Source: an uncultured Bacilli bacterium
GTDB taxonomy: Bacteria > Bacillota_I > Bacilli_A > RFN20 > CAG-826
Assembly (NCBI GenBank): GCA_905236715.1
Contig: CAJOMQ010000014.1
Location: 1 to 51,315 of the forward strand
Length of the DNA: 51,315 nucleotides
Direction of reading: 5' to 3'
Of the stretch, positions 1-51,315 are shown in pieces; the first letter of the stretch is position 1; each line of letters opens with the position of its first letter. Both the position numbers and the translations under genes were made by a program. Below the pieces are notes generated by a model. That model ran no database searches and had not been told where the DNA came from. It saw only the letters and a list, made by a program, of their open reading frames with translations.

Positions 1-19
1 AATTCCGATTTAACATAAG

Positions 20-76
20 AAAAACTCCGTTAAATAGAATTTAGTCTTCCAAAAAAACTTTTAATTCTATAAACGG
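20..76 (-). terminator. Probable terminator of the FAD oxidoreductase gene
   Basis: On the minus strand the 3' flank of the oxidoreductase forms a long imperfect hairpin. The arms lie at 63-76 and 27-41 (CCGTT plus ATAGAATT pairing with AATTCTAT plus AACGG, with a small internal bulge). The loop is about 21 nt, and a short T-run follows the downstream arm. The large loop makes it weaker than the other terminators here. Confidence 0.45.
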
Positions 77-143
77 AATTTAGTTTTTCAAGTTACAAAC
101 TATTTAGTATCTGTTGTTGGCTTAATTTAGATGCTAATAAAAT

Positions 144-1670
144 CTAGATAGTAGCCTTTTTGTAAAGAGAACTCTTTTTATAATTAAATTTGATGCCTTC
201 TTGACGGCAAATGCGAATCGCGGTCCATTTACCAGATGCCACAGCAAAAGGAAGACCACCAGGAGATTCTAACCACTGGCTAGCGAGATAAACATTATGA
301 AGATGAGGAATGATACCAGAAGAAGATAAACGTGGCTGAGATGAGGTAAATTGTGACATATAGGCCCCTCTCATCGCGTTGGTATATCTTTCTAATGTAA
401 CGGGTGTGAAAACATCTAGGATGGTAATTTTACCTTTATATTGGGGGAATTGGGTTTCAATTCTCTCCACTAATTCACGAGCAATGCGTTCTTTTTCTTT
501 TTGATAAGCCTTTTTATCTTTAGAAAGTTGCTTCCAATAAATATAATCTTCATCAAATTGATGAAAGAGAGTGTTACAAGTTGTTTTATTGTTGTGCACA
601 TAATATTGCGCATCATAAGAAAAATTACGAATATCGATAAAATCCACTTTTTGATTGCCAACGATTAATGGTTCCACGGGAAAATTAACGATAGTTGGTA
701 AATCGCCAAGATCCGCAATTTCATAAGTCACCATTAAGGAAGAAATAGTTGGATATTTACGATAATCGTTTTTCCTTTTTTGAATCGCAGGTACTTTATA
801 TTGTTTATTTAATAAAACATCTAAAGTGTAATTGGGTTCGGTTGTGGAAACGACATAATCGCCTTTAATCGTTTGACCAGTTGATAAAGTCACTCCACTA
901 GCAAAGCCATTATGTGTATTGATGGTTTGCACATTAGCGTTAACAATTAAACGGCCATTAAGAGAAAGGAAACGATTTTTAATTCTTTCCACAAAAGCTT
1001 TGGAACCACCAATAGGAACAGCACCGGAATTATTCGCGATAGTCGCATAAGAGAAAAGCAAAGAAAATAAATTGCCATAGCCAGGTTGCGCATTTTTCAT
1101 CGCAAAACGAAGGGTGGGATTTTTAAATCGCAAAGCGTATTTATCAGTGTTAACTAACATCGTTGTTAAGAAGCTTGGGTGTTTGATAATCATCCACGCC
1201 ACCTTCATCATTTCTCCCAAAGAGAGCATGGAAGTCGGTTTATGCATTGGTAAAGATACTTTTGTAAAAGCGCGCACCATTCTAAAGAATTTTTTAATTT
1301 CTTTTTTATCTTCCGGAGCCACTTCTAACCATTGTTGTTCCGCTTTTTCATAATCGCGATAAAAACTAATGGTTTTCCCTTCATAGATAAAATCACCCCA
1401 AGTATCAAGATAAACTAAATCTTCTTGAGAAGAAAAAGCACCGAGATCTTGCCAAATATGATAACAAGAATCATTTTCTTTGGTTCCTGTTAGCCAATGT
1501 ATGCAACCATCGATGTAGCGGCCTTGACGATACCAACCTGTACACAATCCTCCCACAGAAGGATTCTTTTCTAATAAAGTGACATCAAAACCATTATTTA
1601 ATAAATAGATACCACATGATAAACCTGATAAACCCGCGCCGATAACAATGACATGCTTTTTATTTTTCAT
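144..1670 (-). CDS. Phytoene-desaturase-like FAD-dependent oxidoreductase
   Basis: A 508-residue flavoprotein of the CrtI/COG1233 type. The N-terminus has the dinucleotide-binding Rossmann motif (VIVIGAGLSGLSCGIYLL, residues 8-25), followed by an acidic residue at the end of the second strand (LLEKN) and the GGLC segment. The C-terminus has the family's FAD-closing motif (LASQWLESPGGLPFAVASG, about residues 465-485). No membrane segment is obvious. Family members desaturate or isomerise polyenes or act on other hydrophobic substrates. No carotenoid genes are nearby, so the substrate is unknown. There is no Shine-Dalgarno; a promoter -10 box ends 6 nt before the ATG, so the mRNA may be leaderless. 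It lies downstream of the cation ATPase with its own promoter. Confidence 0.75.
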   Translation of the reverse strand: MKNKKHVIVIGAGLSGLSCGIYLLNNGFDVTLLEKNPSVGGLCTGWYRQGRYIDGCIHWLTGTKENDSCYHIWQDLGAFSSQEDLVYLDTWGDFIYEGKTISFYRDYEKAEQQWLEVAPEDKKEIKKFFRMVRAFTKVSLPMHKPTSMLSLGEMMKVAWMIIKHPSFLTTMLVNTDKYALRFKNPTLRFAMKNAQPGYGNLFSLLFSYATIANNSGAVPIGGSKAFVERIKNRFLSLNGRLIVNANVQTINTHNGFASGVTLSTGQTIKGDYVVSTTEPNYTLDVLLNKQYKVPAIQKRKNDYRKYPTISSLMVTYEIADLGDLPTIVNFPVEPLIVGNQKVDFIDIRNFSYDAQYYVHNNKTTCNTLFHQFDEDYIYWKQLSKDKKAYQKEKERIARELVERIETQFPQYKGKITILDVFTPVTLERYTNAMRGAYMSQFTSSQPRLSSSGIIPHLHNVYLASQWLESPGGLPFAVASGKWTAIRICRQEGIKFNYKKSSLYKKATI

Positions 1671-1676
1671 GCCGAT

Positions 1677-1705
1677 ATATTAAGAAAGAGAAAAAAGAAA
1701 AGCAA
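1677..1705 (-). promoter_or_regulatory. Promoter of the FAD oxidoreductase gene (leaderless type)
   Basis: Minus strand: -35 TTGCTT (1700-1705), a 17-nt pyrimidine-rich spacer, -10 TAATAT (1677-1682), then 6 nt to the ATG at 1670. The expected start of transcription falls at or within a base or two of the ATG, leaving no room for a ribosome binding site. Confidence 0.55.
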
Positions 1706-1723
1706 TAGAAAAGCCATTTTTCC

Positions 1724-1754
1724 AACTCTACTAAACGATAAAATAACTCTACTA
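1724..1754. repeat. Two direct repeats upstream of the oxidoreductase promoter
   Basis: The 10-mer AACTCTACTA occurs at 1724-1733 and again at 1745-1754. The copies are 21 bp apart start to start, about two helical turns. They lie between the ATPase stop codon and the -35 box of the oxidoreductase, about 54-84 bp before its start. The spacing suits a dimeric regulator, but no binding protein can be named. Confidence 0.4.
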
Positions 1755-1756
1755 TA

Positions 1757-4498
1757 TTATTTTTTCTTATTTTTGATAGCGAAAACTAAAGCCACGATTT
1801 CATGTACCACAAGTGGTAAGATAGCTAAAGCAAAGACAATAAGCCATTGTGTCACGTTTAAAGCGGAACACTTAAAGAAGGTATTAACTCCCGGTACCGC
1901 GACCACAAAGACTTGTAAGGAAACACCAAGTCCAAAAGCTAACCAAAGTAGCCAGTTTCTGCTCTTGAAACAATGGATGAAAGATTTTTTAACACTAGTC
2001 ATACCAAGCATATGGAATAATTCCGCGATTGATAAAACACAGAACGCCATAGTTTGGGAAGTAGTTAATATATCGGGATATTCCGCTAAACGGAAAGCTA
2101 TTTCGTTAAGATCAAAAGTCACACTACCCATACCAAATATGGGGGTGTATAAGAAAGCAAATAAAACCGCCAAAGTAATAATTAATCCATAACCAAATGT
2201 TAATAAATAACCACCATGGGAGAATAAAGAATCATGGGGATTGCGGGGTTTTTCATCCATAATACCAGTTTCTTTTTCATCGGCGCCCAACGCCACAGCG
2301 GGTAATGAATCAGTAATTAGATTCACCCATAAAACGTGGATGGCTAATAATGGAGTGGCTAATCCATATTCACTGGTAAATAAAGATAAAATAGCGATGG
2401 CAAACATCGTTAAAACTTCGGCAATATTAGAACTTAATAAGAAGAGGACGGTCTTTTTAATATTGGCAAAAATGCCACGTCCTTCTTCCACGGCTTTTTC
2501 GATAGAAGCAAAATTATCATCGGTTAATACCATATCAGCAGCGCCTTTGGCGACATCAGTCCCCGTGATACCCATAGCAATACCAATATCGGCAGATTTT
2601 AAGCTTGGGGCGTCATTAACACCATCACCAGTCATCGCGGCAATATTTCCATTCGCGCGGATGGCTTTCACAATAGAAACTTTATTTTCGGGAGAAACAC
2701 GGGCAAAAACACGTACTGTTTTTACGGCTTCTTGTAATTCTTCAAAAGATAATTTATCGATTTCCTCACCAGATATCGCTTGGGAAATATCTTCCGCAAT
2801 ACCTAATGATTTAGCAATAGCTAAAGCGGTTGTTTTATGATCACCAGTAATCATAATGGTAGTAATACCCGCTTTTTTGAAGATATAAACCGCATTAGCG
2901 GCTTCAGGTCTCGCTGGGTCAATCATGCCTACTAAACCGACAAATATGAGATTTTCTTCACTCAATTCATCACTTTCTTTATAAGCGAGTCCTAATACTC
3001 TTAAAGCTTCCACCGCCATAGCGTCAGAGGCCGCCATAATATTTTCTTTATCTTTTTCATTTAATGGACATATTTTTCCATTAATGAGAATTTTATCTGC
3101 GCATTTTAATATGGAATCAATCGCACCTTTGGTAAATATCACATATTTATCTTGGCTTTGATGCTTGGTTGACATCATTTTACGAACTGAATCAAAAGGA
3201 TATTCATCAACACGTGGATATTCATTTTCTAAATCTTTTTTGTGTTTTCCTAATTTATTAGCAAATTCCACTAAAGCGATTTCGGTGGGATCGCCATATA
3301 ATCCTTCATCAACGGAAGCGTTAGAACATAAAGAAAGACCAGAAGCTAGGAATGTACAAGATCCATTATTTAAATTATCTTGGTCCACCATTTGCTCATT
3401 TAAATAAGCTTTTACCACGGTCATCTTATTTTGTGTTAATGTGCCTGTTTTATCAGAACAAACCACACTAACAGCACCTAAAGTTTCTACCGAAGGTAAT
3501 TTTCTTACGATCGTATTGGCTTTGACCATTTTTTGCACACCAAGGGCCAAAACAATGGTAACCACAGCAGGTAATCCTTCCGGAACAGCGGCCACTGCTA
3601 AAGAAATAGCAAACATGAAGTCTTCCACTATGACATCTAATGGAGCGCTATTCACATGTTGTTGATGGATAACAAATGAATCTAATAATTGAATACCTAA
3701 AATGAGAACGACGATAATGATAGTTAATAAACCTAAAAATTTCGATAATTTGGCCAATTGTTTTTGTAATGGGGTGGTTTCATCTTCATTAGAAGAAAGC
3801 ATCTTAGCAATCTTGCCGGTTTCAGTTTTCATACCGGTATATACCACTACTCCTTCACCACGACCATAAACAACGGGAGTGGAAGAATAAGCCATATTAA
3901 TACGATCACCAACACCCACTTCATCACTAAAGACAATATTAGCGTCTTTTTCTACTGGTAAAGATTCACCAGTTAAAGAAGATTCGTCGGTTTTTAAATT
4001 AATAGAAGAAATTAATCTTAAATCAGCAGGAACCGTTCTTCCTTCTTCAAGAATAACAACATCGCCTGGCACTAATTCTTCCGCTTTTAATTCAATTAAT
4101 TGACCATCTCTTTTCACAATACATGTTGGGGATGATAATTTTTTTAATGCCTCTAGAGATTTTTCAGATTTATTTTCTTGAACAGTAGAAATAACTGCAT
4201 TCAAGATGACCACACCCATAATAATAATGGGATCCGCAAAATCAAATTTATCACCATTGACTAAGGTGTTATATAAAGATACACCAATGCTTAATACGGC
4301 AGCGGCTAATAAGATAAAAATCATCGGGTCATTAAAATTAGATAAAAAGACGAGAATAAGAGGCTTCTTCTTTTTCTCTTCTAATTTATTAAGACCATAT
4401 TTGAGCATTCTTTCACCCGCTTCTTGGGTGGAAAGACCTTGCTCTGGATTCACATTTAATTCTTCGCAGGTAGTAGCGTAAGATTTTGTTTCATACAT
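1757..4498 (-). CDS. Type II (P2A) cation-transporting P-type ATPase, probable Mn2+/Ca2+ exporter
   Basis: A 913-residue P-type ATPase. Visible landmarks in order are the N-terminal cation ATPase domain, the actuator TGES loop (LTGESLP), the M4 ion-site motif PEGLP, the phosphorylation site DKTGTLTQNK, the KGA nucleotide-site motif, the hinge MTGDGVNDAP, and M5/M6 ligand segments SSNIAEV and NLITDSLPAVALG. The Asn/Glu and Asn/Thr/Asp pattern in M5/M6 matches Ca2+ or Mn2+ pumps such as SERCA, LMCA1 and YoaB. The leader looks like a yybP-ykoY manganese riboswitch, so Mn2+ export or homeostasis is the best inference. Strong Shine-Dalgarno AAAGGAG lies about 9 nt before the ATG. The nearest promoter lies upstream of tRNA-Leu, so the two are probably cotranscribed. 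Confidence 0.9.
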   Translation of the reverse strand: MYETKSYATTCEELNVNPEQGLSTQEAGERMLKYGLNKLEEKKKKPLILVFLSNFNDPMIFILLAAAVLSIGVSLYNTLVNGDKFDFADPIIIMGVVILNAVISTVQENKSEKSLEALKKLSSPTCIVKRDGQLIELKAEELVPGDVVILEEGRTVPADLRLISSINLKTDESSLTGESLPVEKDANIVFSDEVGVGDRINMAYSSTPVVYGRGEGVVVYTGMKTETGKIAKMLSSNEDETTPLQKQLAKLSKFLGLLTIIIVVLILGIQLLDSFVIHQQHVNSAPLDVIVEDFMFAISLAVAAVPEGLPAVVTIVLALGVQKMVKANTIVRKLPSVETLGAVSVVCSDKTGTLTQNKMTVVKAYLNEQMVDQDNLNNGSCTFLASGLSLCSNASVDEGLYGDPTEIALVEFANKLGKHKKDLENEYPRVDEYPFDSVRKMMSTKHQSQDKYVIFTKGAIDSILKCADKILINGKICPLNEKDKENIMAASDAMAVEALRVLGLAYKESDELSEENLIFVGLVGMIDPARPEAANAVYIFKKAGITTIMITGDHKTTALAIAKSLGIAEDISQAISGEEIDKLSFEELQEAVKTVRVFARVSPENKVSIVKAIRANGNIAAMTGDGVNDAPSLKSADIGIAMGITGTDVAKGAADMVLTDDNFASIEKAVEEGRGIFANIKKTVLFLLSSNIAEVLTMFAIAILSLFTSEYGLATPLLAIHVLWVNLITDSLPAVALGADEKETGIMDEKPRNPHDSLFSHGGYLLTFGYGLIITLAVLFAFLYTPIFGMGSVTFDLNEIAFRLAEYPDILTTSQTMAFCVLSIAELFHMLGMTSVKKSFIHCFKSRNWLLWLAFGLGVSLQVFVVAVPGVNTFFKCSALNVTQWLIVFALAILPLVVHEIVALVFAIKNKKK

Positions 4499-4518
4499 AA
4501 TAGATGACTCCTTTGATA

Positions 4519-4608
4519 TGAAGAATCGTCTTGCTCATTTTCATGGTTATGCTCCGGATGGAATCCATCGTGTTGACGAATGCATAACTTCGCTACTCCC
4601 GAATACTT
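4519..4608 (-). promoter_or_regulatory. yybP-ykoY (manganese) riboswitch candidate upstream of the P-type ATPase
   Basis: The minus-strand leader carries hallmark segments of the yybP-ykoY family: GGGAGTAGC (4592-4600), the loop CGTCAACACG (4569-4578), a short hairpin GATGG/CCATC (4557-4569) followed by CGG, and the closing segment AGCAAGAC (4528-4535). A perfect 7-bp helix GTTATGC/GCATAAC (4582-4588 with 4546-4552) encloses the hairpin. From memory, the layout resembles the Lactococcus yoaB aptamer. Known members sense Mn2+ and often control P-type ATPases. No terminator is visible before the ATPase start, so control is probably translational, or by another route I cannot see. Confidence 0.75.
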
Positions 4609-4614
4609 ATTTAA

Positions 4615-4701
4615 TGGTGCCCGAGGCCGGAATCGAACCGGCACGGTATCGCTACCGCTGGATTTTGAGTCCAGTGCGTCTACCAGTTTCACCACTCGGG
4701 C
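4615..4701 (-). tRNA. tRNA-Leu (anticodon CAA)
   Basis: Class II tRNA with acceptor GCCCGAG/CTCGGGC, a leucine-type D arm (GTGGTGAAACTGGTAGAC), anticodon loop CTCAAAA giving anticodon CAA (reads UUG), a long variable arm, T loop TTCGATT, and an encoded CCA at 4615-4617. It has its own promoter. Its 3' end lies about 7 nt before the manganese riboswitch of the ATPase, with no room for a promoter between them. Confidence 0.97.
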
Positions 4702-4710
4702 CTATTGCTT

Positions 4711-4738
4711 ATTATATATAAGGATAGAGAATTTGCAA
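4711..4738 (-). promoter_or_regulatory. Promoter for tRNA-Leu and, by inference, the ATPase unit
   Basis: Minus strand: -35 TTGCAA (4733-4738), 16-nt spacer, perfect -10 TATAAT (4711-4716), then 9 nt to the mature tRNA 5' end. No other promoter is visible before the ATPase gene. Confidence 0.65.
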
Positions 4739-4770
4739 CAAAAAAAGCCCTCACCGATTGGTGAAGGCTA
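4739..4770 (-). terminator. Intrinsic terminator of htpG
   Basis: Minus strand: stem AGCCTTCACC, loop AATC, stem GGTGAGGGCT, then a run of seven or more T. It lies about 15 nt after the htpG stop codon. Confidence 0.9.
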
Positions 4771-4784
4771 AGAGAAAGGAGAGG

Positions 4785-6680
4785 TTATTTGTAAGCTTTA
4801 ATTAATAAGTCATTAAGTTTTTGAATAAAGGCTTTTTTATCGCTGATTTCACGACCCTCTAATAGCATCGCCTCATCATATAATAATGATGCATATTCTT
4901 TAATCAAATCATCGTCGTCTTTCTTTGTGGACAAAGCATTAAATAATTCGTGATTAGGATTTAATTCCAAGACTTTTGTGGCTTTAATTTCTTCGCTATT
5001 TTCTAATGATTCTTCTTGTAAAGTCTTTTCCATTTCTAGAGACATACCACCTTTAGTAGATAAACAAACAGGAGCATCCACTAATTTGGTGGAAATAATA
5101 ACATCATCAACTTGTCCTTTTAATTCATCTTTAATGGTATCAAGCAGGCGTTTGTTATCGGTGGTAATAACGTCAATCTTTTCTTGTTCTTCTTTACTCA
5201 CTTCATGGGCCGATTCATCGGAAATTAATTTGAATTCCACTTCCTTATAATCGTGCATCATCATAATAGCGAATTCATCGACCTTCTTATCAAATAATAA
5301 GACATCAATATCATCTTTTTTGTATTTCTCTATTTGCGGTAATAATTTAATCGCATCTAGATTTTCCCCAGACACATAATAGATGAATTTTTGATCTTTC
5401 TTCATGTTGTCCTTATAGACATCTAAAGAAATGTATTTATCATCATTTTTTAAAGAATGGAAAATCAATAGAGACGCTAATTTGTCTTTATTAAATCCAT
5501 AGGAAGAATAGATACCATATTTAATGATTTCACCGAAGGATTGCCAGAATTTTTCATATTTTGGCATATCGTTAACTTTGGTTTCTTCTAATTTAGCGAG
5601 AATTTTCTTTTCGATATTTTCCGATATCTTTTTCAAGATAGGTGATTGTTGCAATAATTCACGAGAAACATTCAAATTGAAGTCATCGGAATCGACAAGA
5701 CCTTTCGTGAATTTCAAATAATCCGGTAATAATTCAGGGCATTTATCTTTGATGAAAATGCCACGTGAATATAACGTTAATCCCTTTTCAAAGCTATCAC
5801 TGTATAAATCATATGGGGCGTGAGATGGAATGAATAATAAGGCATTATAGGAAACCTTACCATCCACTTTGATAAATAGTGATAATAAAGGATCTTCATA
5901 ATCACCATATGTCCGTTTATAGAATTCATTTAATTCTTCTTCGCTGACATCTTTGCGGTTCTTTTTCCAAATTGGAGTCATGGAATTAAGGGTCTCAATT
6001 TCTTTATATTCCACTTCTTTTTCGTTTTCCGTTTTATATTTGGTAACTTCCATTTTGATCGGATAACGGACATAGTCACTATATTTTTTCACCAAATCTT
6101 TTAATTCATATTCACTTAAATATTTGTCATAGTCGGTTTCTTTGCTCTTCTTTTTCAAATGGAGAGTGATGGTTGTACCGACATCTTCCTTCTCTGCTTC
6201 TTCAATGGTAAAGGAATCTTCACCACTACTGGAGAATAAATAAGCGGGGCTATCGACAGTTTTAGTTAAAACTTCAACTTCATTAGCTACCATAAAAGCG
6301 CTATAAAATCCAACACCGAATTGTCCAATAATGTTCAAGTCTTGTTTTTCTTTCGCTTCTTTTAATTTAGCCACAAAATCCTTTGATCCACTTTTGGCAA
6401 TAGTGCCTAAATTATTGACCAAATCTTCTTTTGACATACCAATGCCATTATCTTGGATGGTAATAGTACGTTTTTTCTTATCAAAGGATAGGAAGATTTC
6501 TCCATCTCTAAGAGGATATTTACCTTCACTAGAAACAGAAAGATAACGATATTTATCAATCGCATCACTAGCATTTGAGATTAATTCTCTTAAGAAAATC
6601 TCTTGATTGCTATAAATGGAATTAATCATTAAGGATAATAATTCTTTTGATTCCGCTTGAAATTGTAATACTTCTTTCAT
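4785..6680 (-). CDS. htpG: Molecular chaperone HtpG (Hsp90)
   Basis: Bacterial Hsp90, about 631 residues from the preferred start. The N-terminal GHKL ATPase domain shows FLRELISNASDA (the conserved Glu and Asn), DNGIGM and IGQFGVGFYSAF. The middle client/ATPase domain contains the catalytic-arginine segment NVSRELLQ, and a C-terminal dimerisation domain follows. The open reading frame extends 9 codons upstream to 6707, but that would start inside the operator. The ATG at 6680 has a good Shine-Dalgarno (GAAAGAGG) and matches the family start MKEVLQFQAE. It is monocistronic, with its own terminator. Two CIRCE operators imply HrcA repression and heat induction; in B. subtilis htpG is not CIRCE-controlled. 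Confidence 0.97.
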   Translation of the reverse strand: MKEVLQFQAESKELLSLMINSIYSNQEIFLRELISNASDAIDKYRYLSVSSEGKYPLRDGEIFLSFDKKKRTITIQDNGIGMSKEDLVNNLGTIAKSGSKDFVAKLKEAKEKQDLNIIGQFGVGFYSAFMVANEVEVLTKTVDSPAYLFSSSGEDSFTIEEAEKEDVGTTITLHLKKKSKETDYDKYLSEYELKDLVKKYSDYVRYPIKMEVTKYKTENEKEVEYKEIETLNSMTPIWKKNRKDVSEEELNEFYKRTYGDYEDPLLSLFIKVDGKVSYNALLFIPSHAPYDLYSDSFEKGLTLYSRGIFIKDKCPELLPDYLKFTKGLVDSDDFNLNVSRELLQQSPILKKISENIEKKILAKLEETKVNDMPKYEKFWQSFGEIIKYGIYSSYGFNKDKLASLLIFHSLKNDDKYISLDVYKDNMKKDQKFIYYVSGENLDAIKLLPQIEKYKKDDIDVLLFDKKVDEFAIMMMHDYKEVEFKLISDESAHEVSKEEQEKIDVITTDNKRLLDTIKDELKGQVDDVIISTKLVDAPVCLSTKGGMSLEMEKTLQEESLENSEEIKATKVLELNPNHELFNALSTKKDDDDLIKEYASLLYDEAMLLEGREISDKKAFIQKLNDLLIKAYK

Positions 6681-6694
6681 TTTTATACCTCTTT

Positions 6695-6721
6695 CTAGCA
6701 CTCTCATGGTTTAAGTGCTAT
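6695..6721. promoter_or_regulatory. CIRCE operator 1 of htpG (HrcA site)
   Basis: Inverted repeat CTAGCACTC, 9-nt spacer, AAGTGCTAT, at 6695-6703 and 6713-6721. Each arm matches the CIRCE consensus TTAGCACTC-N9-GAGTGCTAA at 8 or 7 of 9 positions. It sits just downstream of the -10 box, in the 5' untranslated region. Confidence 0.85.
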
Positions 6722-6729
6722 CTGCCTCT

Positions 6730-6757
6730 ATTGTATACCTTTTTGGCACTCTTGCAA
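6730..6757 (-). promoter_or_regulatory. htpG promoter
   Basis: Minus strand: -35 TTGCAA (6752-6757), 16-nt spacer, -10 TACAAT (6730-6735). The -35 box lies within CIRCE 2, and CIRCE 1 follows the start region, so both operators can block RNA polymerase. Confidence 0.6.
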
Positions 6758-6769
6758 TAGGAGTGCTAA
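6743..6769. promoter_or_regulatory. CIRCE operator 2 of htpG (HrcA site)
   Basis: TTGGCACTC, 9-nt spacer, GAGTGCTAA at 6743-6751 and 6761-6769. The right arm matches the consensus perfectly and the left arm 8 of 9. It covers the promoter -35 element. Confidence 0.88.
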
Positions 6770-6863
6770 TATTTTTTATCATTGTTACACTTTTCCTCGT
6801 TTTTATATCAATGGACTTTATTTTGCAAATCTTTTATTTCTGAAAGTTTCCGAAGATATTAGA

Positions 6864-6897
6864 AATTAAAAACGAGATAAATATCTCGTTACTTTTT
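6864..6897 (-). terminator. Terminator of the HTH/SPFH operon
   Basis: Perfect hairpin AACGAGATA / TATCTCGTT (6871-6879, 6882-6890) with T-rich flanks on both strands. It lies about 40 nt after the stop of the last operon gene and may work in both directions. Confidence 0.7.
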
Positions 6898-6930
6898 AAT
6901 TTTCCAGTTTTGAGTAAATAATCACAAACT

Positions 6931-7776
6931 TTATTTATTTATTTTTGATCCGCACTTCGGACAGAATTTTGAATCTGGACGTAATGGACTGCCGCATTCC
7001 ATACAGAACGAGGGGGCGTGAACTTCTATTTTGGTGCCACACTTTGAACAGAATTTTGCGGTTTCTGGTAAAGAAGAGTGGCAATTTGGGCATTCAATTG
7101 TTTTTGCAACCTCTTGATACGTCTCCTTGGTTGTCTTTTCTGCTTCACTAGGCTTTTCTTTATTTGCCACCTTTTCAAAAACATCTACTACTTTCTCTAT
7201 TTTTGGTAACTTTAAATTATCAAGTTCTTCACAATAAAGCTCTTCTACATATTCACGTAAACCAAAATTTGAAAGGCTTCTTTTTATAGATACAGATATT
7301 TCTTTAAAATCTCTTCCTATTTCCATAAAGGTAGCTGCAATTGGATCATCTTCATCATCTTCTTCATCTTCAACTGACAGTACTTGAATCCCAACAAAGA
7401 AAGCGGTGAATTTAATAATCAAAAGAATTTGTTCGTTTTTAAGAGCCATTCCATTTGACAATCTAGTCAAGAAAGTGAAATAGTCGTTACATAAATAAAG
7501 ATATTCTAATTTTTCTGAGGCCTCTTCATTGGCTTTAGAAAGTTCCCGTCTTTCATCTCTGGAGAGCTTTCTAGATTTCAAATCTTTGATTTTATCAATT
7601 AATTCAGAGGTTTCGCTATAAAGCGCACTTGTTCTCTCGCAAATACTAACAAAATTCTTTTTTGCGTAGTTTAAACAATCATGAGCAATTTCGTTGATAT
7701 CGCGAATTTGTTTTTCTTTGCTGTCAAGCTTAGTATCATTTTTAGTCTCACCAATTGTTTTCCCAAAAAGTCCCAT
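6931..7776 (-). CDS. Helical protein with two C-terminal zinc ribbons, SPFH operon
   Basis: A 281-residue protein. Residues 1-215 are mostly charged and helical, with likely coiled-coil at 55-90 (IKDLKSRKLSRDERRELSK). Residues 225-281 contain two CxxC-type zinc ribbons, CPNCHSSLP...CSKCG and CMECGSPLR...CPKCG, as in the double zinc ribbon family. No membrane segment or signal peptide is clear. It is the last gene of a five-gene operon; its Shine-Dalgarno AAGGAG lies inside the end of the preceding gene, 2 nt upstream. I do not recognise a named protein. Zinc ribbons of this kind often serve as partners of SPFH/PspA-type membrane proteins. Inference only: a cytosolic adaptor of the SPFH complex. 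Confidence 0.7.
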   Translation of the reverse strand: MGLFGKTIGETKNDTKLDSKEKQIRDINEIAHDCLNYAKKNFVSICERTSALYSETSELIDKIKDLKSRKLSRDERRELSKANEEASEKLEYLYLCNDYFTFLTRLSNGMALKNEQILLIIKFTAFFVGIQVLSVEDEEDDEDDPIAATFMEIGRDFKEISVSIKRSLSNFGLREYVEELYCEELDNLKLPKIEKVVDVFEKVANKEKPSEAEKTTKETYQEVAKTIECPNCHSSLPETAKFCSKCGTKIEVHAPSFCMECGSPLRPDSKFCPKCGSKINK

Positions 7777-7778
7777 TG

Positions 7779-8153
7779 CTATTTATGCTCCTTAGATTCC
7801 TTATCTTTAAAAAGTCCTAAAATAATCAAGAAAGATGCTAAAACGATTACGATTAACACCACTTGAATTATTGCATAAATCTTAATGTCTCCTTTTGGAA
7901 TGCATAAATAAACGATATTTAATGCAATTTCGAAAATTGTAAATAGCGATATAACAACACGACCCCCAAGATTAATCTTTGAATTTAGAACATAAACCAA
8001 ACTTGGTATAGCAAGAACAACAAGTAAACATACGAATGCCGCCATTCCTGCTGCCCCAGAGAAAATGTCGTTTGGAAAAAGTAAGCCAATAATTAACCCA
8101 ACCGCCAGGATAAGAAGTGCGTTAATGCTGATAAAAACAATCTTGTTCTTCAT
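7779..8153 (-). CDS. Small four-helix membrane protein of the SPFH operon
   Basis: A 124-residue protein made almost wholly of hydrophobic segments: about residues 5-27 (IVFISINALLILAVGLIIGL), 33-55, 66-88 and 92-115, with a charged tail (KDKESKEHK). No family recognised. Shine-Dalgarno GGGAG precedes the ATG. It sits between the SPFH protein and the zinc-ribbon protein with only 2 nt to the latter, so the three are almost certainly made together. A plausible role is a membrane anchor for the SPFH assembly. Confidence 0.65.
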   Translation of the reverse strand: MKNKIVFISINALLILAVGLIIGLLFPNDIFSGAAGMAAFVCLLVVLAIPSLVYVLNSKINLGGRVVISLFTIFEIALNIVYLCIPKGDIKIYAIIQVVLIVIVLASFLIILGLFKDKESKEHK

Positions 8154-8171
8154 AAAAATTAGCTCCCAACA

Positions 8172-9485
8172 CTATTTTGCAGGCGGTATTTCTGGCGGAA
8201 AAGATGCGGCGAATTCGGCTAAATCACTAGCTTTTACCCAATTTGGTGTTCCTTGTTTCCACACCAATGTATCTTTTTTAACTTGGCCATTATTAATCAT
8301 TTCAATAACCTTAGCGGTTTCAAAAGGTCCAATGGCTTTACCGTCAACAACAATGTGGAATGTAATAGCAGGGATTGTAGGGGGCACATTTCCCGCTGCA
8401 TTCATTGTTTGATCCAATGTACCACCAATATTTTTAGCAACAGCACCGCCAACAGCTAAACCAGCCATTAATGAGACAGGATTGAATCCTACTCCTCCAC
8501 CCTGGCCATCATCGCCACCGATATCGATGCGTCCAGCACCATTCTCACCCATTTTTCCAAGAGCTTTAGCACTTTCAACGCCAACTTCGCCTTTAACTTC
8601 GGTTTCATATGCACCGAGATTTGCTTGTTTTGTGCCCATATGTGCAGCATATTGTTCTTCTTCTCTTTGAATACGAAGTGATTCTTCGTAATGCTGAATG
8701 TCAATTTCTGCCTTTCTCGCGGCTAAGTCTTTACTAACTTTCTTAAGCTCTTCATATGCCTCGGTATCTTTATCTAATTCAATGGAATTAATATCGAAGC
8801 CTGTAACTGTAACACCAAAAGTCTCAAAAAGCCTTTCTTTTACATTTATTTCAGCCTTATCGTTAATAAGGTCATTTTTTGTTTCGATTTGAATTAAAGG
8901 AATATCATTTTCAGCAGGAGCTTTTGCGACAGCATCCTTGACATATCTGGCAACAGCATCGGTGACTTTTTTCTTAAAGTCTTCCATCTCAAAAGTGGCA
9001 AGTTGGTAATGCTTAACAAAAGACTCATAATCTTCGATTTTGAAAGTCAATGTGCCGCGGACAGCAACAGGAACAGCAAAATCAGGGAATCGAGGGTCTG
9101 CAATATCAAAATATGGAACTCCAAATTTAACTTGTAATGCGCGACCTAAATTAATAAAGAATACTTCTGCTTGGAATGGTGTGTCTTTTTCATACCACAA
9201 GCCAATGATAGAAGATAAAACAGGGAAGTTTTTAGTCTTAAGTGTTTCATCATGTGGCCCAACAATAAAGTCTTGATTATGTCCATCTTTTTGTTTATAA
9301 ACAAAAACTGCAACCTCTCCATCCTTAACCCTTAAAACAGAGTTGGTTCTGATGGCTGTTTCTCTTTTTAGGTCTCCTCGAGCAGCGCCGCTTGGATGCC
9401 ACTTCCAAACTAGATAATCGGGTTGATCACAGCGGATTACATCAGCCATACCACCCGTTTTATTTTTCTTAGCGTAAATACTCAT
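8172..9485 (-). CDS. SPFH-domain (YdjI-like) protein with C-terminal GYF_2 domain
   Basis: A 437-residue protein. Residues about 15-300 resemble the SPFH virion-core-like family (COG4260, B. subtilis YdjI), with the start ADVIRCDQPDYLVWKWHP and a PHB-like core ending in a helix-rich stretch (EELKKVSKDLAARKAEIDIQ). A glycine-rich linker follows (IGGDDGQGGGVGF, about 325). The last 60 residues form a GYF_2-type domain (VDGKAIGPFETAKVIEMI ... LVWKQGTPNWVKASDL), usually a protein-interaction module. SPFH proteins form large membrane-associated scaffolds, and the YdjFGHI system of B. subtilis pairs one with a PspA homologue and zinc-ribbon proteins. No PspA is visible here. Shine-Dalgarno AGGAGGG. 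It is the central gene of the operon. Confidence 0.8.
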   Translation of the reverse strand: MSIYAKKNKTGGMADVIRCDQPDYLVWKWHPSGAARGDLKRETAIRTNSVLRVKDGEVAVFVYKQKDGHNQDFIVGPHDETLKTKNFPVLSSIIGLWYEKDTPFQAEVFFINLGRALQVKFGVPYFDIADPRFPDFAVPVAVRGTLTFKIEDYESFVKHYQLATFEMEDFKKKVTDAVARYVKDAVAKAPAENDIPLIQIETKNDLINDKAEINVKERLFETFGVTVTGFDINSIELDKDTEAYEELKKVSKDLAARKAEIDIQHYEESLRIQREEEQYAAHMGTKQANLGAYETEVKGEVGVESAKALGKMGENGAGRIDIGGDDGQGGGVGFNPVSLMAGLAVGGAVAKNIGGTLDQTMNAAGNVPPTIPAITFHIVVDGKAIGPFETAKVIEMINNGQVKKDTLVWKQGTPNWVKASDLAEFAASFPPEIPPAK

Positions 9486-9513
9486 AACTATTCCCTCCTA
9501 TTTTCTATTATGC

Positions 9514-10353
9514 TTAGCTATCCACTTTTCGGCTTTTTGCAGCACGCTCTTCTTCCAATTGTTTGTTAGTTTTTTTCTTCTTGAAACCAAAAACGAGCAA
9601 AACAATGCCAGCCGCTAATAGCGCAAGAAATACCAACGATAAAGCAGTGTTTCCTTCCAAATTAAAAGTAACAATACAAATAACCGAAGCAATAATTGCC
9701 GCAAATCCAGCAAAAATCATAATTAATTTAGTAGTTTGTATTTTTTTAGTGTCTTTATGAATGCTTGAATAGATTTCTTCAACTGTATCTATATCTCTTC
9801 TGTCACGCAATATAACACTTGCTTTAGCGTAGCATTGGTCAATTTTAGATAACCAAGCACTTGATACACTATCGACATTTTTGTTAGTTGCATAGTATTT
9901 AGCATCAAAATTTGCTTTGGCTAAAAGCATAAATTCAAGTATATCTTCTCTTGTATTCGGAACTGGAAATGTTTTAATCAGTTCAATTTTCTTATCTAAA
10001 TCGTCTGTATCCATGATTTTATCAAATAAAACCTGAACAGATACAGTTACACCCCTATCTCTAATTTCATATCCACATGAAGGACATTTAACTTCATCAA
10101 AGCTAATTAACTCACCGCAATTCGGGCATTTATGCAATCGTCCCTCCTTATTGCTGACCTCTCTATGTTCCTTACGATGTTCCTCAACTGGTACTTGTTC
10201 GGCAACCTTTTCCACAGGCTCTTCGTAAACCTTGGGATCATCTTGAACTTTGAGTTCTTCCGAAACAGGTTTTTGACGCATGATTTTGGTACCACACTCA
10301 TCACAGAACAAGGCATCATCATCTAACTTTCTACCACAATTTGGACAATACAT
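9514..10353 (-). CDS. Zinc-ribbon membrane protein of the SPFH operon
   Basis: A 279-residue protein. Two N-terminal zinc ribbons are visible: CPNCGRKLDDDALFCDECG at residues 3-21, and CPNCGELISFDEVKCPSCG around 75-95. An acidic/proline-rich linker joins them. A helical segment (about 105-205) follows, then two transmembrane helices (LIMIFAGFAAIIASVICIV and ALSLVFLALLAAGIVLLVFG) and a basic tail. This predicts cytosolic zinc ribbons tethered to the membrane. Shine-Dalgarno AAAGGAG; it starts 13 nt after the HTH gene. Function unknown. The combination with SPFH and GYF_2 suggests a membrane-stress or sensing complex. Confidence 0.7.
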   Translation of the reverse strand: MYCPNCGRKLDDDALFCDECGTKIMRQKPVSEELKVQDDPKVYEEPVEKVAEQVPVEEHRKEHREVSNKEGRLHKCPNCGELISFDEVKCPSCGYEIRDRGVTVSVQVLFDKIMDTDDLDKKIELIKTFPVPNTREDILEFMLLAKANFDAKYYATNKNVDSVSSAWLSKIDQCYAKASVILRDRRDIDTVEEIYSSIHKDTKKIQTTKLIMIFAGFAAIIASVICIVTFNLEGNTALSLVFLALLAAGIVLLVFGFKKKKTNKQLEEERAAKSRKVDS

Positions 10354-10366
10354 AGATTAATCTCCT

Positions 10367-10588
10367 TTATTTGTCGTTTTTAACAAAGTCACAAATGTCT
10401 CCGATATTGCAATCGAGATATTCGCAAATACGAAGCAGCACAGATAAAGCCACTTCTTCGTTTCTTCTCAATTTTGTCATCGTTCCCGTAGCAATATTTA
10501 GATTCCTTCTTAAGTCAATAGCAGAAATATCTCGTTCAACTAATAGAATCCACATTTTTTTATACGAGACTGAGTATTTGCTTGTCAT
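10367..10588 (-). CDS. Small Cro/C1-type HTH regulator
   Basis: A 73-residue stand-alone helix-turn-helix protein of the XRE/HTH_26 type. The recognition region is about residues 20-50 (ISAIDLRRNLNIATGTMTKL), and the characteristic end is LLRICEYLDCNIGDI. It is the first gene of the SPFH operon and the likely regulator of it. No Shine-Dalgarno is present: the -10 box ends 6 nt before the ATG, so the message is probably leaderless. Confidence 0.8.
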   Translation of the reverse strand: MTSKYSVSYKKMWILLVERDISAIDLRRNLNIATGTMTKLRRNEEVALSVLLRICEYLDCNIGDICDFVKNDK

Positions 10589-10594
10589 GTCTTA

Positions 10595-10623
10595 ATAATA
10601 GAGAGAGAAGGAGAGAGAGTCAA
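10595..10623 (-). promoter_or_regulatory. Promoter of the HTH/SPFH operon, with an all-pyrimidine spacer
   Basis: Minus strand: -35 TTGACT (10618-10623), a 17-nt spacer made only of C and T (mostly CT repeats), -10 TATTAT (10595-10600), then 6 nt to the ATG. A near-consensus sigma-A promoter for a leaderless message. Confidence 0.7.
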
Positions 10624-10869
10624 GTATTTATTGCGAATGAGTGCTAATATCTTGCTCCATTTTCTTAACTTCTTGCGATTTTATGGCAAAAAGTGTCATT
10701 TTATTCGCAATAATTTGTTTTTGTATAACTATCTATTATTAATTTTTTAAAATATTTAAATATTTATCCTTAAAATTCTTTTATATCTTTGGGTTCGTTT
10801 TCAACCACTATCGCCCGAATCGCCGCTTTCGTCAACAAATGCACTTAACATCTTTTCCATAATTTAGTG

Positions 10870-10947
10870 TTAAAAAAATGCGAGACGAACTCTCGCAATG
10901 AGATGGGACCTAATTCGGCGCCCTATCAAGAGATTTCCTTTTGACAT
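10870..10947 (-). CDS. Possible 25-residue basic peptide in a short transcript
   Basis: An ATG at 10945-10947 opens 25 codons ending at TAA 10870-10872. The product (starting MSKGNLLIGRRIRSH) has six Arg/Lys plus hydrophobic residues and no acidic ones. The ATG lies 4 nt after a -10 box, with no Shine-Dalgarno. The last codons run through the terminator hairpin and its T-run, which is unusual and may mean the RNA, not a peptide, is the product. Low confidence. Confidence 0.25.
   Translation of the reverse strand: MSKGNLLIGRRIRSHLIARVRLAFF
10871..10896 (-). terminator. Terminator of the short transcript
   Basis: Minus strand: GCGAGAG TTCG TCTCGC-type stem-loop (arms 10891-10896 and 10880-10885) followed by ATTTTTTT. 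A textbook intrinsic terminator. Confidence 0.85.
10871..10945 (-). ncRNA. Candidate small RNA (about 75 nt)
   Basis: Minus strand, with promoter at 10952-10981 and a perfect terminator at 10871-10896. The interior can form a helix GAT(A)GGG/CCCATC before the terminator stem. No Rfam family is recognised. The unit is isolated from the gene upstream by that gene's own terminator. Confidence 0.4.
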
Positions 10948-10951
10948 CTAT

Positions 10952-10981
10952 ATTATTGTCCATCGTTCACAATCTTGTCAA
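10952..10981 (-). promoter_or_regulatory. Promoter of the short transcript
   Basis: Minus strand: perfect -35 TTGACA (10976-10981), 18-nt spacer, -10 AATAAT (10952-10957, 5 of 6 to consensus). Confidence 0.55.
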
Positions 10982-11002
10982 AAAAAGAATTGAATTTCTT
11001 TA

Positions 11003-11037
11003 AAGAAAAAAAGACATCTCTTTGTTACAGAAATGTC
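11003..11037 (-). terminator. Terminator of the 386-residue protein gene
   Basis: Minus strand: GACATTTCT / AGAGATGTC stem with one G-U pair (11029-11037 and 11013-11021), 7-nt loop, then TTTTTTTC. Confidence 0.75.
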
Positions 11038-11102
11038 ATGTTTTTTCAATGTCTTTCCGAAAATTAAATAATATTTTTTAAGAAGTTTTCACAGCAAGGA
11101 TA

Positions 11103-12263
11103 TTATTGAAAATAAACGCCATTTTTATCAAAATAGATGCTTTTGCATTCATTGAACAATATCTCGGCTTGTTCTATGTTCTTGATAAAAACAGAGCTTT
11201 TATCTTCTTGAAGCATTATGAATGAATCTAAGTTTTGCCTAATTGCAACGTCATTAATCTCTTTACCTTTTTTATTTAACCATGATTCTTCTTTTGCCTT
11301 TAATAATAGTCCGCCTATACCTTTAAGCGCTTTTGATTCGGTCGATGTATTAGCGGTAGATTTCAAATGATCTAATGTTTTATCAAATAGCTCTTTATAT
11401 TCATTAGAGTTCAGTAATAGTTTTTCTCTCACTTGTGAAAGATAATCTTTGCTAAAATTGCCCAAAAGCAACACTTCTAAAAATTGCGCAAAACTATAAA
11501 CATAAATTGTCAGTTGATAATAGTTAAAGTTGTTTTCTAATTCAAGTTGTTTTTCTTTTAGTGTTTTAGCAACCAAGGCCTTTTTATCGTTTTGAATTAG
11601 AACATTGATTTGTTTTTGATAGAAAATTATGTTTTGTTCAGCACTTCTTTTGATATCTAAAACTAATTTATGATGACTGGTCCTATATTCTTTATTATCC
11701 CAATTGTATTTATATTCACTAACAATATTCTTTAGAACATTTAAATCGCCTTCAACTCTAGATTCTTTATCATTCTTCAAAAATGTCAAAATTTTATCGC
11801 AAGCATTTATGATCTTTGCTGTTTCTTGTTTCACAGTTATCAAAATAGCCGCTAGTAAAAGGATTGTTGGATTAGGAGCAGCAACAAGTTTCCCATCACT
11901 AAGTTGTAAAAATTCGTTTTTTATTGGAGCAATAGAATCAATTGTTTTACCAAATTTAGTATTTTCAATTTTGCCATCAACGAAAGCCGCCAACTTACAT
12001 AATCCAGTTCCTTCTGTTCTAGTTTCATCATAGATGGCTTCAACAGCAGGCATTATTGTATTAACAGCATCTCCTAAATTTTTAATGTCTTTAAAAGAGA
12101 AATGTAAGGCATCGATGCTATTTAAATCTTCATAGGCATCAACCAAAATCTGAGTAACTTGCAAACCTTTTTCAATATTAGAAGTTGCTAATTCAATTTT
12201 TTCATTTTGGTTAGAAACACAATTTTGCTTTTTATTATTTTTAAATGAGTCAAAAAATACCAT
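11103..12263 (-). CDS. Helical protein of unknown function
   Basis: A 386-residue protein, charged and almost entirely helical. It has one moderately hydrophobic stretch near residue 130-145 (PNPTILLLAAILITV), possibly a membrane-interacting helix. The following region (KNDKESRVEGDLNVLKNI...YKYNWDN) looks like a coiled, four-helix-bundle type fold. No catalytic motif or signal peptide is seen, and I do not recognise a named family. It is a monocistronic unit with its own promoter and terminator, next to the SPFH operon. There is no Shine-Dalgarno, and the -10 box ends 6 nt from the ATG. A+T-rich codon use is stronger than in the core genes. A host-interaction or defence role is possible but unsupported. 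Confidence 0.65.
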   Translation of the reverse strand: MVFFDSFKNNKKQNCVSNQNEKIELATSNIEKGLQVTQILVDAYEDLNSIDALHFSFKDIKNLGDAVNTIMPAVEAIYDETRTEGTGLCKLAAFVDGKIENTKFGKTIDSIAPIKNEFLQLSDGKLVAAPNPTILLLAAILITVKQETAKIINACDKILTFLKNDKESRVEGDLNVLKNIVSEYKYNWDNKEYRTSHHKLVLDIKRSAEQNIIFYQKQINVLIQNDKKALVAKTLKEKQLELENNFNYYQLTIYVYSFAQFLEVLLLGNFSKDYLSQVREKLLLNSNEYKELFDKTLDHLKSTANTSTESKALKGIGGLLLKAKEESWLNKKGKEINDVAIRQNLDSFIMLQEDKSSVFIKNIEQAEILFNECKSIYFDKNGVYFQ

Positions 12264-12269
12264 ACCTAA

Positions 12270-12297
12270 ATCATAACAACTTATAGGGCTCTTTCAA
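12270..12297 (-). promoter_or_regulatory. Promoter of the 386-residue protein gene (leaderless type)
   Basis: Minus strand: -35 TTGAAA (12292-12297), 16-nt spacer, -10 TATGAT (12270-12275), then 6 nt to the ATG at 12263. Confidence 0.6.
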
Positions 12298-12358
12298 AAC
12301 ATTATTTTTAAATGTTTTTTCTTCTTTTAAATTAACATAACATGATTTTTTTGCGAGT

Positions 12359-12392
12359 AAAAAGAAAAAGAGAGATGATATTATATCATCTC
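12359..12392 (-). terminator. Intrinsic terminator, transcript uncertain
   Basis: Minus strand: perfect stem GAGATGATA / TATCATCTC (12384-12392 with 12372-12380), 3-nt loop, followed by CTCTTTTTCTTTTT. It would end any transcript from the 12393-12530 stretch or readthrough from tRNA-Arg. Confidence 0.65.
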
Positions 12393-12523
12393 ATCAAATT
12401 TCAGTTAATAAAGTTTGCATTTTCTTATCCTAACTGGGTCCGTAATGGTTTCTCGCTGTGTATTAATATAATTTGTTGCTATTTTATGAGGCGCCAAGCA
12501 GGACGCGATAAAAGCTTCAACTA

Positions 12524-12560
12524 TAATAAAAACGAGATAATATTATGCATCATCTCGTTA
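12524..12560 (-). terminator. Terminator after tRNA-Arg
   Basis: Minus strand: AACGAGAT (12552-12559) pairs with ATCTCGTT (12531-12538) across a 13-nt loop, followed by TTTTTATT. It lies about 10 nt after the encoded CCA. Confidence 0.65.
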
Positions 12561-12568
12561 CCTATCAT

Positions 12569-12645
12569 TGGGGCGCCTGGTGTGACTCAAACACACGGCC
12601 TCAACCTTCGGGGGGTTGCGCTCTATTCAACTGAGCTACAGGCGC
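12569..12645 (-). tRNA. tRNA-Arg (anticodon CCG), aberrant at conserved positions
   Basis: The cloverleaf is complete: acceptor GCGCCTG/CAGGCGC, D stem GCTC/GAGC, anticodon stem CAACC/GGTTG, T stem GTGTG/CACAC, encoded CCA. The anticodon loop CCCCGAA gives anticodon CCG (CGG codons). Three near-invariant bases are changed: position 33 is C not U; the D loop AGTTGAATA has A at 19; the T loop TTTGAGT has U at 56, so the 19-56 tertiary pair becomes A-U. The discriminator is C. It starts 2 nt after the DJ-1 stop codon. Confidence 0.85.
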
Positions 12646-12647
12646 AT

Positions 12648-13202
12648 TTATAAACCAAAAATGCCTTTCTTGATTCTTTCCACTACTTCCTCACCTAAAT
12701 GATGTTTGACAATTGCTAAAGCAAAATCTAAAGTATAACCCATGGATTTACCAGTGACATTCATTGGAGAATTAACAACATTTTCATCTTTTTGATAAGA
12801 AGGCCCATTATCTAATTGTTCAAAGCCAGGAAAACAAATATAAGGATTATTTTTATCGATAGCTTTTAATCTATATAAAATAGGTGGCGCAGCGCATATC
12901 GCGTGTATGCATTTTTGATGATCAGAAAAATACTTAATGGTTTCTTTAACTAAAGATGATTCTTCGAGATTTTTAACACCAAGTTTTCCGCCTGGCAAAA
13001 CCAAAAAAGTAAAATCGTCTAATGTTGCATCTTTCAAAAGAATATTTGATTTGATCAATACACCATGGCTTGATTTAACAAATAAATCATCGTTAATTGA
13101 CGCTAAGACGACATCTATTTCTCCGGTGCGTGATAAAACATCAAAAGTCTGAATGGCTTCTGTTTCTTCAAATCCTTCCGCTAATAAGATGAGTGCTTTC
13201 AT
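12648..13202 (-). CDS. DJ-1/PfpI family protein
   Basis: A 184-residue single-domain protein of the DJ-1/YajL branch. It begins MKALILLAEGFEETEA, which contains the conserved Glu near residue 14-17. The nucleophile elbow is HAICAAPPIL, with the reactive Cys near residue 103. The family's glycine-rich loop is LPGGKLG. Members act as redox-sensitive stress proteins or deglycase/glyoxalase-like enzymes; which applies cannot be told from sequence. No Shine-Dalgarno is visible. The gene lies between tRNA-Leu(CAG) and tRNA-Arg(CCG), so its mRNA ends are probably produced by tRNA processing. Confidence 0.88.
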   Translation of the reverse strand: MKALILLAEGFEETEAIQTFDVLSRTGEIDVVLASINDDLFVKSSHGVLIKSNILLKDATLDDFTFLVLPGGKLGVKNLEESSLVKETIKYFSDHQKCIHAICAAPPILYRLKAIDKNNPYICFPGFEQLDNGPSYQKDENVVNSPMNVTGKSMGYTLDFALAIVKHHLGEEVVERIKKGIFGL

Positions 13203-13223
13203 AATTAATAATTTTCACAAAAT

Positions 13224-13308
13224 TGGTGCAGCCAGCAGGAGTCGAACCTGTATGAGTTGCCTCACTAGAACCTGAATCTAGCGCGTCTACCAGTTCCGCC
13301 ATGGCTGC
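13224..13308 (-). tRNA. tRNA-Leu (anticodon CAG)
   Basis: Class II tRNA: acceptor GCAGCCA/TGGCTGC, leucine-type D arm with GG at 18-19, anticodon loop TTCAGGT (CAG, reads CUG), long variable arm, T loop TTCGACT, encoded CCA (13224-13226). Its 5' end lies 2 nt after the stop codon of the nucleotidase gene and its 3' end about 20 nt before the DJ-1 start. Confidence 0.97.
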
Positions 13309-13310
13309 AT

Positions 13311-14807
13311 TTAAATAATTGGGTATTCCTCTGCTAGATATTTTTTCATAATATCGCGAGGATATAAATTATTATAAACTGATACGTTGGTTAAATATCG
13401 ACCATAAATTTCATGCTCCGATAAATAATCAATCGTCAGGATATAAACATATCCATTTTCCGAAACAGAAGAAGGATCTTCTCCGTTTGGATAATAAGAA
13501 GTATATGCGTATTCATCACATTTATCTAGTAAACAACGCGCTAACACTAATTGATTATCAAAAGGGAAACAACTATAAATATCACCATAGGTGACATAGC
13601 CAGAAGAAAGATATGATCTAGCTTGATTGTGACCTACTCGATATAGTCTTTTCGGATTACCAATTTCATCATAATAAAATTGATACATATATTTTTCTAA
13701 TTGAAGCACTAAATCATTACCATAGATAGAGTGTGGAATATAGGCCACTTTTTCATTTTTAATTTCCGCAATTTGGGAAGAAAAAGAATTAATAATTGCC
13801 TCAGTGCCAGCATCTTCTTGGCAGGCAATTAAAGAAGAAGAATATATAATGTCGCCAGATGAACTAACAGAATGTGAGGAGAAAGAATAATTCATTTCAA
13901 TATGACTTAAGCCGTCACCATTAGCACCACCTTCAACAGCGGGTACCCCATTAATGTTATTTAGTTCATATAAATGATTGTGGCCACCAAAAATACCGTC
14001 GACATAATCAGCATATGATGTTGACAAATTTTCCGTTGAATAATGATAAAGAAATAAAATGACATCCGCACCATTATTTTTTAAATAGGTAGACCATTGC
14101 ATCACAAATGGTAACGGGTCATAAAAAGATAAGTCTTTAACATTGCTAGCTAAAATGCTCGTTGTGATTCCTTGACCAATCGCCCCAATAATACCGATAT
14201 GAACACCATTTCTAGTTATCGTTGTGTAAGGTTGTACCCAGTCAACGTTTTTATTAGATTCCTTATCAATAATATTGCATGCCAAAAAGGGGAAAGATGT
14301 CTGTTCTTGATTTTCTAACAAAGTAGAGATTGTCCAATCAAATTCATGATTGCCTAAAGCCATCGCTGAGCAACCTAAATATTCAAGCCAGGAATTCATA
14401 ATGGCGCCTTTAGTAAGATTGCTATCAGCGCTTCCTTGCCAAGTATCACCAGTGGAAGTAAAAACAAAACCCTCGGGGTTCAATGATTTTTGTTTTTTTA
14501 AATATGATGATATTTTTCTAATGCCTGCTTTTTCACCATCTTCATCAACCGCACCATGAATATCGTTGACATTATAAAAAGAAAGTTTACGATTTCCGTT
14601 CCTTAAATAATCTTGTGATTCATCCCACTCAATTTCATATTCGTCAATATCAATGGAAATGCTTGTTTCCGAAGACTCAAAATCAGAAGTAGAAATAGAA
14701 GAAGTATATGAACTAGAGGAGTTATTACGTCTTTGACAAGATATTAACCCACAAGTAGAGCAAATTATAGAAACACTAGCGATAATAAACAATCGCTTAT
14801 TTTTCAT
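13311..14807 (-). CDS. 5'-nucleotidase / cyclic phosphodiesterase-type lipoprotein
   Basis: A 498-residue secreted lipoprotein. The signal peptide is MKNKRLFIIASVSIICSTCG, with a lipobox ending LISC (Cys 24), then a Ser-rich linker. The calcineurin-like metallophosphatase domain shows NVNDIHG, STGDTWQGS, ALGNHEFDW and the distal FGGHNH motif. A 5'-nucleotidase C-terminal substrate domain follows (HNQARSYLSSGYVTYGDIYS; Arg and Phe stacking residues are plausible). UshA/YfkN-type enzymes release nucleosides from extracellular nucleotides for uptake. It overlaps the upstream ligase gene by 11 nt and has Shine-Dalgarno AGAGGA. Substrate range is not deducible. Confidence 0.88.
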   Translation of the reverse strand: MKNKRLFIIASVSIICSTCGLISCQRRNNSSSSYTSSISTSDFESSETSISIDIDEYEIEWDESQDYLRNGNRKLSFYNVNDIHGAVDEDGEKAGIRKISSYLKKQKSLNPEGFVFTSTGDTWQGSADSNLTKGAIMNSWLEYLGCSAMALGNHEFDWTISTLLENQEQTSFPFLACNIIDKESNKNVDWVQPYTTITRNGVHIGIIGAIGQGITTSILASNVKDLSFYDPLPFVMQWSTYLKNNGADVILFLYHYSTENLSTSYADYVDGIFGGHNHLYELNNINGVPAVEGGANGDGLSHIEMNYSFSSHSVSSSGDIIYSSSLIACQEDAGTEAIINSFSSQIAEIKNEKVAYIPHSIYGNDLVLQLEKYMYQFYYDEIGNPKRLYRVGHNQARSYLSSGYVTYGDIYSCFPFDNQLVLARCLLDKCDEYAYTSYYPNGEDPSSVSENGYVYILTIDYLSEHEIYGRYLTNVSVYNNLYPRDIMKKYLAEEYPII

Positions 14808-16452
14808 GAGTAATTCCTCTTATTTTATCTTCTTCTTCCTGCAACGCTCTAAAATCAACTTTGCCCAACATTGTTAAAGGCAATTCTTTACGGAATTCGA
14901 TTTCTTTAGGAACTGACCAGCGGATTAAATATTTGCGGCAAGTTTCAATAATTTGATTGCGCATGCCTTCTTCATCAAAATATTTTGCTACCACAAAAAC
15001 TTTTAAAGCATGTTGTAATTTATCATCAGGAATTTGAATAGCACAGCAAGAAGATACTCCCGATATTGATTCAACAAGTCTTTCTACCTCAGTGGGGAAA
15101 ACACCAACACCAGAAACTTTGACCACTCTTTTTTTACGTTGCGAAAAATATAAGAAGCCATCTTCATCCATATAACCAAGGTCACCGGTATAAAGAAAAC
15201 CATCACGAATGCAAGCCTCTGTTGCGGCTTTATCATTATAATAACCAACCATAACCGCGGGGGATTTGAGGATAATTTCACCAATTTGTCCTCTTGGTAA
15301 TTCGTTTCCTTCTTCATCAACAATTTTAAAAGTGGATCCACTCATTGGATAGCCAATAGAGCCATCTTTATGATGTTCATATGTATTCACGCAATTAACG
15401 GCAATAGCTTCTGTTAATCCATATCCTTCAAACATTTGACAATATGAACCATGCTCTTTCATTGTTTGATCAAATTTTTGTTTTAATGAAGGAGGCAAAG
15501 TATCTCCACCACAGAAAGCAACATGTAAATCTTTAAGATGTTTGTTCTTACAGAATTTATCACTTTCTAACATTTTCTCATACATTGTGGGAACGCCGCA
15601 CATACAAGTAACAGGGGCTTTATTCATCACTTTAATTAATTCATCAACAGTGAATTTCGGCATTAATAAACAAGCACATTTATTAGATAAAGGAACATGC
15701 ATTGTCATGCATAAACCAAAACCATGGAAACTTGGTAAAACAGAAAGCATGCCCTTTCCACGAATGAATTCTGGTTTACAAGAAAGGAATTCAAAAGAAT
15801 GGTCGCTTAACGAATTAAAATTATTGTTACTCAAGCAAATGGTTTTTGGATCACCCGTTGTGGAGCCACTATGTAAAAGAATGGAAGTTTTCGCATTATC
15901 TCCATGATAAGTTTCCACTTTCTTTCCAGTGGGTTTTAGTTGATAAAAATAATTAAAGCCTTTAAAGCTTCCTCTCCATTTACCTAATTTTCTTCTAATC
16001 GCGGTATTCATAAAGAGGTGATAAGAAATCTTTTTGAAAGTGGGAAGAAAATCTTCAATACGAGTGACATATATTTTGTCCACAATATCACGATATTTAT
16101 CAACTTCTTTAGCGATTCTTTGTTCAAATAAAAACGCAATTTTGACATGGTTTTTGCGCATGATTGATTTGATTTGATTAAAGGGGGTAAATGGGTGAAC
16201 AAAATTTGTAATCGCACCGATTTTATTTAAAGCATAGAAAATAATCAAAACTTCGGGAATATTAGGTTGGGCTAAAAGAACAATATCTCCTGCTTTAATA
16301 TGTAAAACATTAACCAAAATATCCGCTGTACGATTAATTAATTTATCTAATTTACGAAAAGAGATTCTCTTTCCTTGATAATAAACCGCTAATCCATTAG
16401 GGAAGCCGACCACAGATTTATGAAAATTTTCATACATTGATATATTTTCCAT
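14797..16452 (-). CDS. AMP-forming acyl-CoA synthetase/ligase
   Basis: About 551 residues, class I adenylate-forming enzyme. Motifs: the phosphate loop HSGSTTGDPK (about residue 195); GYGLTEA (about 345); TGDLGYMDEDGFLYFSQRKK with the hinge region (about 430-450); and the C-terminal catalytic Lys in LPLTMLGKVDF. The fatty-acid CoA ligase-like subgroup is likeliest. The frame can start at a GTG at 16464, but the ATG at 16452 has a Shine-Dalgarno-like GTGGAG 6 nt ahead and is preferred. It is sandwiched between a membrane acyltransferase and a nucleotidase. It may supply an activated acyl group for envelope modification (inference). Confidence 0.85.
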   Translation of the reverse strand: MENISMYENFHKSVVGFPNGLAVYYQGKRISFRKLDKLINRTADILVNVLHIKAGDIVLLAQPNIPEVLIIFYALNKIGAITNFVHPFTPFNQIKSIMRKNHVKIAFLFEQRIAKEVDKYRDIVDKIYVTRIEDFLPTFKKISYHLFMNTAIRRKLGKWRGSFKGFNYFYQLKPTGKKVETYHGDNAKTSILLHSGSTTGDPKTICLSNNNFNSLSDHSFEFLSCKPEFIRGKGMLSVLPSFHGFGLCMTMHVPLSNKCACLLMPKFTVDELIKVMNKAPVTCMCGVPTMYEKMLESDKFCKNKHLKDLHVAFCGGDTLPPSLKQKFDQTMKEHGSYCQMFEGYGLTEAIAVNCVNTYEHHKDGSIGYPMSGSTFKIVDEEGNELPRGQIGEIILKSPAVMVGYYNDKAATEACIRDGFLYTGDLGYMDEDGFLYFSQRKKRVVKVSGVGVFPTEVERLVESISGVSSCCAIQIPDDKLQHALKVFVVAKYFDEEGMRNQIIETCRKYLIRWSVPKEIEFRKELPLTMLGKVDFRALQEEEDKIRGITHEK

Positions 16453-16463
16453 GTAATGCTCCA

Positions 16464-17294
16464 CTATTTAATTAACGTTAATAACATAAACAAAGGAAGA
16501 AGAATCACTTGGTGGCCGAGATAAATCAAAAGGCTATGACGACCGCAAAAGCAAATGGGTCTTTCCCAATTTCCTTTATGTTTAATGATGGATGTTCTCG
16601 TTGGCATATAAACAAAATATGAAACTAAGGCACCAAGCATGAAAAATACGGTAAAGGGGAATAATGGCATCCAATCAGCCCAGGCTAATCCATAAGGAGA
16701 AGGTGAATATGTTGGTTCATAAAAAGCAGGAACATGAGGTTCAACACCCCTAATTGCGTTCACATTGATAATCCAAGGAATCACATATTGACACATTAAA
16801 AATGCAATCAAAACCATTGCTAATATACTTTTCCAAGTACGATTTTGTATAAAACAATAAAAGAAGGTTGACCACGCTAAAACGCCTATCACATTAAAAG
16901 GAATATAGACGGTCAAACCACCATCAAATAAATCCCAGGCTTCTATAATTGTGGAGCCAACGGCAATAATGGCCCAAAGCGCAATCATTTGTCCAGCTCT
17001 TAACCAGTTATTACGGCTAAATGCGCAGGAAATGCCGGAAACAAAGCAAAAACCAATTAGAGCCACAAAGCGCACAACATGACGAAGTTCTGAATACCAA
17101 TACCAATGTGCTAAATCATGCATGGCAATTAAGCCAGCATTGGAAAAAGTATCAAATGCAAAATGATTCATGATATGGTCAAAAACGACAAGCAAAATTA
17201 AAAAGCCACGAAGAAAATCAATTTCATGAATACGTTTATCAAATGGACTACTTTTTCTTGATATTTCAACAGGTTGGTTATTAGCGGCTTCCAT
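16464..17294 (-). CDS. Membrane acyltransferase, HGSNAT/DUF1624-like
   Basis: A 276-residue membrane protein with about seven hydrophobic segments. The opening motif is RIHEIDFLRGFLILLVVFDH, with the family's Arg, Asp and His; a second segment is GFCFVSGISCAFSRNNW. These are typical of the heparan-alpha-glucosaminide N-acetyltransferase-like / DUF1624 family, which transfers acetyl groups to glycans across membranes. The C-terminal helix (HSLLIYLGHQVILLPLFML) also fits. There is no Shine-Dalgarno; candidate -10 boxes (TTATAT or TATACT) lie 6-11 nt before the ATG. It is the first gene of the unit acyltransferase, ligase, nucleotidase, tRNA-Leu, DJ-1, tRNA-Arg. The acceptor is unknown. Confidence 0.78.
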   Translation of the reverse strand: MEAANNQPVEISRKSSPFDKRIHEIDFLRGFLILLVVFDHIMNHFAFDTFSNAGLIAMHDLAHWYWYSELRHVVRFVALIGFCFVSGISCAFSRNNWLRAGQMIALWAIIAVGSTIIEAWDLFDGGLTVYIPFNVIGVLAWSTFFYCFIQNRTWKSILAMVLIAFLMCQYVIPWIINVNAIRGVEPHVPAFYEPTYSPSPYGLAWADWMPLFPFTVFFMLGALVSYFVYMPTRTSIIKHKGNWERPICFCGRHSLLIYLGHQVILLPLFMLLTLIK

Positions 17295-17365
17295 ATTTGA
17301 ATATAAGTATAGAGCATTTTATTTAAATAAAATACTATTTTTTATATACCACTTTGACTAAAGAA

Positions 17366-17389
17366 AATAAAAACCCTCAAAGAGGGTTT
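17366..17389 (-). terminator. Terminator after polC and tRNA-Pro
   Basis: Minus strand: AAACCCTC TTT GAGGGTTT, then TTATTTTC. It lies about 10 nt after the tRNA 3' end and closes the uppS-to-tRNA-Pro unit. Confidence 0.85.
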
Positions 17390-17398
17390 AATTCAATT

Positions 17399-17475
17399 TG
17401 GTCGGAAAGATGAGATTTGAACTCACGACCTCTCGCTCCCGAAGCGAGCGCACTACCAAGCTGTGCTACTTCCCG
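17399..17475 (-). tRNA. tRNA-Pro (anticodon CGG)
   Basis: Acceptor CGGGAAG/CTTTCCG with the proline-specific C1-G72 pair, D loop with GG, anticodon loop TTCGGGA (CGG, reads CCG), T loop TTCAAAT, encoded CCA. Its 5' end is 3 nt after the polC stop codon, so it must be cut from the polC transcript. Confidence 0.97.
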
Positions 17476-17478
17476 ATG

Positions 17479-20400
17479 TTAAAAGTCAAATAAAGAAAGT
17501 TGATCGGTATCATTTAAACCATCTAAAACCCCCATATTTGATAAATCTTCGACGTTTGTGGAAGTTAATTTTGTCCGTCTAAGTAAGTCTTCTTTGCTAT
17601 AAAATTCTCCGCCTTGTTCACGTGCTTCCTTAACCGTAATCGCGTTACTTTCGCCAAGACCATCAATGGTGATAAATGGAGGGATAAGGGCTTTATTTTC
17701 CTTATCAACGACAAAGTTTAAAGGATCGCTCTTATATAAGTCAATATTTTCAAATTTATAACCACGTTGCACCATTTCTAAAGCAATCGTAAGTGTTTTC
17801 ACTTGTTCAGATTCTTTTGGAGATAATTTTTCTCCTTTGGTTTTTCCTTTTAGTTTCAATTCTTCTAAACGATTGATAATAGCTTGTTCACCTTTAATCA
17901 TTGGAACAATATCATATTGCTTACTTCTAACAGAGAAGAATGTGGCATAAAATTCAAGAGGATAATAAACTTTGAAATAACCTACTCTTATGGCCATTGT
18001 GACATAAGCAACTGCGTGTCCTTTCGGGAACATATATTTAATCAAATTACATGAATCAATATACCACTGTGGAACTTGATGAGATTTCATAATTTCCACA
18101 TATTCAGGTTTTAATCCACGACCTTTTCTGACATCTTCCATAATGGCGAATGCCACATTTGAAGGTAAGTCTTTGCTGATTAAATAAGTCATAATATCAT
18201 CACGACATCCAATGACATCTTGTAATGTAGCAGTTTTATTTTCAATGATTTTATCCGCGTTTCCATTCCAAACATTTGTCCCGTGAGATAGACCAGAAAT
18301 AATAACCAAATCAGAAAATTTCTTTGGTCTCGTATCTTCTAAAATACCTCTCACGAATTCGGTACCAAATTCGGGAATCGCCAAGGCACCAGTTTTCGCC
18401 CCAAAATAATCATGTTTGATGTATAAAGCTTCTGGAGAAGAAAACAAAGATAAAACTTGTGGGTCATTTAAAGGAATATCTTTAATAGGAATATTAGTTA
18501 AATCAGACATCATTTTTAACGCCATTGGATCAACGTGTCCTAATAAATCCAATTTCAAAATGGTGTCGTGTAACGAATGGAAATCAAAATGGGTTGTTTT
18601 CCAAGAAGAATTGACATCATCAGCGGGATATTGCACAGGAGTGAAATCACACACTTCGTGGTCAGTTGGAATGACAACAATACCACCAGGGTGTTGACCA
18701 GTAGTTCTTTTCACATCGGTACAACCTGCTGCTAAATAGGCAATTTTGGCTTTCGGATATTCATCGACATTGTAACCCAATCTTTCAATATATCCACGCG
18801 CAAAACCAAAGGCAGTTTTTTCCGCGACTGTTTCAATAGTGCCGGCTCTAAAAACATTATTTTCGCCCAGGAGAACTTTGGTATAATCATGGGCTTTAGA
18901 TTGATAATCAGCACCGAAATTTAAATCAATATCGGGTGTTTTTTCAGCCGAAAATCCTAAAAATGTTTCAAAAGGAATATTTTGTCCATCGTGAACCATT
19001 TTCGTTCCACAAACAGGACAATCTTTTTCTGGTAAATCATAACCACTTTTTACGTCATTATTCCATTCGAGATATTTACATTTAGGACAACGATAATGAG
19101 GTGGTAATGGATTAACTTCCGTAATGTCTGCCATTGTCGCGGCAAAAGAAGAACCAACTGAACCACGGGAACCGACAATATATCCATCTTCGTTTGATTT
19201 TTTAATAATCTTATGAGCGATGTAATAAATAACCGAATAACCATTATTAATAATACCATTAAGTTCTGTGGTTAAACGTTTATCAATATATTCCGGTAGA
19301 GGGTCGCCATATAATTCATGTGCCTTATCAAAACACATATCGCGCAGCATATTATCACAGTTTTCAATTTTCGGTGTATAGAGGTGATTATTTGGTAATG
19401 GGTCCATTTGTTCGATTTGGTCAGCAACCCAATTCGTATTAGTCACTGTTACTTCATAGGCTTTTTCTTCGCCTAAAAAGGACATACATTCAAGCATTTC
19501 ATCTGTTGAACGATAATGTTGATCAGGATTTTCAAACCGTGGTTTTTTAGCACGAGAATAAGGATTTAAAGCGTGAACTGTACCACCTAATCCAGGCGCG
19601 GAAATATAAACATCACGGAAAATCTTTTCTTTTCTCGTTAAATAATGCACATCACCAGTGGCACAGACAGGTTTTTTGATTTCATCAGCACATTGAACGA
19701 TATCTTGCACCAATTGTAAAACTTCTTCTTCCTCTAAATCCCCCATATTAACCAAATATGAATAATTCTCTAGTGGTTGAATTTCGATGTAATCATAAAA
19801 TTGCATCGCTTCTTTTAACATATCGTGATTATAATAATGGGCAGTTTGAAAAACTTCGCCATTAAAACAAGCAGAACCAATAATTAAGTGTTCTCTTCTT
19901 TTTTCGATTTCACGTCGAGGAATTTTCGGAATGGAACCTGCAGACATATATTCAATATTCGATAAAGAAACCAAAATATATAAATCTTTTAGGCCTTGAT
20001 AATCTTTAGCAAAAGCACAAACATGGCTTGGTCTAATGTGTTTAATTAATGCCTTAGGCGTTTCTAATTTTGCTAAATCCGCATGAGTAAGATGATGATT
20101 ATTTTTTGTTAAGAGCACAATCATTGGTTGCCAAACATCATTTAAAACACTGGCATCATAATCAGCACGGTGCGCACTCTCTTCGTCATAATAAACATCA
20201 ATATTACGACATAAACTACCTAAACGATGATTACGGCTTTCGGGGAATAAATAACGGGAGAGCGCTAAGGTATCAATAACAGGATTAGTTAATAAAGGCA
20301 TGCCACATCTTTTTAATTCTTCTTGTAAGAAATTAAAGTCGAAATCAGCATTATGTGTGACTAAAATAGCATCTTCCAAAAATTCAACAATCTTTGGTAA

Positions 20401-21909
20401 CGCTTCTTTGGCGGTTGGTTGATTTTTAACCATATCATCGGTGATATTAGTAATTTCAGTAATCTTATGTGGAATTGGTGTTTCTGGATTAACAAGAATG
20501 TCTAATCTCGCTACTTCTACACCATGCTCAATTTTCACCGCACCAAATTCAATCATACGGTTATATAAGCAACTTAAACCGGTTGTTTCTAAGTCAAGGA
20601 CAACATATTTGGCTTTGTTTAAGGGGATATCTACCGGGTTTTTGATGTATTTTAAATCATCATCCACCATATAAAATTCAATGCCATAGAGCATTTTGAT
20701 TCCCGTTTTAGCAGCGGCTTCTCGAGCATCTGGATAGCCTTGTACAACAGCATGGTCAGTAATACCAATAGCTTGATGACCAAGAGCTTTAGCATATCGG
20801 CAATAATCCATCATATGGGTCACACCATCTTGTTGCGACATATTGCTATGAAGGTGTAATTCGACACGTGGCTTTTCCGCTTTTTCGTGGGGTATTTCAT
20901 CGGGTGGAAGTAAATCAATATAGTGGCCTTTTATAGTTAAGGCTTTTGAAAAATCATCAATATAAGCCACCCCTCTAATACGGACATTAGAATTGTAGAC
21001 AAGATTGTCCAATACTTGATCAGGTAAGGAATTATTTTGATACATATTAACGTAGATAGCGCCACCAAAATCATCCGCAACACCTAAATTAATACGCTTT
21101 TTGCCGCTAAATTCAGTTATTTCTTTTGAGAAGACTTTACCATTAAAGTCCACACTACCAGAATTGCTGGTGATGGAATCTATTTGCTCAATCGGGGTAT
21201 AATTTCCTCTTCTATTCAAACGTGCTCTTTCTCTTTCTTTGGCCATTTGAATAGCGTTTTCTTTCATTAAATTCAAAAGAGTGTCACCTACTTGAGCATT
21301 AAGTTCAATTCTTTGTTGTTCAATTAATTTTTCTGCTTCCGAAGAATCATTGGCTTCTGGTTCACTATCTTCCGTTTCAATTGATTCTTGTGCTTCTTTC
21401 GTGGCAATCTTTTCAATTTTCTTCTTTTCCTTAGCGCTAAGTTCGGGGTGTTCTAATTCGACAGGTTTCGCTATTTCTTCGGAAATAACAAAGTCATAGC
21501 AAAGGAAATTTAAGAAATCCTTAAAATCCGCAATGGAGGGAGAATATTGTTCTTTCTCGGCTTCGTTTTCATAAATGATGGAAATTAAATCATCGCCTTT
21601 ATCGATTAAAGAAATATTTGGTGGCACATGATAAAGAGTTTGGTACCAATCATCAAATAGATGACTAACATCACTAAAATCAGGACGCACTTTATAAGAA
21701 AAACGTAATAAGTAAAGATAAGAAATAGTATCTAGACCATCTTGGAATTTTCTTAAAAGAGAATATTTCCAAGGTGTGTCTTTAACAATAATCATATCAA
21801 TTTGATCTTTTTTAAAACGGTTTCTTCCTACCATTTCAAAGTCTAAATCAAAATCATCGACATTATCGATGTGTAGACTATTTAAGAAGCGAACCATTTT
21901 TTCATTCAT
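17479..21909 (-). CDS. polC: DNA polymerase III alpha subunit, Gram-positive PolC type
   Basis: A 1476-residue replicative polymerase with PolC domain order. An N-terminal domain (1-220) is followed by an OB fold (about 240-345). A PHP domain (RVELHLHSNMSQQDGV, about 352) is split by an inserted DnaQ-like proofreading exonuclease (VVLDLETTG ... VTHNADFDFNFL ... HRADYDASVLNDVW, about 435-595). Then comes the polymerase core with a zinc-binding pair (CPKC ... CPVC), the catalytic PDIDLNF segment (about 985) and a helix-hairpin-helix region. The last residues, QLSLFDF, form a beta-clamp binding motif. The start lacks a Shine-Dalgarno and lies 2 nt after the rseP frame ends, so translation is probably coupled. 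It is followed by tRNA-Pro and a terminator. Confidence 0.98.
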   Translation of the reverse strand: MNEKMVRFLNSLHIDNVDDFDLDFEMVGRNRFKKDQIDMIIVKDTPWKYSLLRKFQDGLDTISYLYLLRFSYKVRPDFSDVSHLFDDWYQTLYHVPPNISLIDKGDDLISIIYENEAEKEQYSPSIADFKDFLNFLCYDFVISEEIAKPVELEHPELSAKEKKKIEKIATKEAQESIETEDSEPEANDSSEAEKLIEQQRIELNAQVGDTLLNLMKENAIQMAKERERARLNRRGNYTPIEQIDSITSNSGSVDFNGKVFSKEITEFSGKKRINLGVADDFGGAIYVNMYQNNSLPDQVLDNLVYNSNVRIRGVAYIDDFSKALTIKGHYIDLLPPDEIPHEKAEKPRVELHLHSNMSQQDGVTHMMDYCRYAKALGHQAIGITDHAVVQGYPDAREAAAKTGIKMLYGIEFYMVDDDLKYIKNPVDIPLNKAKYVVLDLETTGLSCLYNRMIEFGAVKIEHGVEVARLDILVNPETPIPHKITEITNITDDMVKNQPTAKEALPKIVEFLEDAILVTHNADFDFNFLQEELKRCGMPLLTNPVIDTLALSRYLFPESRNHRLGSLCRNIDVYYDEESAHRADYDASVLNDVWQPMIVLLTKNNHHLTHADLAKLETPKALIKHIRPSHVCAFAKDYQGLKDLYILVSLSNIEYMSAGSIPKIPRREIEKRREHLIIGSACFNGEVFQTAHYYNHDMLKEAMQFYDYIEIQPLENYSYLVNMGDLEEEEVLQLVQDIVQCADEIKKPVCATGDVHYLTRKEKIFRDVYISAPGLGGTVHALNPYSRAKKPRFENPDQHYRSTDEMLECMSFLGEEKAYEVTVTNTNWVADQIEQMDPLPNNHLYTPKIENCDNMLRDMCFDKAHELYGDPLPEYIDKRLTTELNGIINNGYSVIYYIAHKIIKKSNEDGYIVGSRGSVGSSFAATMADITEVNPLPPHYRCPKCKYLEWNNDVKSGYDLPEKDCPVCGTKMVHDGQNIPFETFLGFSAEKTPDIDLNFGADYQSKAHDYTKVLLGENNVFRAGTIETVAEKTAFGFARGYIERLGYNVDEYPKAKIAYLAAGCTDVKRTTGQHPGGIVVIPTDHEVCDFTPVQYPADDVNSSWKTTHFDFHSLHDTILKLDLLGHVDPMALKMMSDLTNIPIKDIPLNDPQVLSLFSSPEALYIKHDYFGAKTGALAIPEFGTEFVRGILEDTRPKKFSDLVIISGLSHGTNVWNGNADKIIENKTATLQDVIGCRDDIMTYLISKDLPSNVAFAIMEDVRKGRGLKPEYVEIMKSHQVPQWYIDSCNLIKYMFPKGHAVAYVTMAIRVGYFKVYYPLEFYATFFSVRSKQYDIVPMIKGEQAIINRLEELKLKGKTKGEKLSPKESEQVKTLTIALEMVQRGYKFENIDLYKSDPLNFVVDKENKALIPPFITIDGLGESNAITVKEAREQGGEFYSKEDLLRRTKLTSTNVEDLSNMGVLDGLNDTDQLSLFDF

Positions 21910-21911
21910 AA

Positions 21912-22211
21912 TCAGAAGATATATTTAATTACATCAAATACTAATATAACGGCCATTAAGGAAAATAGCAAAGCTAAACCAATAAATGAAATAATATTTT
22001 TCACTTTATCGGGTATTTTCTTTCTAGTTGTGGCTTCCACGATTAGCACTAATAATTGCCAACCATCTAAACCAGGGAATGGTAAAAGATTAACAATTGC
22101 TAGATTAACCGAAATAATTCCCCAAAGTTCTAAGAACCGCGAAAATCCTAAATTTTTCAATATACGTGAGGATTCAAAACCGATAGCAACAATGCCACCA
22201 CATTTTCCCAT
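21912..22211 (-). pseudogene. rseP: Out-of-frame C-terminal part of RseP/RasP
   Basis: This 99-codon frame starts inside the upstream rseP frame and carries the missing end of the protease. It has the GGIVAIG segment, a membrane helix with the third catalytic element NLLPFPGLDGWQ (the LDG motif that supplies the metal-binding Asp) and a final hydrophobic helix (LALLFSLMAVILVFDVIKYIF). It is not an independent gene. One base is missing near 22194-22203 relative to an intact reading. See the N-terminal entry. Confidence 0.85.
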
Positions 22212-23251
22212 GCACTAGCGTCATAAAATAAACTTGCTATACCTTTAACAATCGCGGTTGAAGCCCCACCAAAATCGATAAAAGATTGACCAATTGATTG
22301 GAAAAATCCTTTAGGTGGCTCGGTGTATACAAGGAATGATAAACCGAAATCGGGATTTAATTTACAACCATTTTCACTTTGTATTCCATCAACGGTAATA
22401 ATGTGGTCTTCAAGATTTTTTAAATCCCAATGTCCCTTGTTATCATCCTCTCTTACATAAGGCACGGTTTTGAAATTAACTTTGGCGTTAATAAAATTAG
22501 CATCAATTGGGACAGGTGTTGTGGAAATTTCCTCGCCACTTAAAGGAAAAAAATAAAGGAAATCAGCGTAATTGATGTCGGTGAAATTAGAAATACCATT
22601 GAGATATAAAAAGGCGGCAGCGTTAAATTGTTTTTCAACACCACTATCATCAACTGTTATAATCGCATAATCTTCATTAGGATTACCAATATAATAGAAA
22701 CCAGAATCATAAAAAGATGTTTTGATTTGAGAAGAATCATTCTTGCCACCTTCGGTTTTACTTATATCGCCATATAAACGAATACGCATGCCAGTTAATA
22801 AGCCAGCTTCTTCCGCTAAAGATCCTTCAGCCACTGTCACTTGTCTTGCATATACATATTTATGAGAAAAAGCGATGTTATCAACAAAGAAAATGGTCAA
22901 AGCAAGCAGAGCGTTCATGGTGACGCCTGCTACTAAAATAATTGCTTTCTTCCATTTTTTAATGCCTTCTAAACTTCTTTCGGGTGGAATAGTTACTCCA
23001 TCAGGTAATTCCACACCTTCTCCATACATCGAAACAAACCCACCAAAGGGTATTGCTCTTAAGGAAAAATAAGTTTCACCAGTTTTTCTTTTGACGTGGA
23101 TGAGACGAGGACCAAAGCCTATCGAATATTCTAAGCAATAAACTTTAAATATTTTGGCCGCGATTAAGTGTCCACATTCATGTATAGCAATAAGAACGGA
23201 TAAACAGAAAATGAAAAGTAAAATATATAAAATTGTGTATAAAACACCCAT
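22157..23251 (-). CDS. rseP: Site-2 intramembrane metalloprotease RseP/RasP, N-terminal part (frameshifted)
   Basis: The first 355 or so residues contain the zinc-binding motif HECGH in the first membrane helix (ALL-type start LYILLFIFCLSVLIAIHECGH). A second helix (AIILVAGVTMNALLALTIFF) follows, then a PDZ-like region with a long insertion (about 130-320). In this frame the protein ends with a nonsense tail after SAWENV. The conserved end lies in the +1 frame (21912-22211). The intact protein would be about 440 residues and cleave anti-sigma factors and signal-peptide remnants in the membrane. Strong Shine-Dalgarno AAAGGAG. It follows dxr directly. Either a one-base assembly error in GTGGTGG or a real mutation. 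Confidence 0.88.
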   Translation of the reverse strand: MGVLYTILYILLFIFCLSVLIAIHECGHLIAAKIFKVYCLEYSIGFGPRLIHVKRKTGETYFSLRAIPFGGFVSMYGEGVELPDGVTIPPERSLEGIKKWKKAIILVAGVTMNALLALTIFFVDNIAFSHKYVYARQVTVAEGSLAEEAGLLTGMRIRLYGDISKTEGGKNDSSQIKTSFYDSGFYYIGNPNEDYAIITVDDSGVEKQFNAAAFLYLNGISNFTDINYADFLYFFPLSGEEISTTPVPIDANFINAKVNFKTVPYVREDDNKGHWDLKNLEDHIITVDGIQSENGCKLNPDFGLSFLVYTEPPKGFFQSIGQSFIDFGGASTAIVKGIASLFYDASAWENVVALLLSVLNPHVY

Positions 23252-23254
23252 ATT

Positions 23255-24409
23255 TTATTTCTCCTTTCCGTTAATTAAAGCATCGACTTGCAGTCTAGTT
23301 ATAAAATCCGCTAAACAAATTTCACTATATGTGGGATGCTTAACATTTTTGTGCGAAGTCATCATTTGATCAATGATTTGTTCGATTTCCAAAAAAGAAA
23401 TATGGCCACGTAAAAAAGCATCAACTGCAACTTCATTAGCGGCGTTAAAAACGGCACCATAAGTTCCTTTTCTTTTGATAATTAAATCGGCGTATTTCAC
23501 CATTGGATAACGATTAATATCAAAAGTGTGGAAATGATAATGAGGGAAATCATCTAACGATTTGGCGTATATCGTTTGAAAATCTGTATTGGTCTCATAT
23601 AAAGCATATTTAATAGGAATACGCATATCGGGTTTACCTTCATCTAATCGCATAGAGCCATCTTCATAAACAATATATGAGTGAATCATTGATTCATCAT
23701 GTAGCATAATATCGATTTTTGAGGAAGGATAACGGAATAGATAATGAGCTTCGATAACCTCAAAAGCTTTATTGACCATAGTCGCGCAATCGATAGTAAT
23801 CTTTTTTCCCATCTTCCAATTGGGGTGTTGCAAAGCCTGTTCGGGGGTTACATTCTCTAATTGTGCTCTATTTAATTTTCTAAACGCGCCACCAGAAGCG
23901 GTTAAAACCAATTTATCAACATGACGGTTATCAACTTTTAAACATTTTGATAGAGCGACATGTTCACTATCGATGGGATATAATTTTCCATGTCCATCAT
24001 CAAGCAATTTATTCACTAATTCACCACCCACAACAAGGCTTTCTTTATTAGCGAGACAAAGAATCAAATTCTTTTCTAATGTATGTAAAGTGGGGCTTAA
24101 TCCGACAAATCCCACTAAAGCATTAACGACGATATCTGGATGACAATTATCAATCAATTCATTTAATCCACTATTGTCATAATAAAAAGATATTTCAGGA
24201 TATTTTTCCGCATAATAACGAACATAAGATTTATATTGCACACAAATATGTTTAACTCCTGGAAATTTTTTGATGATTTGCGAAATCTTTCTTGTTTGTG
24301 ATCCAACAGAAAAACCAACAAGATTAAAGTCTTGCGGATTTTTCAGCATGACGTCAATAGTTTGTCCGCCAATGCTTCCTGATGCTCCTAAAATACAAAC
24401 GTTTTTCAT
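23255..24409 (-). CDS. dxr: 1-deoxy-D-xylulose 5-phosphate reductoisomerase
   Basis: 384 residues from the preferred start. The N-terminal NADPH-binding motif is CILGASGSIGGQT, and LANKESLVVGG is the family signature. The metal/substrate residues lie in PIDSEHVAL (Asp, Ser, Glu) and TASGGAFR. It catalyses the committed step of the MEP isoprenoid pathway, feeding the adjacent uppS. The frame extends 7 codons upstream, but the ATG at 24409 overlaps the cdsA stop (TAATG), which suggests translational coupling. Confidence 0.97.
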   Translation of the reverse strand: MKNVCILGASGSIGGQTIDVMLKNPQDFNLVGFSVGSQTRKISQIIKKFPGVKHICVQYKSYVRYYAEKYPEISFYYDNSGLNELIDNCHPDIVVNALVGFVGLSPTLHTLEKNLILCLANKESLVVGGELVNKLLDDGHGKLYPIDSEHVALSKCLKVDNRHVDKLVLTASGGAFRKLNRAQLENVTPEQALQHPNWKMGKKITIDCATMVNKAFEVIEAHYLFRYPSSKIDIMLHDESMIHSYIVYEDGSMRLDEGKPDMRIPIKYALYETNTDFQTIYAKSLDDFPHYHFHTFDINRYPMVKYADLIIKRKGTYGAVFNAANEVAVDAFLRGHISFLEIEQIIDQMMTSHKNVKHPTYSEICLADFITRLQVDALINGKEK

Positions 24410-25446
24410 TATTTCATCCAGAAGATACACAAACTAATAATGAGGGCGGAAAGAATCATCGAGAAGATTAATGAATCAATACGATCTAAAATCCCGCCAT
24501 GCCCAGGCATAATATTGCCAAAATCTTTTTTCCCGTAATAGCGTTTAATACTCGAAAAGACAAAATCACCTAAAACAGAAATAGGTGGTATCGTTAAACT
24601 TAAAATTAAAATAATATACCAGTGGCTTACATCTAAAAATGACAATAGAGGTCTACCACATAAAGCAAAGATAAATGCGAAGGCAAAGGAAACAATAGAA
24701 GATAAAATAATTCCGCCAAAGAAACCTTCCCAAGTCTTCTTTGGAGAAATACGAGGATTCATTTTGTGTTTCCCAAAGAAAACACCAACAAAATAGGCAC
24801 CAATATCACTCATAAATGTGCCAATAACAACATAAATGATGAGCATTGAGCTTTCAAAATTATCAAACCAGTTGAAATAGCTCGTTATTTCGACACCTTG
24901 GGTAATATATCTTTCATAAGAAGGGAAGAAACGTAATAAAACGATACTTTGAATACCGATTGACACTAAAACCACCATGGTAAAAATGTAACACGCATCG
25001 CGAACATCAAAGCCAGGATCAAAAACAACAGTAATAAATAATGCAAGCGCGCCAATAATAAAAGCGGAAACAGGAACAACAAGGGTGGAAAGTTGGGAGA
25101 AAATACGCCAGTTTTCAATAGGTATTTGTTCTAAATTCGGTAATATTCCTGTTAGCGAATTAAATAAAGAAACAAAGATTGGCCAAAAGGCCACTGCACC
25201 ACCTAAAACGATAGAAATAATATAAAGCCAGATAGAATATTTCTTTCCTGGACATTTAATAATTTCAATGATACCCACCACTAAGCCAAACATGGCTAAA
25301 GATAAAAAACCAAAATCACCAAAAAATAATAATGGGGCGACAATCAGAGCAGCAACAATCGCGGTAATGATACGTGTTTTCATCGAAGCTTTGGTATCTT
25401 CTGATATATGATTTGGTTGAATATGAAAATCTTGATTATTGTTCAT
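24409..25446 (-). CDS. cdsA: Phosphatidate cytidylyltransferase
   Basis: 345 residues with about eight membrane helices. The family signature near the C-terminus is FSSIKRYYGKKDFGNIMPGH followed by GGILDRIDS. It makes CDP-diacylglycerol for phospholipid synthesis at the membrane. The frame opens at 25473, but the ATG at 25446 has Shine-Dalgarno GGAGG 9 nt ahead and overlaps the end of uppS by 11 nt. The N-terminal 25 residues are hydrophilic. Confidence 0.95.
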   Translation of the reverse strand: MNNNQDFHIQPNHISEDTKASMKTRIITAIVAALIVAPLLFFGDFGFLSLAMFGLVVGIIEIIKCPGKKYSIWLYIISIVLGGAVAFWPIFVSLFNSLTGILPNLEQIPIENWRIFSQLSTLVVPVSAFIIGALALFITVVFDPGFDVRDACYIFTMVVLVSIGIQSIVLLRFFPSYERYITQGVEITSYFNWFDNFESSMLIIYVVIGTFMSDIGAYFVGVFFGKHKMNPRISPKKTWEGFFGGIILSSIVSFAFAFIFALCGRPLLSFLDVSHWYIILILSLTIPPISVLGDFVFSSIKRYYGKKDFGNIMPGHGGILDRIDSLIFSMILSALIISLCIFWMK

Positions 25447-26155
25447 CTTTAATTCCTCCAAATCTTCTATCACGAGAATAATATTCTTCTAGACAGTTGC
25501 GGAATTCTTCTTTGGTAAAATCTGGCCAAGGAACTTTGGGGAAAATAAATTCAGCATACGCTAATTGCCAGGGCAAAAAATTAGAAGTTCTTAATTCGCC
25601 ACTTGTGCGAATTAATAAATCAACAGGTGGAAGACTTTTGGTGTATAAATACTCTTCAAATGTATTTTCATTTAAATCATCAATTTGCTTTTTGCCATCA
25701 AGTACATCTTTGGCAAAATTTTTAGACGCACGAACTATTTCTTCTTTACCACCATAATTTAAACAAATATTGAAAGTAAAATTTTGGCAATCTTTGGTTT
25801 TATCAACCGAATCTAAAACGGTTTTACGTGTTTTTTCTGGTAATTTAGAAATATCACCAGAAACGATAACGCGACTTCCATCTTTTAATAAGCGTTTAAT
25901 TTCTCTTTTAAAGAAAGATTCTAAATATTCAAATAAGTGATTAATCTCCGCTTTCGGACGATTCCAGTTTTCGGTGGAAAAAGCATATAAAGACATTACT
26001 TTAATACCTTGAGCGTAACATTCTTCGTAAATATCAATAACACGTTCACAACCAGCTTTATGGCCTAAGTGACGAGGTAAGTGACGCGCTTTTGCCCAGC
26101 GGCCATTACCATCCATAATGAAGGCAACATGTTGAAGATTATTTTTCTTTTCCAT
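25436..26155 (-). CDS. uppS: Isoprenyl (undecaprenyl) diphosphate synthase
   Basis: 239 residues of the cis-prenyltransferase family. Key motifs: FIMDGNGRWAKAR with catalytic Asp; LGHKAG; YAFSTENWNRP; and DLLIRTSGELRTSNFLPWQ near the end. It makes the C55 lipid carrier for cell-wall synthesis. It is the first gene after the frr terminator. A possible -10 TACAAT lies 17 nt before the start, with only a weak AGGT-type ribosome site. It heads uppS-cdsA-dxr-rseP-polC-tRNA-Pro. Confidence 0.97.
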   Translation of the reverse strand: MEKKNNLQHVAFIMDGNGRWAKARHLPRHLGHKAGCERVIDIYEECYAQGIKVMSLYAFSTENWNRPKAEINHLFEYLESFFKREIKRLLKDGSRVIVSGDISKLPEKTRKTVLDSVDKTKDCQNFTFNICLNYGGKEEIVRASKNFAKDVLDGKKQIDDLNENTFEEYLYTKSLPPVDLLIRTSGELRTSNFLPWQLAYAEFIFPKVPWPDFTKEEFRNCLEEYYSRDRRFGGIKDEQ

Positions 26156-26225
26156 AATAATACCTAATCTTTATTGTACCAAAAAAGATAGGTATAGTTT
26201 ACTAAAATATAAAATTTATGCTATC

Positions 26226-26258
26226 AAAAAAGACCCGCCTTTTGCATAGAGGCAGGCC
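26226..26258 (-). terminator. Terminator after frr
   Basis: Minus strand: GGCCTGCCT pairs with AGGCGGGTC (two G-U pairs), 9-nt loop, followed by TTTTTT. It lies about 20 nt after frr. Confidence 0.85.
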
Positions 26259-26276
26259 TTTATTTCTTATTTGGTT

Positions 26277-26822
26277 TTATAAAGACATTAATTCTTTATC
26301 TTTTTCAGCGATGATTTGATCAACAGATTTAATCGCCTCATCGGTGATTTTTTGCATATCATCAAGCACGCGTTTTTGATAATCTTCACTCATGGAATCA
26401 TCGTTTTTAATGAAGTCTATATAATCTCTTCTCACATTACGAATGGAGACTTTTGTTTCTTCCCCATATTTATGAGCTTGTTTAGTAATATCTCTTCTTC
26501 TTTCTTCGGTAAGAACAGGAATCATCAAACGAATTTGTGTTCCTTCGTTAATTGGGTTTAATCCTAAATCAGAGGCATTAATCGCCGTGACAATGGCTTT
26601 CACATCATTTCTATCATATGGTTTGATAAGAAGTTGACGAGGTTCGGGAACAGAAATGGAAGAAATTTGATTAACGGGAGTCATAGAACCATAATAATCA
26701 ATTTCTAAATTATTCAATAAAGCGGGCGAAGCCTTGCCGGTTCTTAAAGTGGCTAAAGTGGAATGCAAGATTTCAATTGATTTATTCATCTTGCCTTGGG
26801 CTTCTAATACGATTTCATCCAT
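26277..26822 (-). CDS. frr: Ribosome recycling factor
   Basis: 181 residues, full length for the family. Recognised by LATLRTGKASPALL, VDYYGS-like (IDYYGSMTPVNQI), ISVPEPRQLLIKPYDR, and the C-terminal RRDYIDFIK region. It splits post-termination ribosomes with EF-G. Strong Shine-Dalgarno AAAGGAGCG; 3 nt after pyrH. Confidence 0.97.
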   Translation of the reverse strand: MDEIVLEAQGKMNKSIEILHSTLATLRTGKASPALLNNLEIDYYGSMTPVNQISSISVPEPRQLLIKPYDRNDVKAIVTAINASDLGLNPINEGTQIRLMIPVLTEERRRDITKQAHKYGEETKVSIRNVRRDYIDFIKNDDSMSEDYQKRVLDDMQKITDEAIKSVDQIIAEKDKELMSL

Positions 26823-26825
26823 AAT

Positions 26826-27545
26826 TTACGCTCCTTTTTTGCAAATCGTGCCAATCTTTTCATTATTTGCGACACGAAGGAAATTTTCCGGATCAGACAT
26901 TGAGAAGATACGAATTTCAATATCTTTGTCCTTTATTAATTCTACCGCAGATAGATCCATAATTTGAAGTTTCATATCAAGAATTTGTTGATAAGTGATA
27001 TTCTCAATAAATTGAGCATCTTTATATTTTGTGGGATCTTTGTCATAGACACCTTCCACACCATTCTTGCCCATGAAGATAGCTTCACAATTGGTTTCGA
27101 TGGCGCGCATCGTTGCGGCGGTATCAGTGGTGAAAAATGGTTTACCAGTACCACCCGCTAAAAAGACGACATTGCCCTTTTCCATTTCCGCTTTTGCAGC
27201 TTCAGGGGAGTAGGTTATTGTGGTATCAGGAACTTGGCTAAAGGCGGAAAAGACGACTGAATTAACGCCAATCTTTTTTAAAGCACTAGACATAGCAACC
27301 GCATTAATGATGGTTCCTAACATACCCATATAGTCAGCGGGGACTTGGTCAATACCAATATCATTAGCTAATTTGCCGCGCCAAATATTTCCTGCGCCAA
27401 TGACAATAGCGATTTGCACCCCCATATCATGAAGGGATTTAATAATTTGTGCTATATTAGACATGTGGTTAACATCAATTATCTGTAATTCATTATTGTC
27501 CTTAAGGGCTTCTCCAGATAATTTTAAGAGGATTCTTTTATACAT
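26826..27545 (-). CDS. pyrH: Uridylate kinase
   Basis: 239 residues, amino-acid kinase family. Motifs: LLKLSGEAL at the start, IVIGAGNIWRG, DYMGMLGTIINA, and FLAGGTGKPFFTTDTAA. It phosphorylates UMP for RNA and DNA precursors. A strong intrinsic terminator lies between tsf and pyrH, so expression relies on readthrough or an unseen promoter. Shine-Dalgarno AAAGGAG. Confidence 0.97.
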   Translation of the reverse strand: MYKRILLKLSGEALKDNNELQIIDVNHMSNIAQIIKSLHDMGVQIAIVIGAGNIWRGKLANDIGIDQVPADYMGMLGTIINAVAMSSALKKIGVNSVVFSAFSQVPDTTITYSPEAAKAEMEKGNVVFLAGGTGKPFFTTDTAATMRAIETNCEAIFMGKNGVEGVYDKDPTKYKDAQFIENITYQQILDMKLQIMDLSAVELIKDKDIEIRIFSMSDPENFLRVANNEKIGTICKKGA

Positions 27546-27562
27546 AAGAGTGCTCCTTTTGT

Positions 27563-27590
27563 TAAAAAAAGAAACACCAAAGGTGTTTCT
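27563..27590 (-). terminator. Terminator between tsf and pyrH
   Basis: Minus strand: AGAAACACC TTT GGTGTTTCT followed by TTTTTT (arms 27582-27590 and 27570-27578). It sits only about 9 nt after the tsf stop codon and ends just before the pyrH ribosome site, so it probably reduces pyrH-frr expression relative to rpsB-tsf. Confidence 0.85.
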
Positions 27591-27598
27591 ATTAATGA

Positions 27599-28477
27599 TT
27601 ATTTCACTTGGCTCATGACTTCGGCAGCGAAATCATCTTGACGTTTTTCAATGCCTTCACCAACTTGGTAACGGACATATTTAACAATCTTCGCGCCTTT
27701 TTCATTTAAGGCTTTTTCCACTGTCTTAGTGTCATCTAATAAATAGGGTTGAGATAACAAGACCATTTCCGCAAAATATTTGTTAACTTTGCTATCAATA
27801 ATTTTGTTTAACATTTCCGCCGGTTTATTAGCGAGTTTTTCATCGTTTTTGGCCGCTTCTAATTGGACAGTTTTTTCATGAGCAACGGCATCACCTGGAA
27901 TATCATTTGTGGATAAATATTGTGGGTTGTTAGCCGCGACGTGCATAGCAATGCCTTTACCTAATTCGGCATCTTCTTTATCAAGCACTAAAGCAACAGC
28001 GATTTTACCACCCATATGGATATAGGTGTAAATGGTTTGACCTTCTTCTTTTGGTAAAATAACAAATCTACGAAGATCAAATTTTTCACCCATTTTCACG
28101 GTCGCATCGGTGAATAAATCAGCACATAATTCTTTGGCTTCTTCAACAGTAGCAGGTTCATTTTTTAAAATGACACCGGCAATAGCTTCAACGAATTCAC
28201 GGAACGCATCACCTTTAGCGACGAAGTCAGTTTCGCAGTTAACTTCTAAGATGACAGTTTTGCCGCATTTTTCACAAACTTTAGTTAACGCCAAACCTTC
28301 AGCGGCAATACGACTAGCCTTTTTAGCGGCTTTGGCTAAACCTTTTTCACGTAACCAGTCACTGGCTCTATCTAAATCGCAATCACTAGCAGCAAGGGCC
28401 GCTTTGCAATCCATTAAACCAGCACCAGAACGATCTCTTAATTGTTTAATTAATTCAACAGAAATCTTATCAGCCAT
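27599..28477 (-). CDS. tsf: Elongation factor Ts
   Basis: 292 residues. The UBA-like N-terminal domain is ISVELIKQLRDRSGAGLMDC, with KEKGLAKAAKK-type signature (REKGLAKAAKKASR) and NCETDFVAKGDAF. It is the nucleotide exchange factor for EF-Tu. It follows rpsB by 2 nt; its Shine-Dalgarno is weak (GTGAG), so coupling to rpsB is likely. Confidence 0.98.
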   Translation of the reverse strand: MADKISVELIKQLRDRSGAGLMDCKAALAASDCDLDRASDWLREKGLAKAAKKASRIAAEGLALTKVCEKCGKTVILEVNCETDFVAKGDAFREFVEAIAGVILKNEPATVEEAKELCADLFTDATVKMGEKFDLRRFVILPKEEGQTIYTYIHMGGKIAVALVLDKEDAELGKGIAMHVAANNPQYLSTNDIPGDAVAHEKTVQLEAAKNDEKLANKPAEMLNKIIDSKVNKYFAEMVLLSQPYLLDDTKTVEKALNEKGAKIVKYVRYQVGEGIEKRQDDFAAEVMSQVK

Positions 28478-28479
28478 GA

Positions 28480-29523
28480 TTATTTCTCACTTTCTTCTTG
28501 GGGAGCGGCTTCTTCAGCAACTTCATCTTTTGGTTCGGGTTTTTTACGAGCGGGTTTTTTCTTTTCCGCTGGTTTATCTTCACCGTTTTCTAAGGCTGCT
28601 CTACGAGCTTCTCTTTCCGCTTGTTCTTTTTCCCAAGCTTCTTGACGAGCTTGTCTTTCAGCGCGGATTTTTGCTAATTTTTCCGCATTTTCTCTTTCGG
28701 TTTGTTTGATGACATCTTTCATGGTGACGCCTTCGCCTTCGTCTTTGACATAAGCGACAACTGGCATACCACCTTTAGATTCAACGACCGCATCCGCCAT
28801 AACAGCAAGAATTAAGCTGACAGAACGAATGGCATCATCGTTAGCAGGAATGACGTAATCAACGACATCAGGATTGGAATTGGTATCAACAATACCGAAG
28901 ACAGGAATGCCTAATTTGCGAGCTTCCGCGACAGCATTGTGTTCAACGCGAGGATCGATAACAAAGACGGCGTTAGGAACTTTACGCATTTCTTTGATAC
29001 CTTCTAAGTTCTTCGCTAATTTTTCTTTTTCTTTACGAAGTTGAGCGGCTTCTTGTTTTGGTAATAAATCAAGTTCGCCTTCCTCTTCTCTTCTTTCTAA
29101 TTCTTTTAAGAATCTAATACGACTTTGAATGGTTTTGAAATTGGTTAATGTACCACCTAACCATCTGTTGGTGATATAGAAGGAACCAGAACGTAATGCT
29201 TCGGCTTGAACAGCTTCTTGGCATTGTTTCTTGGTACCGACAAAGAGGACTTTACCACCATTATCGACGATTTCTTTTAACGCTTTGTAAGCGATGCCGA
29301 TTAAATCGACGGTTTGTTGCAAGTCAATGATATAAACACCATTACGTGCACCATAGATGTATTTCTTCATCTTTGGATTCCATCTACGGGTTTGATGACC
29401 AAAATGGGAACCAGCTTCCAATAATTTCTTCATGGTAATAACTGGTGCATCAGGATCATGCATGACCGCTTCCATAGTGGCTTCAGCTTCTACGGGAGCG
29501 ACAACTTTTTCTTCTTCACTCAT
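28480..29523 (-). CDS. rpsB: 30S ribosomal protein S2 with extended termini
   Basis: 347 residues. The S2 core runs from about 33 to 265 ([55 protein letters not shown]). It has an extra acidic N-terminal stretch of about 30 residues and a C-terminal tail of roughly 70 residues that is charged and low-complexity ([18 protein letters not shown]). The usual S2 is 230-260 residues. The start at 29523 has Shine-Dalgarno AAGGAGG; the longer frame to 29604 runs through the structured leader and is rejected. Confidence 0.97.
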
Positions 29524-29539
29524 TTTATGAGCCTCCTTA

Positions 29540-29637
29540 TGTTTTTTCCTCCACTGTTTCCAAGAACTCACCACTCTTTTTATGAGAGCACAATGGGAGT
29601 TCAATCCGCAGTGTGTGTAGTCTGTGATTTACACAGC
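29540..29637 (-). promoter_or_regulatory. Structured leader of rpsB, candidate S2 autoregulatory RNA
   Basis: The minus-strand 5' untranslated region forms nested helices: CACTG/CAGTG (29609-29613 with 29552-29556), GAACTC/GAGTTC (29597-29602 with 29564-29569), CTCT/AGAG (29585-29588 with 29574-29577). A separate CTGTG/CACAG hairpin (29622-29636) lies at the 5' end. It lies between a clear promoter and the S2 start. Autoregulation by S2 is inferred from position. Confidence 0.55.
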
Positions 29638-29643
29638 GGGTTT

Positions 29644-29672
29644 ATTCTATACTAAAGTGTTATTTATAACAA
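29644..29672 (-). promoter_or_regulatory. rpsB-tsf promoter
   Basis: Minus strand: -35 TTGTTA (29667-29672), 17-nt spacer, -10 TAGAAT (29644-29649). The expected start near 29637 leaves a leader of about 114 nt. Confidence 0.6.
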
Positions 29673-29675
29673 GTG

Positions 29676-30590
29676 TTATTTTTCCTCCACTGGCTTATGG
29701 GCTCGTGGATGAGCGGTACTGTACTCTTTTTGCATGGCTTCCGCGGTGACATGGGTATAAACTTGGGTAGCATTAATACTTTCATGGCCCATTAATTCTT
29801 GAATAACCCGCAAATCGGCCCCATTTTCTAATAAATGAGTGGCAAATGAATGTCGCAAAATATGCGGATGCAAATCCATAAATAGGCCGGTTTTATTTTC
29901 AATTTGATCCAAAATATATTCCAAGCCACGGGTTGTTAAACGTTCACCACGATTATTCAAAAAGAAAGCGCGACATAATGTTTGGCTACGAGAGGCTAAT
30001 TTGGGTCTCAGTTTGTTGTTATAATCAGTGAGACTTTTTTGACATTCAGCGGTAAAAGGAACCATTCTTTCTTTTCTTCCTTTGCCGAGAACGCGAACAT
30101 ATCTTTGATTGATGTTCACATCTTGAATGTCTAAGGACACTAATTCCGCCGCACGAATACCAGAATAATATAGTAATTCCAAAATCGCTTGATCTCGACT
30201 CGCTAATTCATCAGTTCTCTTAGCGTTTTCTTTGAAAATGTTTTCAATTTGTTCTTTATATAAGGCGTGGGGATATTTTTTATCCATCTTTGGTGAAGAT
30301 ACAAAAATAAAGGGGTTATCTTTGACAACTTTTTCAGTCACTAAAAAAGAATAAAAATGTCTTAACGCTGACATTGAACGAGCACATGAACGCTTAGAAA
30401 CACCCCTAGCTAATTCTTCGCTGAGATAATTACGGATGATGATTTGATCAACTTCATCCATCTTAACACCTTCTTTTAAGATAAATTTAAAAAATTTATC
30501 CAAATCAGCGGAATAACTTGCAATCGTTTTATCGCTATAATTTCGTTCAACTTTTAAATGGTTAAGAAAATCAACAGTCGCTCTATTCAT
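29676..30590 (-). CDS. xerC: Tyrosine recombinase XerC
   Basis: 304 residues. The N-terminal SAM-like core-binding domain is FLNHLKVERNYSDKTIASY. The catalytic domain shows YYSGIRAAELVSL (Arg), GKGRKERMVP (Lys), HILRHSFATHLL (His-x-x-Arg), MGHESI (His) and the nucleophile in TQVYTHV (Tyr). Its position after topA matches B. subtilis codV/xerC, so it likely resolves chromosome dimers at dif. The ATG at 30590 is preferred over the upstream frame opening at 30704. A CGG codon at 29808-29810 encodes the conserved Arg of ADLRVIQ. Confidence 0.95.
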   Translation of the reverse strand: MNRATVDFLNHLKVERNYSDKTIASYSADLDKFFKFILKEGVKMDEVDQIIIRNYLSEELARGVSKRSCARSMSALRHFYSFLVTEKVVKDNPFIFVSSPKMDKKYPHALYKEQIENIFKENAKRTDELASRDQAILELLYYSGIRAAELVSLDIQDVNINQRYVRVLGKGRKERMVPFTAECQKSLTDYNNKLRPKLASRSQTLCRAFFLNNRGERLTTRGLEYILDQIENKTGLFMDLHPHILRHSFATHLLENGADLRVIQELMGHESINATQVYTHVTAEAMQKEYSTAHPRAHKPVEEK

Positions 30591-30627
30591 TGTTATTATC
30601 TTACCACAGGTAAGAAAAAAGCGGTTG

Positions 30628-32733
30628 TTAATTCCGCTTCTTCTTAGAAATTTTTTCCATATATGTGCAGGTTGGATAATTGCTACAGCCAAGGAAATAA
30701 CCAAATTTGCCTTTTTTGCGGATTAATCCACCATCACATTTTGGACATTTTTTCACAATTTTTTTGCTGTCTATATTGTCTTTATTCGTTTGTGGAATAT
30801 AAGTGCATTTTGGATAATTGGAGCAAGCCACAAATTTATGACCTTTTTTATCTATTCTTTCCACAAGAGGGGAACCACAAACAGGGCAATTTTCACCGGT
30901 TTTAACTGGTTCTGGTTTAATGTCTTTTTTCACATATGAACAAGAGGGGTAATTACTGCAACCAATGAATTTACCATTTTTGCCTTCTTTAATGGCTAAA
31001 GGAGAACCACAAATGGGACAATTTTCATCAATTAATACGTGGGTATCAATCTTAATTTTTTCGCCAGCATCTTTAACTTCTTGGATGAATGGATAATAGA
31101 AATTATCCAAAATATTTAAACGTGATTCATTACCTTCGGCAATATCATCGAGTTTTTTCTCCATTTGGGCGGTATATTTCACATCCACGATATCAGGGAA
31201 ATATTGCGTCAATAAATCCACTGTTTTTTCACCTTGCTCGGTGATTGTTAAAATACCGGCTGCATTATCAACATATTTTCTCTTCCGCAAAATATCAATT
31301 GTGGAAGCATATGTGGAAGGACGACCAATACCCACTTCTTCCATTAATTTCACTAATTTAGCTTCTGAATAATGAGCGGGTGCTTGGGTGAATTTTTGTT
31401 CCCCTTTCTTTTCGATGAGAGGGTATTTATTACCAACATTAACTTCGGGGAATTTTCCTTTAAAATCTTTATTATCATCGGGCTCAGAATAAATAATTTC
31501 ATATCCCTTAAAAATGGTATGAGATAATTCCAATTTGAAAGTGTAACCATTACCATCTAAAACAATCGTTAACACCTCTTCTTTCTTTGGCTTCATTAAA
31601 GAGGCTAAAGCGCGATTATAAATTAATTTATAAAGATTATATTGATCAGTTGTTAAATATTTTTTGACTGATTCTGGAGTACGGTGATTACTGGAAGGTC
31701 TAATGGCTTCGTGAGCATCTTGAGTGATGCCTTTTGGTTGACTGTGTTTAGCGTTACCAATATATTCCGCACCATAAGTTTCGGTGATGAAATTTTTCGC
31801 TCTTTCTTGGAAGGTATTTGATAATTTGGTGGAATCAGTACGCATATAGGTAATTAAACCCATATGTTCACCATCAACATTGATGCCTTCATATAAGGCT
31901 TGGGCCACCGATTGAGTTTTACTCGTTTTGAATTTCAAACGTGAAAAAGCTTCTTGTTGTAAGGTGGAAGTTGTAAATGGTTCTTTACTTTCTTTTACTC
32001 GAATATCTTTATCAACTTTAATAACGGTCAAATCAGAAGGCAAAGAATTTAAAATTTCCTCTACTTCTTGTTGATTATGAATGGTAATGCTTTTGCCATT
32101 TTTCCCCGTAAAAACAAGATTAAATTGACGGTCCGCGATTAAAGAAGAGGCCAAAATGTTCCAATATTCTTCGGAAACAAATTGACGGATTTCTCGATCA
32201 TGATCACAAATCATCTTTAAAGTGACTGATTGCACTCTACCGGCACTACGAGAACGAATTTTCTTATAAGTCAAAGTGGATAATTTAAAACCAATAATAC
32301 GGTCAAGAATTCGTCTCGTCTCTTGCGAGGAAACTAAATCACTATCAATTGTGCGCGGATGACTCATCGCTTCATTAATTGATTCACGTGTAATTTCGTG
32401 GAATTCTAATCTTTTTGTTTTATTAGGGTCGAGATTTAAAACTTGTGATAAATGCCAAGCAATGGCTTCACCTTCTCTATCAGGGTCGGTTGCTAAAATT
32501 ACTTCATCAGATTTATTTTTCGCATTTATTAATTCACGCACGACGTGCACTTTATCCTTATTTACTTTGTAAGAAGGCATAAAATTATGTTCCACGTCAA
32601 CCCCTAATCCGCCTTTACCAGAAGTGGCTAAATCACGTATATGGCCTAATGAGGCCATGACCTCGTAATTATCGCCGAGGTAGCGTTTGATTGTGGTACA
32701 TTTTGTGGGTGATTCAACAATAACTAGTTTCAT
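30628..32733 (-). CDS. topA: DNA topoisomerase I
   Basis: 701 residues, type IA. The Toprim domain starts at MKLVIVESPTKC, with DPDREGEAIAWHL. The active-site Tyr lies in GLITYMRTDSTKLS (about residue 300). The C-terminus has three C4 zinc fingers (CPICGSPL...CSNYPSC, CPVCGSPL...CSNYPKC, CPKCDGGL...CSNYPTC). It relaxes negative supercoils. The start at 32733 is chosen over an upstream frame opening; its Shine-Dalgarno (CGAGAT) is weak. Confidence 0.97.
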   Translation of the reverse strand: MKLVIVESPTKCTTIKRYLGDNYEVMASLGHIRDLATSGKGGLGVDVEHNFMPSYKVNKDKVHVVRELINAKNKSDEVILATDPDREGEAIAWHLSQVLNLDPNKTKRLEFHEITRESINEAMSHPRTIDSDLVSSQETRRILDRIIGFKLSTLTYKKIRSRSAGRVQSVTLKMICDHDREIRQFVSEEYWNILASSLIADRQFNLVFTGKNGKSITIHNQQEVEEILNSLPSDLTVIKVDKDIRVKESKEPFTTSTLQQEAFSRLKFKTSKTQSVAQALYEGINVDGEHMGLITYMRTDSTKLSNTFQERAKNFITETYGAEYIGNAKHSQPKGITQDAHEAIRPSSNHRTPESVKKYLTTDQYNLYKLIYNRALASLMKPKKEEVLTIVLDGNGYTFKLELSHTIFKGYEIIYSEPDDNKDFKGKFPEVNVGNKYPLIEKKGEQKFTQAPAHYSEAKLVKLMEEVGIGRPSTYASTIDILRKRKYVDNAAGILTITEQGEKTVDLLTQYFPDIVDVKYTAQMEKKLDDIAEGNESRLNILDNFYYPFIQEVKDAGEKIKIDTHVLIDENCPICGSPLAIKEGKNGKFIGCSNYPSCSYVKKDIKPEPVKTGENCPVCGSPLVERIDKKGHKFVACSNYPKCTYIPQTNKDNIDSKKIVKKCPKCDGGLIRKKGKFGYFLGCSNYPTCTYMEKISKKKRN

Positions 32734-32822
32734 AACTATCTCGGTGGAAATTATTGTCTTTTTGCAGTGGCAAGTCAACTGCCTTTTTCCTTATATAATT
32801 AATAAAATAAAATTGGTTTATT

Positions 32823-32930
32823 TTACTTCCCATAATAATATTTTTTGGCTTCTGCAAAATCATTCATCGCCTCAATAAAGTCACTATAATCTTCCACCAT
32901 ATAGGCCCCTTCTTTGATTAATCGATTACC
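32823..32930 (-). pseudogene. dprA: Out-of-frame C-terminal remnant of DprA
   Basis: In the +1 frame the minus strand reads GNRLIKEGAYMVEDYSDF and continues to a stop at 32823-32825, 35 codons in all. This matches the conserved DprA end (N-x-LI-x-EGA) that should follow the VPA segment. It joins the main frame at the GGG near 32929-32931. Confidence 0.8.
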
Positions 32931-33630
32931 CTTGTCCCGCTAAAGCTGGAACACACATAATGACACGTGAATTTTGGAGGCCAAAACCAACGGTGATTGA
33001 GGTGCCACTTCGATAGCCAGCTTCAGTGACTAAAATACCTTTCCCTAATCCTGCGATGATACGATTTCGCATCGGAAATTTGTCTGGAGATGGGGGCACA
33101 CCTTCGGGATATTCACTAATTAATAAATCATCATCTTTTATCTTGTTAAATAAAGGGAGATTTTCTTCTGGATAGCAAATATCAATGCCACAACCTAAAA
33201 CCGCAATAGTATGACCACCAGCCTCCATCGCTGTTTGTGAGGCAATCGCATCAATACCCTTTGCTAGTCCCGATACAACGGTAAATTCTTGCGCGATTTC
33301 TCTAGTTAAATCTTGCGTCATTTGGATGCCGTATTCGCTACATTCGCGACTACCAATGATGGCTACTTGATTATCAACAAAGCAATCTTTGAGCAAAGAA
33401 ATGTTGCCATCATAAAACAAGACAAAAGGTGGTTGATAGACATTTCTTAAACAGGCGGGATATTCTTCGTCTAATATGGTGATGAAACGATAATGATTTT
33501 TACTGAGTGTATCTATCACATCACTTTCGAAATTGACTTCCTTGTTGACGAGTCTTTGATAGATGTTTGTCCAATTCCCTTTTTCTTGGATGGCGAGATA
33601 GGCCAAAATTTGACTTGATGTAAGAAACAT
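32926..33630 (-). CDS. dprA: DNA processing protein DprA/Smf (frameshifted before its C-terminus)
   Basis: 234 residues. The Rossmann-type domain shows VAIIGSRECSEYG, VSGLAKGIDAIA, AVLGCGIDICYPEEN, EYPEGVPPSPDKFPMRNRII and VTEAGYRSGTSI, the DprA core that loads RecA onto incoming single-stranded DNA. The frame stops right after CVPALAGQG. The remaining conserved residues are one base out of frame (32823-32930). The usual length is 280-370, here about 270 if repaired. The Shine-Dalgarno (AGGAGG) lies inside a 7-bp hairpin. Confidence 0.9.
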   Translation of the reverse strand: MFLTSSQILAYLAIQEKGNWTNIYQRLVNKEVNFESDVIDTLSKNHYRFITILDEEYPACLRNVYQPPFVLFYDGNISLLKDCFVDNQVAIIGSRECSEYGIQMTQDLTREIAQEFTVVSGLAKGIDAIASQTAMEAGGHTIAVLGCGIDICYPEENLPLFNKIKDDDLLISEYPEGVPPSPDKFPMRNRIIAGLGKGILVTEAGYRSGTSITVGFGLQNSRVIMCVPALAGQG

Positions 33631-33637
33631 AAAAAGT

Positions 33638-33660
33638 CCTCCTAATAATCACATAGGAGG
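33638..33660 (-). promoter_or_regulatory. Hairpin masking the dprA ribosome binding site
   Basis: Minus strand: CCTCCTA (33654-33660), 9-nt loop, TAGGAGG (33638-33644). The second arm is the dprA Shine-Dalgarno, so the RNA would hide its own ribosome site. Confidence 0.5.
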
Positions 33661-33687
33661 GAAAATAGCAAATTCGACAAAAAAATT

Positions 33688-34311
33688 TTAAAAAAGTGAA
33701 ATTTTCTCGATTTGACTCTCGCGCACTGGCGCATACGTAAATCTATATAAATGTTTGATTGGGCCGTATTTTTTTAATGCTTCTAAATGTTCTTTGGTGC
33801 CATAGCCTTTATGTTTGGCGATTCCATATTGGGGATATTTTTTATCTAATTCGACACATTCTCTATCACGACTGACTTTCGCGATGATGGAAGCGGCGGC
33901 GATACATTGCGCCAAAGCATCACCGTGAACTAAATCCACAACCGGTACTTTCGCATGAGGCATTTTCATACAATCGGTTAATATCAAGTCATATTGATGA
34001 TGCATGTTTTCAATCGCCCGGTTCATCGCTAAGCGGGAAGCATTGAGGATATTTATTTCATCAATCTCATCAGCAGTGGCAAACCCCACACCCCAGGCAA
34101 TCGCGTTATTGATGATGATTTGATAAGCTTCTTCTCTTTTTTTCGCACTTAATTTTTTCGAATCATTAATTAAATCGCATTGAAAATCACGTGGCAAAAT
34201 AACCGCACCCGCAAAAACAGATCCTAATAAACAGCCACGACCGGCTTCATCGCAACCCACAATATATTGAATATCAGAGAAATAGAATTGCTGTTCGTAA
34301 TCTAGAGCCAT
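33688..34311 (-). CDS. rnhB: Ribonuclease HII
   Basis: 207 residues. The catalytic motif is GCDEAGRGCLLGSVFAGAV (Asp, Glu), with downstream acidic residues in LTDCMK and DLVHGDALAQCIAAASIIAK. It removes ribonucleotides and RNA primers from DNA hybrids. It overlaps rbgA by 10 nt; Shine-Dalgarno GAAGGA. Confidence 0.97.
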   Translation of the reverse strand: MALDYEQQFYFSDIQYIVGCDEAGRGCLLGSVFAGAVILPRDFQCDLINDSKKLSAKKREEAYQIIINNAIAWGVGFATADEIDEINILNASRLAMNRAIENMHHQYDLILTDCMKMPHAKVPVVDLVHGDALAQCIAAASIIAKVSRDRECVELDKKYPQYGIAKHKGYGTKEHLEALKKYGPIKHLYRFTYAPVRESQIEKISLF

Positions 34312-35147
34312 TCTAAAGTTATCCTTCCAAGTAGGCCATCTTTAAATTCTTTTAAGAGAAGATTTTCCGCTTTACTAATATCTAATTCTCCACCACTGAT
34401 TACTAATCCTCTTTTTTGCGCAATGAGGGGGAGAATTTCTTGGGCATCAGTTATTTGTTCAATGCCAAATCTCTCTTTTAAAGAAGTTGGGTATTTTTCT
34501 TTTAGAATTTTTAATAAAGAAACAACTAAATCACTTTTTGGTAAAATTTCTTCACGAACTGAACCTAATAACGCTAAATGAGTGGCTTTATCTTTGTTTT
34601 CATAATTCATTGGTAAAATGCCAGGAGTATCTAACAAAAGGTAATCATTATTAACTTTAATCCATTGCTCTCCACGAGTGTAACCAGGTTTATTTTGCAC
34701 ACCGGCTGCCGCTCTTTTGGCCAAACGATTAATGAGGGAAGATTTGCCGACATTAGGAACACCAAGAATCATTGTTTTAAGGGGTTGAGGTTTCATGCCT
34801 TTGGCTTTTTGTTTAGCCCATTTTTCTTGTCCTAAAACATTAATCGCACGTGATATTTCTTTTTCAGCGCTGGGATTAGTTAAATTTAAAACTAAGACCA
34901 TTTCTCCCTTATTTTGCCAATATTTTTGCCATTTTTCGGTTTGTGTGGGGTCCGCTAAATCAGGTTTAGAAAGGACTAATAATTTCTTTTTTTGGCCAAT
35001 ATTTTTTTCTAATTGTTCATTGATGGATGATAAAGGAGCCCGAGCATCTAAAAGCTCGACAACAATGTCCACTAATTTGATTTTCTCTTCGACTTCATGA
35101 AGAGCTTTATTCATATGACCAGGAAACCAATGAATTTGATTAGCCAT
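34302..35147 (-). CDS. rbgA: Ribosome biogenesis GTPase RbgA (YlqF)
   Basis: 281 residues, circularly permuted GTPase. It starts IHWFPGHMNKAL. G4-like LSKPDLAD precedes the P-loop GVPNVGKSSLIN, with LLDTPGILP. A C-terminal helical domain (ISGGELDISKAENLLLKEF) follows. It helps late 50S assembly. The start at 35147 has Shine-Dalgarno TAGGAG. It lies between lepB and rnhB, close to the Bacillus rplS-ylqF-rnhB order. Confidence 0.96.
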   Translation of the reverse strand: MANQIHWFPGHMNKALHEVEEKIKLVDIVVELLDARAPLSSINEQLEKNIGQKKKLLVLSKPDLADPTQTEKWQKYWQNKGEMVLVLNLTNPSAEKEISRAINVLGQEKWAKQKAKGMKPQPLKTMILGVPNVGKSSLINRLAKRAAAGVQNKPGYTRGEQWIKVNNDYLLLDTPGILPMNYENKDKATHLALLGSVREEILPKSDLVVSLLKILKEKYPTSLKERFGIEQITDAQEILPLIAQKRGLVISGGELDISKAENLLLKEFKDGLLGRITLEWL

Positions 35148-35155
35148 AAAAACTC

Positions 35156-35914
35156 CTAGAAATATTTTGGCCAAGCATATCTCTTGCGATTCGTGCATGT
35201 CGCGGAAATATGTGTGCCATCATCGCCTTCTTTGGCCATGCTAGATATTTTGCATTGTCCTTCAATAGCAATTAAAACGCCGACAATATTATCGCGATAA
35301 ATGGGTTTTTTGGTGCTAAAACAATCAAAACTTTGATCATAATTATCGCCCATCACCCAATATTCATCTTCTCCTAATGGTTCATCATGAACATAGTTAT
35401 AATTTCGAGAAGTGTTTGTTAAATCAATTTTACGATCAAAAGTAATTTGACATGGTTTAACACCTTCCCAAGTTAACGGGCTGGTACCATCTTTGACATA
35501 AAAATTAACTGTGCTACCATCTGTCTCGAATTTAAAACATTCGCCAGGGAAAGCATAAATTCTCTTAATCTTATAACTGGCATTTTCATCTAAAACATTT
35601 TCACCACCATGAACATAACCACCTTTGTAATCTGAGGATGAACCGTTCGCGAAAGGATAATAAGTGGTGATAATTTTGAATCGATTTTTACGCTTGGTGA
35701 CGTTATCAATCGCATAAGGGTGGTCATCAATAATGCCATAATCCACCATTTCACCAAAACCATCTAAAGTTGGTTCCATCGATTGACCAGAAATATAAAT
35801 CGGGGTGTAGTAATACGAATGAAAAATCAAAGCCACATTAACACAAACTGTGGCAATTAAAATAATATAAACAACAGGCCAAATTATCGCTTTTAATTTA
35901 TTTAACACGCTCAT
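35156..35914 (-). CDS. lepB: Signal peptidase I
   Basis: 252 residues. A single N-terminal membrane anchor (VVYIILIATVCVNVALIF) precedes the catalytic Ser motif SGQSMEPTL. The catalytic-Lys region is KIKRIYAFPGE, and the Gly-Asp motif is WVMGDNYDQSFD. It cleaves signal peptides outside the membrane. The start at 35914 is preferred because a strong promoter lies within the longer frame to 36007. Confidence 0.93.
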   Translation of the reverse strand: MSVLNKLKAIIWPVVYIILIATVCVNVALIFHSYYYTPIYISGQSMEPTLDGFGEMVDYGIIDDHPYAIDNVTKRKNRFKIITTYYPFANGSSSDYKGGYVHGGENVLDENASYKIKRIYAFPGECFKFETDGSTVNFYVKDGTSPLTWEGVKPCQITFDRKIDLTNTSRNYNYVHDEPLGEDEYWVMGDNYDQSFDCFSTKKPIYRDNIVGVLIAIEGQCKISSMAKEGDDGTHISATCTNRKRYAWPKYF

Positions 35915-35932
35915 AGGTATTTCCAGAAACTC

Positions 35933-35961
35933 ATTATATGAGAATAAAGAAATAGTTGCAA
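35933..35961 (-). promoter_or_regulatory. lepB promoter
   Basis: Minus strand: -35 TTGCAA (35956-35961), 17-nt spacer, perfect -10 TATAAT (35933-35938), 18 nt before the ATG. It implies a leader of only about 12 nt with a poor ribosome site (TGGAAA). Confidence 0.65.
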
Positions 35962-35971
35962 CATAAGACAA

Positions 35972-35997
35972 GAAAAAAGAGGACCGCTTAGTCCTCT
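35972..35997 (-). terminator. Terminator of rplS
   Basis: Minus strand: AGAGGAC TAAGCG GTCCTCT followed by TTTTTCTT. Confidence 0.85.
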
Positions 35998-36011
35998 TAT
36001 TTAGCAACGGA

Positions 36012-36359
36012 TTAAAGAATTTCTTTAATACGAGCGGATTTACCTGAACGTTGACGAATGTAGGTAATTTTGTTTCTTCTCACTTTACCTCTACGGACAA
36101 CAGTGATGGAAGCAATAACAGGTGAATGGAGAGGGAATGTTCTTTCCACACCGACACCACTACTCATTTTACGGATGGTAAATGTTTCGCTGATGCCGCC
36201 GCCTCTACGCATAATAACGACGCCTTGGAAATTTTGAATACGAGATTTACTACCTTCAATAATTCTCACAGAAACGCGAACTTCGTCACCAGAAGAGAAA
36301 TCTGGTAAATCGGTACGTAATTGGGAAGCGGTGACTTCATTAACTAAATTTGTGTTCAT
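36012..36359 (-). CDS. rplS: 50S ribosomal protein L19
   Basis: 115 residues, standard length. Motifs: [57 protein letters not shown]; and the basic end [15 protein letters not shown]19 sits at the 30S-50S interface. It is monocistronic, with its own promoter, leader and terminator. Shine-Dalgarno AAAGGAAGG. Confidence 0.98.
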
Positions 36360-36445
36360 GATTTTGCCTTCCTTTCATTAATGGTCTATTGGTGTTCATT
36401 CTCATTTTGACAGCGGAGCACCCGTATCGTGTTTGAAAACACGCT
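36360..36445 (-). promoter_or_regulatory. Candidate L19 leader RNA of rplS
   Basis: The 85-nt leader begins with a hairpin CGTGTT TTCA AACACG, followed by ACGGGTGCTCCGCTG. GGTG can pair with the CACC about 28 nt on. Firmicutes rplS often carries an autoregulatory L19 leader (Rfam); the match here is by position and partial resemblance only. Confidence 0.35.
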
Positions 36446-36450
36446 TTAAT

Positions 36451-36479
36451 ATATTAACAACGGGTAAAACCTAATGCAA
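36451..36479 (-). promoter_or_regulatory. rplS promoter
   Basis: Minus strand: -35 TTGCAT (36474-36479), 17-nt spacer, -10 TAATAT (36451-36456). Divergent from the rpsP promoter about 45 bp away. Confidence 0.5.
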
Positions 36480-36521
36480 CAATTTTATTTATAAAAATTT
36501 TATGATGTAAAGCAAAAATGC

Positions 36522-36550
36522 TTGACACCCGTATTATCGATAGGTAATAT
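36522..36550 (+). promoter_or_regulatory. rpsP operon promoter
   Basis: Plus strand: perfect -35 TTGACA (36522-36527), 17-nt spacer, -10 TAATAT (36545-36550). Shine-Dalgarno AGGAGG precedes the rpsP start. Confidence 0.75.
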
Positions 36551-36579
36551 TACTAACGGACAAATAGGAGGTCATTTAT

Positions 36580-36924
36580 ATGGCAGTCAAAATTAGATTA
36601 ACAAGAATTGGTCGTCATAAGGATCCATTCTACCGTATCGTTGCCGCGGATTCCCGTTATGCTCGTGATGGTCGTTACATTGAACAAATTGGTTATTTAG
36701 ATCCCGCAAAAGGTATCGAAAATGCTGTTATCGATGAAGAATTAGCGATGAAATGGCTCGAACAAGGTGCCACTCCATCTGATACCGTAAGAGCAATTTT
36801 TTCCAAAAAAGGTTTATTAACCAAATTAGCGGAAAAGAAAACCCCAGCTAAGAAGACCGAAAAGAAAAAAGCACCTGCAAAGAAAGCACCTGCTAAAAAA
36901 GAAACCAAGAAAGAAGCGGAATAA
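36580..36924 (+). CDS. rpsP: 30S ribosomal protein S16 with Lys/Ala-rich tail
   Basis: 114 residues. The S16 core (1-82) starts MAVKIRLTRIGRHKDPFYRI and contains ADSRYARDGRYIE. It is followed by a tail of about 30 residues of AKK/PAKK repeats (KTPAKKTEKKKAPAKKAP) not found in typical 80-90-residue S16. First gene of rpsP-khpA-rimM-trmD, plus strand. Confidence 0.98.
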   Translation: MAVKIRLTRIGRHKDPFYRIVAADSRYARDGRYIEQIGYLDPAKGIENAVIDEELAMKWLEQGATPSDTVRAIFSKKGLLTKLAEKKTPAKKTEKKKAPAKKAPAKKETKKEAE

Positions 36925-36929
36925 TCGAA

Positions 36930-37196
36930 ATGGATTACGAGAAGATTATTCGTGCTCTCATTGATCCAATTGTTGAAGAACCTGGCTCTGTTTTAATTCG
37001 TGTTACCGAAGAGGAAAGCGGCAAAGATGTTTCTATCTTAATCGTCTCTGAAAAAGATGACACCGCACGCCTCATCGGCCGCCGTGGATTAATTGCTAAT
37101 TCCTTGCGTGAAGTTGTTTCTATCGCCGGGAAAAGCGAAAACAAACATGTTCATCTCAAATTTGAATCATTTGGAGAAGACGAAAAAGAGGATTAA
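36930..37196 (+). CDS. khpA: KH-domain RNA-binding protein KhpA (YlqC)
   Basis: 88 residues, one KH domain with the binding loop LIGRRGLIANSLREVV. The short acidic tail is GEDEKED. KhpA binds RNA and, in other Firmicutes, works with KhpB in envelope and division control. It starts 5 nt after rpsP; no strong Shine-Dalgarno. Its stop codon lies inside a terminator-like hairpin. Confidence 0.92.
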   Translation: MDYEKIIRALIDPIVEEPGSVLIRVTEEESGKDVSILIVSEKDDTARLIGRRGLIANSLREVVSIAGKSENKHVHLKFESFGEDEKED

Positions 37197-37207
37197 TCCT
37201 CTTTTTT
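37186..37207 (+). terminator. Terminator-like hairpin between khpA and rimM
   Basis: AAGAGGA TTAA TCCTCTT followed by TTTT, overlapping the khpA stop codon. It may attenuate rimM-trmD relative to rpsP-khpA. Confidence 0.6.
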
Positions 37208-37213
37208 ATAAAT

Positions 37214-37705
37214 ATGGAATATTTGTCACTAGGGAAAATTATCGATACTTTCAATCTTGATGGCACTATCAAGGTTTTTTCCACTACTTCAAATGGCAAA
37301 ATGCGTTATCAAAAAGGTAACAAAATCTATATCGAAGAAAAAGAATACACAGTGGAAAAATATCACCATAGTGGCAACTTTGATTTTGTTAAATTACAAG
37401 AGATTAATAATGTAGAAGAGGCCTTAACGTTAAAGGGCAAATATGTCGAAGTTATTAAAAACCGTCAAGAATTAAAAGAAGGTTATTATTATTTTGATGA
37501 TTTAAAAGGATGCGACATCATTGACAATGAAGGAAACAAATATGGGATTGTGAAAGAAATTGAAGAATTCCCCGCACAAATTACTCTTAGAGTGAAGCGA
37601 GAAAACCAAAAAGATTTCTTTGTCCCATTTGTTAAAGATTTTATCGTTGATGTTGATGTAGAAAATAAAAAGATAACTATCAATATTGTGGAGGGTTTGC
37701 TATGA
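37214..37705 (+). CDS. rimM: Ribosome maturation factor RimM
   Basis: 163 residues. The N-terminal barrel opens MEYLSLGKIIDTFNLDGTIK, with the middle KGKYVEV segment. The PRC-barrel end is YYFDDLKGCDIIDNEG ... PFVKDFIVDVD. It assists 30S head assembly near S19. No Shine-Dalgarno; the ATG sits 7 nt after the T-run of the hairpin. It overlaps trmD by 4 nt. Confidence 0.95.
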   Translation: MEYLSLGKIIDTFNLDGTIKVFSTTSNGKMRYQKGNKIYIEEKEYTVEKYHHSGNFDFVKLQEINNVEEALTLKGKYVEVIKNRQELKEGYYYFDDLKGCDIIDNEGNKYGIVKEIEEFPAQITLRVKRENQKDFFVPFVKDFIVDVDVENKKITINIVEGLL

Positions 37706-38484
37706 AAATAACTATTCTCACATTATTTCCAGAAATGTTTGATGGCTTTTTTTCTAATTCCATCATCAAAAGAGCCATTGCCAAAAAATTAGTAGAAGTA
37801 AAAATTGTTAATATCCGCGATTTTACCAAAGACAAATATGGGCGCGTTGATTCCGCTCCTGTGGGTGGAGGATCAGGATTAATCATGAAATGCCAACCCA
37901 TTATCGACTGCTTAAATAGCGTTAAAACCGATAATTCCCACGTTATTTTGTTATCACCAAGAGGAAAAAAATATTGTCAAAAACACGCTCATGAATATCA
38001 AAATAGCGGCAAAGACTTAATAATTATCTGTGGCCACTACGAAGGTATTGATGAACGAGTCAATAAATATGTCGATGAATTAGTATCAATTGGTGATTAT
38101 ATTTTGACCGGTGGAGAAATTGGCGCGATGACTATCTCTGATTCCATAATTAGGTTAATAGATGGTGCGATTGCTAGCGAATCAGTCGTCGAAGAATCAT
38201 TTGAAAATGGTCTATTAGAATATCCACAATATACAGAACCATTCTCATTCAATGATGACAAAATTCCCGATATTTTATATTCAGGAAATCACACCGCTAT
38301 TAAAAAGTGGAGGCAGAAAAAAGCCTTAGAATTAACAAGAGAATATCGTCCTGATTTATTTGCAAATTATAAATTAGATAAAACTGATATTAAATTAATC
38401 AAAGAAATTGATGATGGTGTCACTCCTAAATGGGAAACTGACGCTATCGAAAAAGGACACAAATTCATTAAAAAAGACCAGTAA
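37702..38484 (+). CDS. trmD: tRNA (guanine37-N1)-methyltransferase
   Basis: 260 residues, SPOUT fold. Motifs: ITILTLFPEMFDGF; VDSAPVGGGSGLIMK; CGHYEGIDERV; and SIGDYILTGGE (knotted SAM site). It methylates G37 to prevent frameshifting. AGG at 38311-38313 encodes the conserved Arg of KWRQKKAL. Shine-Dalgarno GGAGGG lies within rimM. Confidence 0.98.
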   Translation: MKITILTLFPEMFDGFFSNSIIKRAIAKKLVEVKIVNIRDFTKDKYGRVDSAPVGGGSGLIMKCQPIIDCLNSVKTDNSHVILLSPRGKKYCQKHAHEYQNSGKDLIIICGHYEGIDERVNKYVDELVSIGDYILTGGEIGAMTISDSIIRLIDGAIASESVVEESFENGLLEYPQYTEPFSFNDDKIPDILYSGNHTAIKKWRQKKALELTREYRPDLFANYKLDKTDIKLIKEIDDGVTPKWETDAIEKGHKFIKKDQ

Positions 38485-38501
38485 ATCCTGGTCATTTTTT
38501 T
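38470..38501. terminator. Bidirectional terminator between trmD and ffh
   Basis: GACCAG TAAATC CTGGTC (38476-38481, 38488-38493) with a T-run on each strand's downstream side. The trmD stop codon is in its loop. It serves the convergent trmD and ffh units. Confidence 0.85.
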
Positions 38502-39852
38502 ACATTGGAAAGCCACCCATTCCTCCCATACCTGGAGGCATTCTACCCGTCTTACGGTAGGTTTCCATCTGTTTCATCATTTCTTTCATTTGGTCATATT
38601 TCTTTAAGACCTTATTAACATCAGCAATTGATTTGCCACATCCATTAGCAACACGTACTTTACGGGAATATTTAAAGACAGTGGGATTATGTCTTTCTTC
38701 GGGAGTCATTGAATTAATAATAACCTCAAAATTGCGCATTTCTTTTTCCGCCGCCGCTTGTTGCTCTGGGGAAATTTTAGGCATACCTGGAATAAGTTTC
38801 ATTAATCCGCCAAGATTACCCATTCTTTGTACTTTGCGCATTTGATCTAGCATATCTTCTAAATCAAATTTACCAGACATCATTTTATTGACGGATTTAC
38901 GTGCTTCTTTTTCATCCATTTCCTCTTGTGCTTTTTCCACAAGAGTCATGACATCTCCCATTCCTAAAATACGATCCGCCATACGGTCAGGATGGAATAT
39001 ATCTAAATCACCCATTTTTTCACCGACACCAGCAAATTTAATGGGGACACCAGTCATATGTCTAATTGATAAAGCGGCACCGCCACGGGCATCGCCATCT
39101 AATTTGGACATAATAACACCAGTCAATGATAATTTATCATTAAAAGCATTAGCCACATTAACCGCATCTTGGCCTGCCATGGCATCCACTAAAAGGAGAA
39201 TTTCATCAGGGGAAACCGCAGCTTTAATGTTATTTAATTCATCCATTAATTGTTCATCAATTTGTAAACGACCAGCGGTATCGATAATCAAAACATCATA
39301 ATGTTCATTAAAAGCTTTTTCTTTGGCTTTAATAGCAATATCTACTGGTGATATTTTGGTTCCAAGATTAACTAAATCCACACCAACACTTTCAGCAATT
39401 TGCGCTAATTGGTCAATAGCAGCGGGACGATAAACGTCGCCAGCTGCTAAAAGAACTTTCTTCTTTAATTTATTTTTCATTAAGTAGGCTAATTTACCAG
39501 TACTTGTGGTTTTACCACTACCTTGTAAACCAACCATCATAATGATTGTGGGTCTGGTTGTGGCGTAATGAATTTCACTATCTTCACTACCTAATAAATC
39601 CACTAATTCATCATGGACAATTTTCACAAGCATTTGCCCAGGATTAAGTTTTAATAATACTTCTTGTCCGATAGCTTTTTCTTTAATGTTATTGGTGAAT
39701 TCTTTCACCACTTTAAAATTAACATCGGCTTCTAATAAAGCGATTCTAATCTCCTTTAACATTTCATCCATATTGGATTCCGTTAAACGAGCTTGGCCAC
39801 GTATTTTCTTAAAGATGCCTGATAACTTGTCACTAAGAGATTCAAATGCCAT
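38500..39852 (-). CDS. ffh: Signal recognition particle protein Ffh
   Basis: 450 residues. N domain (1-90). The G domain shows GLQGSGKTTSTGKLA, DTAGRLQID and MSKLDGDARGG. The Met-rich M domain (about 300-450) ends GRMPPGMGGMGGFPM. It binds signal sequences and 4.5S RNA and targets ribosomes to FtsY. Its start overlaps ylxM by 11 nt; Shine-Dalgarno AAAGGATG. Confidence 0.98.
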   Translation of the reverse strand: MAFESLSDKLSGIFKKIRGQARLTESNMDEMLKEIRIALLEADVNFKVVKEFTNNIKEKAIGQEVLLKLNPGQMLVKIVHDELVDLLGSEDSEIHYATTRPTIIMMVGLQGSGKTTSTGKLAYLMKNKLKKKVLLAAGDVYRPAAIDQLAQIAESVGVDLVNLGTKISPVDIAIKAKEKAFNEHYDVLIIDTAGRLQIDEQLMDELNNIKAAVSPDEILLLVDAMAGQDAVNVANAFNDKLSLTGVIMSKLDGDARGGAALSIRHMTGVPIKFAGVGEKMGDLDIFHPDRMADRILGMGDVMTLVEKAQEEMDEKEARKSVNKMMSGKFDLEDMLDQMRKVQRMGNLGGLMKLIPGMPKISPEQQAAAEKEMRNFEVIINSMTPEERHNPTVFKYSRKVRVANGCGKSIADVNKVLKKYDQMKEMMKQMETYRKTGRMPPGMGGMGGFPM

Positions 39853-40165
39853 GTTTCATCATCCTTTCTATTTCATCTAAATATTTAAGAACATCTTTGT
39901 TACTACTTTGACTTCTTAATTCATATATTTTTTCTAAAACTGCCAAATTACCAATTTGTTTTTCTAATAATTCTAATTTCTTTTGTCCTTTTTTAATCGC
40001 GTCTTCCACGGCGGCACGTGTCACGTGACGATTTTCGGCGATTTCACTAATGGATAAATTAAAAGAAAAATAATCTTCTAAGATATCTCTTTGTGTTTCA
40101 CTCAATAAATTGCCATAAAGGTTGATTAATTCGTTATATCTAACGGCTTTGGTTAAAGCATCCAT
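39842..40165 (-). CDS. ylxM: YlxM-family HTH protein, SRP-associated
   Basis: 107 residues. A sigma-factor-like helix-turn-helix is visible (ETQRDILEDYFSFNLSISE, HVTRAAVEDAIKKG). YlxM occurs beside ffh in Firmicutes and modulates SRP. It overlaps the ftsY stop by 1 nt. Confidence 0.93.
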   Translation of the reverse strand: MDALTKAVRYNELINLYGNLLSETQRDILEDYFSFNLSISEIAENRHVTRAAVEDAIKKGQKKLELLEKQIGNLAVLEKIYELRSQSSNKDVLKYLDEIERMMKHGI

Positions 40166-41139
40166 TATTCATCCTCCACACAAAGTCCATATAGATATTT
40201 ATCAAGGTCAAATTCGGTTAAATCATCCATCTTTTCACCTAAACCGATAAAACGAACAGGAACTCCTAGTTCGTCTCTAATCGCTAAAATAATGCCACCT
40301 TTTGAAGTGCCATCCATTTTGGTTATAACAACACCAGTAAGATTAGTCACTTCGGCAAAAGCTTTGGCTTGAATAACACCATTTTGTCCTGTGGTGGCAT
40401 CGATAATTAAAAACGTTTCTTGTGGAGCATCCGCGATTTCTTTCGACATGACACGTTTAATTTTGGCTAATTCCGCCATTAAATTGGCTTTCGTTTGTAA
40501 TCGACCTGCGGTATCAACAATCACTAAATCACAATGACTTTCTTTGGCTTTTCTCATACCATCATAGGCAACAGAAGCGGGATCGGCTTCAGAAGCACCA
40601 GTAACAATATCAATACCTAAACGTTCTGCCCAAATACTTAATTGTTCAGTAGCACCAGCGCGGAAAGTATCGCCAGCGACAAGAAGTACTTTTTTGCCTT
40701 TTTGTATGTAACGATATGCTAATTTTGCAATGGTCGTGGTTTTACCAACACCATTGACACCAACCACTAATAAAACAGTGGGGATTCCTTCTACAAATGA
40801 TAATTCATTTTGAATATCACCTTTAGAAGCATAGCCGAGGAACATACGGTCAACGAGAATCTCGTTAATTTGTTCCGGGTCAGAGATATGTTCTTGTTTC
40901 GAACGTTGTAAAACTTCTTCAATAATATTTAAAGTCAATGAAATACCCACATCGCTTTCAATGAGAATTTGTTCTAATTCTTCAAAATATTCTTGGTTAA
41001 CAGTTTTATAGCGGGCGGAAAGATTTTTTAATTTAGAAGAGAAATTTTGACGTGATTTTTGTAAACCTTGGGAATATTTTTTGGTGTCATTATCACTCTT
41101 CTTACCCCATTTATTTTTTAAATATGATATTAAACCCAT
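40165..41139 (-). CDS. ftsY: SRP receptor FtsY
   Basis: 324 residues with NG domain: VVGVNGVGKTTTIAKLA, DTAGRLQTKANL, TKMDGTSKGG and the C-terminal IGLGEKMDDLTEFD. It has only a short basic N-terminal segment, no long acidic A domain, as in other Firmicutes. It overlaps rnc and ylxM by 1 nt each. Confidence 0.98.
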   Translation of the reverse strand: MGLISYLKNKWGKKSDNDTKKYSQGLQKSRQNFSSKLKNLSARYKTVNQEYFEELEQILIESDVGISLTLNIIEEVLQRSKQEHISDPEQINEILVDRMFLGYASKGDIQNELSFVEGIPTVLLVVGVNGVGKTTTIAKLAYRYIQKGKKVLLVAGDTFRAGATEQLSIWAERLGIDIVTGASEADPASVAYDGMRKAKESHCDLVIVDTAGRLQTKANLMAELAKIKRVMSKEIADAPQETFLIIDATTGQNGVIQAKAFAEVTNLTGVVITKMDGTSKGGIILAIRDELGVPVRFIGLGEKMDDLTEFDLDKYLYGLCVEDE

Positions 41140-41822
41140 TAGACACTCCTTATAGCTAAAGCATTTTTCGCCGCTTCTTCTTCCGCGGCTTTTTTACTTT
41201 TGCCAGTGCCACTGGCTAAAACAATATCATTAAACAAGACATTAACAGTAAAAGTACGATCATGCGCCGGACCAGTTTGCGAAATTAATTCATAATGCAC
41301 CGAATCACGGTGTTCCGCTTGCATCTCTTCTTGTAATCTTGTCTTATAATCAGTCAAATTATCAATGTTGGCTTTTTTCACATCTTCTAATAAGAAAGAA
41401 GAAATATGACGATAGGCTACATCCATTCCTTGGTCAAGATAAATAGCTCCCACCAATGCTTCAAAAACATCTTCTAAAATCTTATCGGAACGATTTATCT
41501 GCTCAAGAGGAATAGAATGACCAACACGAATATATTCACCTAAATTGATTTTACGAGCGTATTCCGCTAAAGAATGGGATTTGACTAAATAACTACGCAA
41601 TTTACTCATTAATCCTTGGTCCATATCGGGGTGCGTTTTAAAAATAATATCCGCGGATACATAATCTAAAACGGCGTCTCCCATATATTCTAAGCGTTCA
41701 TAATCCTGATGTTTTGTGTTCGCATCCGCATTATAAGATGGGTGCGTTAAAGCAAGGATAAAAACATCACGATTATGAATCTTGATATTGAGACTTTTTT
41801 CTAATTCTTGTAAATCTAACAT
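41139..41822 (-). CDS. rnc: Ribonuclease III
   Basis: 227 residues. The catalytic domain has the signature ERLEYMGDAVLDYV, and LEDVFEALVGAIYLDQG holds the second acidic pair. The C-terminal dsRNA-binding domain ends KSKKAAEEEAAKNAL. It processes rRNA and structured mRNAs. It is flanked directly by plsX and ftsY; no acpP or smc lies between, unlike B. subtilis. Confidence 0.97.
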   Translation of the reverse strand: MLDLQELEKSLNIKIHNRDVFILALTHPSYNADANTKHQDYERLEYMGDAVLDYVSADIIFKTHPDMDQGLMSKLRSYLVKSHSLAEYARKINLGEYIRVGHSIPLEQINRSDKILEDVFEALVGAIYLDQGMDVAYRHISSFLLEDVKKANIDNLTDYKTRLQEEMQAEHRDSVHYELISQTGPAHDRTFTVNVLFNDIVLASGTGKSKKAAEEEAAKNALAIRSV

Positions 41823-42799
41823 TATTGATTAAGTCCCCCTTTGATTTTATTAACGACATCGGCTTCCGCTAATTTATAAGCTACTCTTAGGGCACATTTA
41901 AAAGCATAAGCATCACTATTGCCATGCGCTTTAACAACCACACCATTGACACCTAATAGCATCGCGCCGCCAGTGCTTTTATAATCCATGGTTTCGCTCA
42001 TCTCTTTCACACCACCTTTAACATGAAGATAGCCGAGTTTCGTCCATAAATTTTTCTTAAACATTCCCTTCACTAAAAAGCCCATATATTTAGCAATGCC
42101 TTCACTAGCTTTTAAGAAAATATTACCGGTAAAACCATCGCAAACAACAACATCGGCCTCACCGCTTAAAGCACTACGGGCTTCAATATTTCCTTTAAAT
42201 CCGGGGAAATTAGCTTGTTTTAAAAGTTGATGTGCTTCTTTAACTTCTGGCGCACCTTTTTCTTCTTCGGTACCATTGCTTAATAAATAAACATTTGGTT
42301 CTTCTACACCATAAACAGCTTGTGAATATAAACGACCCATGGTGGCAAATTGCACTAATTCTTCGGGGGAATTTTCGTTGTTTGCCCCAATATCTAAAAT
42401 AACAACTTTTTGTCCCTTCTTTTGTGCCGGGAAAGGCGCCACTAAAGCTGCTCTTTTGACACCGGGAATCATTTTTAAATTAATCGTTGAGGCACTTAAA
42501 AAACCACCAGTTGAGCCACAAGAAATAACCGCATCTAAGTGTTCATCTTTCATGGTTTTAATAGCCACCATCATCGAAGAATTTTTCATATGCATCACTT
42601 CTAAAGCACCAGCATCCATCGGCACAACATCAGGAGCGTCAATAATACGACAAATTCCTTCTAATTTGGTTAATTCTTCTTTTTTTCCAACCGCGGTGAT
42701 TTCCACATCTTTTTTTTCATTAAGAAAATCAAGAATACCTTCCACAATCGCGGAAGATCCGTTATCACCACCCATGGTATCTACGACTAATTTAAGCAT
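41822..42799 (-). CDS. plsX: Phosphate acyltransferase PlsX
   Basis: 325 residues. It starts LKLVVDTMGGDNG; CGSTGGFLSA and VCDGFTGNIFLKASEG are family signatures. It makes acyl-phosphate for phospholipid synthesis. Own promoter and Shine-Dalgarno CGAGGT. First gene of the plsX-rnc-ftsY-ylxM-ffh unit. Confidence 0.97.
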   Translation of the reverse strand: MLKLVVDTMGGDNGSSAIVEGILDFLNEKKDVEITAVGKKEELTKLEGICRIIDAPDVVPMDAGALEVMHMKNSSMMVAIKTMKDEHLDAVISCGSTGGFLSASTINLKMIPGVKRAALVAPFPAQKKGQKVVILDIGANNENSPEELVQFATMGRLYSQAVYGVEEPNVYLLSNGTEEEKGAPEVKEAHQLLKQANFPGFKGNIEARSALSGEADVVVCDGFTGNIFLKASEGIAKYMGFLVKGMFKKNLWTKLGYLHVKGGVKEMSETMDYKSTGGAMLLGVNGVVVKAHGNSDAYAFKCALRVAYKLAEADVVNKIKGGLNQ

Positions 42800-42817
42800 C
42801 TTGTTTACCTCGTAAGT

Positions 42818-42846
42818 ATTTTAGCAATATCATAGCATTAAAACAA
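42818..42846 (-). promoter_or_regulatory. plsX promoter
   Basis: Minus strand: -35 TTGTTT (42841-42846), 17-nt spacer, -10 TAAAAT (42818-42823). The -35 box is one arm of the hairpin AAACAAT/ATTGTTT (42841-42859) after recG. Confidence 0.55.
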
Positions 42847-42859
42847 TTCTAGATTGTTT

Positions 42860-44860
42860 TTAGCCTTTCGTAATTGGATTTAATGCAATATCGCGTTTGG
42901 CTTTTTTAATGATTGGTTGGTAATTTTTGTTATGTTTATCAGAAATAATCTTTTTTGCATCATCACGAGCCACAATAAATATTTTGTAATCGTTCACAAT
43001 ATTTAAAAAAGCAAAGTCTGGTAAGCCAGATTGACGGTTGCCCGCTAATTCACCGGGCCCACGTAATTTTAAATCTTGCTCGGCAATCGCAAAACCATCT
43101 TCACTTTGACATAATATTTCTAATCTTTCTTTCGCTTCTAAATCATCTTCATCTAAAGTTAATAAGCAAGTAGAAGGGTTTCCATCACGGCCAATTCTTC
43201 CACGTAATTGGTGTAAGGATGCTAAACCAAAATTAGAGGCATCATAAATAACCATCAAATTGGCTTTTTTCACGTCAATTCCCACCTCAATGACAGGCGT
43301 GGACACTAAGATTGGTAAAGTTCCATCATAAAATTTTTCTAGAACTTCTTCTTTTTCGATTGGCTTCATTTTTCCATGCAATAAGCCAACTTTTCCGGGG
43401 AATTTTAATAAATAACGAGCATATAATTTTTCCACTGAATATCTTTCATCTTCGCGATAATCAATAAGTGGGGCCACAATATAAATCTGTCTATTTTCTT
43501 TTAATGATTCGCGGACTTTATCGTAAATAATATTATCTTCAGAAGCCACGATAGAAGTTTCGACAGTTCTTTTCTTGCTGGGGAAAGAAGTTAAAGTGGA
43601 AATATCTAAATCCCCATATAAAGTTAAAGCTAAGGAGCGGGGAATCGGTGTAGCGGACATCATTAATAAATCGGTATGTTCACCTTTATCCGCAAGCATG
43701 ATACGTTGATTAACACCAAAACGATGTTGTTCATCAATAATGGCTAAACCTAGAGAAGAATATTTCACGGCTTTCGTGAATAAGGCATGAGTGCCAATAA
43801 CAATATCAATAGAGCCATCCATCAAATCATCGTAAATAATTCTTTTTTGTGATATGGGAGTGTTGCCTAATAATAAGGCGATTTTGATTTTGGTTCCCGC
43901 AAAGATTTGCTTAGCATTTTCATAATGTTGTCGAGCTAAAGCATCAGTGGGCGCCATCAAAGCACCTTGATCACCTCTTAAATAATTAGCGTATAAAGCA
44001 ATAAATGACACTAATGTTTTACCAGTGCCGACATCACCTTGTAACAAACGATACATCAAAGAATTTTGATTCATATCTTCAATGATCTCTTCACTCGCTT
44101 TTCTTTGATCTTCCGTGAGGGTAAAAGGTAATGTTTTTAACCATGGTTCGCATAAAGATAAATCAATTGGTTCTTTTTTTATTTTGGCTAATGATTTATT
44201 TTCTTCACGAATCAATTGGTTTTTTAAAGAAAATAAAAGGGCTTCTTCATATTTTAAATGACGAAGGGATTGTTTTATTTGCTCGTAATTAGTGGGAAAA
44301 TGCGCCCATGCAATCGCCTCTTTTCTTTCACAAAGACGATATTTGTTTACTAGCTCATAAGGGATAATTGTGTGGATATCATTTTCCACTTGGGCATAAC
44401 TTCTTTTCACTAAAGAAGAAAATAAATATTGTTGGAAATCTTGGGGTAGGGAATAAATTGGTTTAATTCTTTGTTCCGCGGGAATTTCCCCTTTATAAAT
44501 ATTCACTAAATTAATTTCGTTTCTTTTTTTATCAAAAACGCCGACGAGAGTAAAATTTTCTTCTAAATTAATTATTTTATTTAAATAAGGACGATTATAA
44601 GCGACAACGCGGAAAAAAGTCCTTTTTACAGTCATATAATCAAAAGTGGTTATATTCATATTATGAGCTTTGACTAATTTGGGAATTGAGATGATTTTTC
44701 CTAATAAAACGACACGTTGTTTATCCAATAAATTTCTCTCTTCAGTATAGAAAAAATTTTCATACCGCCGTGGGAGATGATTAATCACCTCCATGGGTGT
44801 ATAAATATTCATTTGATTTAATAGATAATTTAAACGGTTTGATTTAGTAAGTTTTTCCAT
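42860..44860 (-). CDS. recG: ATP-dependent DNA helicase RecG
   Basis: 666 residues. The N-terminal wedge/OB domain precedes helicase motifs LLQGDVGTGKTLVSF (Walker A), IIDEQHRFGV (DEQH) and LMMSATPIPRSL. GRIGRDG is motif VI. It regresses stalled replication forks. No Shine-Dalgarno; a perfect -10 TATAAT (44871-44876) lies 10 nt before the ATG, so the leader may be 3-4 nt. Confidence 0.97.
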   Translation of the reverse strand: MEKLTKSNRLNYLLNQMNIYTPMEVINHLPRRYENFFYTEERNLLDKQRVVLLGKIISIPKLVKAHNMNITTFDYMTVKRTFFRVVAYNRPYLNKIINLEENFTLVGVFDKKRNEINLVNIYKGEIPAEQRIKPIYSLPQDFQQYLFSSLVKRSYAQVENDIHTIIPYELVNKYRLCERKEAIAWAHFPTNYEQIKQSLRHLKYEEALLFSLKNQLIREENKSLAKIKKEPIDLSLCEPWLKTLPFTLTEDQRKASEEIIEDMNQNSLMYRLLQGDVGTGKTLVSFIALYANYLRGDQGALMAPTDALARQHYENAKQIFAGTKIKIALLLGNTPISQKRIIYDDLMDGSIDIVIGTHALFTKAVKYSSLGLAIIDEQHRFGVNQRIMLADKGEHTDLLMMSATPIPRSLALTLYGDLDISTLTSFPSKKRTVETSIVASEDNIIYDKVRESLKENRQIYIVAPLIDYREDERYSVEKLYARYLLKFPGKVGLLHGKMKPIEKEEVLEKFYDGTLPILVSTPVIEVGIDVKKANLMVIYDASNFGLASLHQLRGRIGRDGNPSTCLLTLDEDDLEAKERLEILCQSEDGFAIAEQDLKLRGPGELAGNRQSGLPDFAFLNIVNDYKIFIVARDDAKKIISDKHNKNYQPIIKKAKRDIALNPITKG

Positions 44861-44881
44861 TTGTTAGTCAATTATAGATAA

Positions 44882-44899
44882 GGAGGGAATAATCCCTCC
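44882..44899. other. Perfect hairpin upstream of recG
   Basis: GGAGGGA, 4-nt loop, TCCCTCC. No T-run follows on the minus strand, so it is not a standard terminator. It lies just upstream of the recG -10 box, in the -35 region. Confidence 0.4.
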
Positions 44900-44926
44900 A
44901 TCATCATCACATTTAAGAAGAAATAA

Positions 44927-45967
44927 TTATTGAATTCTTCCTTTATTTTTGCCTTTTGAAGCATGGACGAGAACACTACGTCCAGTGGAAGCGGATTTTT
45001 CATTAACCCAGGCCTCCGCTTCAGGTTTGGTATTGAATAATTTAATAACTTTATCACTACCAGCGATTTTCACTTGCCATTTATTATCGCTAGCTCTCTT
45101 ACTGACGTGATAGGCAGCATTAGAAGCAGGGGCTTTCTTTTCCGCTTTTGGAGCTTCCGCTTTAGCACTTGTTTTAGTAGCAGGAGCCTTTTTAGCAGCA
45201 GGTTTAGTTTCTGCTTTTTTAGCAGGAGCCGCTTTCTTTTCGGCTGGTTTATTTTCTTTTTTGGCAGCAGGGGCTTTCTTTTCAGCGGGCTTTTTAGCAG
45301 GTTGTTCTTCTTTGGCCTCTTCTTGAGCAGGAGCAGGTTGTTCTTCTACTTTAACTTCTTCTGGCTTTTGTTCTTGTTGAACTGGTTCTTCAACTTTTTC
45401 TTCCGCTTTTGGTTGTTCTTCTACTTTTTCATTAGCGGAAGGATCATTTTTAATTTTTAAGACAATGATATCTTCATCATCTTGTTTTTCACTAATGGCT
45501 TTAGGGGCCTCTTCGGATTTTTGTTCTTCTAACTGAGGAGCCTTTTCACCAACCGCGGCTTCAATAACGTATTGATCGTTATACCATTGACACACACGGT
45601 TTGCGGTTTTTAATAAACGCGCAAGAGCGATAAGTGGAAATACAGCAGTGAATGATAATACAAGGGTGAAAATAAAGTAGCTCAATAAAGAACCTTTTTT
45701 CTTTATCCCTGTTTTATCAGCGTAAAAATAAATTCTCGTGGGCATTTTAATTTCCCAAATAATTAATGGGATCCCTAATGTAATAATAGAAAGGAATAAA
45801 GCACCGACAAAATGCATTAGTTTTTTGCCAGAAATATCTAATTTTTCTTTAATTCTATTAAGGTCTTTTCCTAAACGTGTTAAGACCACAAGGTCATAAA
45901 TACCTAAAGTAATTAAACCGAGAAAAATCACTTTGACTAGTCCTCGATTTGTTGCACATCTCTCCAT
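44927..45967 (-). CDS. Membrane protein: DUF4234-like head, Lys/Ala/Pro-rich linker, DUF2188-like tail
   Basis: 346 residues from the ATG at 45967 (Shine-Dalgarno GGAGG 8 nt ahead; the frame opens at a TTG at 45982). Residues 1-125 hold three or four hydrophobic helices (LVKVIFLGLITLGIYDLVVL...) resembling DUF4234. Residues about 140-285 are low-complexity: first acidic EEQPK repeats, then histone-H1-like PAEKKAP/AKK repeats. The last 60 residues (YHVSKRASDNKWQVKIAGSD ... KPEAEAWV) resemble DUF2188. It could be a membrane-anchored tether for nucleic acid or ribosomes; unproven. It sits between fakA and recG. Confidence 0.75.
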   Translation of the reverse strand: MERCATNRGLVKVIFLGLITLGIYDLVVLTRLGKDLNRIKEKLDISGKKLMHFVGALFLSIITLGIPLIIWEIKMPTRIYFYADKTGIKKKGSLLSYFIFTLVLSFTAVFPLIALARLLKTANRVCQWYNDQYVIEAAVGEKAPQLEEQKSEEAPKAISEKQDDEDIIVLKIKNDPSANEKVEEQPKAEEKVEEPVQQEQKPEEVKVEEQPAPAQEEAKEEQPAKKPAEKKAPAAKKENKPAEKKAAPAKKAETKPAAKKAPATKTSAKAEAPKAEKKAPASNAAYHVSKRASDNKWQVKIAGSDKVIKLFNTKPEAEAWVNEKSASTGRSVLVHASKGKNKGRIQ

Positions 45968-46040
45968 AATAAGTGCCTCCAATATTTAATATGATAACAA
46001 TATTTTCTTATTATTGAAAATATTTATATGAAAAGTTAAA

Positions 46041-46063
46041 GAAAAACGCCGCATTAACGGCGT
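46041..46063 (-). terminator. Terminator after the fakA-like gene
   Basis: Minus strand: ACGCCG TTAATG CGGCGT followed by TTTTC, about 8 nt after the stop codon. Confidence 0.8.
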
Positions 46064-46070
46064 ATTTATT

Positions 46071-47774
46071 TTATTCGACACCTATTAGGAAGGAATAAAC
46101 GGGTTGTTGTCCCATGTGGAGGTCAACATCAACATCGGGATATAATTCACTAATTTTATCAACGATTTCTCCCGCTTCTTGTTCGCTGATATCTTCACCA
46201 ACAATAAGAGTGACAAGAGAAGATTCTTCATTAATCATTTTGCTTAATAAATCGAATAATGTTTCTTTTTTATCTTTGCTTACGGAAACAATATCTTTTT
46301 CCATGATACCGATGAAATCATCTTTTTTCATCTTTAAGCCATTCATTTCGGTATCTCTAATAGCGAATGTTACTTCGCCAGAAATAACCGTTTTTAAGGC
46401 TGATTTCATTTCGGTAAAATTATCTTCCGCGGATACTTCGGGATTAAACATAATGGAAGAAGTGATACCTTGAGGGATCGTTTTACTAGGAACCACGAAC
46501 ACTCTAGTGTTTTCATCTTCCACCATTTCCGCGGCTTGCGATGCCGCCATAATAATATTGGAATTATTCGGGAAAATATAAACATTATCAGCGTTAGCTT
46601 TTTTAATGGCTTCCACAAAATCTTCACTCGATGGATTCATGGTTTGTCCACCTTTAACGATTTGGCTGAAACCGATATCATTAAAGAATTGCGCGATACC
46701 ATCACCAGAAGCGACACCGATAAGAGCGAATGGTTGTCTGGGTGTTTCTTCTTCTTTTTGTTGATCAGCGATATTACGCATTTCGGCAATCATATCATCT
46801 TCTTCGTAGACTTCGTTACCACTACCACCATTTTTAATGTCGTGATGTTGCTCAGTCATATTAGCAATAGAGATTTTTAAGAATTCACCAAATTGTTGCG
46901 CGTAATTTAAGATATTGCCAGGAAATAATGTATGAATATGTACTTTCACTAAATCTTCATCTCTCACCATAACAAGAGAAGTACCATGACTCATCAAAAT
47001 ATTGGTGAAACGTTTTTCATTAAATGTCTTTTTCGTTCCTTCTGGTCCTAATTGTAATAAGAAGACGGTACAATAACCAAATTCATCTTCTTCCATGGAG
47101 GCACCAGCAGCGACTATAGGATTATCTTTATCAACGGAAGTCGCTAAACTACGTTCAATGATATCGCCTTTAATCGCGGCGTACATACCTTCGAAAATTT
47201 TAATTAAACCAGCGCCGCCAGAATCAACGACACCGACTTCTTTTAATACTGGTAGTAACTCAGGAGTTCTTTTTAAAGATTCTTTGGCTTCTTGAATTAA
47301 TAATTCAAAAGCTTTTTCAATGCTCATTGAAGCATTAACTTTTTCATGGAGATATTGAGAAGATTCTCTCACTACCGTTAAGATAGTACCTTCAACTGGT
47401 CTTACCACCGCTTTATAGGCGACTTCGACACCTTTTTGTAAAGCATCGGATAAGCCAACAGCGTTAATTTCTTGTTTTCCTTCTAAGCCTTGGGAGAAAC
47501 CACGGAATATTTGACTGGTGATAACTCCAGAATTGCCTCTGGCCCCCATTAATAGACCGCGAGAAAAAGATTTCGCGATTTCATATACACTACTATCGTT
47601 GCGGTTTTGGATTTCTTTAGCGCCACTGGTCATGGTTAAATTCATATTCATACCAGTATCGCCATCGGGGACAGGGAAAACATTTAATGCATCAATTTCC
47701 GGATAAAAATTGTAGAGATTGTTTCCACCGGAAATGAACATTTGTTTAAGAGTTTGTCCATTGATAATTTTCAT
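46071..47774 (-). CDS. DAK2/DegV-type protein, fatty acid kinase FakA-like (YloV)
   Basis: 567 residues. The N-terminal DhaL (DAK2) domain has the nucleotide/Mg site NVFPVPDGDTGMNMNLTM and SGGAGL. The middle and C-terminal domain (about 330-567) is DegV-related. FakA phosphorylates FakB-bound fatty acids for membrane lipid synthesis, which fits plsX three genes away. No clear Shine-Dalgarno; it starts 4 nt after the yloU-like gene. Confidence 0.92.
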   Translation of the reverse strand: MKIINGQTLKQMFISGGNNLYNFYPEIDALNVFPVPDGDTGMNMNLTMTSGAKEIQNRNDSSVYEIAKSFSRGLLMGARGNSGVITSQIFRGFSQGLEGKQEINAVGLSDALQKGVEVAYKAVVRPVEGTILTVVRESSQYLHEKVNASMSIEKAFELLIQEAKESLKRTPELLPVLKEVGVVDSGGAGLIKIFEGMYAAIKGDIIERSLATSVDKDNPIVAAGASMEEDEFGYCTVFLLQLGPEGTKKTFNEKRFTNILMSHGTSLVMVRDEDLVKVHIHTLFPGNILNYAQQFGEFLKISIANMTEQHHDIKNGGSGNEVYEEDDMIAEMRNIADQQKEEETPRQPFALIGVASGDGIAQFFNDIGFSQIVKGGQTMNPSSEDFVEAIKKANADNVYIFPNNSNIIMAASQAAEMVEDENTRVFVVPSKTIPQGITSSIMFNPEVSAEDNFTEMKSALKTVISGEVTFAIRDTEMNGLKMKKDDFIGIMEKDIVSVSKDKKETLFDLLSKMINEESSLVTLIVGEDISEQEAGEIVDKISELYPDVDVDLHMGQQPVYSFLIGVE

Positions 47775-47778
47775 AATT

Positions 47779-48123
47779 TTAGTTTGCGGAAATATCTAAT
47801 GCAAATACATTAACTTCGCGACACAATTTTGGAAAAATTCTATCAAGACGATATTTGATAGATTTACGACACTCACTGAGTGCTTCGGTAATTTTAATCC
47901 CTTGTGCCAAGACTAAGTAAACATTTAAAGCAAAGGTACCATCGGATTTTCTTTTCACGATAATGCCTTCCTCCGCTTTTCCTTTCTTGGTTTTTTGAGA
48001 TTGGCTACGACGGGTAGCTTCTAGATTAGCGATAGCCACCACTCCATAACAATTGATGACAGCTTCATAAGTGACATCAATAATTTTCTTTATATCAGGG
48101 GTGGTATTTTCAAGCTTTGCCAT
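47779..48123 (-). CDS. Asp23/Gls24 family protein (YloU)
   Basis: 114 residues. It has the family's helix-strand pattern with CYGVVAIA, GIIVKRKSDGTFALNVYLVLAQG and the end AREVNVFALDI-like (CREVNVFALDISAN). It is always paired with FakA in Firmicutes. Strong promoter (48147-48175); the Shine-Dalgarno AAGG lies in a small hairpin TGCCT/AGGCA. Confidence 0.92.
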   Translation of the reverse strand: MAKLENTTPDIKKIIDVTYEAVINCYGVVAIANLEATRRSQSQKTKKGKAEEGIIVKRKSDGTFALNVYLVLAQGIKITEALSECRKSIKYRLDRIFPKLCREVNVFALDISAN

Positions 48124-48146
48124 AATTTGCCTTTCAAGGCATTTGT

Positions 48147-48175
48147 ATTTTACTAGCCTCTATATTTGTTGTCAA
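48147..48175 (-). promoter_or_regulatory. yloU-fakA promoter
   Basis: Minus strand: perfect -35 TTGACA (48170-48175), 17-nt spacer, -10 TAAAAT (48147-48152). Confidence 0.7.
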
Positions 48176-48206
48176 GCACATACACATGCGCGTATACGCT
48201 TGAAGA

Positions 48207-49436
48207 CTATTGTGATTGCTTTTCAAATTTCTTTTCAAATAAATTCAAAAGGGTGAAAAAACTACCCAAGCAATCAGCGTAACTAACCACAAGATGATTA
48301 CCAAAATCATCCTTGAATAAAGATATAATTCCGGATTCATCAGGTTCTATTTCAATTTGCGTCCGGCAATAATTTGGTAAAGATAAATTATTCTTAATCG
48401 TGCCAGAAAAGCCAACTGCATGATCCGCGACTAAATCCGGAGTGATTTTGGCGATGGTCACTTTTCCTAATGGCATTTCTCCTTTAATACCAATCCCTAA
48501 TCCACTTTCAAAATGGGTGGTTAAAGTATAATCATTACACATATTAAGTGGTAATGTACAATGAGCGAAAAGAATGGTGTTTTCTTTGAAATTGACACGA
48601 CTTGGATTAGCTTGGAAAGATGGTAATCCGGTAATCGCGCGTAAAAAATGCATTGTTAATAAAGAGGGAACATCTCCTTCACAAGTCGCGGTGATACCTT
48701 CTTCATTTAATAAAGCAAAAGCTAAACAAGATGTGTTTTTATATTTTCCCAATAAATCAAAGCAACGCACCGTTAAACCTGATAAGTGATATTTATCAAT
48801 TAATCGCTTTAAGGCGCTATAAATATATAACGCACCATCAAGGGTGTCTTTATTTTTGAATTTCTTATTTAAAGTGGCAAAATGAGGGATTTCCACCATT
48901 TCTTTTTTATCGATTTCTGAGAAAAATTCTTCCATCGAAATATCAATTAAATGAAGGTGAAATTTATCTTCCACAAGTTGATAATCAACTTGACTAGCAA
49001 TGAGCCAATCAGAAGGATGACCAATGACACCTAAATTTTGGTCTTGTAAATAATTATAGGCGTTGATGACATTCGCGGTTTCTTTAATCGCGTCAGCGAT
49101 TTGATCTTCCCCACCGGTAAAGACTAAAGAAATTAATTTTTGTTGACTGCAATAAGTCTTAATTTCTAAACAGGCTGGTAAAGAATTATTTTTTCCGTTA
49201 CTAAGTAGAATAATTGGCTCTTTTAATTTGGGAAGTAATTCTAAAAAGAGAGGTTCACTACCACCAGATTCCACGAAAACCATACTAAAGGGGGCGGAAT
49301 CATCGTTTTCTAATAAAATGATATCGTCATTGATGAGTTCGTTATTTATTTCTTCTAAAAAATTGTTGTTTTCTTTAATGGCTTGTTTTTCTTTTTTAAA
49401 TAAAGTACTTTGTAAACGGATAACATTGATATTCAT
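48207..49436 (-). CDS. L-fucose/L-arabinose isomerase-like protein (COG2407)
   Basis: 409 residues resembling the FucI/AraA-like fold. The conserved catalytic-site-like segments are VRCFDLLG (Asp), ATCEGDVPSLLTMHFLRAITG (the CEGD motif, Glu) and a later His in VADHAVGFSG. It would interconvert an aldose and ketose; the sugar is unknown, and no sugar operon is adjacent. Shine-Dalgarno GGAGAT and -10 TATAAT upstream. It lies between the rRNA operon and yloU, where rpmB sits in Bacillus. Confidence 0.8.
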   Translation of the reverse strand: MNINVIRLQSTLFKKEKQAIKENNNFLEEINNELINDDIILLENDDSAPFSMVFVESGGSEPLFLELLPKLKEPIILLSNGKNNSLPACLEIKTYCSQQKLISLVFTGGEDQIADAIKETANVINAYNYLQDQNLGVIGHPSDWLIASQVDYQLVEDKFHLHLIDISMEEFFSEIDKKEMVEIPHFATLNKKFKNKDTLDGALYIYSALKRLIDKYHLSGLTVRCFDLLGKYKNTSCLAFALLNEEGITATCEGDVPSLLTMHFLRAITGLPSFQANPSRVNFKENTILFAHCTLPLNMCNDYTLTTHFESGLGIGIKGEMPLGKVTIAKITPDLVADHAVGFSGTIKNNLSLPNYCRTQIEIEPDESGIISLFKDDFGNHLVVSYADCLGSFFTLLNLFEKKFEKQSQ

Positions 49437-49493
49437 AAGGTCTTATCTCCAAAATCATTATATGATAATTATTTATCTTAATAAATAAAAAAA

Positions 49494-49600
49494 GCCCGGC
49501 GGCTCGCTATTTTGTCCTTGCGGATATTTTCGCCACTACGGTGCTTAACTTCTGTGTTCGGGATGGGAACAGGTGATCCACCGCGCCATCGCCACCAGAC
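49494..49600 (-). rRNA. rrf: 5S ribosomal RNA
   Basis: Minus strand. The typical 5S sequence GTCTGGTGGCGATGGCG...CACCTGTTCCCATCCCGAACACAG (motif read in parts) is present, with the 3' strand GCCGCCGGGC closing the terminal helix. A run of seven T follows directly. Ends are estimated to within a few nt. Confidence 0.95.
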
Positions 49601-49610
49601 TTTTTTATTC

Positions 49611-49626
49611 GAGAGATTGTTCTCTC
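49611..49626 (-). other. Hairpin in the 23S-5S spacer
   Basis: GAGAGA ACAA TCTCTC, the usual short processing hairpin just ahead of 5S in Bacilli rRNA operons. Confidence 0.5.
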
Positions 49627-49721
49627 AAAACTGAATATTACCACATGTTGCTCTTCTTGTTAATAAGAAACTTAAATTTTATTTTTTGTCTTTTTACTTA
49701 GTAAAAATCTTAAGAAATTAA

Positions 49722-51315
<1,594 letters not shown>

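Follow-up and report, generated by a model that had tools for sequence, protein, structure and literature searches.

The gene for a P-type cation-transporting ATPase in an uncultured Bacilli bacterium is preceded by a structured leader that almost touches a tRNA gene, raising the question of whether tRNA and ATPase mRNA share one transcript and what the leader between them would sense. Here we analysed the locus in a stretch of 51,315 nt (the window) from a draft genome of about 94% completeness. The junction between tRNA and leader is real and exceeds chance, and it places a known riboswitch class in an unusual but recurring setting. We propose a model that combines a transcript started at the tRNA promoter, an Mn2+ riboswitch, a translational ON switch and an origin by loss of the intervening terminator and promoter, and we regard this model as a whole as highly probable on the sequence evidence set out below.

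Anatomy of the locus

The initial annotation had placed a tRNA-Leu(CAA), a manganese-sensing leader and the ATPase gene side by side, and ARAGORN, the Rfam tRNA model and a covariance model of the leader (R1, described below) agreed with it on both the coordinates and the adjacency. On the minus strand, the unit is ordered as HSP90 terminator, tRNA promoter, tRNA-Leu(CAA), TTAA, leader, Shine–Dalgarno (SD) sequence and P2-type ATPase, with the following features:

4746–4769, minus strand: intrinsic terminator of the upstream HSP90 gene (10-bp stem with 6 G-C pairs, then TTTTTTGTTG)
4711–4738, minus strand: sigma-70-type tRNA promoter TTGCAA-16-TATAAT (promoter scan)
4615–4701, minus strand: tRNA-Leu(CAA) with encoded CCA, ending at 4615 (ARAGORN; Rfam tRNA, 55.1 bits)
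4611–4614, minus strand: linker TTAA from CCA to aptamer (direct reading)
4519–4610, minus strand: predicted Mn2+ riboswitch aptamer of the yybP-ykoY type, three-way junction form (93.7 bits with model R1)
4601–4606, minus strand: 5′ strand of P1, the putative switch helix, pairing weakly with 4527–4522 (3 of 5 scored pairs)
4593–4600, minus strand: L1 block GGGAGUAG, (nearly) invariant in 70 leaders
4546–4588, minus strand: P3 leg carrying the L3 loop CGUCAACAC; by homology, A4574 corresponds to the Mn2+-contacting adenosine
4536–4545, minus strand: P4 hairpin CAUGAAAAUG (alignment of leaders)
4528–4533, minus strand: 3′ block of L1, CAAGAC (conservation in leaders)
4503–4530, minus strand: predicted expression platform; the 3′ strand of P1 (4527–4521) here forms a hairpin with the SD region (4512–4506)
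4508–4514, minus strand: SD sequence AAAGGAG (direct reading)
1757–4498, minus strand: P2-type (PMR1/SERCA-like) cation-transporting ATPase, 913 aa (Pfam and profile matches)

The sequence GGGAGTAGC begins at 4600, and the tRNA CCA is separated by 4 nt from the start of the leader model and by 14 nt from its GGGAG block. The HSP90 terminator is predicted to isolate the tRNA unit from transcription upstream. Weak Rfam matches to tsr26 and Ref84 at 4725–4845, far below their cut-offs, overlie this terminator and were discarded.

The window holds a second contact between a tRNA gene and protein-coding genes (12648–13308, minus strand). There, a 498-aa frame stops 2 nt before tRNA-Leu(CAG) (13308–13224), and a 184-aa frame resembling a DJ-1/PfpI protein starts 21 nt after the tRNA. 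With no terminator seen there, this tRNA appears to be part of an operon.

The leader is a yybP-ykoY class riboswitch

From its conserved blocks, the leader had been taken for a yybP-ykoY Mn2+ riboswitch, with a scan by the Rfam covariance model proposed as the check. That model (RF00080, 177 positions) gave no match by gathering score and E-value in the window or its genome, and none of the 146 family genomes passed its cut-off; this failure says little, because the same cmscan also misses, at E ≤ 1, the leader of E. coli alx, a validated member of the class. The gathering threshold is a curation cut-off and not a biological feature.

Two models were built from the leaders themselves. Model R1 derives from sister-genome leaders, which show compensatory changes in three stems and for which RNAalifold alone gives essentially the same fold, and model R2 from 70 sequences of the same clade only. 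The R1 element occurs in 70 of 146 family genomes, nearly always just upstream of a P-type ATPase, and the R2 element in 160 of the 279 genomes of the order. In the alignment of 70 leaders (A4), 90.1% of cells are paired and both partners have changed in 22 of 25 pairs; its covariation score was 0.665 against 0.189 for shuffles and at most 0.115 for slid controls, a score somewhat favoured by the fitting of the 70-row alignment to the structure.

R2 also recovered the leaders of E. coli alx (31.1 bits, E = 1.6 × 10−6) and E. coli mntP (24.8 bits, E = 1 × 10−4), each directly upstream of its gene. Two adenosines are identical in all 70 leaders: A4574, at the position of the adenosine that crystal structures show in contact with Mn2+ (L. 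lactis A41, X. oryzae A48), and A4597, at that of the A-minor adenosine (A10 in X. oryzae) (PMC6754395). The covarying helices form a multi-way junction closed by P1, which is three-way here, as in the E. coli alx alignment; crystal structures of other members contain a four-way junction (PMC6754395). The leaders precede genes of Mn2+ homeostasis, either mntP or a P-type ATPase, as expected of a class that lies ahead of mntP, TerC or P-type ATPase genes. Because R2 recovers the alx and mntP leaders and the Mn2+-contacting adenosine is invariant, we assign the leader by homology to the yybP-ykoY class, with Mn2+ binding predicted, and the initial identification was thus borne out.

Lack of a P2 hairpin had raised the idea of a new riboswitch class, which was dropped as E. 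coli alx has the same layout. Two further observations concern the models and alignments. RF00080 misses not only the E. coli alx leader (371–503 in locus L210) but essentially all Mn2+ riboswitches of the Bacilli family, and R2 finds them; many Mn2+ riboswitches of uncultured Bacilli and Clostridia thus escape the current Rfam model. Beside the junction, at window 4591 and 4535 (columns 20 and 77 of alignment A3), G20 accompanies A77 and U20 accompanies C77 within the genus, possibly reflecting a non-canonical covarying contact.

The junction recurs with different tRNAs

A search of close relatives for the same junction, suggested by the initial annotation, was productive in this order of Bacilli, and the junction was also present in a clostridial order. 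The pattern comprised a tRNA T-arm, CCA, 2–30 nt and the riboswitch block, with the reversed pattern as control. In the order of the window it was found in 3 of 279 species, belonging to three genera and all with tRNA-Leu(CAA); the control gave 0. Other relatives carry tRNA-Leu(CAA) 95–1,944 nt upstream, and those unfused relatives in which the gap is short have an intrinsic terminator after the tRNA and a −10-like box before the leader (the scan calls a full promoter in L030 only). By this comparison, the fused state would have arisen by loss of the tRNA terminator and the riboswitch promoter, both still present in relatives. On the ATPase tree it needs three changes within Bacilli; one gain followed by losses is a possible alternative history.

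A scan of named genomes produced an apparent flood of junctions. Among the matches listed, however, 104 of 116 loci were tandem tRNAs, with the second gene starting ..GGGAGTAGC, and were rejected; at least 7 had the riboswitch 3′ block after filtering. The same matches included tRNA-Glu(CTC) junctions in Clostridia and a tRNA-Pro(CGG) junction in Luteimonas aestuarii, the latter in the arrangement tRNA-Pro(CGG)-riboswitch-mntP. In the order to which one of the listed Clostridia belongs, the junction was present in 61 of 385 species (control, 0). The tRNA at 50 clostridial loci (46 distinct) was tRNA-Glu(CTC) in 40, tRNA-Trp(CCA) in 8 and not called in 2, and the downstream frame, where read, began with a P-type ATPase-like N-terminus. 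The R2 element was located at the junction in all 47 clostridial loci searched (45 distinct; E from 2 × 10−12 to 4 × 10−7). With four tRNA identities in three classes, separate origins between the classes are very likely, and the clostridial versions would have been reached separately with other tRNAs. Manganese detoxification thus appears to have come under a borrowed tRNA promoter repeatedly, the fusion being seen in unrelated bacteria with no fewer than three further tRNAs.

At one clostridial locus (L108), a 15-bp terminator overlaps the 3′ side of the riboswitch, so that transcription of the tRNA gene would end at the riboswitch; clostridial riboswitches of this kind may accordingly carry their own intrinsic terminator, which doubles as that of the tRNA gene. 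This terminator, at 6187–6223 of L108, is the first one behind the tRNA. A promoter-like site farther downstream (6083–6055) is at chance level.

What the recurrence means is less certain than the anatomy. In one reading, the arrangement is a selected, repeatedly evolved design, in which the tRNA promoter would give steady, growth-linked transcription and the riboswitch would decide what follows the tRNA, acting as an Mn2+-dependent tRNA terminator in Clostridia and as a translational gate in Bacilli. We put this forward tentatively, at a little under even chances; were it true, tRNA maturation and metal sensing would share one RNA. The same anatomy could also be neutral: compact genomes lose intergenic DNA, and tRNA genes, which are frequently located ahead of other genes, would occasionally end against a leader without selection. 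The rarity of fusion in the order (3 of 279 species) is consistent with this view, as are the proximity of tRNA-Leu(CAA) to the ATPase in several relatives and the presence in the window of another gene directly behind tRNA-Leu(CAG). Against it, the junction occurs in 61 of the 385 clostridial-order species with two tRNAs (species that share ancestry and are not independent), a third lineage pairs tRNA-Pro with mntP, and chance placement would amount to about 5 × 10−4 per riboswitch (our own estimate, from 41 tRNAs in 1.29 Mb). We consider a neutral origin a serious candidate, to which we would give about two chances in five.

A predicted translational switch

In the predicted fold of the window leader, the 3′ strand of P1 (4527–4521) can also pair with the SD region (4512–4506), leaving the SD with an unpaired probability of 0.02. 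The aptamer would bind Mn2+ through its conserved L1/L3 core, as homology and covariation suggest, and Mn2+ would stabilise P1 in competition with the SD-hiding hairpin, thereby freeing the SD and turning translation of the exporter on at high Mn2+. We infer such a translational ON switch from the overlapping pairings. Most sister species, and several further genera, share this conflict between P1 and the SD hairpin, although some leaders lack it. Family-wide, the SD-hiding hairpin is modestly better than in shuffled sequences, with 24% of leaders at rank 0.1 or better; it holds only partly as a general rule and was not retained as one.

P1 of the window is weak, with 3 of 5 scored pairs, and switching may be impaired as a result. 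Its riboswitch could on this account be decayed, the joining deletion having damaged P1 and left the ATPase constitutively expressed from the tRNA promoter, and P1 is indeed complete (5 of 5 pairs) in L016, L026, L027 and L030. Yet P1 scores 4 of 5 pairs in the other fused leaders and is even weaker in the unfused L028 (2 of 5), every nearly invariant core position is intact in the window, pairing in P3 and P4 has been kept through compensatory changes, and the SD-hiding hairpin is strong. Decay is therefore unlikely, and we favour a leader that still switches.

A probable single promoter for tRNA and ATPase

The initial annotation had seen a promoter only upstream of the tRNA, and both our scan for sigma-70-type sites and direct reading of the linker led to the same result. 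TTGCAA-16-TATAAT at 4738–4711 is the only minus-strand promoter-like site in 4400–4850, where shuffled sequences have a mean of 0.7 sites on both strands. Neither a promoter nor a terminator was found between tRNA-Leu(CAA) and the leader in the window, the 4-nt linker being too short. By direct reading, the −10 position required for a start at 4609–4614 falls in the GC-rich acceptor arm of the tRNA, CTCGGGCACCA, which is unlike TATAAT. The tRNA and the ATPase gene thus share a strand, and neither a promoter nor a terminator separates them, as in a tRNA-mRNA operon; their co-transcription from the tRNA promoter is strongly supported by the sequence. The ATPase gene would then have no promoter of its own, and the primary transcript would consist of tRNA, Mn2+ riboswitch and ATPase mRNA, in that order.

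It is very improbable that the ATPase mRNA begins just past the tRNA, at a promoter hidden in the tRNA gene or at an unusual kind of promoter, and that two separate units merely touch. The scan was restricted to sigma-70-type sites, and in relatives without an adjoining tRNA the leader is immediately preceded by a −10 box of its own, which makes an independent unit the common state, but the required −10 position is occupied by the acceptor arm, no minus-strand sigma-70-type site was found at the tRNA 3′ end in the window, L033 or L055, and the linker measures 4–25 nt across all junctions.

How the tRNA and the mRNA part is a related question, as the initial annotation had the ATPase mRNA 5′ end made by tRNA 3′ processing. 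All 36 tRNAs read in the genome encode CCA, and no RNase Z over the cut-off of 293 was found in the approximately 94% complete genome; the single match, partial and of 36 bits, lies in a 569-aa frame, which probably encodes a protein of the RNase J kind. The CCA-encoding tRNAs of B. subtilis are nominally matured by 3′ exonucleases and not by RNase Z (PMC10100781). With CCA encoded in every tRNA read and no RNase Z above the cut-off, a classical RNase Z cut at the tRNA 3′ end is unlikely, and separation by cleavage would require another endonuclease acting in the A/U-rich linker. In the scheme we propose, RNase P would free the tRNA 5′ end, and such an endonuclease, followed by exonucleases, would separate tRNA and mRNA. 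Formation of the ATPase mRNA 5′ end by tRNA 3′ processing is, in this form, plausible.

The ATPase as a putative Mn2+ exporter

The ATPase has complete P2-type Pfam domains, scores 668 bits against the PMR1-type model TIGR01522 (below the cut-off of 798) and has the Listeria Ca2+-ATPase lmo0841 as its closest solved relative (610 bits). Motif expressions for M4–M6 had no match in the window ATPase, and its proposed ion specificity comes from context and precedents. The class of the riboswitch, together with the precedents of Streptococcus MgtA and L. lactis, suggests by analogy an exporter of Mn2+ (or Mn2+/Ca2+). In a sister species (G002), mntP, encoding a putative Mn2+ exporter (PF02659), lies between tRNA and leader, which is a further hint of an Mn2+ context; the genome of the window has its mntP at another place, without this leader. 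The row in the sister species (L026, contig C13) reads tRNA-Arg(CCG), tRNA-Leu(CAA), mntP, Mn2+ riboswitch and ATPase, with the two putative Mn2+ exporters adjacent.

Comparison with known systems

The window leader shares with the riboswitches of E. coli alx and mntP, L. lactis yoaB and X. oryzae yebN the L1 blocks GGGGAGUAG ... GC.AGACC, the L3 blocks CGUCA...CG ... CCGG, the Mn2+-contacting adenosine and the kind of target gene. It differs from these RF00080 members in being compact (92 nt, with one three-way junction), in going unscored by RF00080 and in a transcript that would begin with a tRNA.

Mn2+ riboswitches before P-type cation ATPases have precedents in Streptococcus mgtA, reported as an Mn2+/Ca2+ ATPase under a yybP-ykoY riboswitch (PMC11434433), including the Mn-sensing riboswitch of S. 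pneumoniae mgtA (caxP) (Martin et al. 2019, as cited in PMC11434433), and in L. lactis and C. difficile CD2503 (PMC11477304). The window resembles S. pneumoniae mgtA and C. difficile CD2503 in this arrangement. Unlike these two, its leader is apparently translational, without a terminator, and has a tRNA at its head, of which the cited passages make no mention for either gene.

For a tRNA fused to an Mn2+ riboswitch, we found no earlier description in the open-access literature. Operons that join tRNAs and mRNAs are exemplified by thrU-tyrU-glyT-thrT-tufB and metY-nusA of E. coli. A further case is the rplS-tRNA-Arg transcript of S. agalactiae (PMC4448216). Here, too, a tRNA and a protein gene would share one transcript. 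The arrangement offers a way to test how an mRNA 5′ end forms behind a CCA-encoding tRNA in a bacterium with no apparent RNase Z of the classical type, and whether regulated termination of a tRNA gene can be the work of a riboswitch. What sets this locus apart from thrU-tufB, metY-nusA and rplS-tRNA-Arg is a ligand-sensing riboswitch placed directly between the tRNA and the coding region, an arrangement in which a metal riboswitch, apparently promoterless, would depend on a tRNA gene, and which recurs with four tRNA identities in at least three unrelated lineages.

What the first reader, a model, noticed from the sequence alone, without database searches (positions are those of the whole stretch)
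12569..12645. tRNA-Arg(CCG) with a C33 anticodon loop and a swapped A19-U56 tertiary pair
U33, G19 and C56 are close to invariant. Here all three differ, but 19 and 56 changed together in a way that keeps a Watson-Crick pair (A-U for G-C), which argues against random decay. The discriminator is C. The CGG codon is still used at a conserved Arg of XerC (29808-29810), so this tRNA may be required.
Basis: partly seen in the sequence, partly recalled or inferred. Interest (0 to 1): 0.7.

Follow-up and report, generated by a model that had tools for sequence, protein, structure and literature searches.

The report
Arginine tRNA with swapped invariant bases
A gut bacterium's only tRNA for the arginine codon CGG has changed three bases that are almost never changed, and relatives show that two of them swap together as a pair while the third (C33) also appears in other tRNAs of the same bacterial family, so this looks like a working tRNA that bends textbook rules rather than a broken gene.

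Summary
Window 12569-12645 (-) is a complete tRNA-Arg(CCG) with encoded CCA, A19, U56, C33 and C73. It is the only CCG tRNA in the 1.29 Mb metagenome-assembled genome, and no UCG tRNA was seen. Alignment to relatives says CGG still means Arg (15 of 33 aligned residues Arg, 0 Trp), so the tRNA is probably needed. It sits in a conserved order, tRNA-Leu(CAG)-Arg(CCG)-Leu(CAA).

A19-U56 is a true compensatory swap. Among 77 tRNA-Arg(CCG) of the order, 62 are G19-C56, 14 are A19-U56, 1 is ambiguous and none is mismatched. Pattern searches over the order and class found the swap in seven families, mostly in Arg tRNAs, never half-made.

C33 is a separate matter and is not confined to this tRNA. It occurs in 11 of the 77 tRNA-Arg(CCG), in initiator tRNA (own genome plus 8 of 10 pattern hits) and in the presumed tRNA-Ile2(CAU) (3 of 12). 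Every C33 tRNA parsed has C34. Here the Ile2 tRNA is the only AUA reader seen, and AUA is not rare.

Most likely: a working CGG reader with a neutral 19-56 swap, in a Bacilli family that tolerates C33 next to C34. Expression, charging and possible editing of C33 are untested.

The parts
12569..12645 (-). tRNA-Arg(CCG) with encoded CCA; the only CGG reader found in the genome
   Evidence: ARAGORN; RF00005 57.2 bits; sequence; no second copy
12627..12627 (-). A19 in the D loop (canonical G19); A20, the Arg identity base, is next to it at 12626
   Evidence: sequence read; comparison with relatives
12589..12589 (-). U56 in the T loop (canonical C56), partner of A19
   Evidence: sequence read; no half-swapped pair in 77 CCG tRNAs or in pattern searches
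12612..12612 (-). C33 in the anticodon loop (canonical U33)
   Evidence: sequence read; shared by 10 other CCG tRNAs of the family
12572..12572 (-). C73 discriminator; relatives have G, A or U
   Evidence: sequence read
12531..12559 (-). intrinsic-terminator-like hairpin (12 pairs) with T-rich tail, just downstream of the tRNA
   Evidence: 3 found in the region, 0.9 expected in shuffles; consensus match only
12648..13202 (-). DJ-1/PfpI family protein gene; its stop codon ends 2 nt before the tRNA, so co-transcription is likely (inferred)
   Evidence: PF01965 99.5 bits
13224..13308 (-). tRNA-Leu(CAG), upstream member of the conserved order Leu(CAG)-Arg(CCG)-Leu(CAA)
4615..4701 (-). tRNA-Leu(CAA), downstream member of that order, here about 8 kb away
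1757..4498 (-). large ORF (P-type cation ATPase by eye), next to Leu(CAA) here and in G009, G001 and G003
   Evidence: tblastn against relatives' loci; no family search was run on it
29808..29810 (-). CGG codon for XerC residue 299 (GADLRV); Arg in XerD and XerA
   Evidence: phmmer alignments

Best explanation
This is a functional tRNA-Arg(CCG), the sole reader of CGG (= Arg) in an uncultured, reduced-genome gut Bacilli species. A19-U56 replaces G19-C56 as an isosteric Watson-Crick pair joining D and T loops, so the elbow should fold as usual; the same swap has arisen repeatedly in Bacilli Arg tRNAs. C33 is a separate, tolerated change: the family repeatedly replaces U33 by C in tRNAs with C34 (initiator, Ile2-type, Arg-CCG). 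The U-turn loses the U33 N3-H to phosphate-36 bond, but decoding remains adequate, for CGG probably helped by three G-C codon-anticodon pairs. C73 is tolerated by ArgRS because A20, C35 and G36 are kept. Shown: sequence, covariation, single copy, CGG = Arg, conserved synteny, C33 in three tRNA types. Inferred: expression, charging, decoding, toleration instead of editing.
For: Complete cloverleaf, -27.3 kcal/mol against an MFE of -27.9. Single copy. CGG: 15 of 33 aligned pairs Arg, 13 of these from non-CGG codons, 0 Trp; log-likelihood favours Arg over Lys by 17.4 and over Trp by 66; the result is the same with CGG residues masked as without. No tRNA-Arg(UCG) among 42 own tRNAs. Covariation: 62 G-C, 14 A-U, 1 ambiguous, 0 mixed of 77; A19 with Y56: 8 of 8 U56 in 395 class genomes and 7 of 7 in 376; U56 with R19: 19 of 19 A19 in 279 order genomes and 8 of 8 in 363. 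Conserved order Leu(CAG)-Arg(CCG)-Leu(CAA). C33 in initiators and Ile2-type tRNAs. PMC10412605 (passage): putting A19:U56 into human mitochondrial tRNA-Ser(UGA) restores aminoacylation.
Against: No expression, charging or decoding data. C73 departs from the A/G73 usual for Arg tRNAs, and Y73 is enriched among C33 tRNAs (8 of 11 against 4 of 66), which could mean weakened charging. In a yeast tRNA-Gln, U33C gave a phenotype that the authors tie to poor decoding or charging (PMC3664417, passages). CGG is rare (0.69 per 1000), so selection on this tRNA may be weak. Several CGG sites lie at unconserved positions (HtpG residue 265 is mostly E, D or N elsewhere).
Confidence: 0.75

Rival explanations
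1. A tRNA in decay. CGG is rare in this genome, so the tRNA is under weak selection and accumulates mildly damaging changes (C33, C73) on the way to loss, with A19-U56 a chance compensation.
For: CGG 0.69 per 1000 codons; Y73 and C33 occur together in the g1/g5/g8 group; 138 of 224 family genomes gave no hit to this tRNA at E<=1e-5, so loss or strong divergence is possible; other odd tRNAs in the genome (T loops of Phe and Asn).
Against: All stems intact; the 19-56 pair never half-broken in any set searched; C33 also in the initiator and in the only AUA reader seen, and AUA is 10.9 per 1000, so rarity does not explain C33.
Confidence: 0.15
2. CGG is being reassigned and this tRNA carries another amino acid. 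PMC8629427 infers CGG to Trp in a Bacilli clade of order RFN20 and CGG to Gln in Peptacetobacter.
For: Low GC (window 35.8%), rare CGG and no tRNA UCG match the setting in that paper (passages); C73 does not fit the Arg rule A/G73.
Against: CGG aligns with Arg, Trp 66 and Gln 24 log units worse; A20, C35 and G36 kept; A20 and C73 do not fit the Trp rule (G73 without A20) used in that paper.
Confidence: 0.03
3. C33 is edited to U in the mature tRNA by a C-to-U deaminase acting on C32-C33-C34 loops, so the working tRNA has a normal U-turn.
For: C33 recurs in three different tRNAs that share C32-C33-C34; one of them is the only AUA reader seen, at 10.9 AUA per 1000 codons.
Against: No enzyme identified: a deaminase-motif scan of the own stretches, about a third of the genome, found one dCMP-deaminase-like ORF, which cannot exclude one elsewhere. 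No reads. C33 is natural in eukaryotic initiators (PMC9023262, PMC8080527, passages).
Confidence: 0.07

Closest known systems
Bacterial tRNA-Arg(CCG), canonical form
   Same: Anticodon CCG, A20, G1-C72, cloverleaf, encoded CCA, conserved neighbours Leu(CAG) and Leu(CAA)
   Different: A19-U56 for G19-C56, C33 for U33, C73 for A/G73
A19-U56 variant Arg tRNAs of other Bacilli (CCG, CCU, UCU) found here
   Same: Same paired swap next to A20
   Different: Those outside g1 and g5 have U33
Eukaryotic initiator tRNA-Met with C33 (PMC9023262, PMC8080527, passages)
   Same: C33 in a tRNA with C34; parallel to the C33 initiators of this Bacilli family
   Different: The window's tRNA is an elongator that must work in the A site; the bacterial initiators keep C1 x A72
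Sulfolobales tRNA-Cys(GCA) with C33 (PMC7668247, passage)
   Same: Natural C33 elongator tRNA
   Different: Archaeal, G34 anticodon
Human mitochondrial tRNA-Ser(UGA) G19:C56 mutants (PMC10412605, passage)
   Same: A19:U56 made by mutation supports aminoacylation
   Different: Engineered, different tRNA and synthetase
CGG- and AGG-reassigned Bacilli tRNAs (PMC8629427, passages)
   Same: Low-GC gut Bacilli, no UCG tRNA, dedicated CCG tRNA
   Different: Here CGG aligns with Arg

Membership tests
tRNA-Arg(CCG) | Cloverleaf with CCG anticodon and 3' CCA | tested here: met
tRNA-Arg(CCG) | Arg identity base A20 | tested here: met
   A20 at 12626; rule as used in PMC8629427
tRNA-Arg(CCG) | Discriminator A/G73 | tested here: not met
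   C73; 12 of 77 CCG tRNAs have a pyrimidine there, only this one C
tRNA-Arg(CCG) | CGG decoded as Arg in the genome | tested here: met
   by alignment: 15 of 33 aligned pairs Arg, 24 sites in 18 genes
tRNA-Arg(CCG) | Orthologous locus | tested here: met
   order Leu(CAG)-Arg(CCG)-Leu(CAA), same strand, seen complete in several relatives
tRNA-Arg(CCG) | Charged by ArgRS and active on ribosomes | not testable with these tools
   needs RNA and biochemistry
Canonical elongator tRNA (invariant bases) | U33 | tested here: not met
   C33
Canonical elongator tRNA (invariant bases) | Watson-Crick 19-56 pair | tested here: met
   A19-U56, compensatory
CGG-to-Trp reassigned tRNA (PMC8629427) | G73 and not A20; CGG at Trp positions | tested here: not met
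   C73, A20; 0 of 33 Trp
tRNA pseudogene | Broken stems or uncompensated tertiary sites | tested here: not met
   (C33 is an uncompensated departure); expression not tested

The most novel reading that the evidence does not exclude
This Bacilli family has relaxed the U33 rule for tRNAs with C34, including its initiator, its only seen AUA reader and its only CGG reader, either because its ribosomes or modification enzymes accept a C33 turn or because an unknown tRNA deaminase converts C33 to U in C32-C33-C34 loops.
Probability: 0.3. Interest if true: 0.8.

Novelty: new variant of a known kind. Interest (0 to 1): 0.55.

Why it matters
Position 33 and the 19-56 pair are among the most conserved features of tRNA. 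A bacterial family that repeatedly swaps 19-56 as a pair is natural evidence that the pairing matters more than the bases. Recurrent C33 in bacterial initiator, Ile2-type and Arg tRNAs makes the role of U33 in initiation and elongation testable with natural tRNAs. It also marks these genomes for tRNA sequencing, since editing or an adapted ribosome are both open.

Tried and rejected
CGG reassignment was considered because of PMC8629427 and rejected by alignment. The first alignment run was dominated by one unconserved HtpG site and pointed to Glu; with relatives of the same family only and one best hit per genome, and again with CGG masked, Arg wins. A second hit in G012 (C6:27218-27272) lies at a contig end, overlaps the contig-start copy by 55 nt and was taken as the same gene. 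G061 matches the C33 pattern but is not a tRNA-Arg(CCG) by eye; it was left out, and G217, missed by that pattern, was counted. The D loop of G012 (AGUCGAUUA) can be read with A19 or with G19 and was counted as ambiguous. The protein structure tools were not used, since this is an RNA. No species tree was built, so the number of independent origins rests on family and genus labels only. A relaxed-selection explanation for C33 through codon rarity fails for AUA (10.9 per 1000). Identification of the second CAU tRNA as Ile2 rests on its loop, its acceptor and the presence of a separate elongator Met tRNA, plus recall; ARAGORN calls both Met. Assignment to order RFN20 is inference from the CCU-CCG tandem in G054 and G038 and the MAG titles.

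Papers, what was seen: PMC8629427, PMC3664417, PMC10412605, PMC9023262, PMC7912444, PMC8080527, PMC7668247, PMC4394434 and PMC7301438, matching passages only; all others, search listings. Searches for A19-U56 or C33 in bacterial tRNAs in print. No title or start of abstract in these listings names a bacterial C33 initiator or a natural bacterial A19-U56, and no such passage turned up in the papers opened; the other listed papers were not read and most subscription journals are not held.

Full report
What is there. The window holds a tRNA-Arg(CCG) at 12569-12645 on the minus strand. All four stems pair, A20 and the CCG anticodon are present and CCA is encoded. Four positions depart from the norm: A19, U56, C33 and C73. 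RF00005 gives it 57.2 bits, 29th of 41 tRNAs in the genome. A fast Rfam scan of the window did not list it. Scored as a forced cloverleaf it has -27.3 kcal/mol against a minimum of -27.9; the unconstrained fold keeps the acceptor and anticodon stems and mispairs the D and T arms, as happens for many unmodified tRNAs (general knowledge).

Context. The tRNA starts 2 nt after the stop codon of a DJ-1/PfpI gene and is followed by a terminator-like hairpin. tRNA-Leu(CAG) lies upstream and tRNA-Leu(CAA) about 8 kb downstream. In relatives the order Leu(CAG)-Arg(CCG)-Leu(CAA) on one strand recurs: of 45 loci longer than 1 kb with a CCG tRNA (own included) 18 show Leu(CAA) and 10 Leu(CAG) within reach. 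In G009, G001 and G003 the large ORF that stands next to Leu(CAA) in the window is found near the locus too. This is the ancestral locus, not a stray copy.

The organism. Closest HtpG relatives in named genomes are uncultured gut and rumen MAGs labelled Erysipelotrichaceae, Bacillales or Bacilli. The genome is 1.29 Mb in 25 contigs, 94% complete. The order is probably GTDB RFN20 (inference).

Is CGG still Arg? About 438 kb of the own genome (stretches plus window) holds 379 predicted ORFs with 87 CGG among 125,476 codons, 0.69 per 1000. The tRNAs found for Arg are ACG, UCU, CCU and CCG, with no UCG, among 42 distinct tRNAs. Aligning to stretches of four family members with CGG residues masked gives 33 aligned pairs at 24 sites in 18 genes: 15 Arg, 4 Glu, 3 Leu, 2 each Cys, Ala, Val and Asn, 1 each Asp, Gln and Tyr, 0 Trp. 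Thirteen of the 15 Arg residues have other Arg codons in the relative. Log-likelihood favours Arg by 17.4 over Lys, 23.8 over Gln and 66 over Trp. An earlier run with Clostridia included was swamped by one unconserved HtpG position and pointed to Glu. So the CGG-to-Trp code reported for some Bacilli (PMC8629427, passages) does not apply here, and the tRNA has a job that no other tRNA found can do.

The 19-56 pair. From genomes of the same order I parsed 77 tRNA-Arg(CCG), own included (63 distinct sequences): 62 have G19-C56, 14 have A19-U56, 1 (G012) is ambiguous with C56, none is mixed. Pattern searches agree. Order, 279 genomes, U56 with G or A at 19: 19 matches, all A19. Class, 395 genomes, A19-A20 with C or U at 56: 8 matches, all U56. 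Class, 376 genomes, any base at 20: 7 of 7 U56. A sample drawn at phylum level, 363 genomes, all listed as same class or nearer, U56 with G or A at 19: 8 of 8 A19. Only pyrimidines at 56 and tRNAs with a TAGCTCAG-like D arm were asked for, and these samples overlap with each other and with the 77. Matches lie in seven families (f1, f5, f11, f16, f23, f27, f30). Anticodons are CCG, CCU and UCU (Arg), and CAU in two f30 genomes. In f1 alone genera g1, g5, g9, g12 and g26 have it. The swap is therefore recurrent and compensatory. It is plausible functionally: A19:U56 restored charging of a human mitochondrial tRNA-Ser mutant (PMC10412605, passage).

Position 33. C33 is in 11 of the 77 CCG tRNAs: genera g1 (own and 3 more), g5, g8 (3) and g25 (3). 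It is not tied to A19-U56: only 2 of the 14 A19-U56 tRNAs have C33. It does go with a pyrimidine at 73 (8 of 11 against 4 of 66), all within the g1/g5/g8 group. In the own genome 3 of 42 tRNAs have C33: Arg(CCG), the initiator (C1 x A72, loop CCCAUAA) and the Ile2-type CAU tRNA. All three have C34, as do 15 of the 42; the chance of that is 0.04. In 24 chosen genomes the CAU pattern gave 10 initiators, 8 with C33 and 2 (G023, G604) with U33, and 12 Ile2-type tRNAs, 3 with C33 (own, G018, G163) and 9 with U33; the own initiator was missed by the pattern and read. Full sequences confirm the ten initiators. Among 32 tRNAs in loci none has C33; G240 has 1 of 30 (its initiator) and G023 0 of 29 in the stretches held. 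AUA is 10.9 per 1000 codons in the own genome and no other AUA reader was seen, so codon rarity cannot explain C33 there. C33 is known in eukaryotic initiators (PMC9023262, PMC8080527, passages) and Sulfolobales tRNA-Cys (PMC7668247, passage).

Reading. The most economical account is a working CGG reader: the elbow pair was exchanged without loss, C33 is tolerated in this family beside C34, and C73 is accepted by ArgRS because A20, C35 and G36 remain. Decay is possible but fits poorly with intact stems, strict covariation and C33 in essential tRNAs. Editing of C33 to U is untested; a motif scan of a third of the genome found only a dCMP-deaminase-like ORF.

Limits. No RNA data. Genomes are mostly MAGs, though the features recur in many separate assemblies. 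No species tree was made. The Ile2 identity and the order name are inferred. The literature statement rests on search listings and passages from an open-access library.

Noticed in passing
G000:C2:30285-30360 (L204:10285-10360, -): The own initiator tRNA has C33 and what looks like an extra U bulged in the T stem (GGUGUG against CCACC); it is among the weakest RF00005 hits of the genome.
   Followed up: partly
G000:C2:35878-35954 (L204:15878-15954, +): Presumed tRNA-Ile2(CAU), the only AUA reader seen, also has C33 (loop CCCAUAA).
   Followed up: partly
L203:8811-8886 (-), G000:C2: tRNA-Phe(GAA), the only one seen, has T loop CGCGCUC and A at position 18, unlike G023's normal tRNA-Phe.
   Followed up: no
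L213:1382-1456 (+), G000:C12: tRNA-Asn(GUU) has T loop AUCGUAA, as if the 54-58 pair were swapped to A54-U58.
   Followed up: no
initiator tRNAs of G002, G003, G004, G008, G012, G013, G032, G240 (L292-L298, L271): Bacterial initiator tRNAs with C33, otherwise known here only from eukaryotic initiators.
   Followed up: partly
G643:C1:375085-375139, G660:C1:1231163-1231217: A19-U56 in a CAU tRNA whose loop looks like elongator Met, showing the swap is not confined to Arg tRNAs.
   Followed up: no
L050 (G038), L040 (G054): Tandem tRNA-Arg(CCU)-Arg(CCG), the arrangement described for family CAG-288 in PMC8629427.
   Followed up: no
own genome stretches L203-L222 and window: GCG is a common Ala codon (15.2 per 1000) although CGG, CTG, AGG and CAG are rare.
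   Followed up: no
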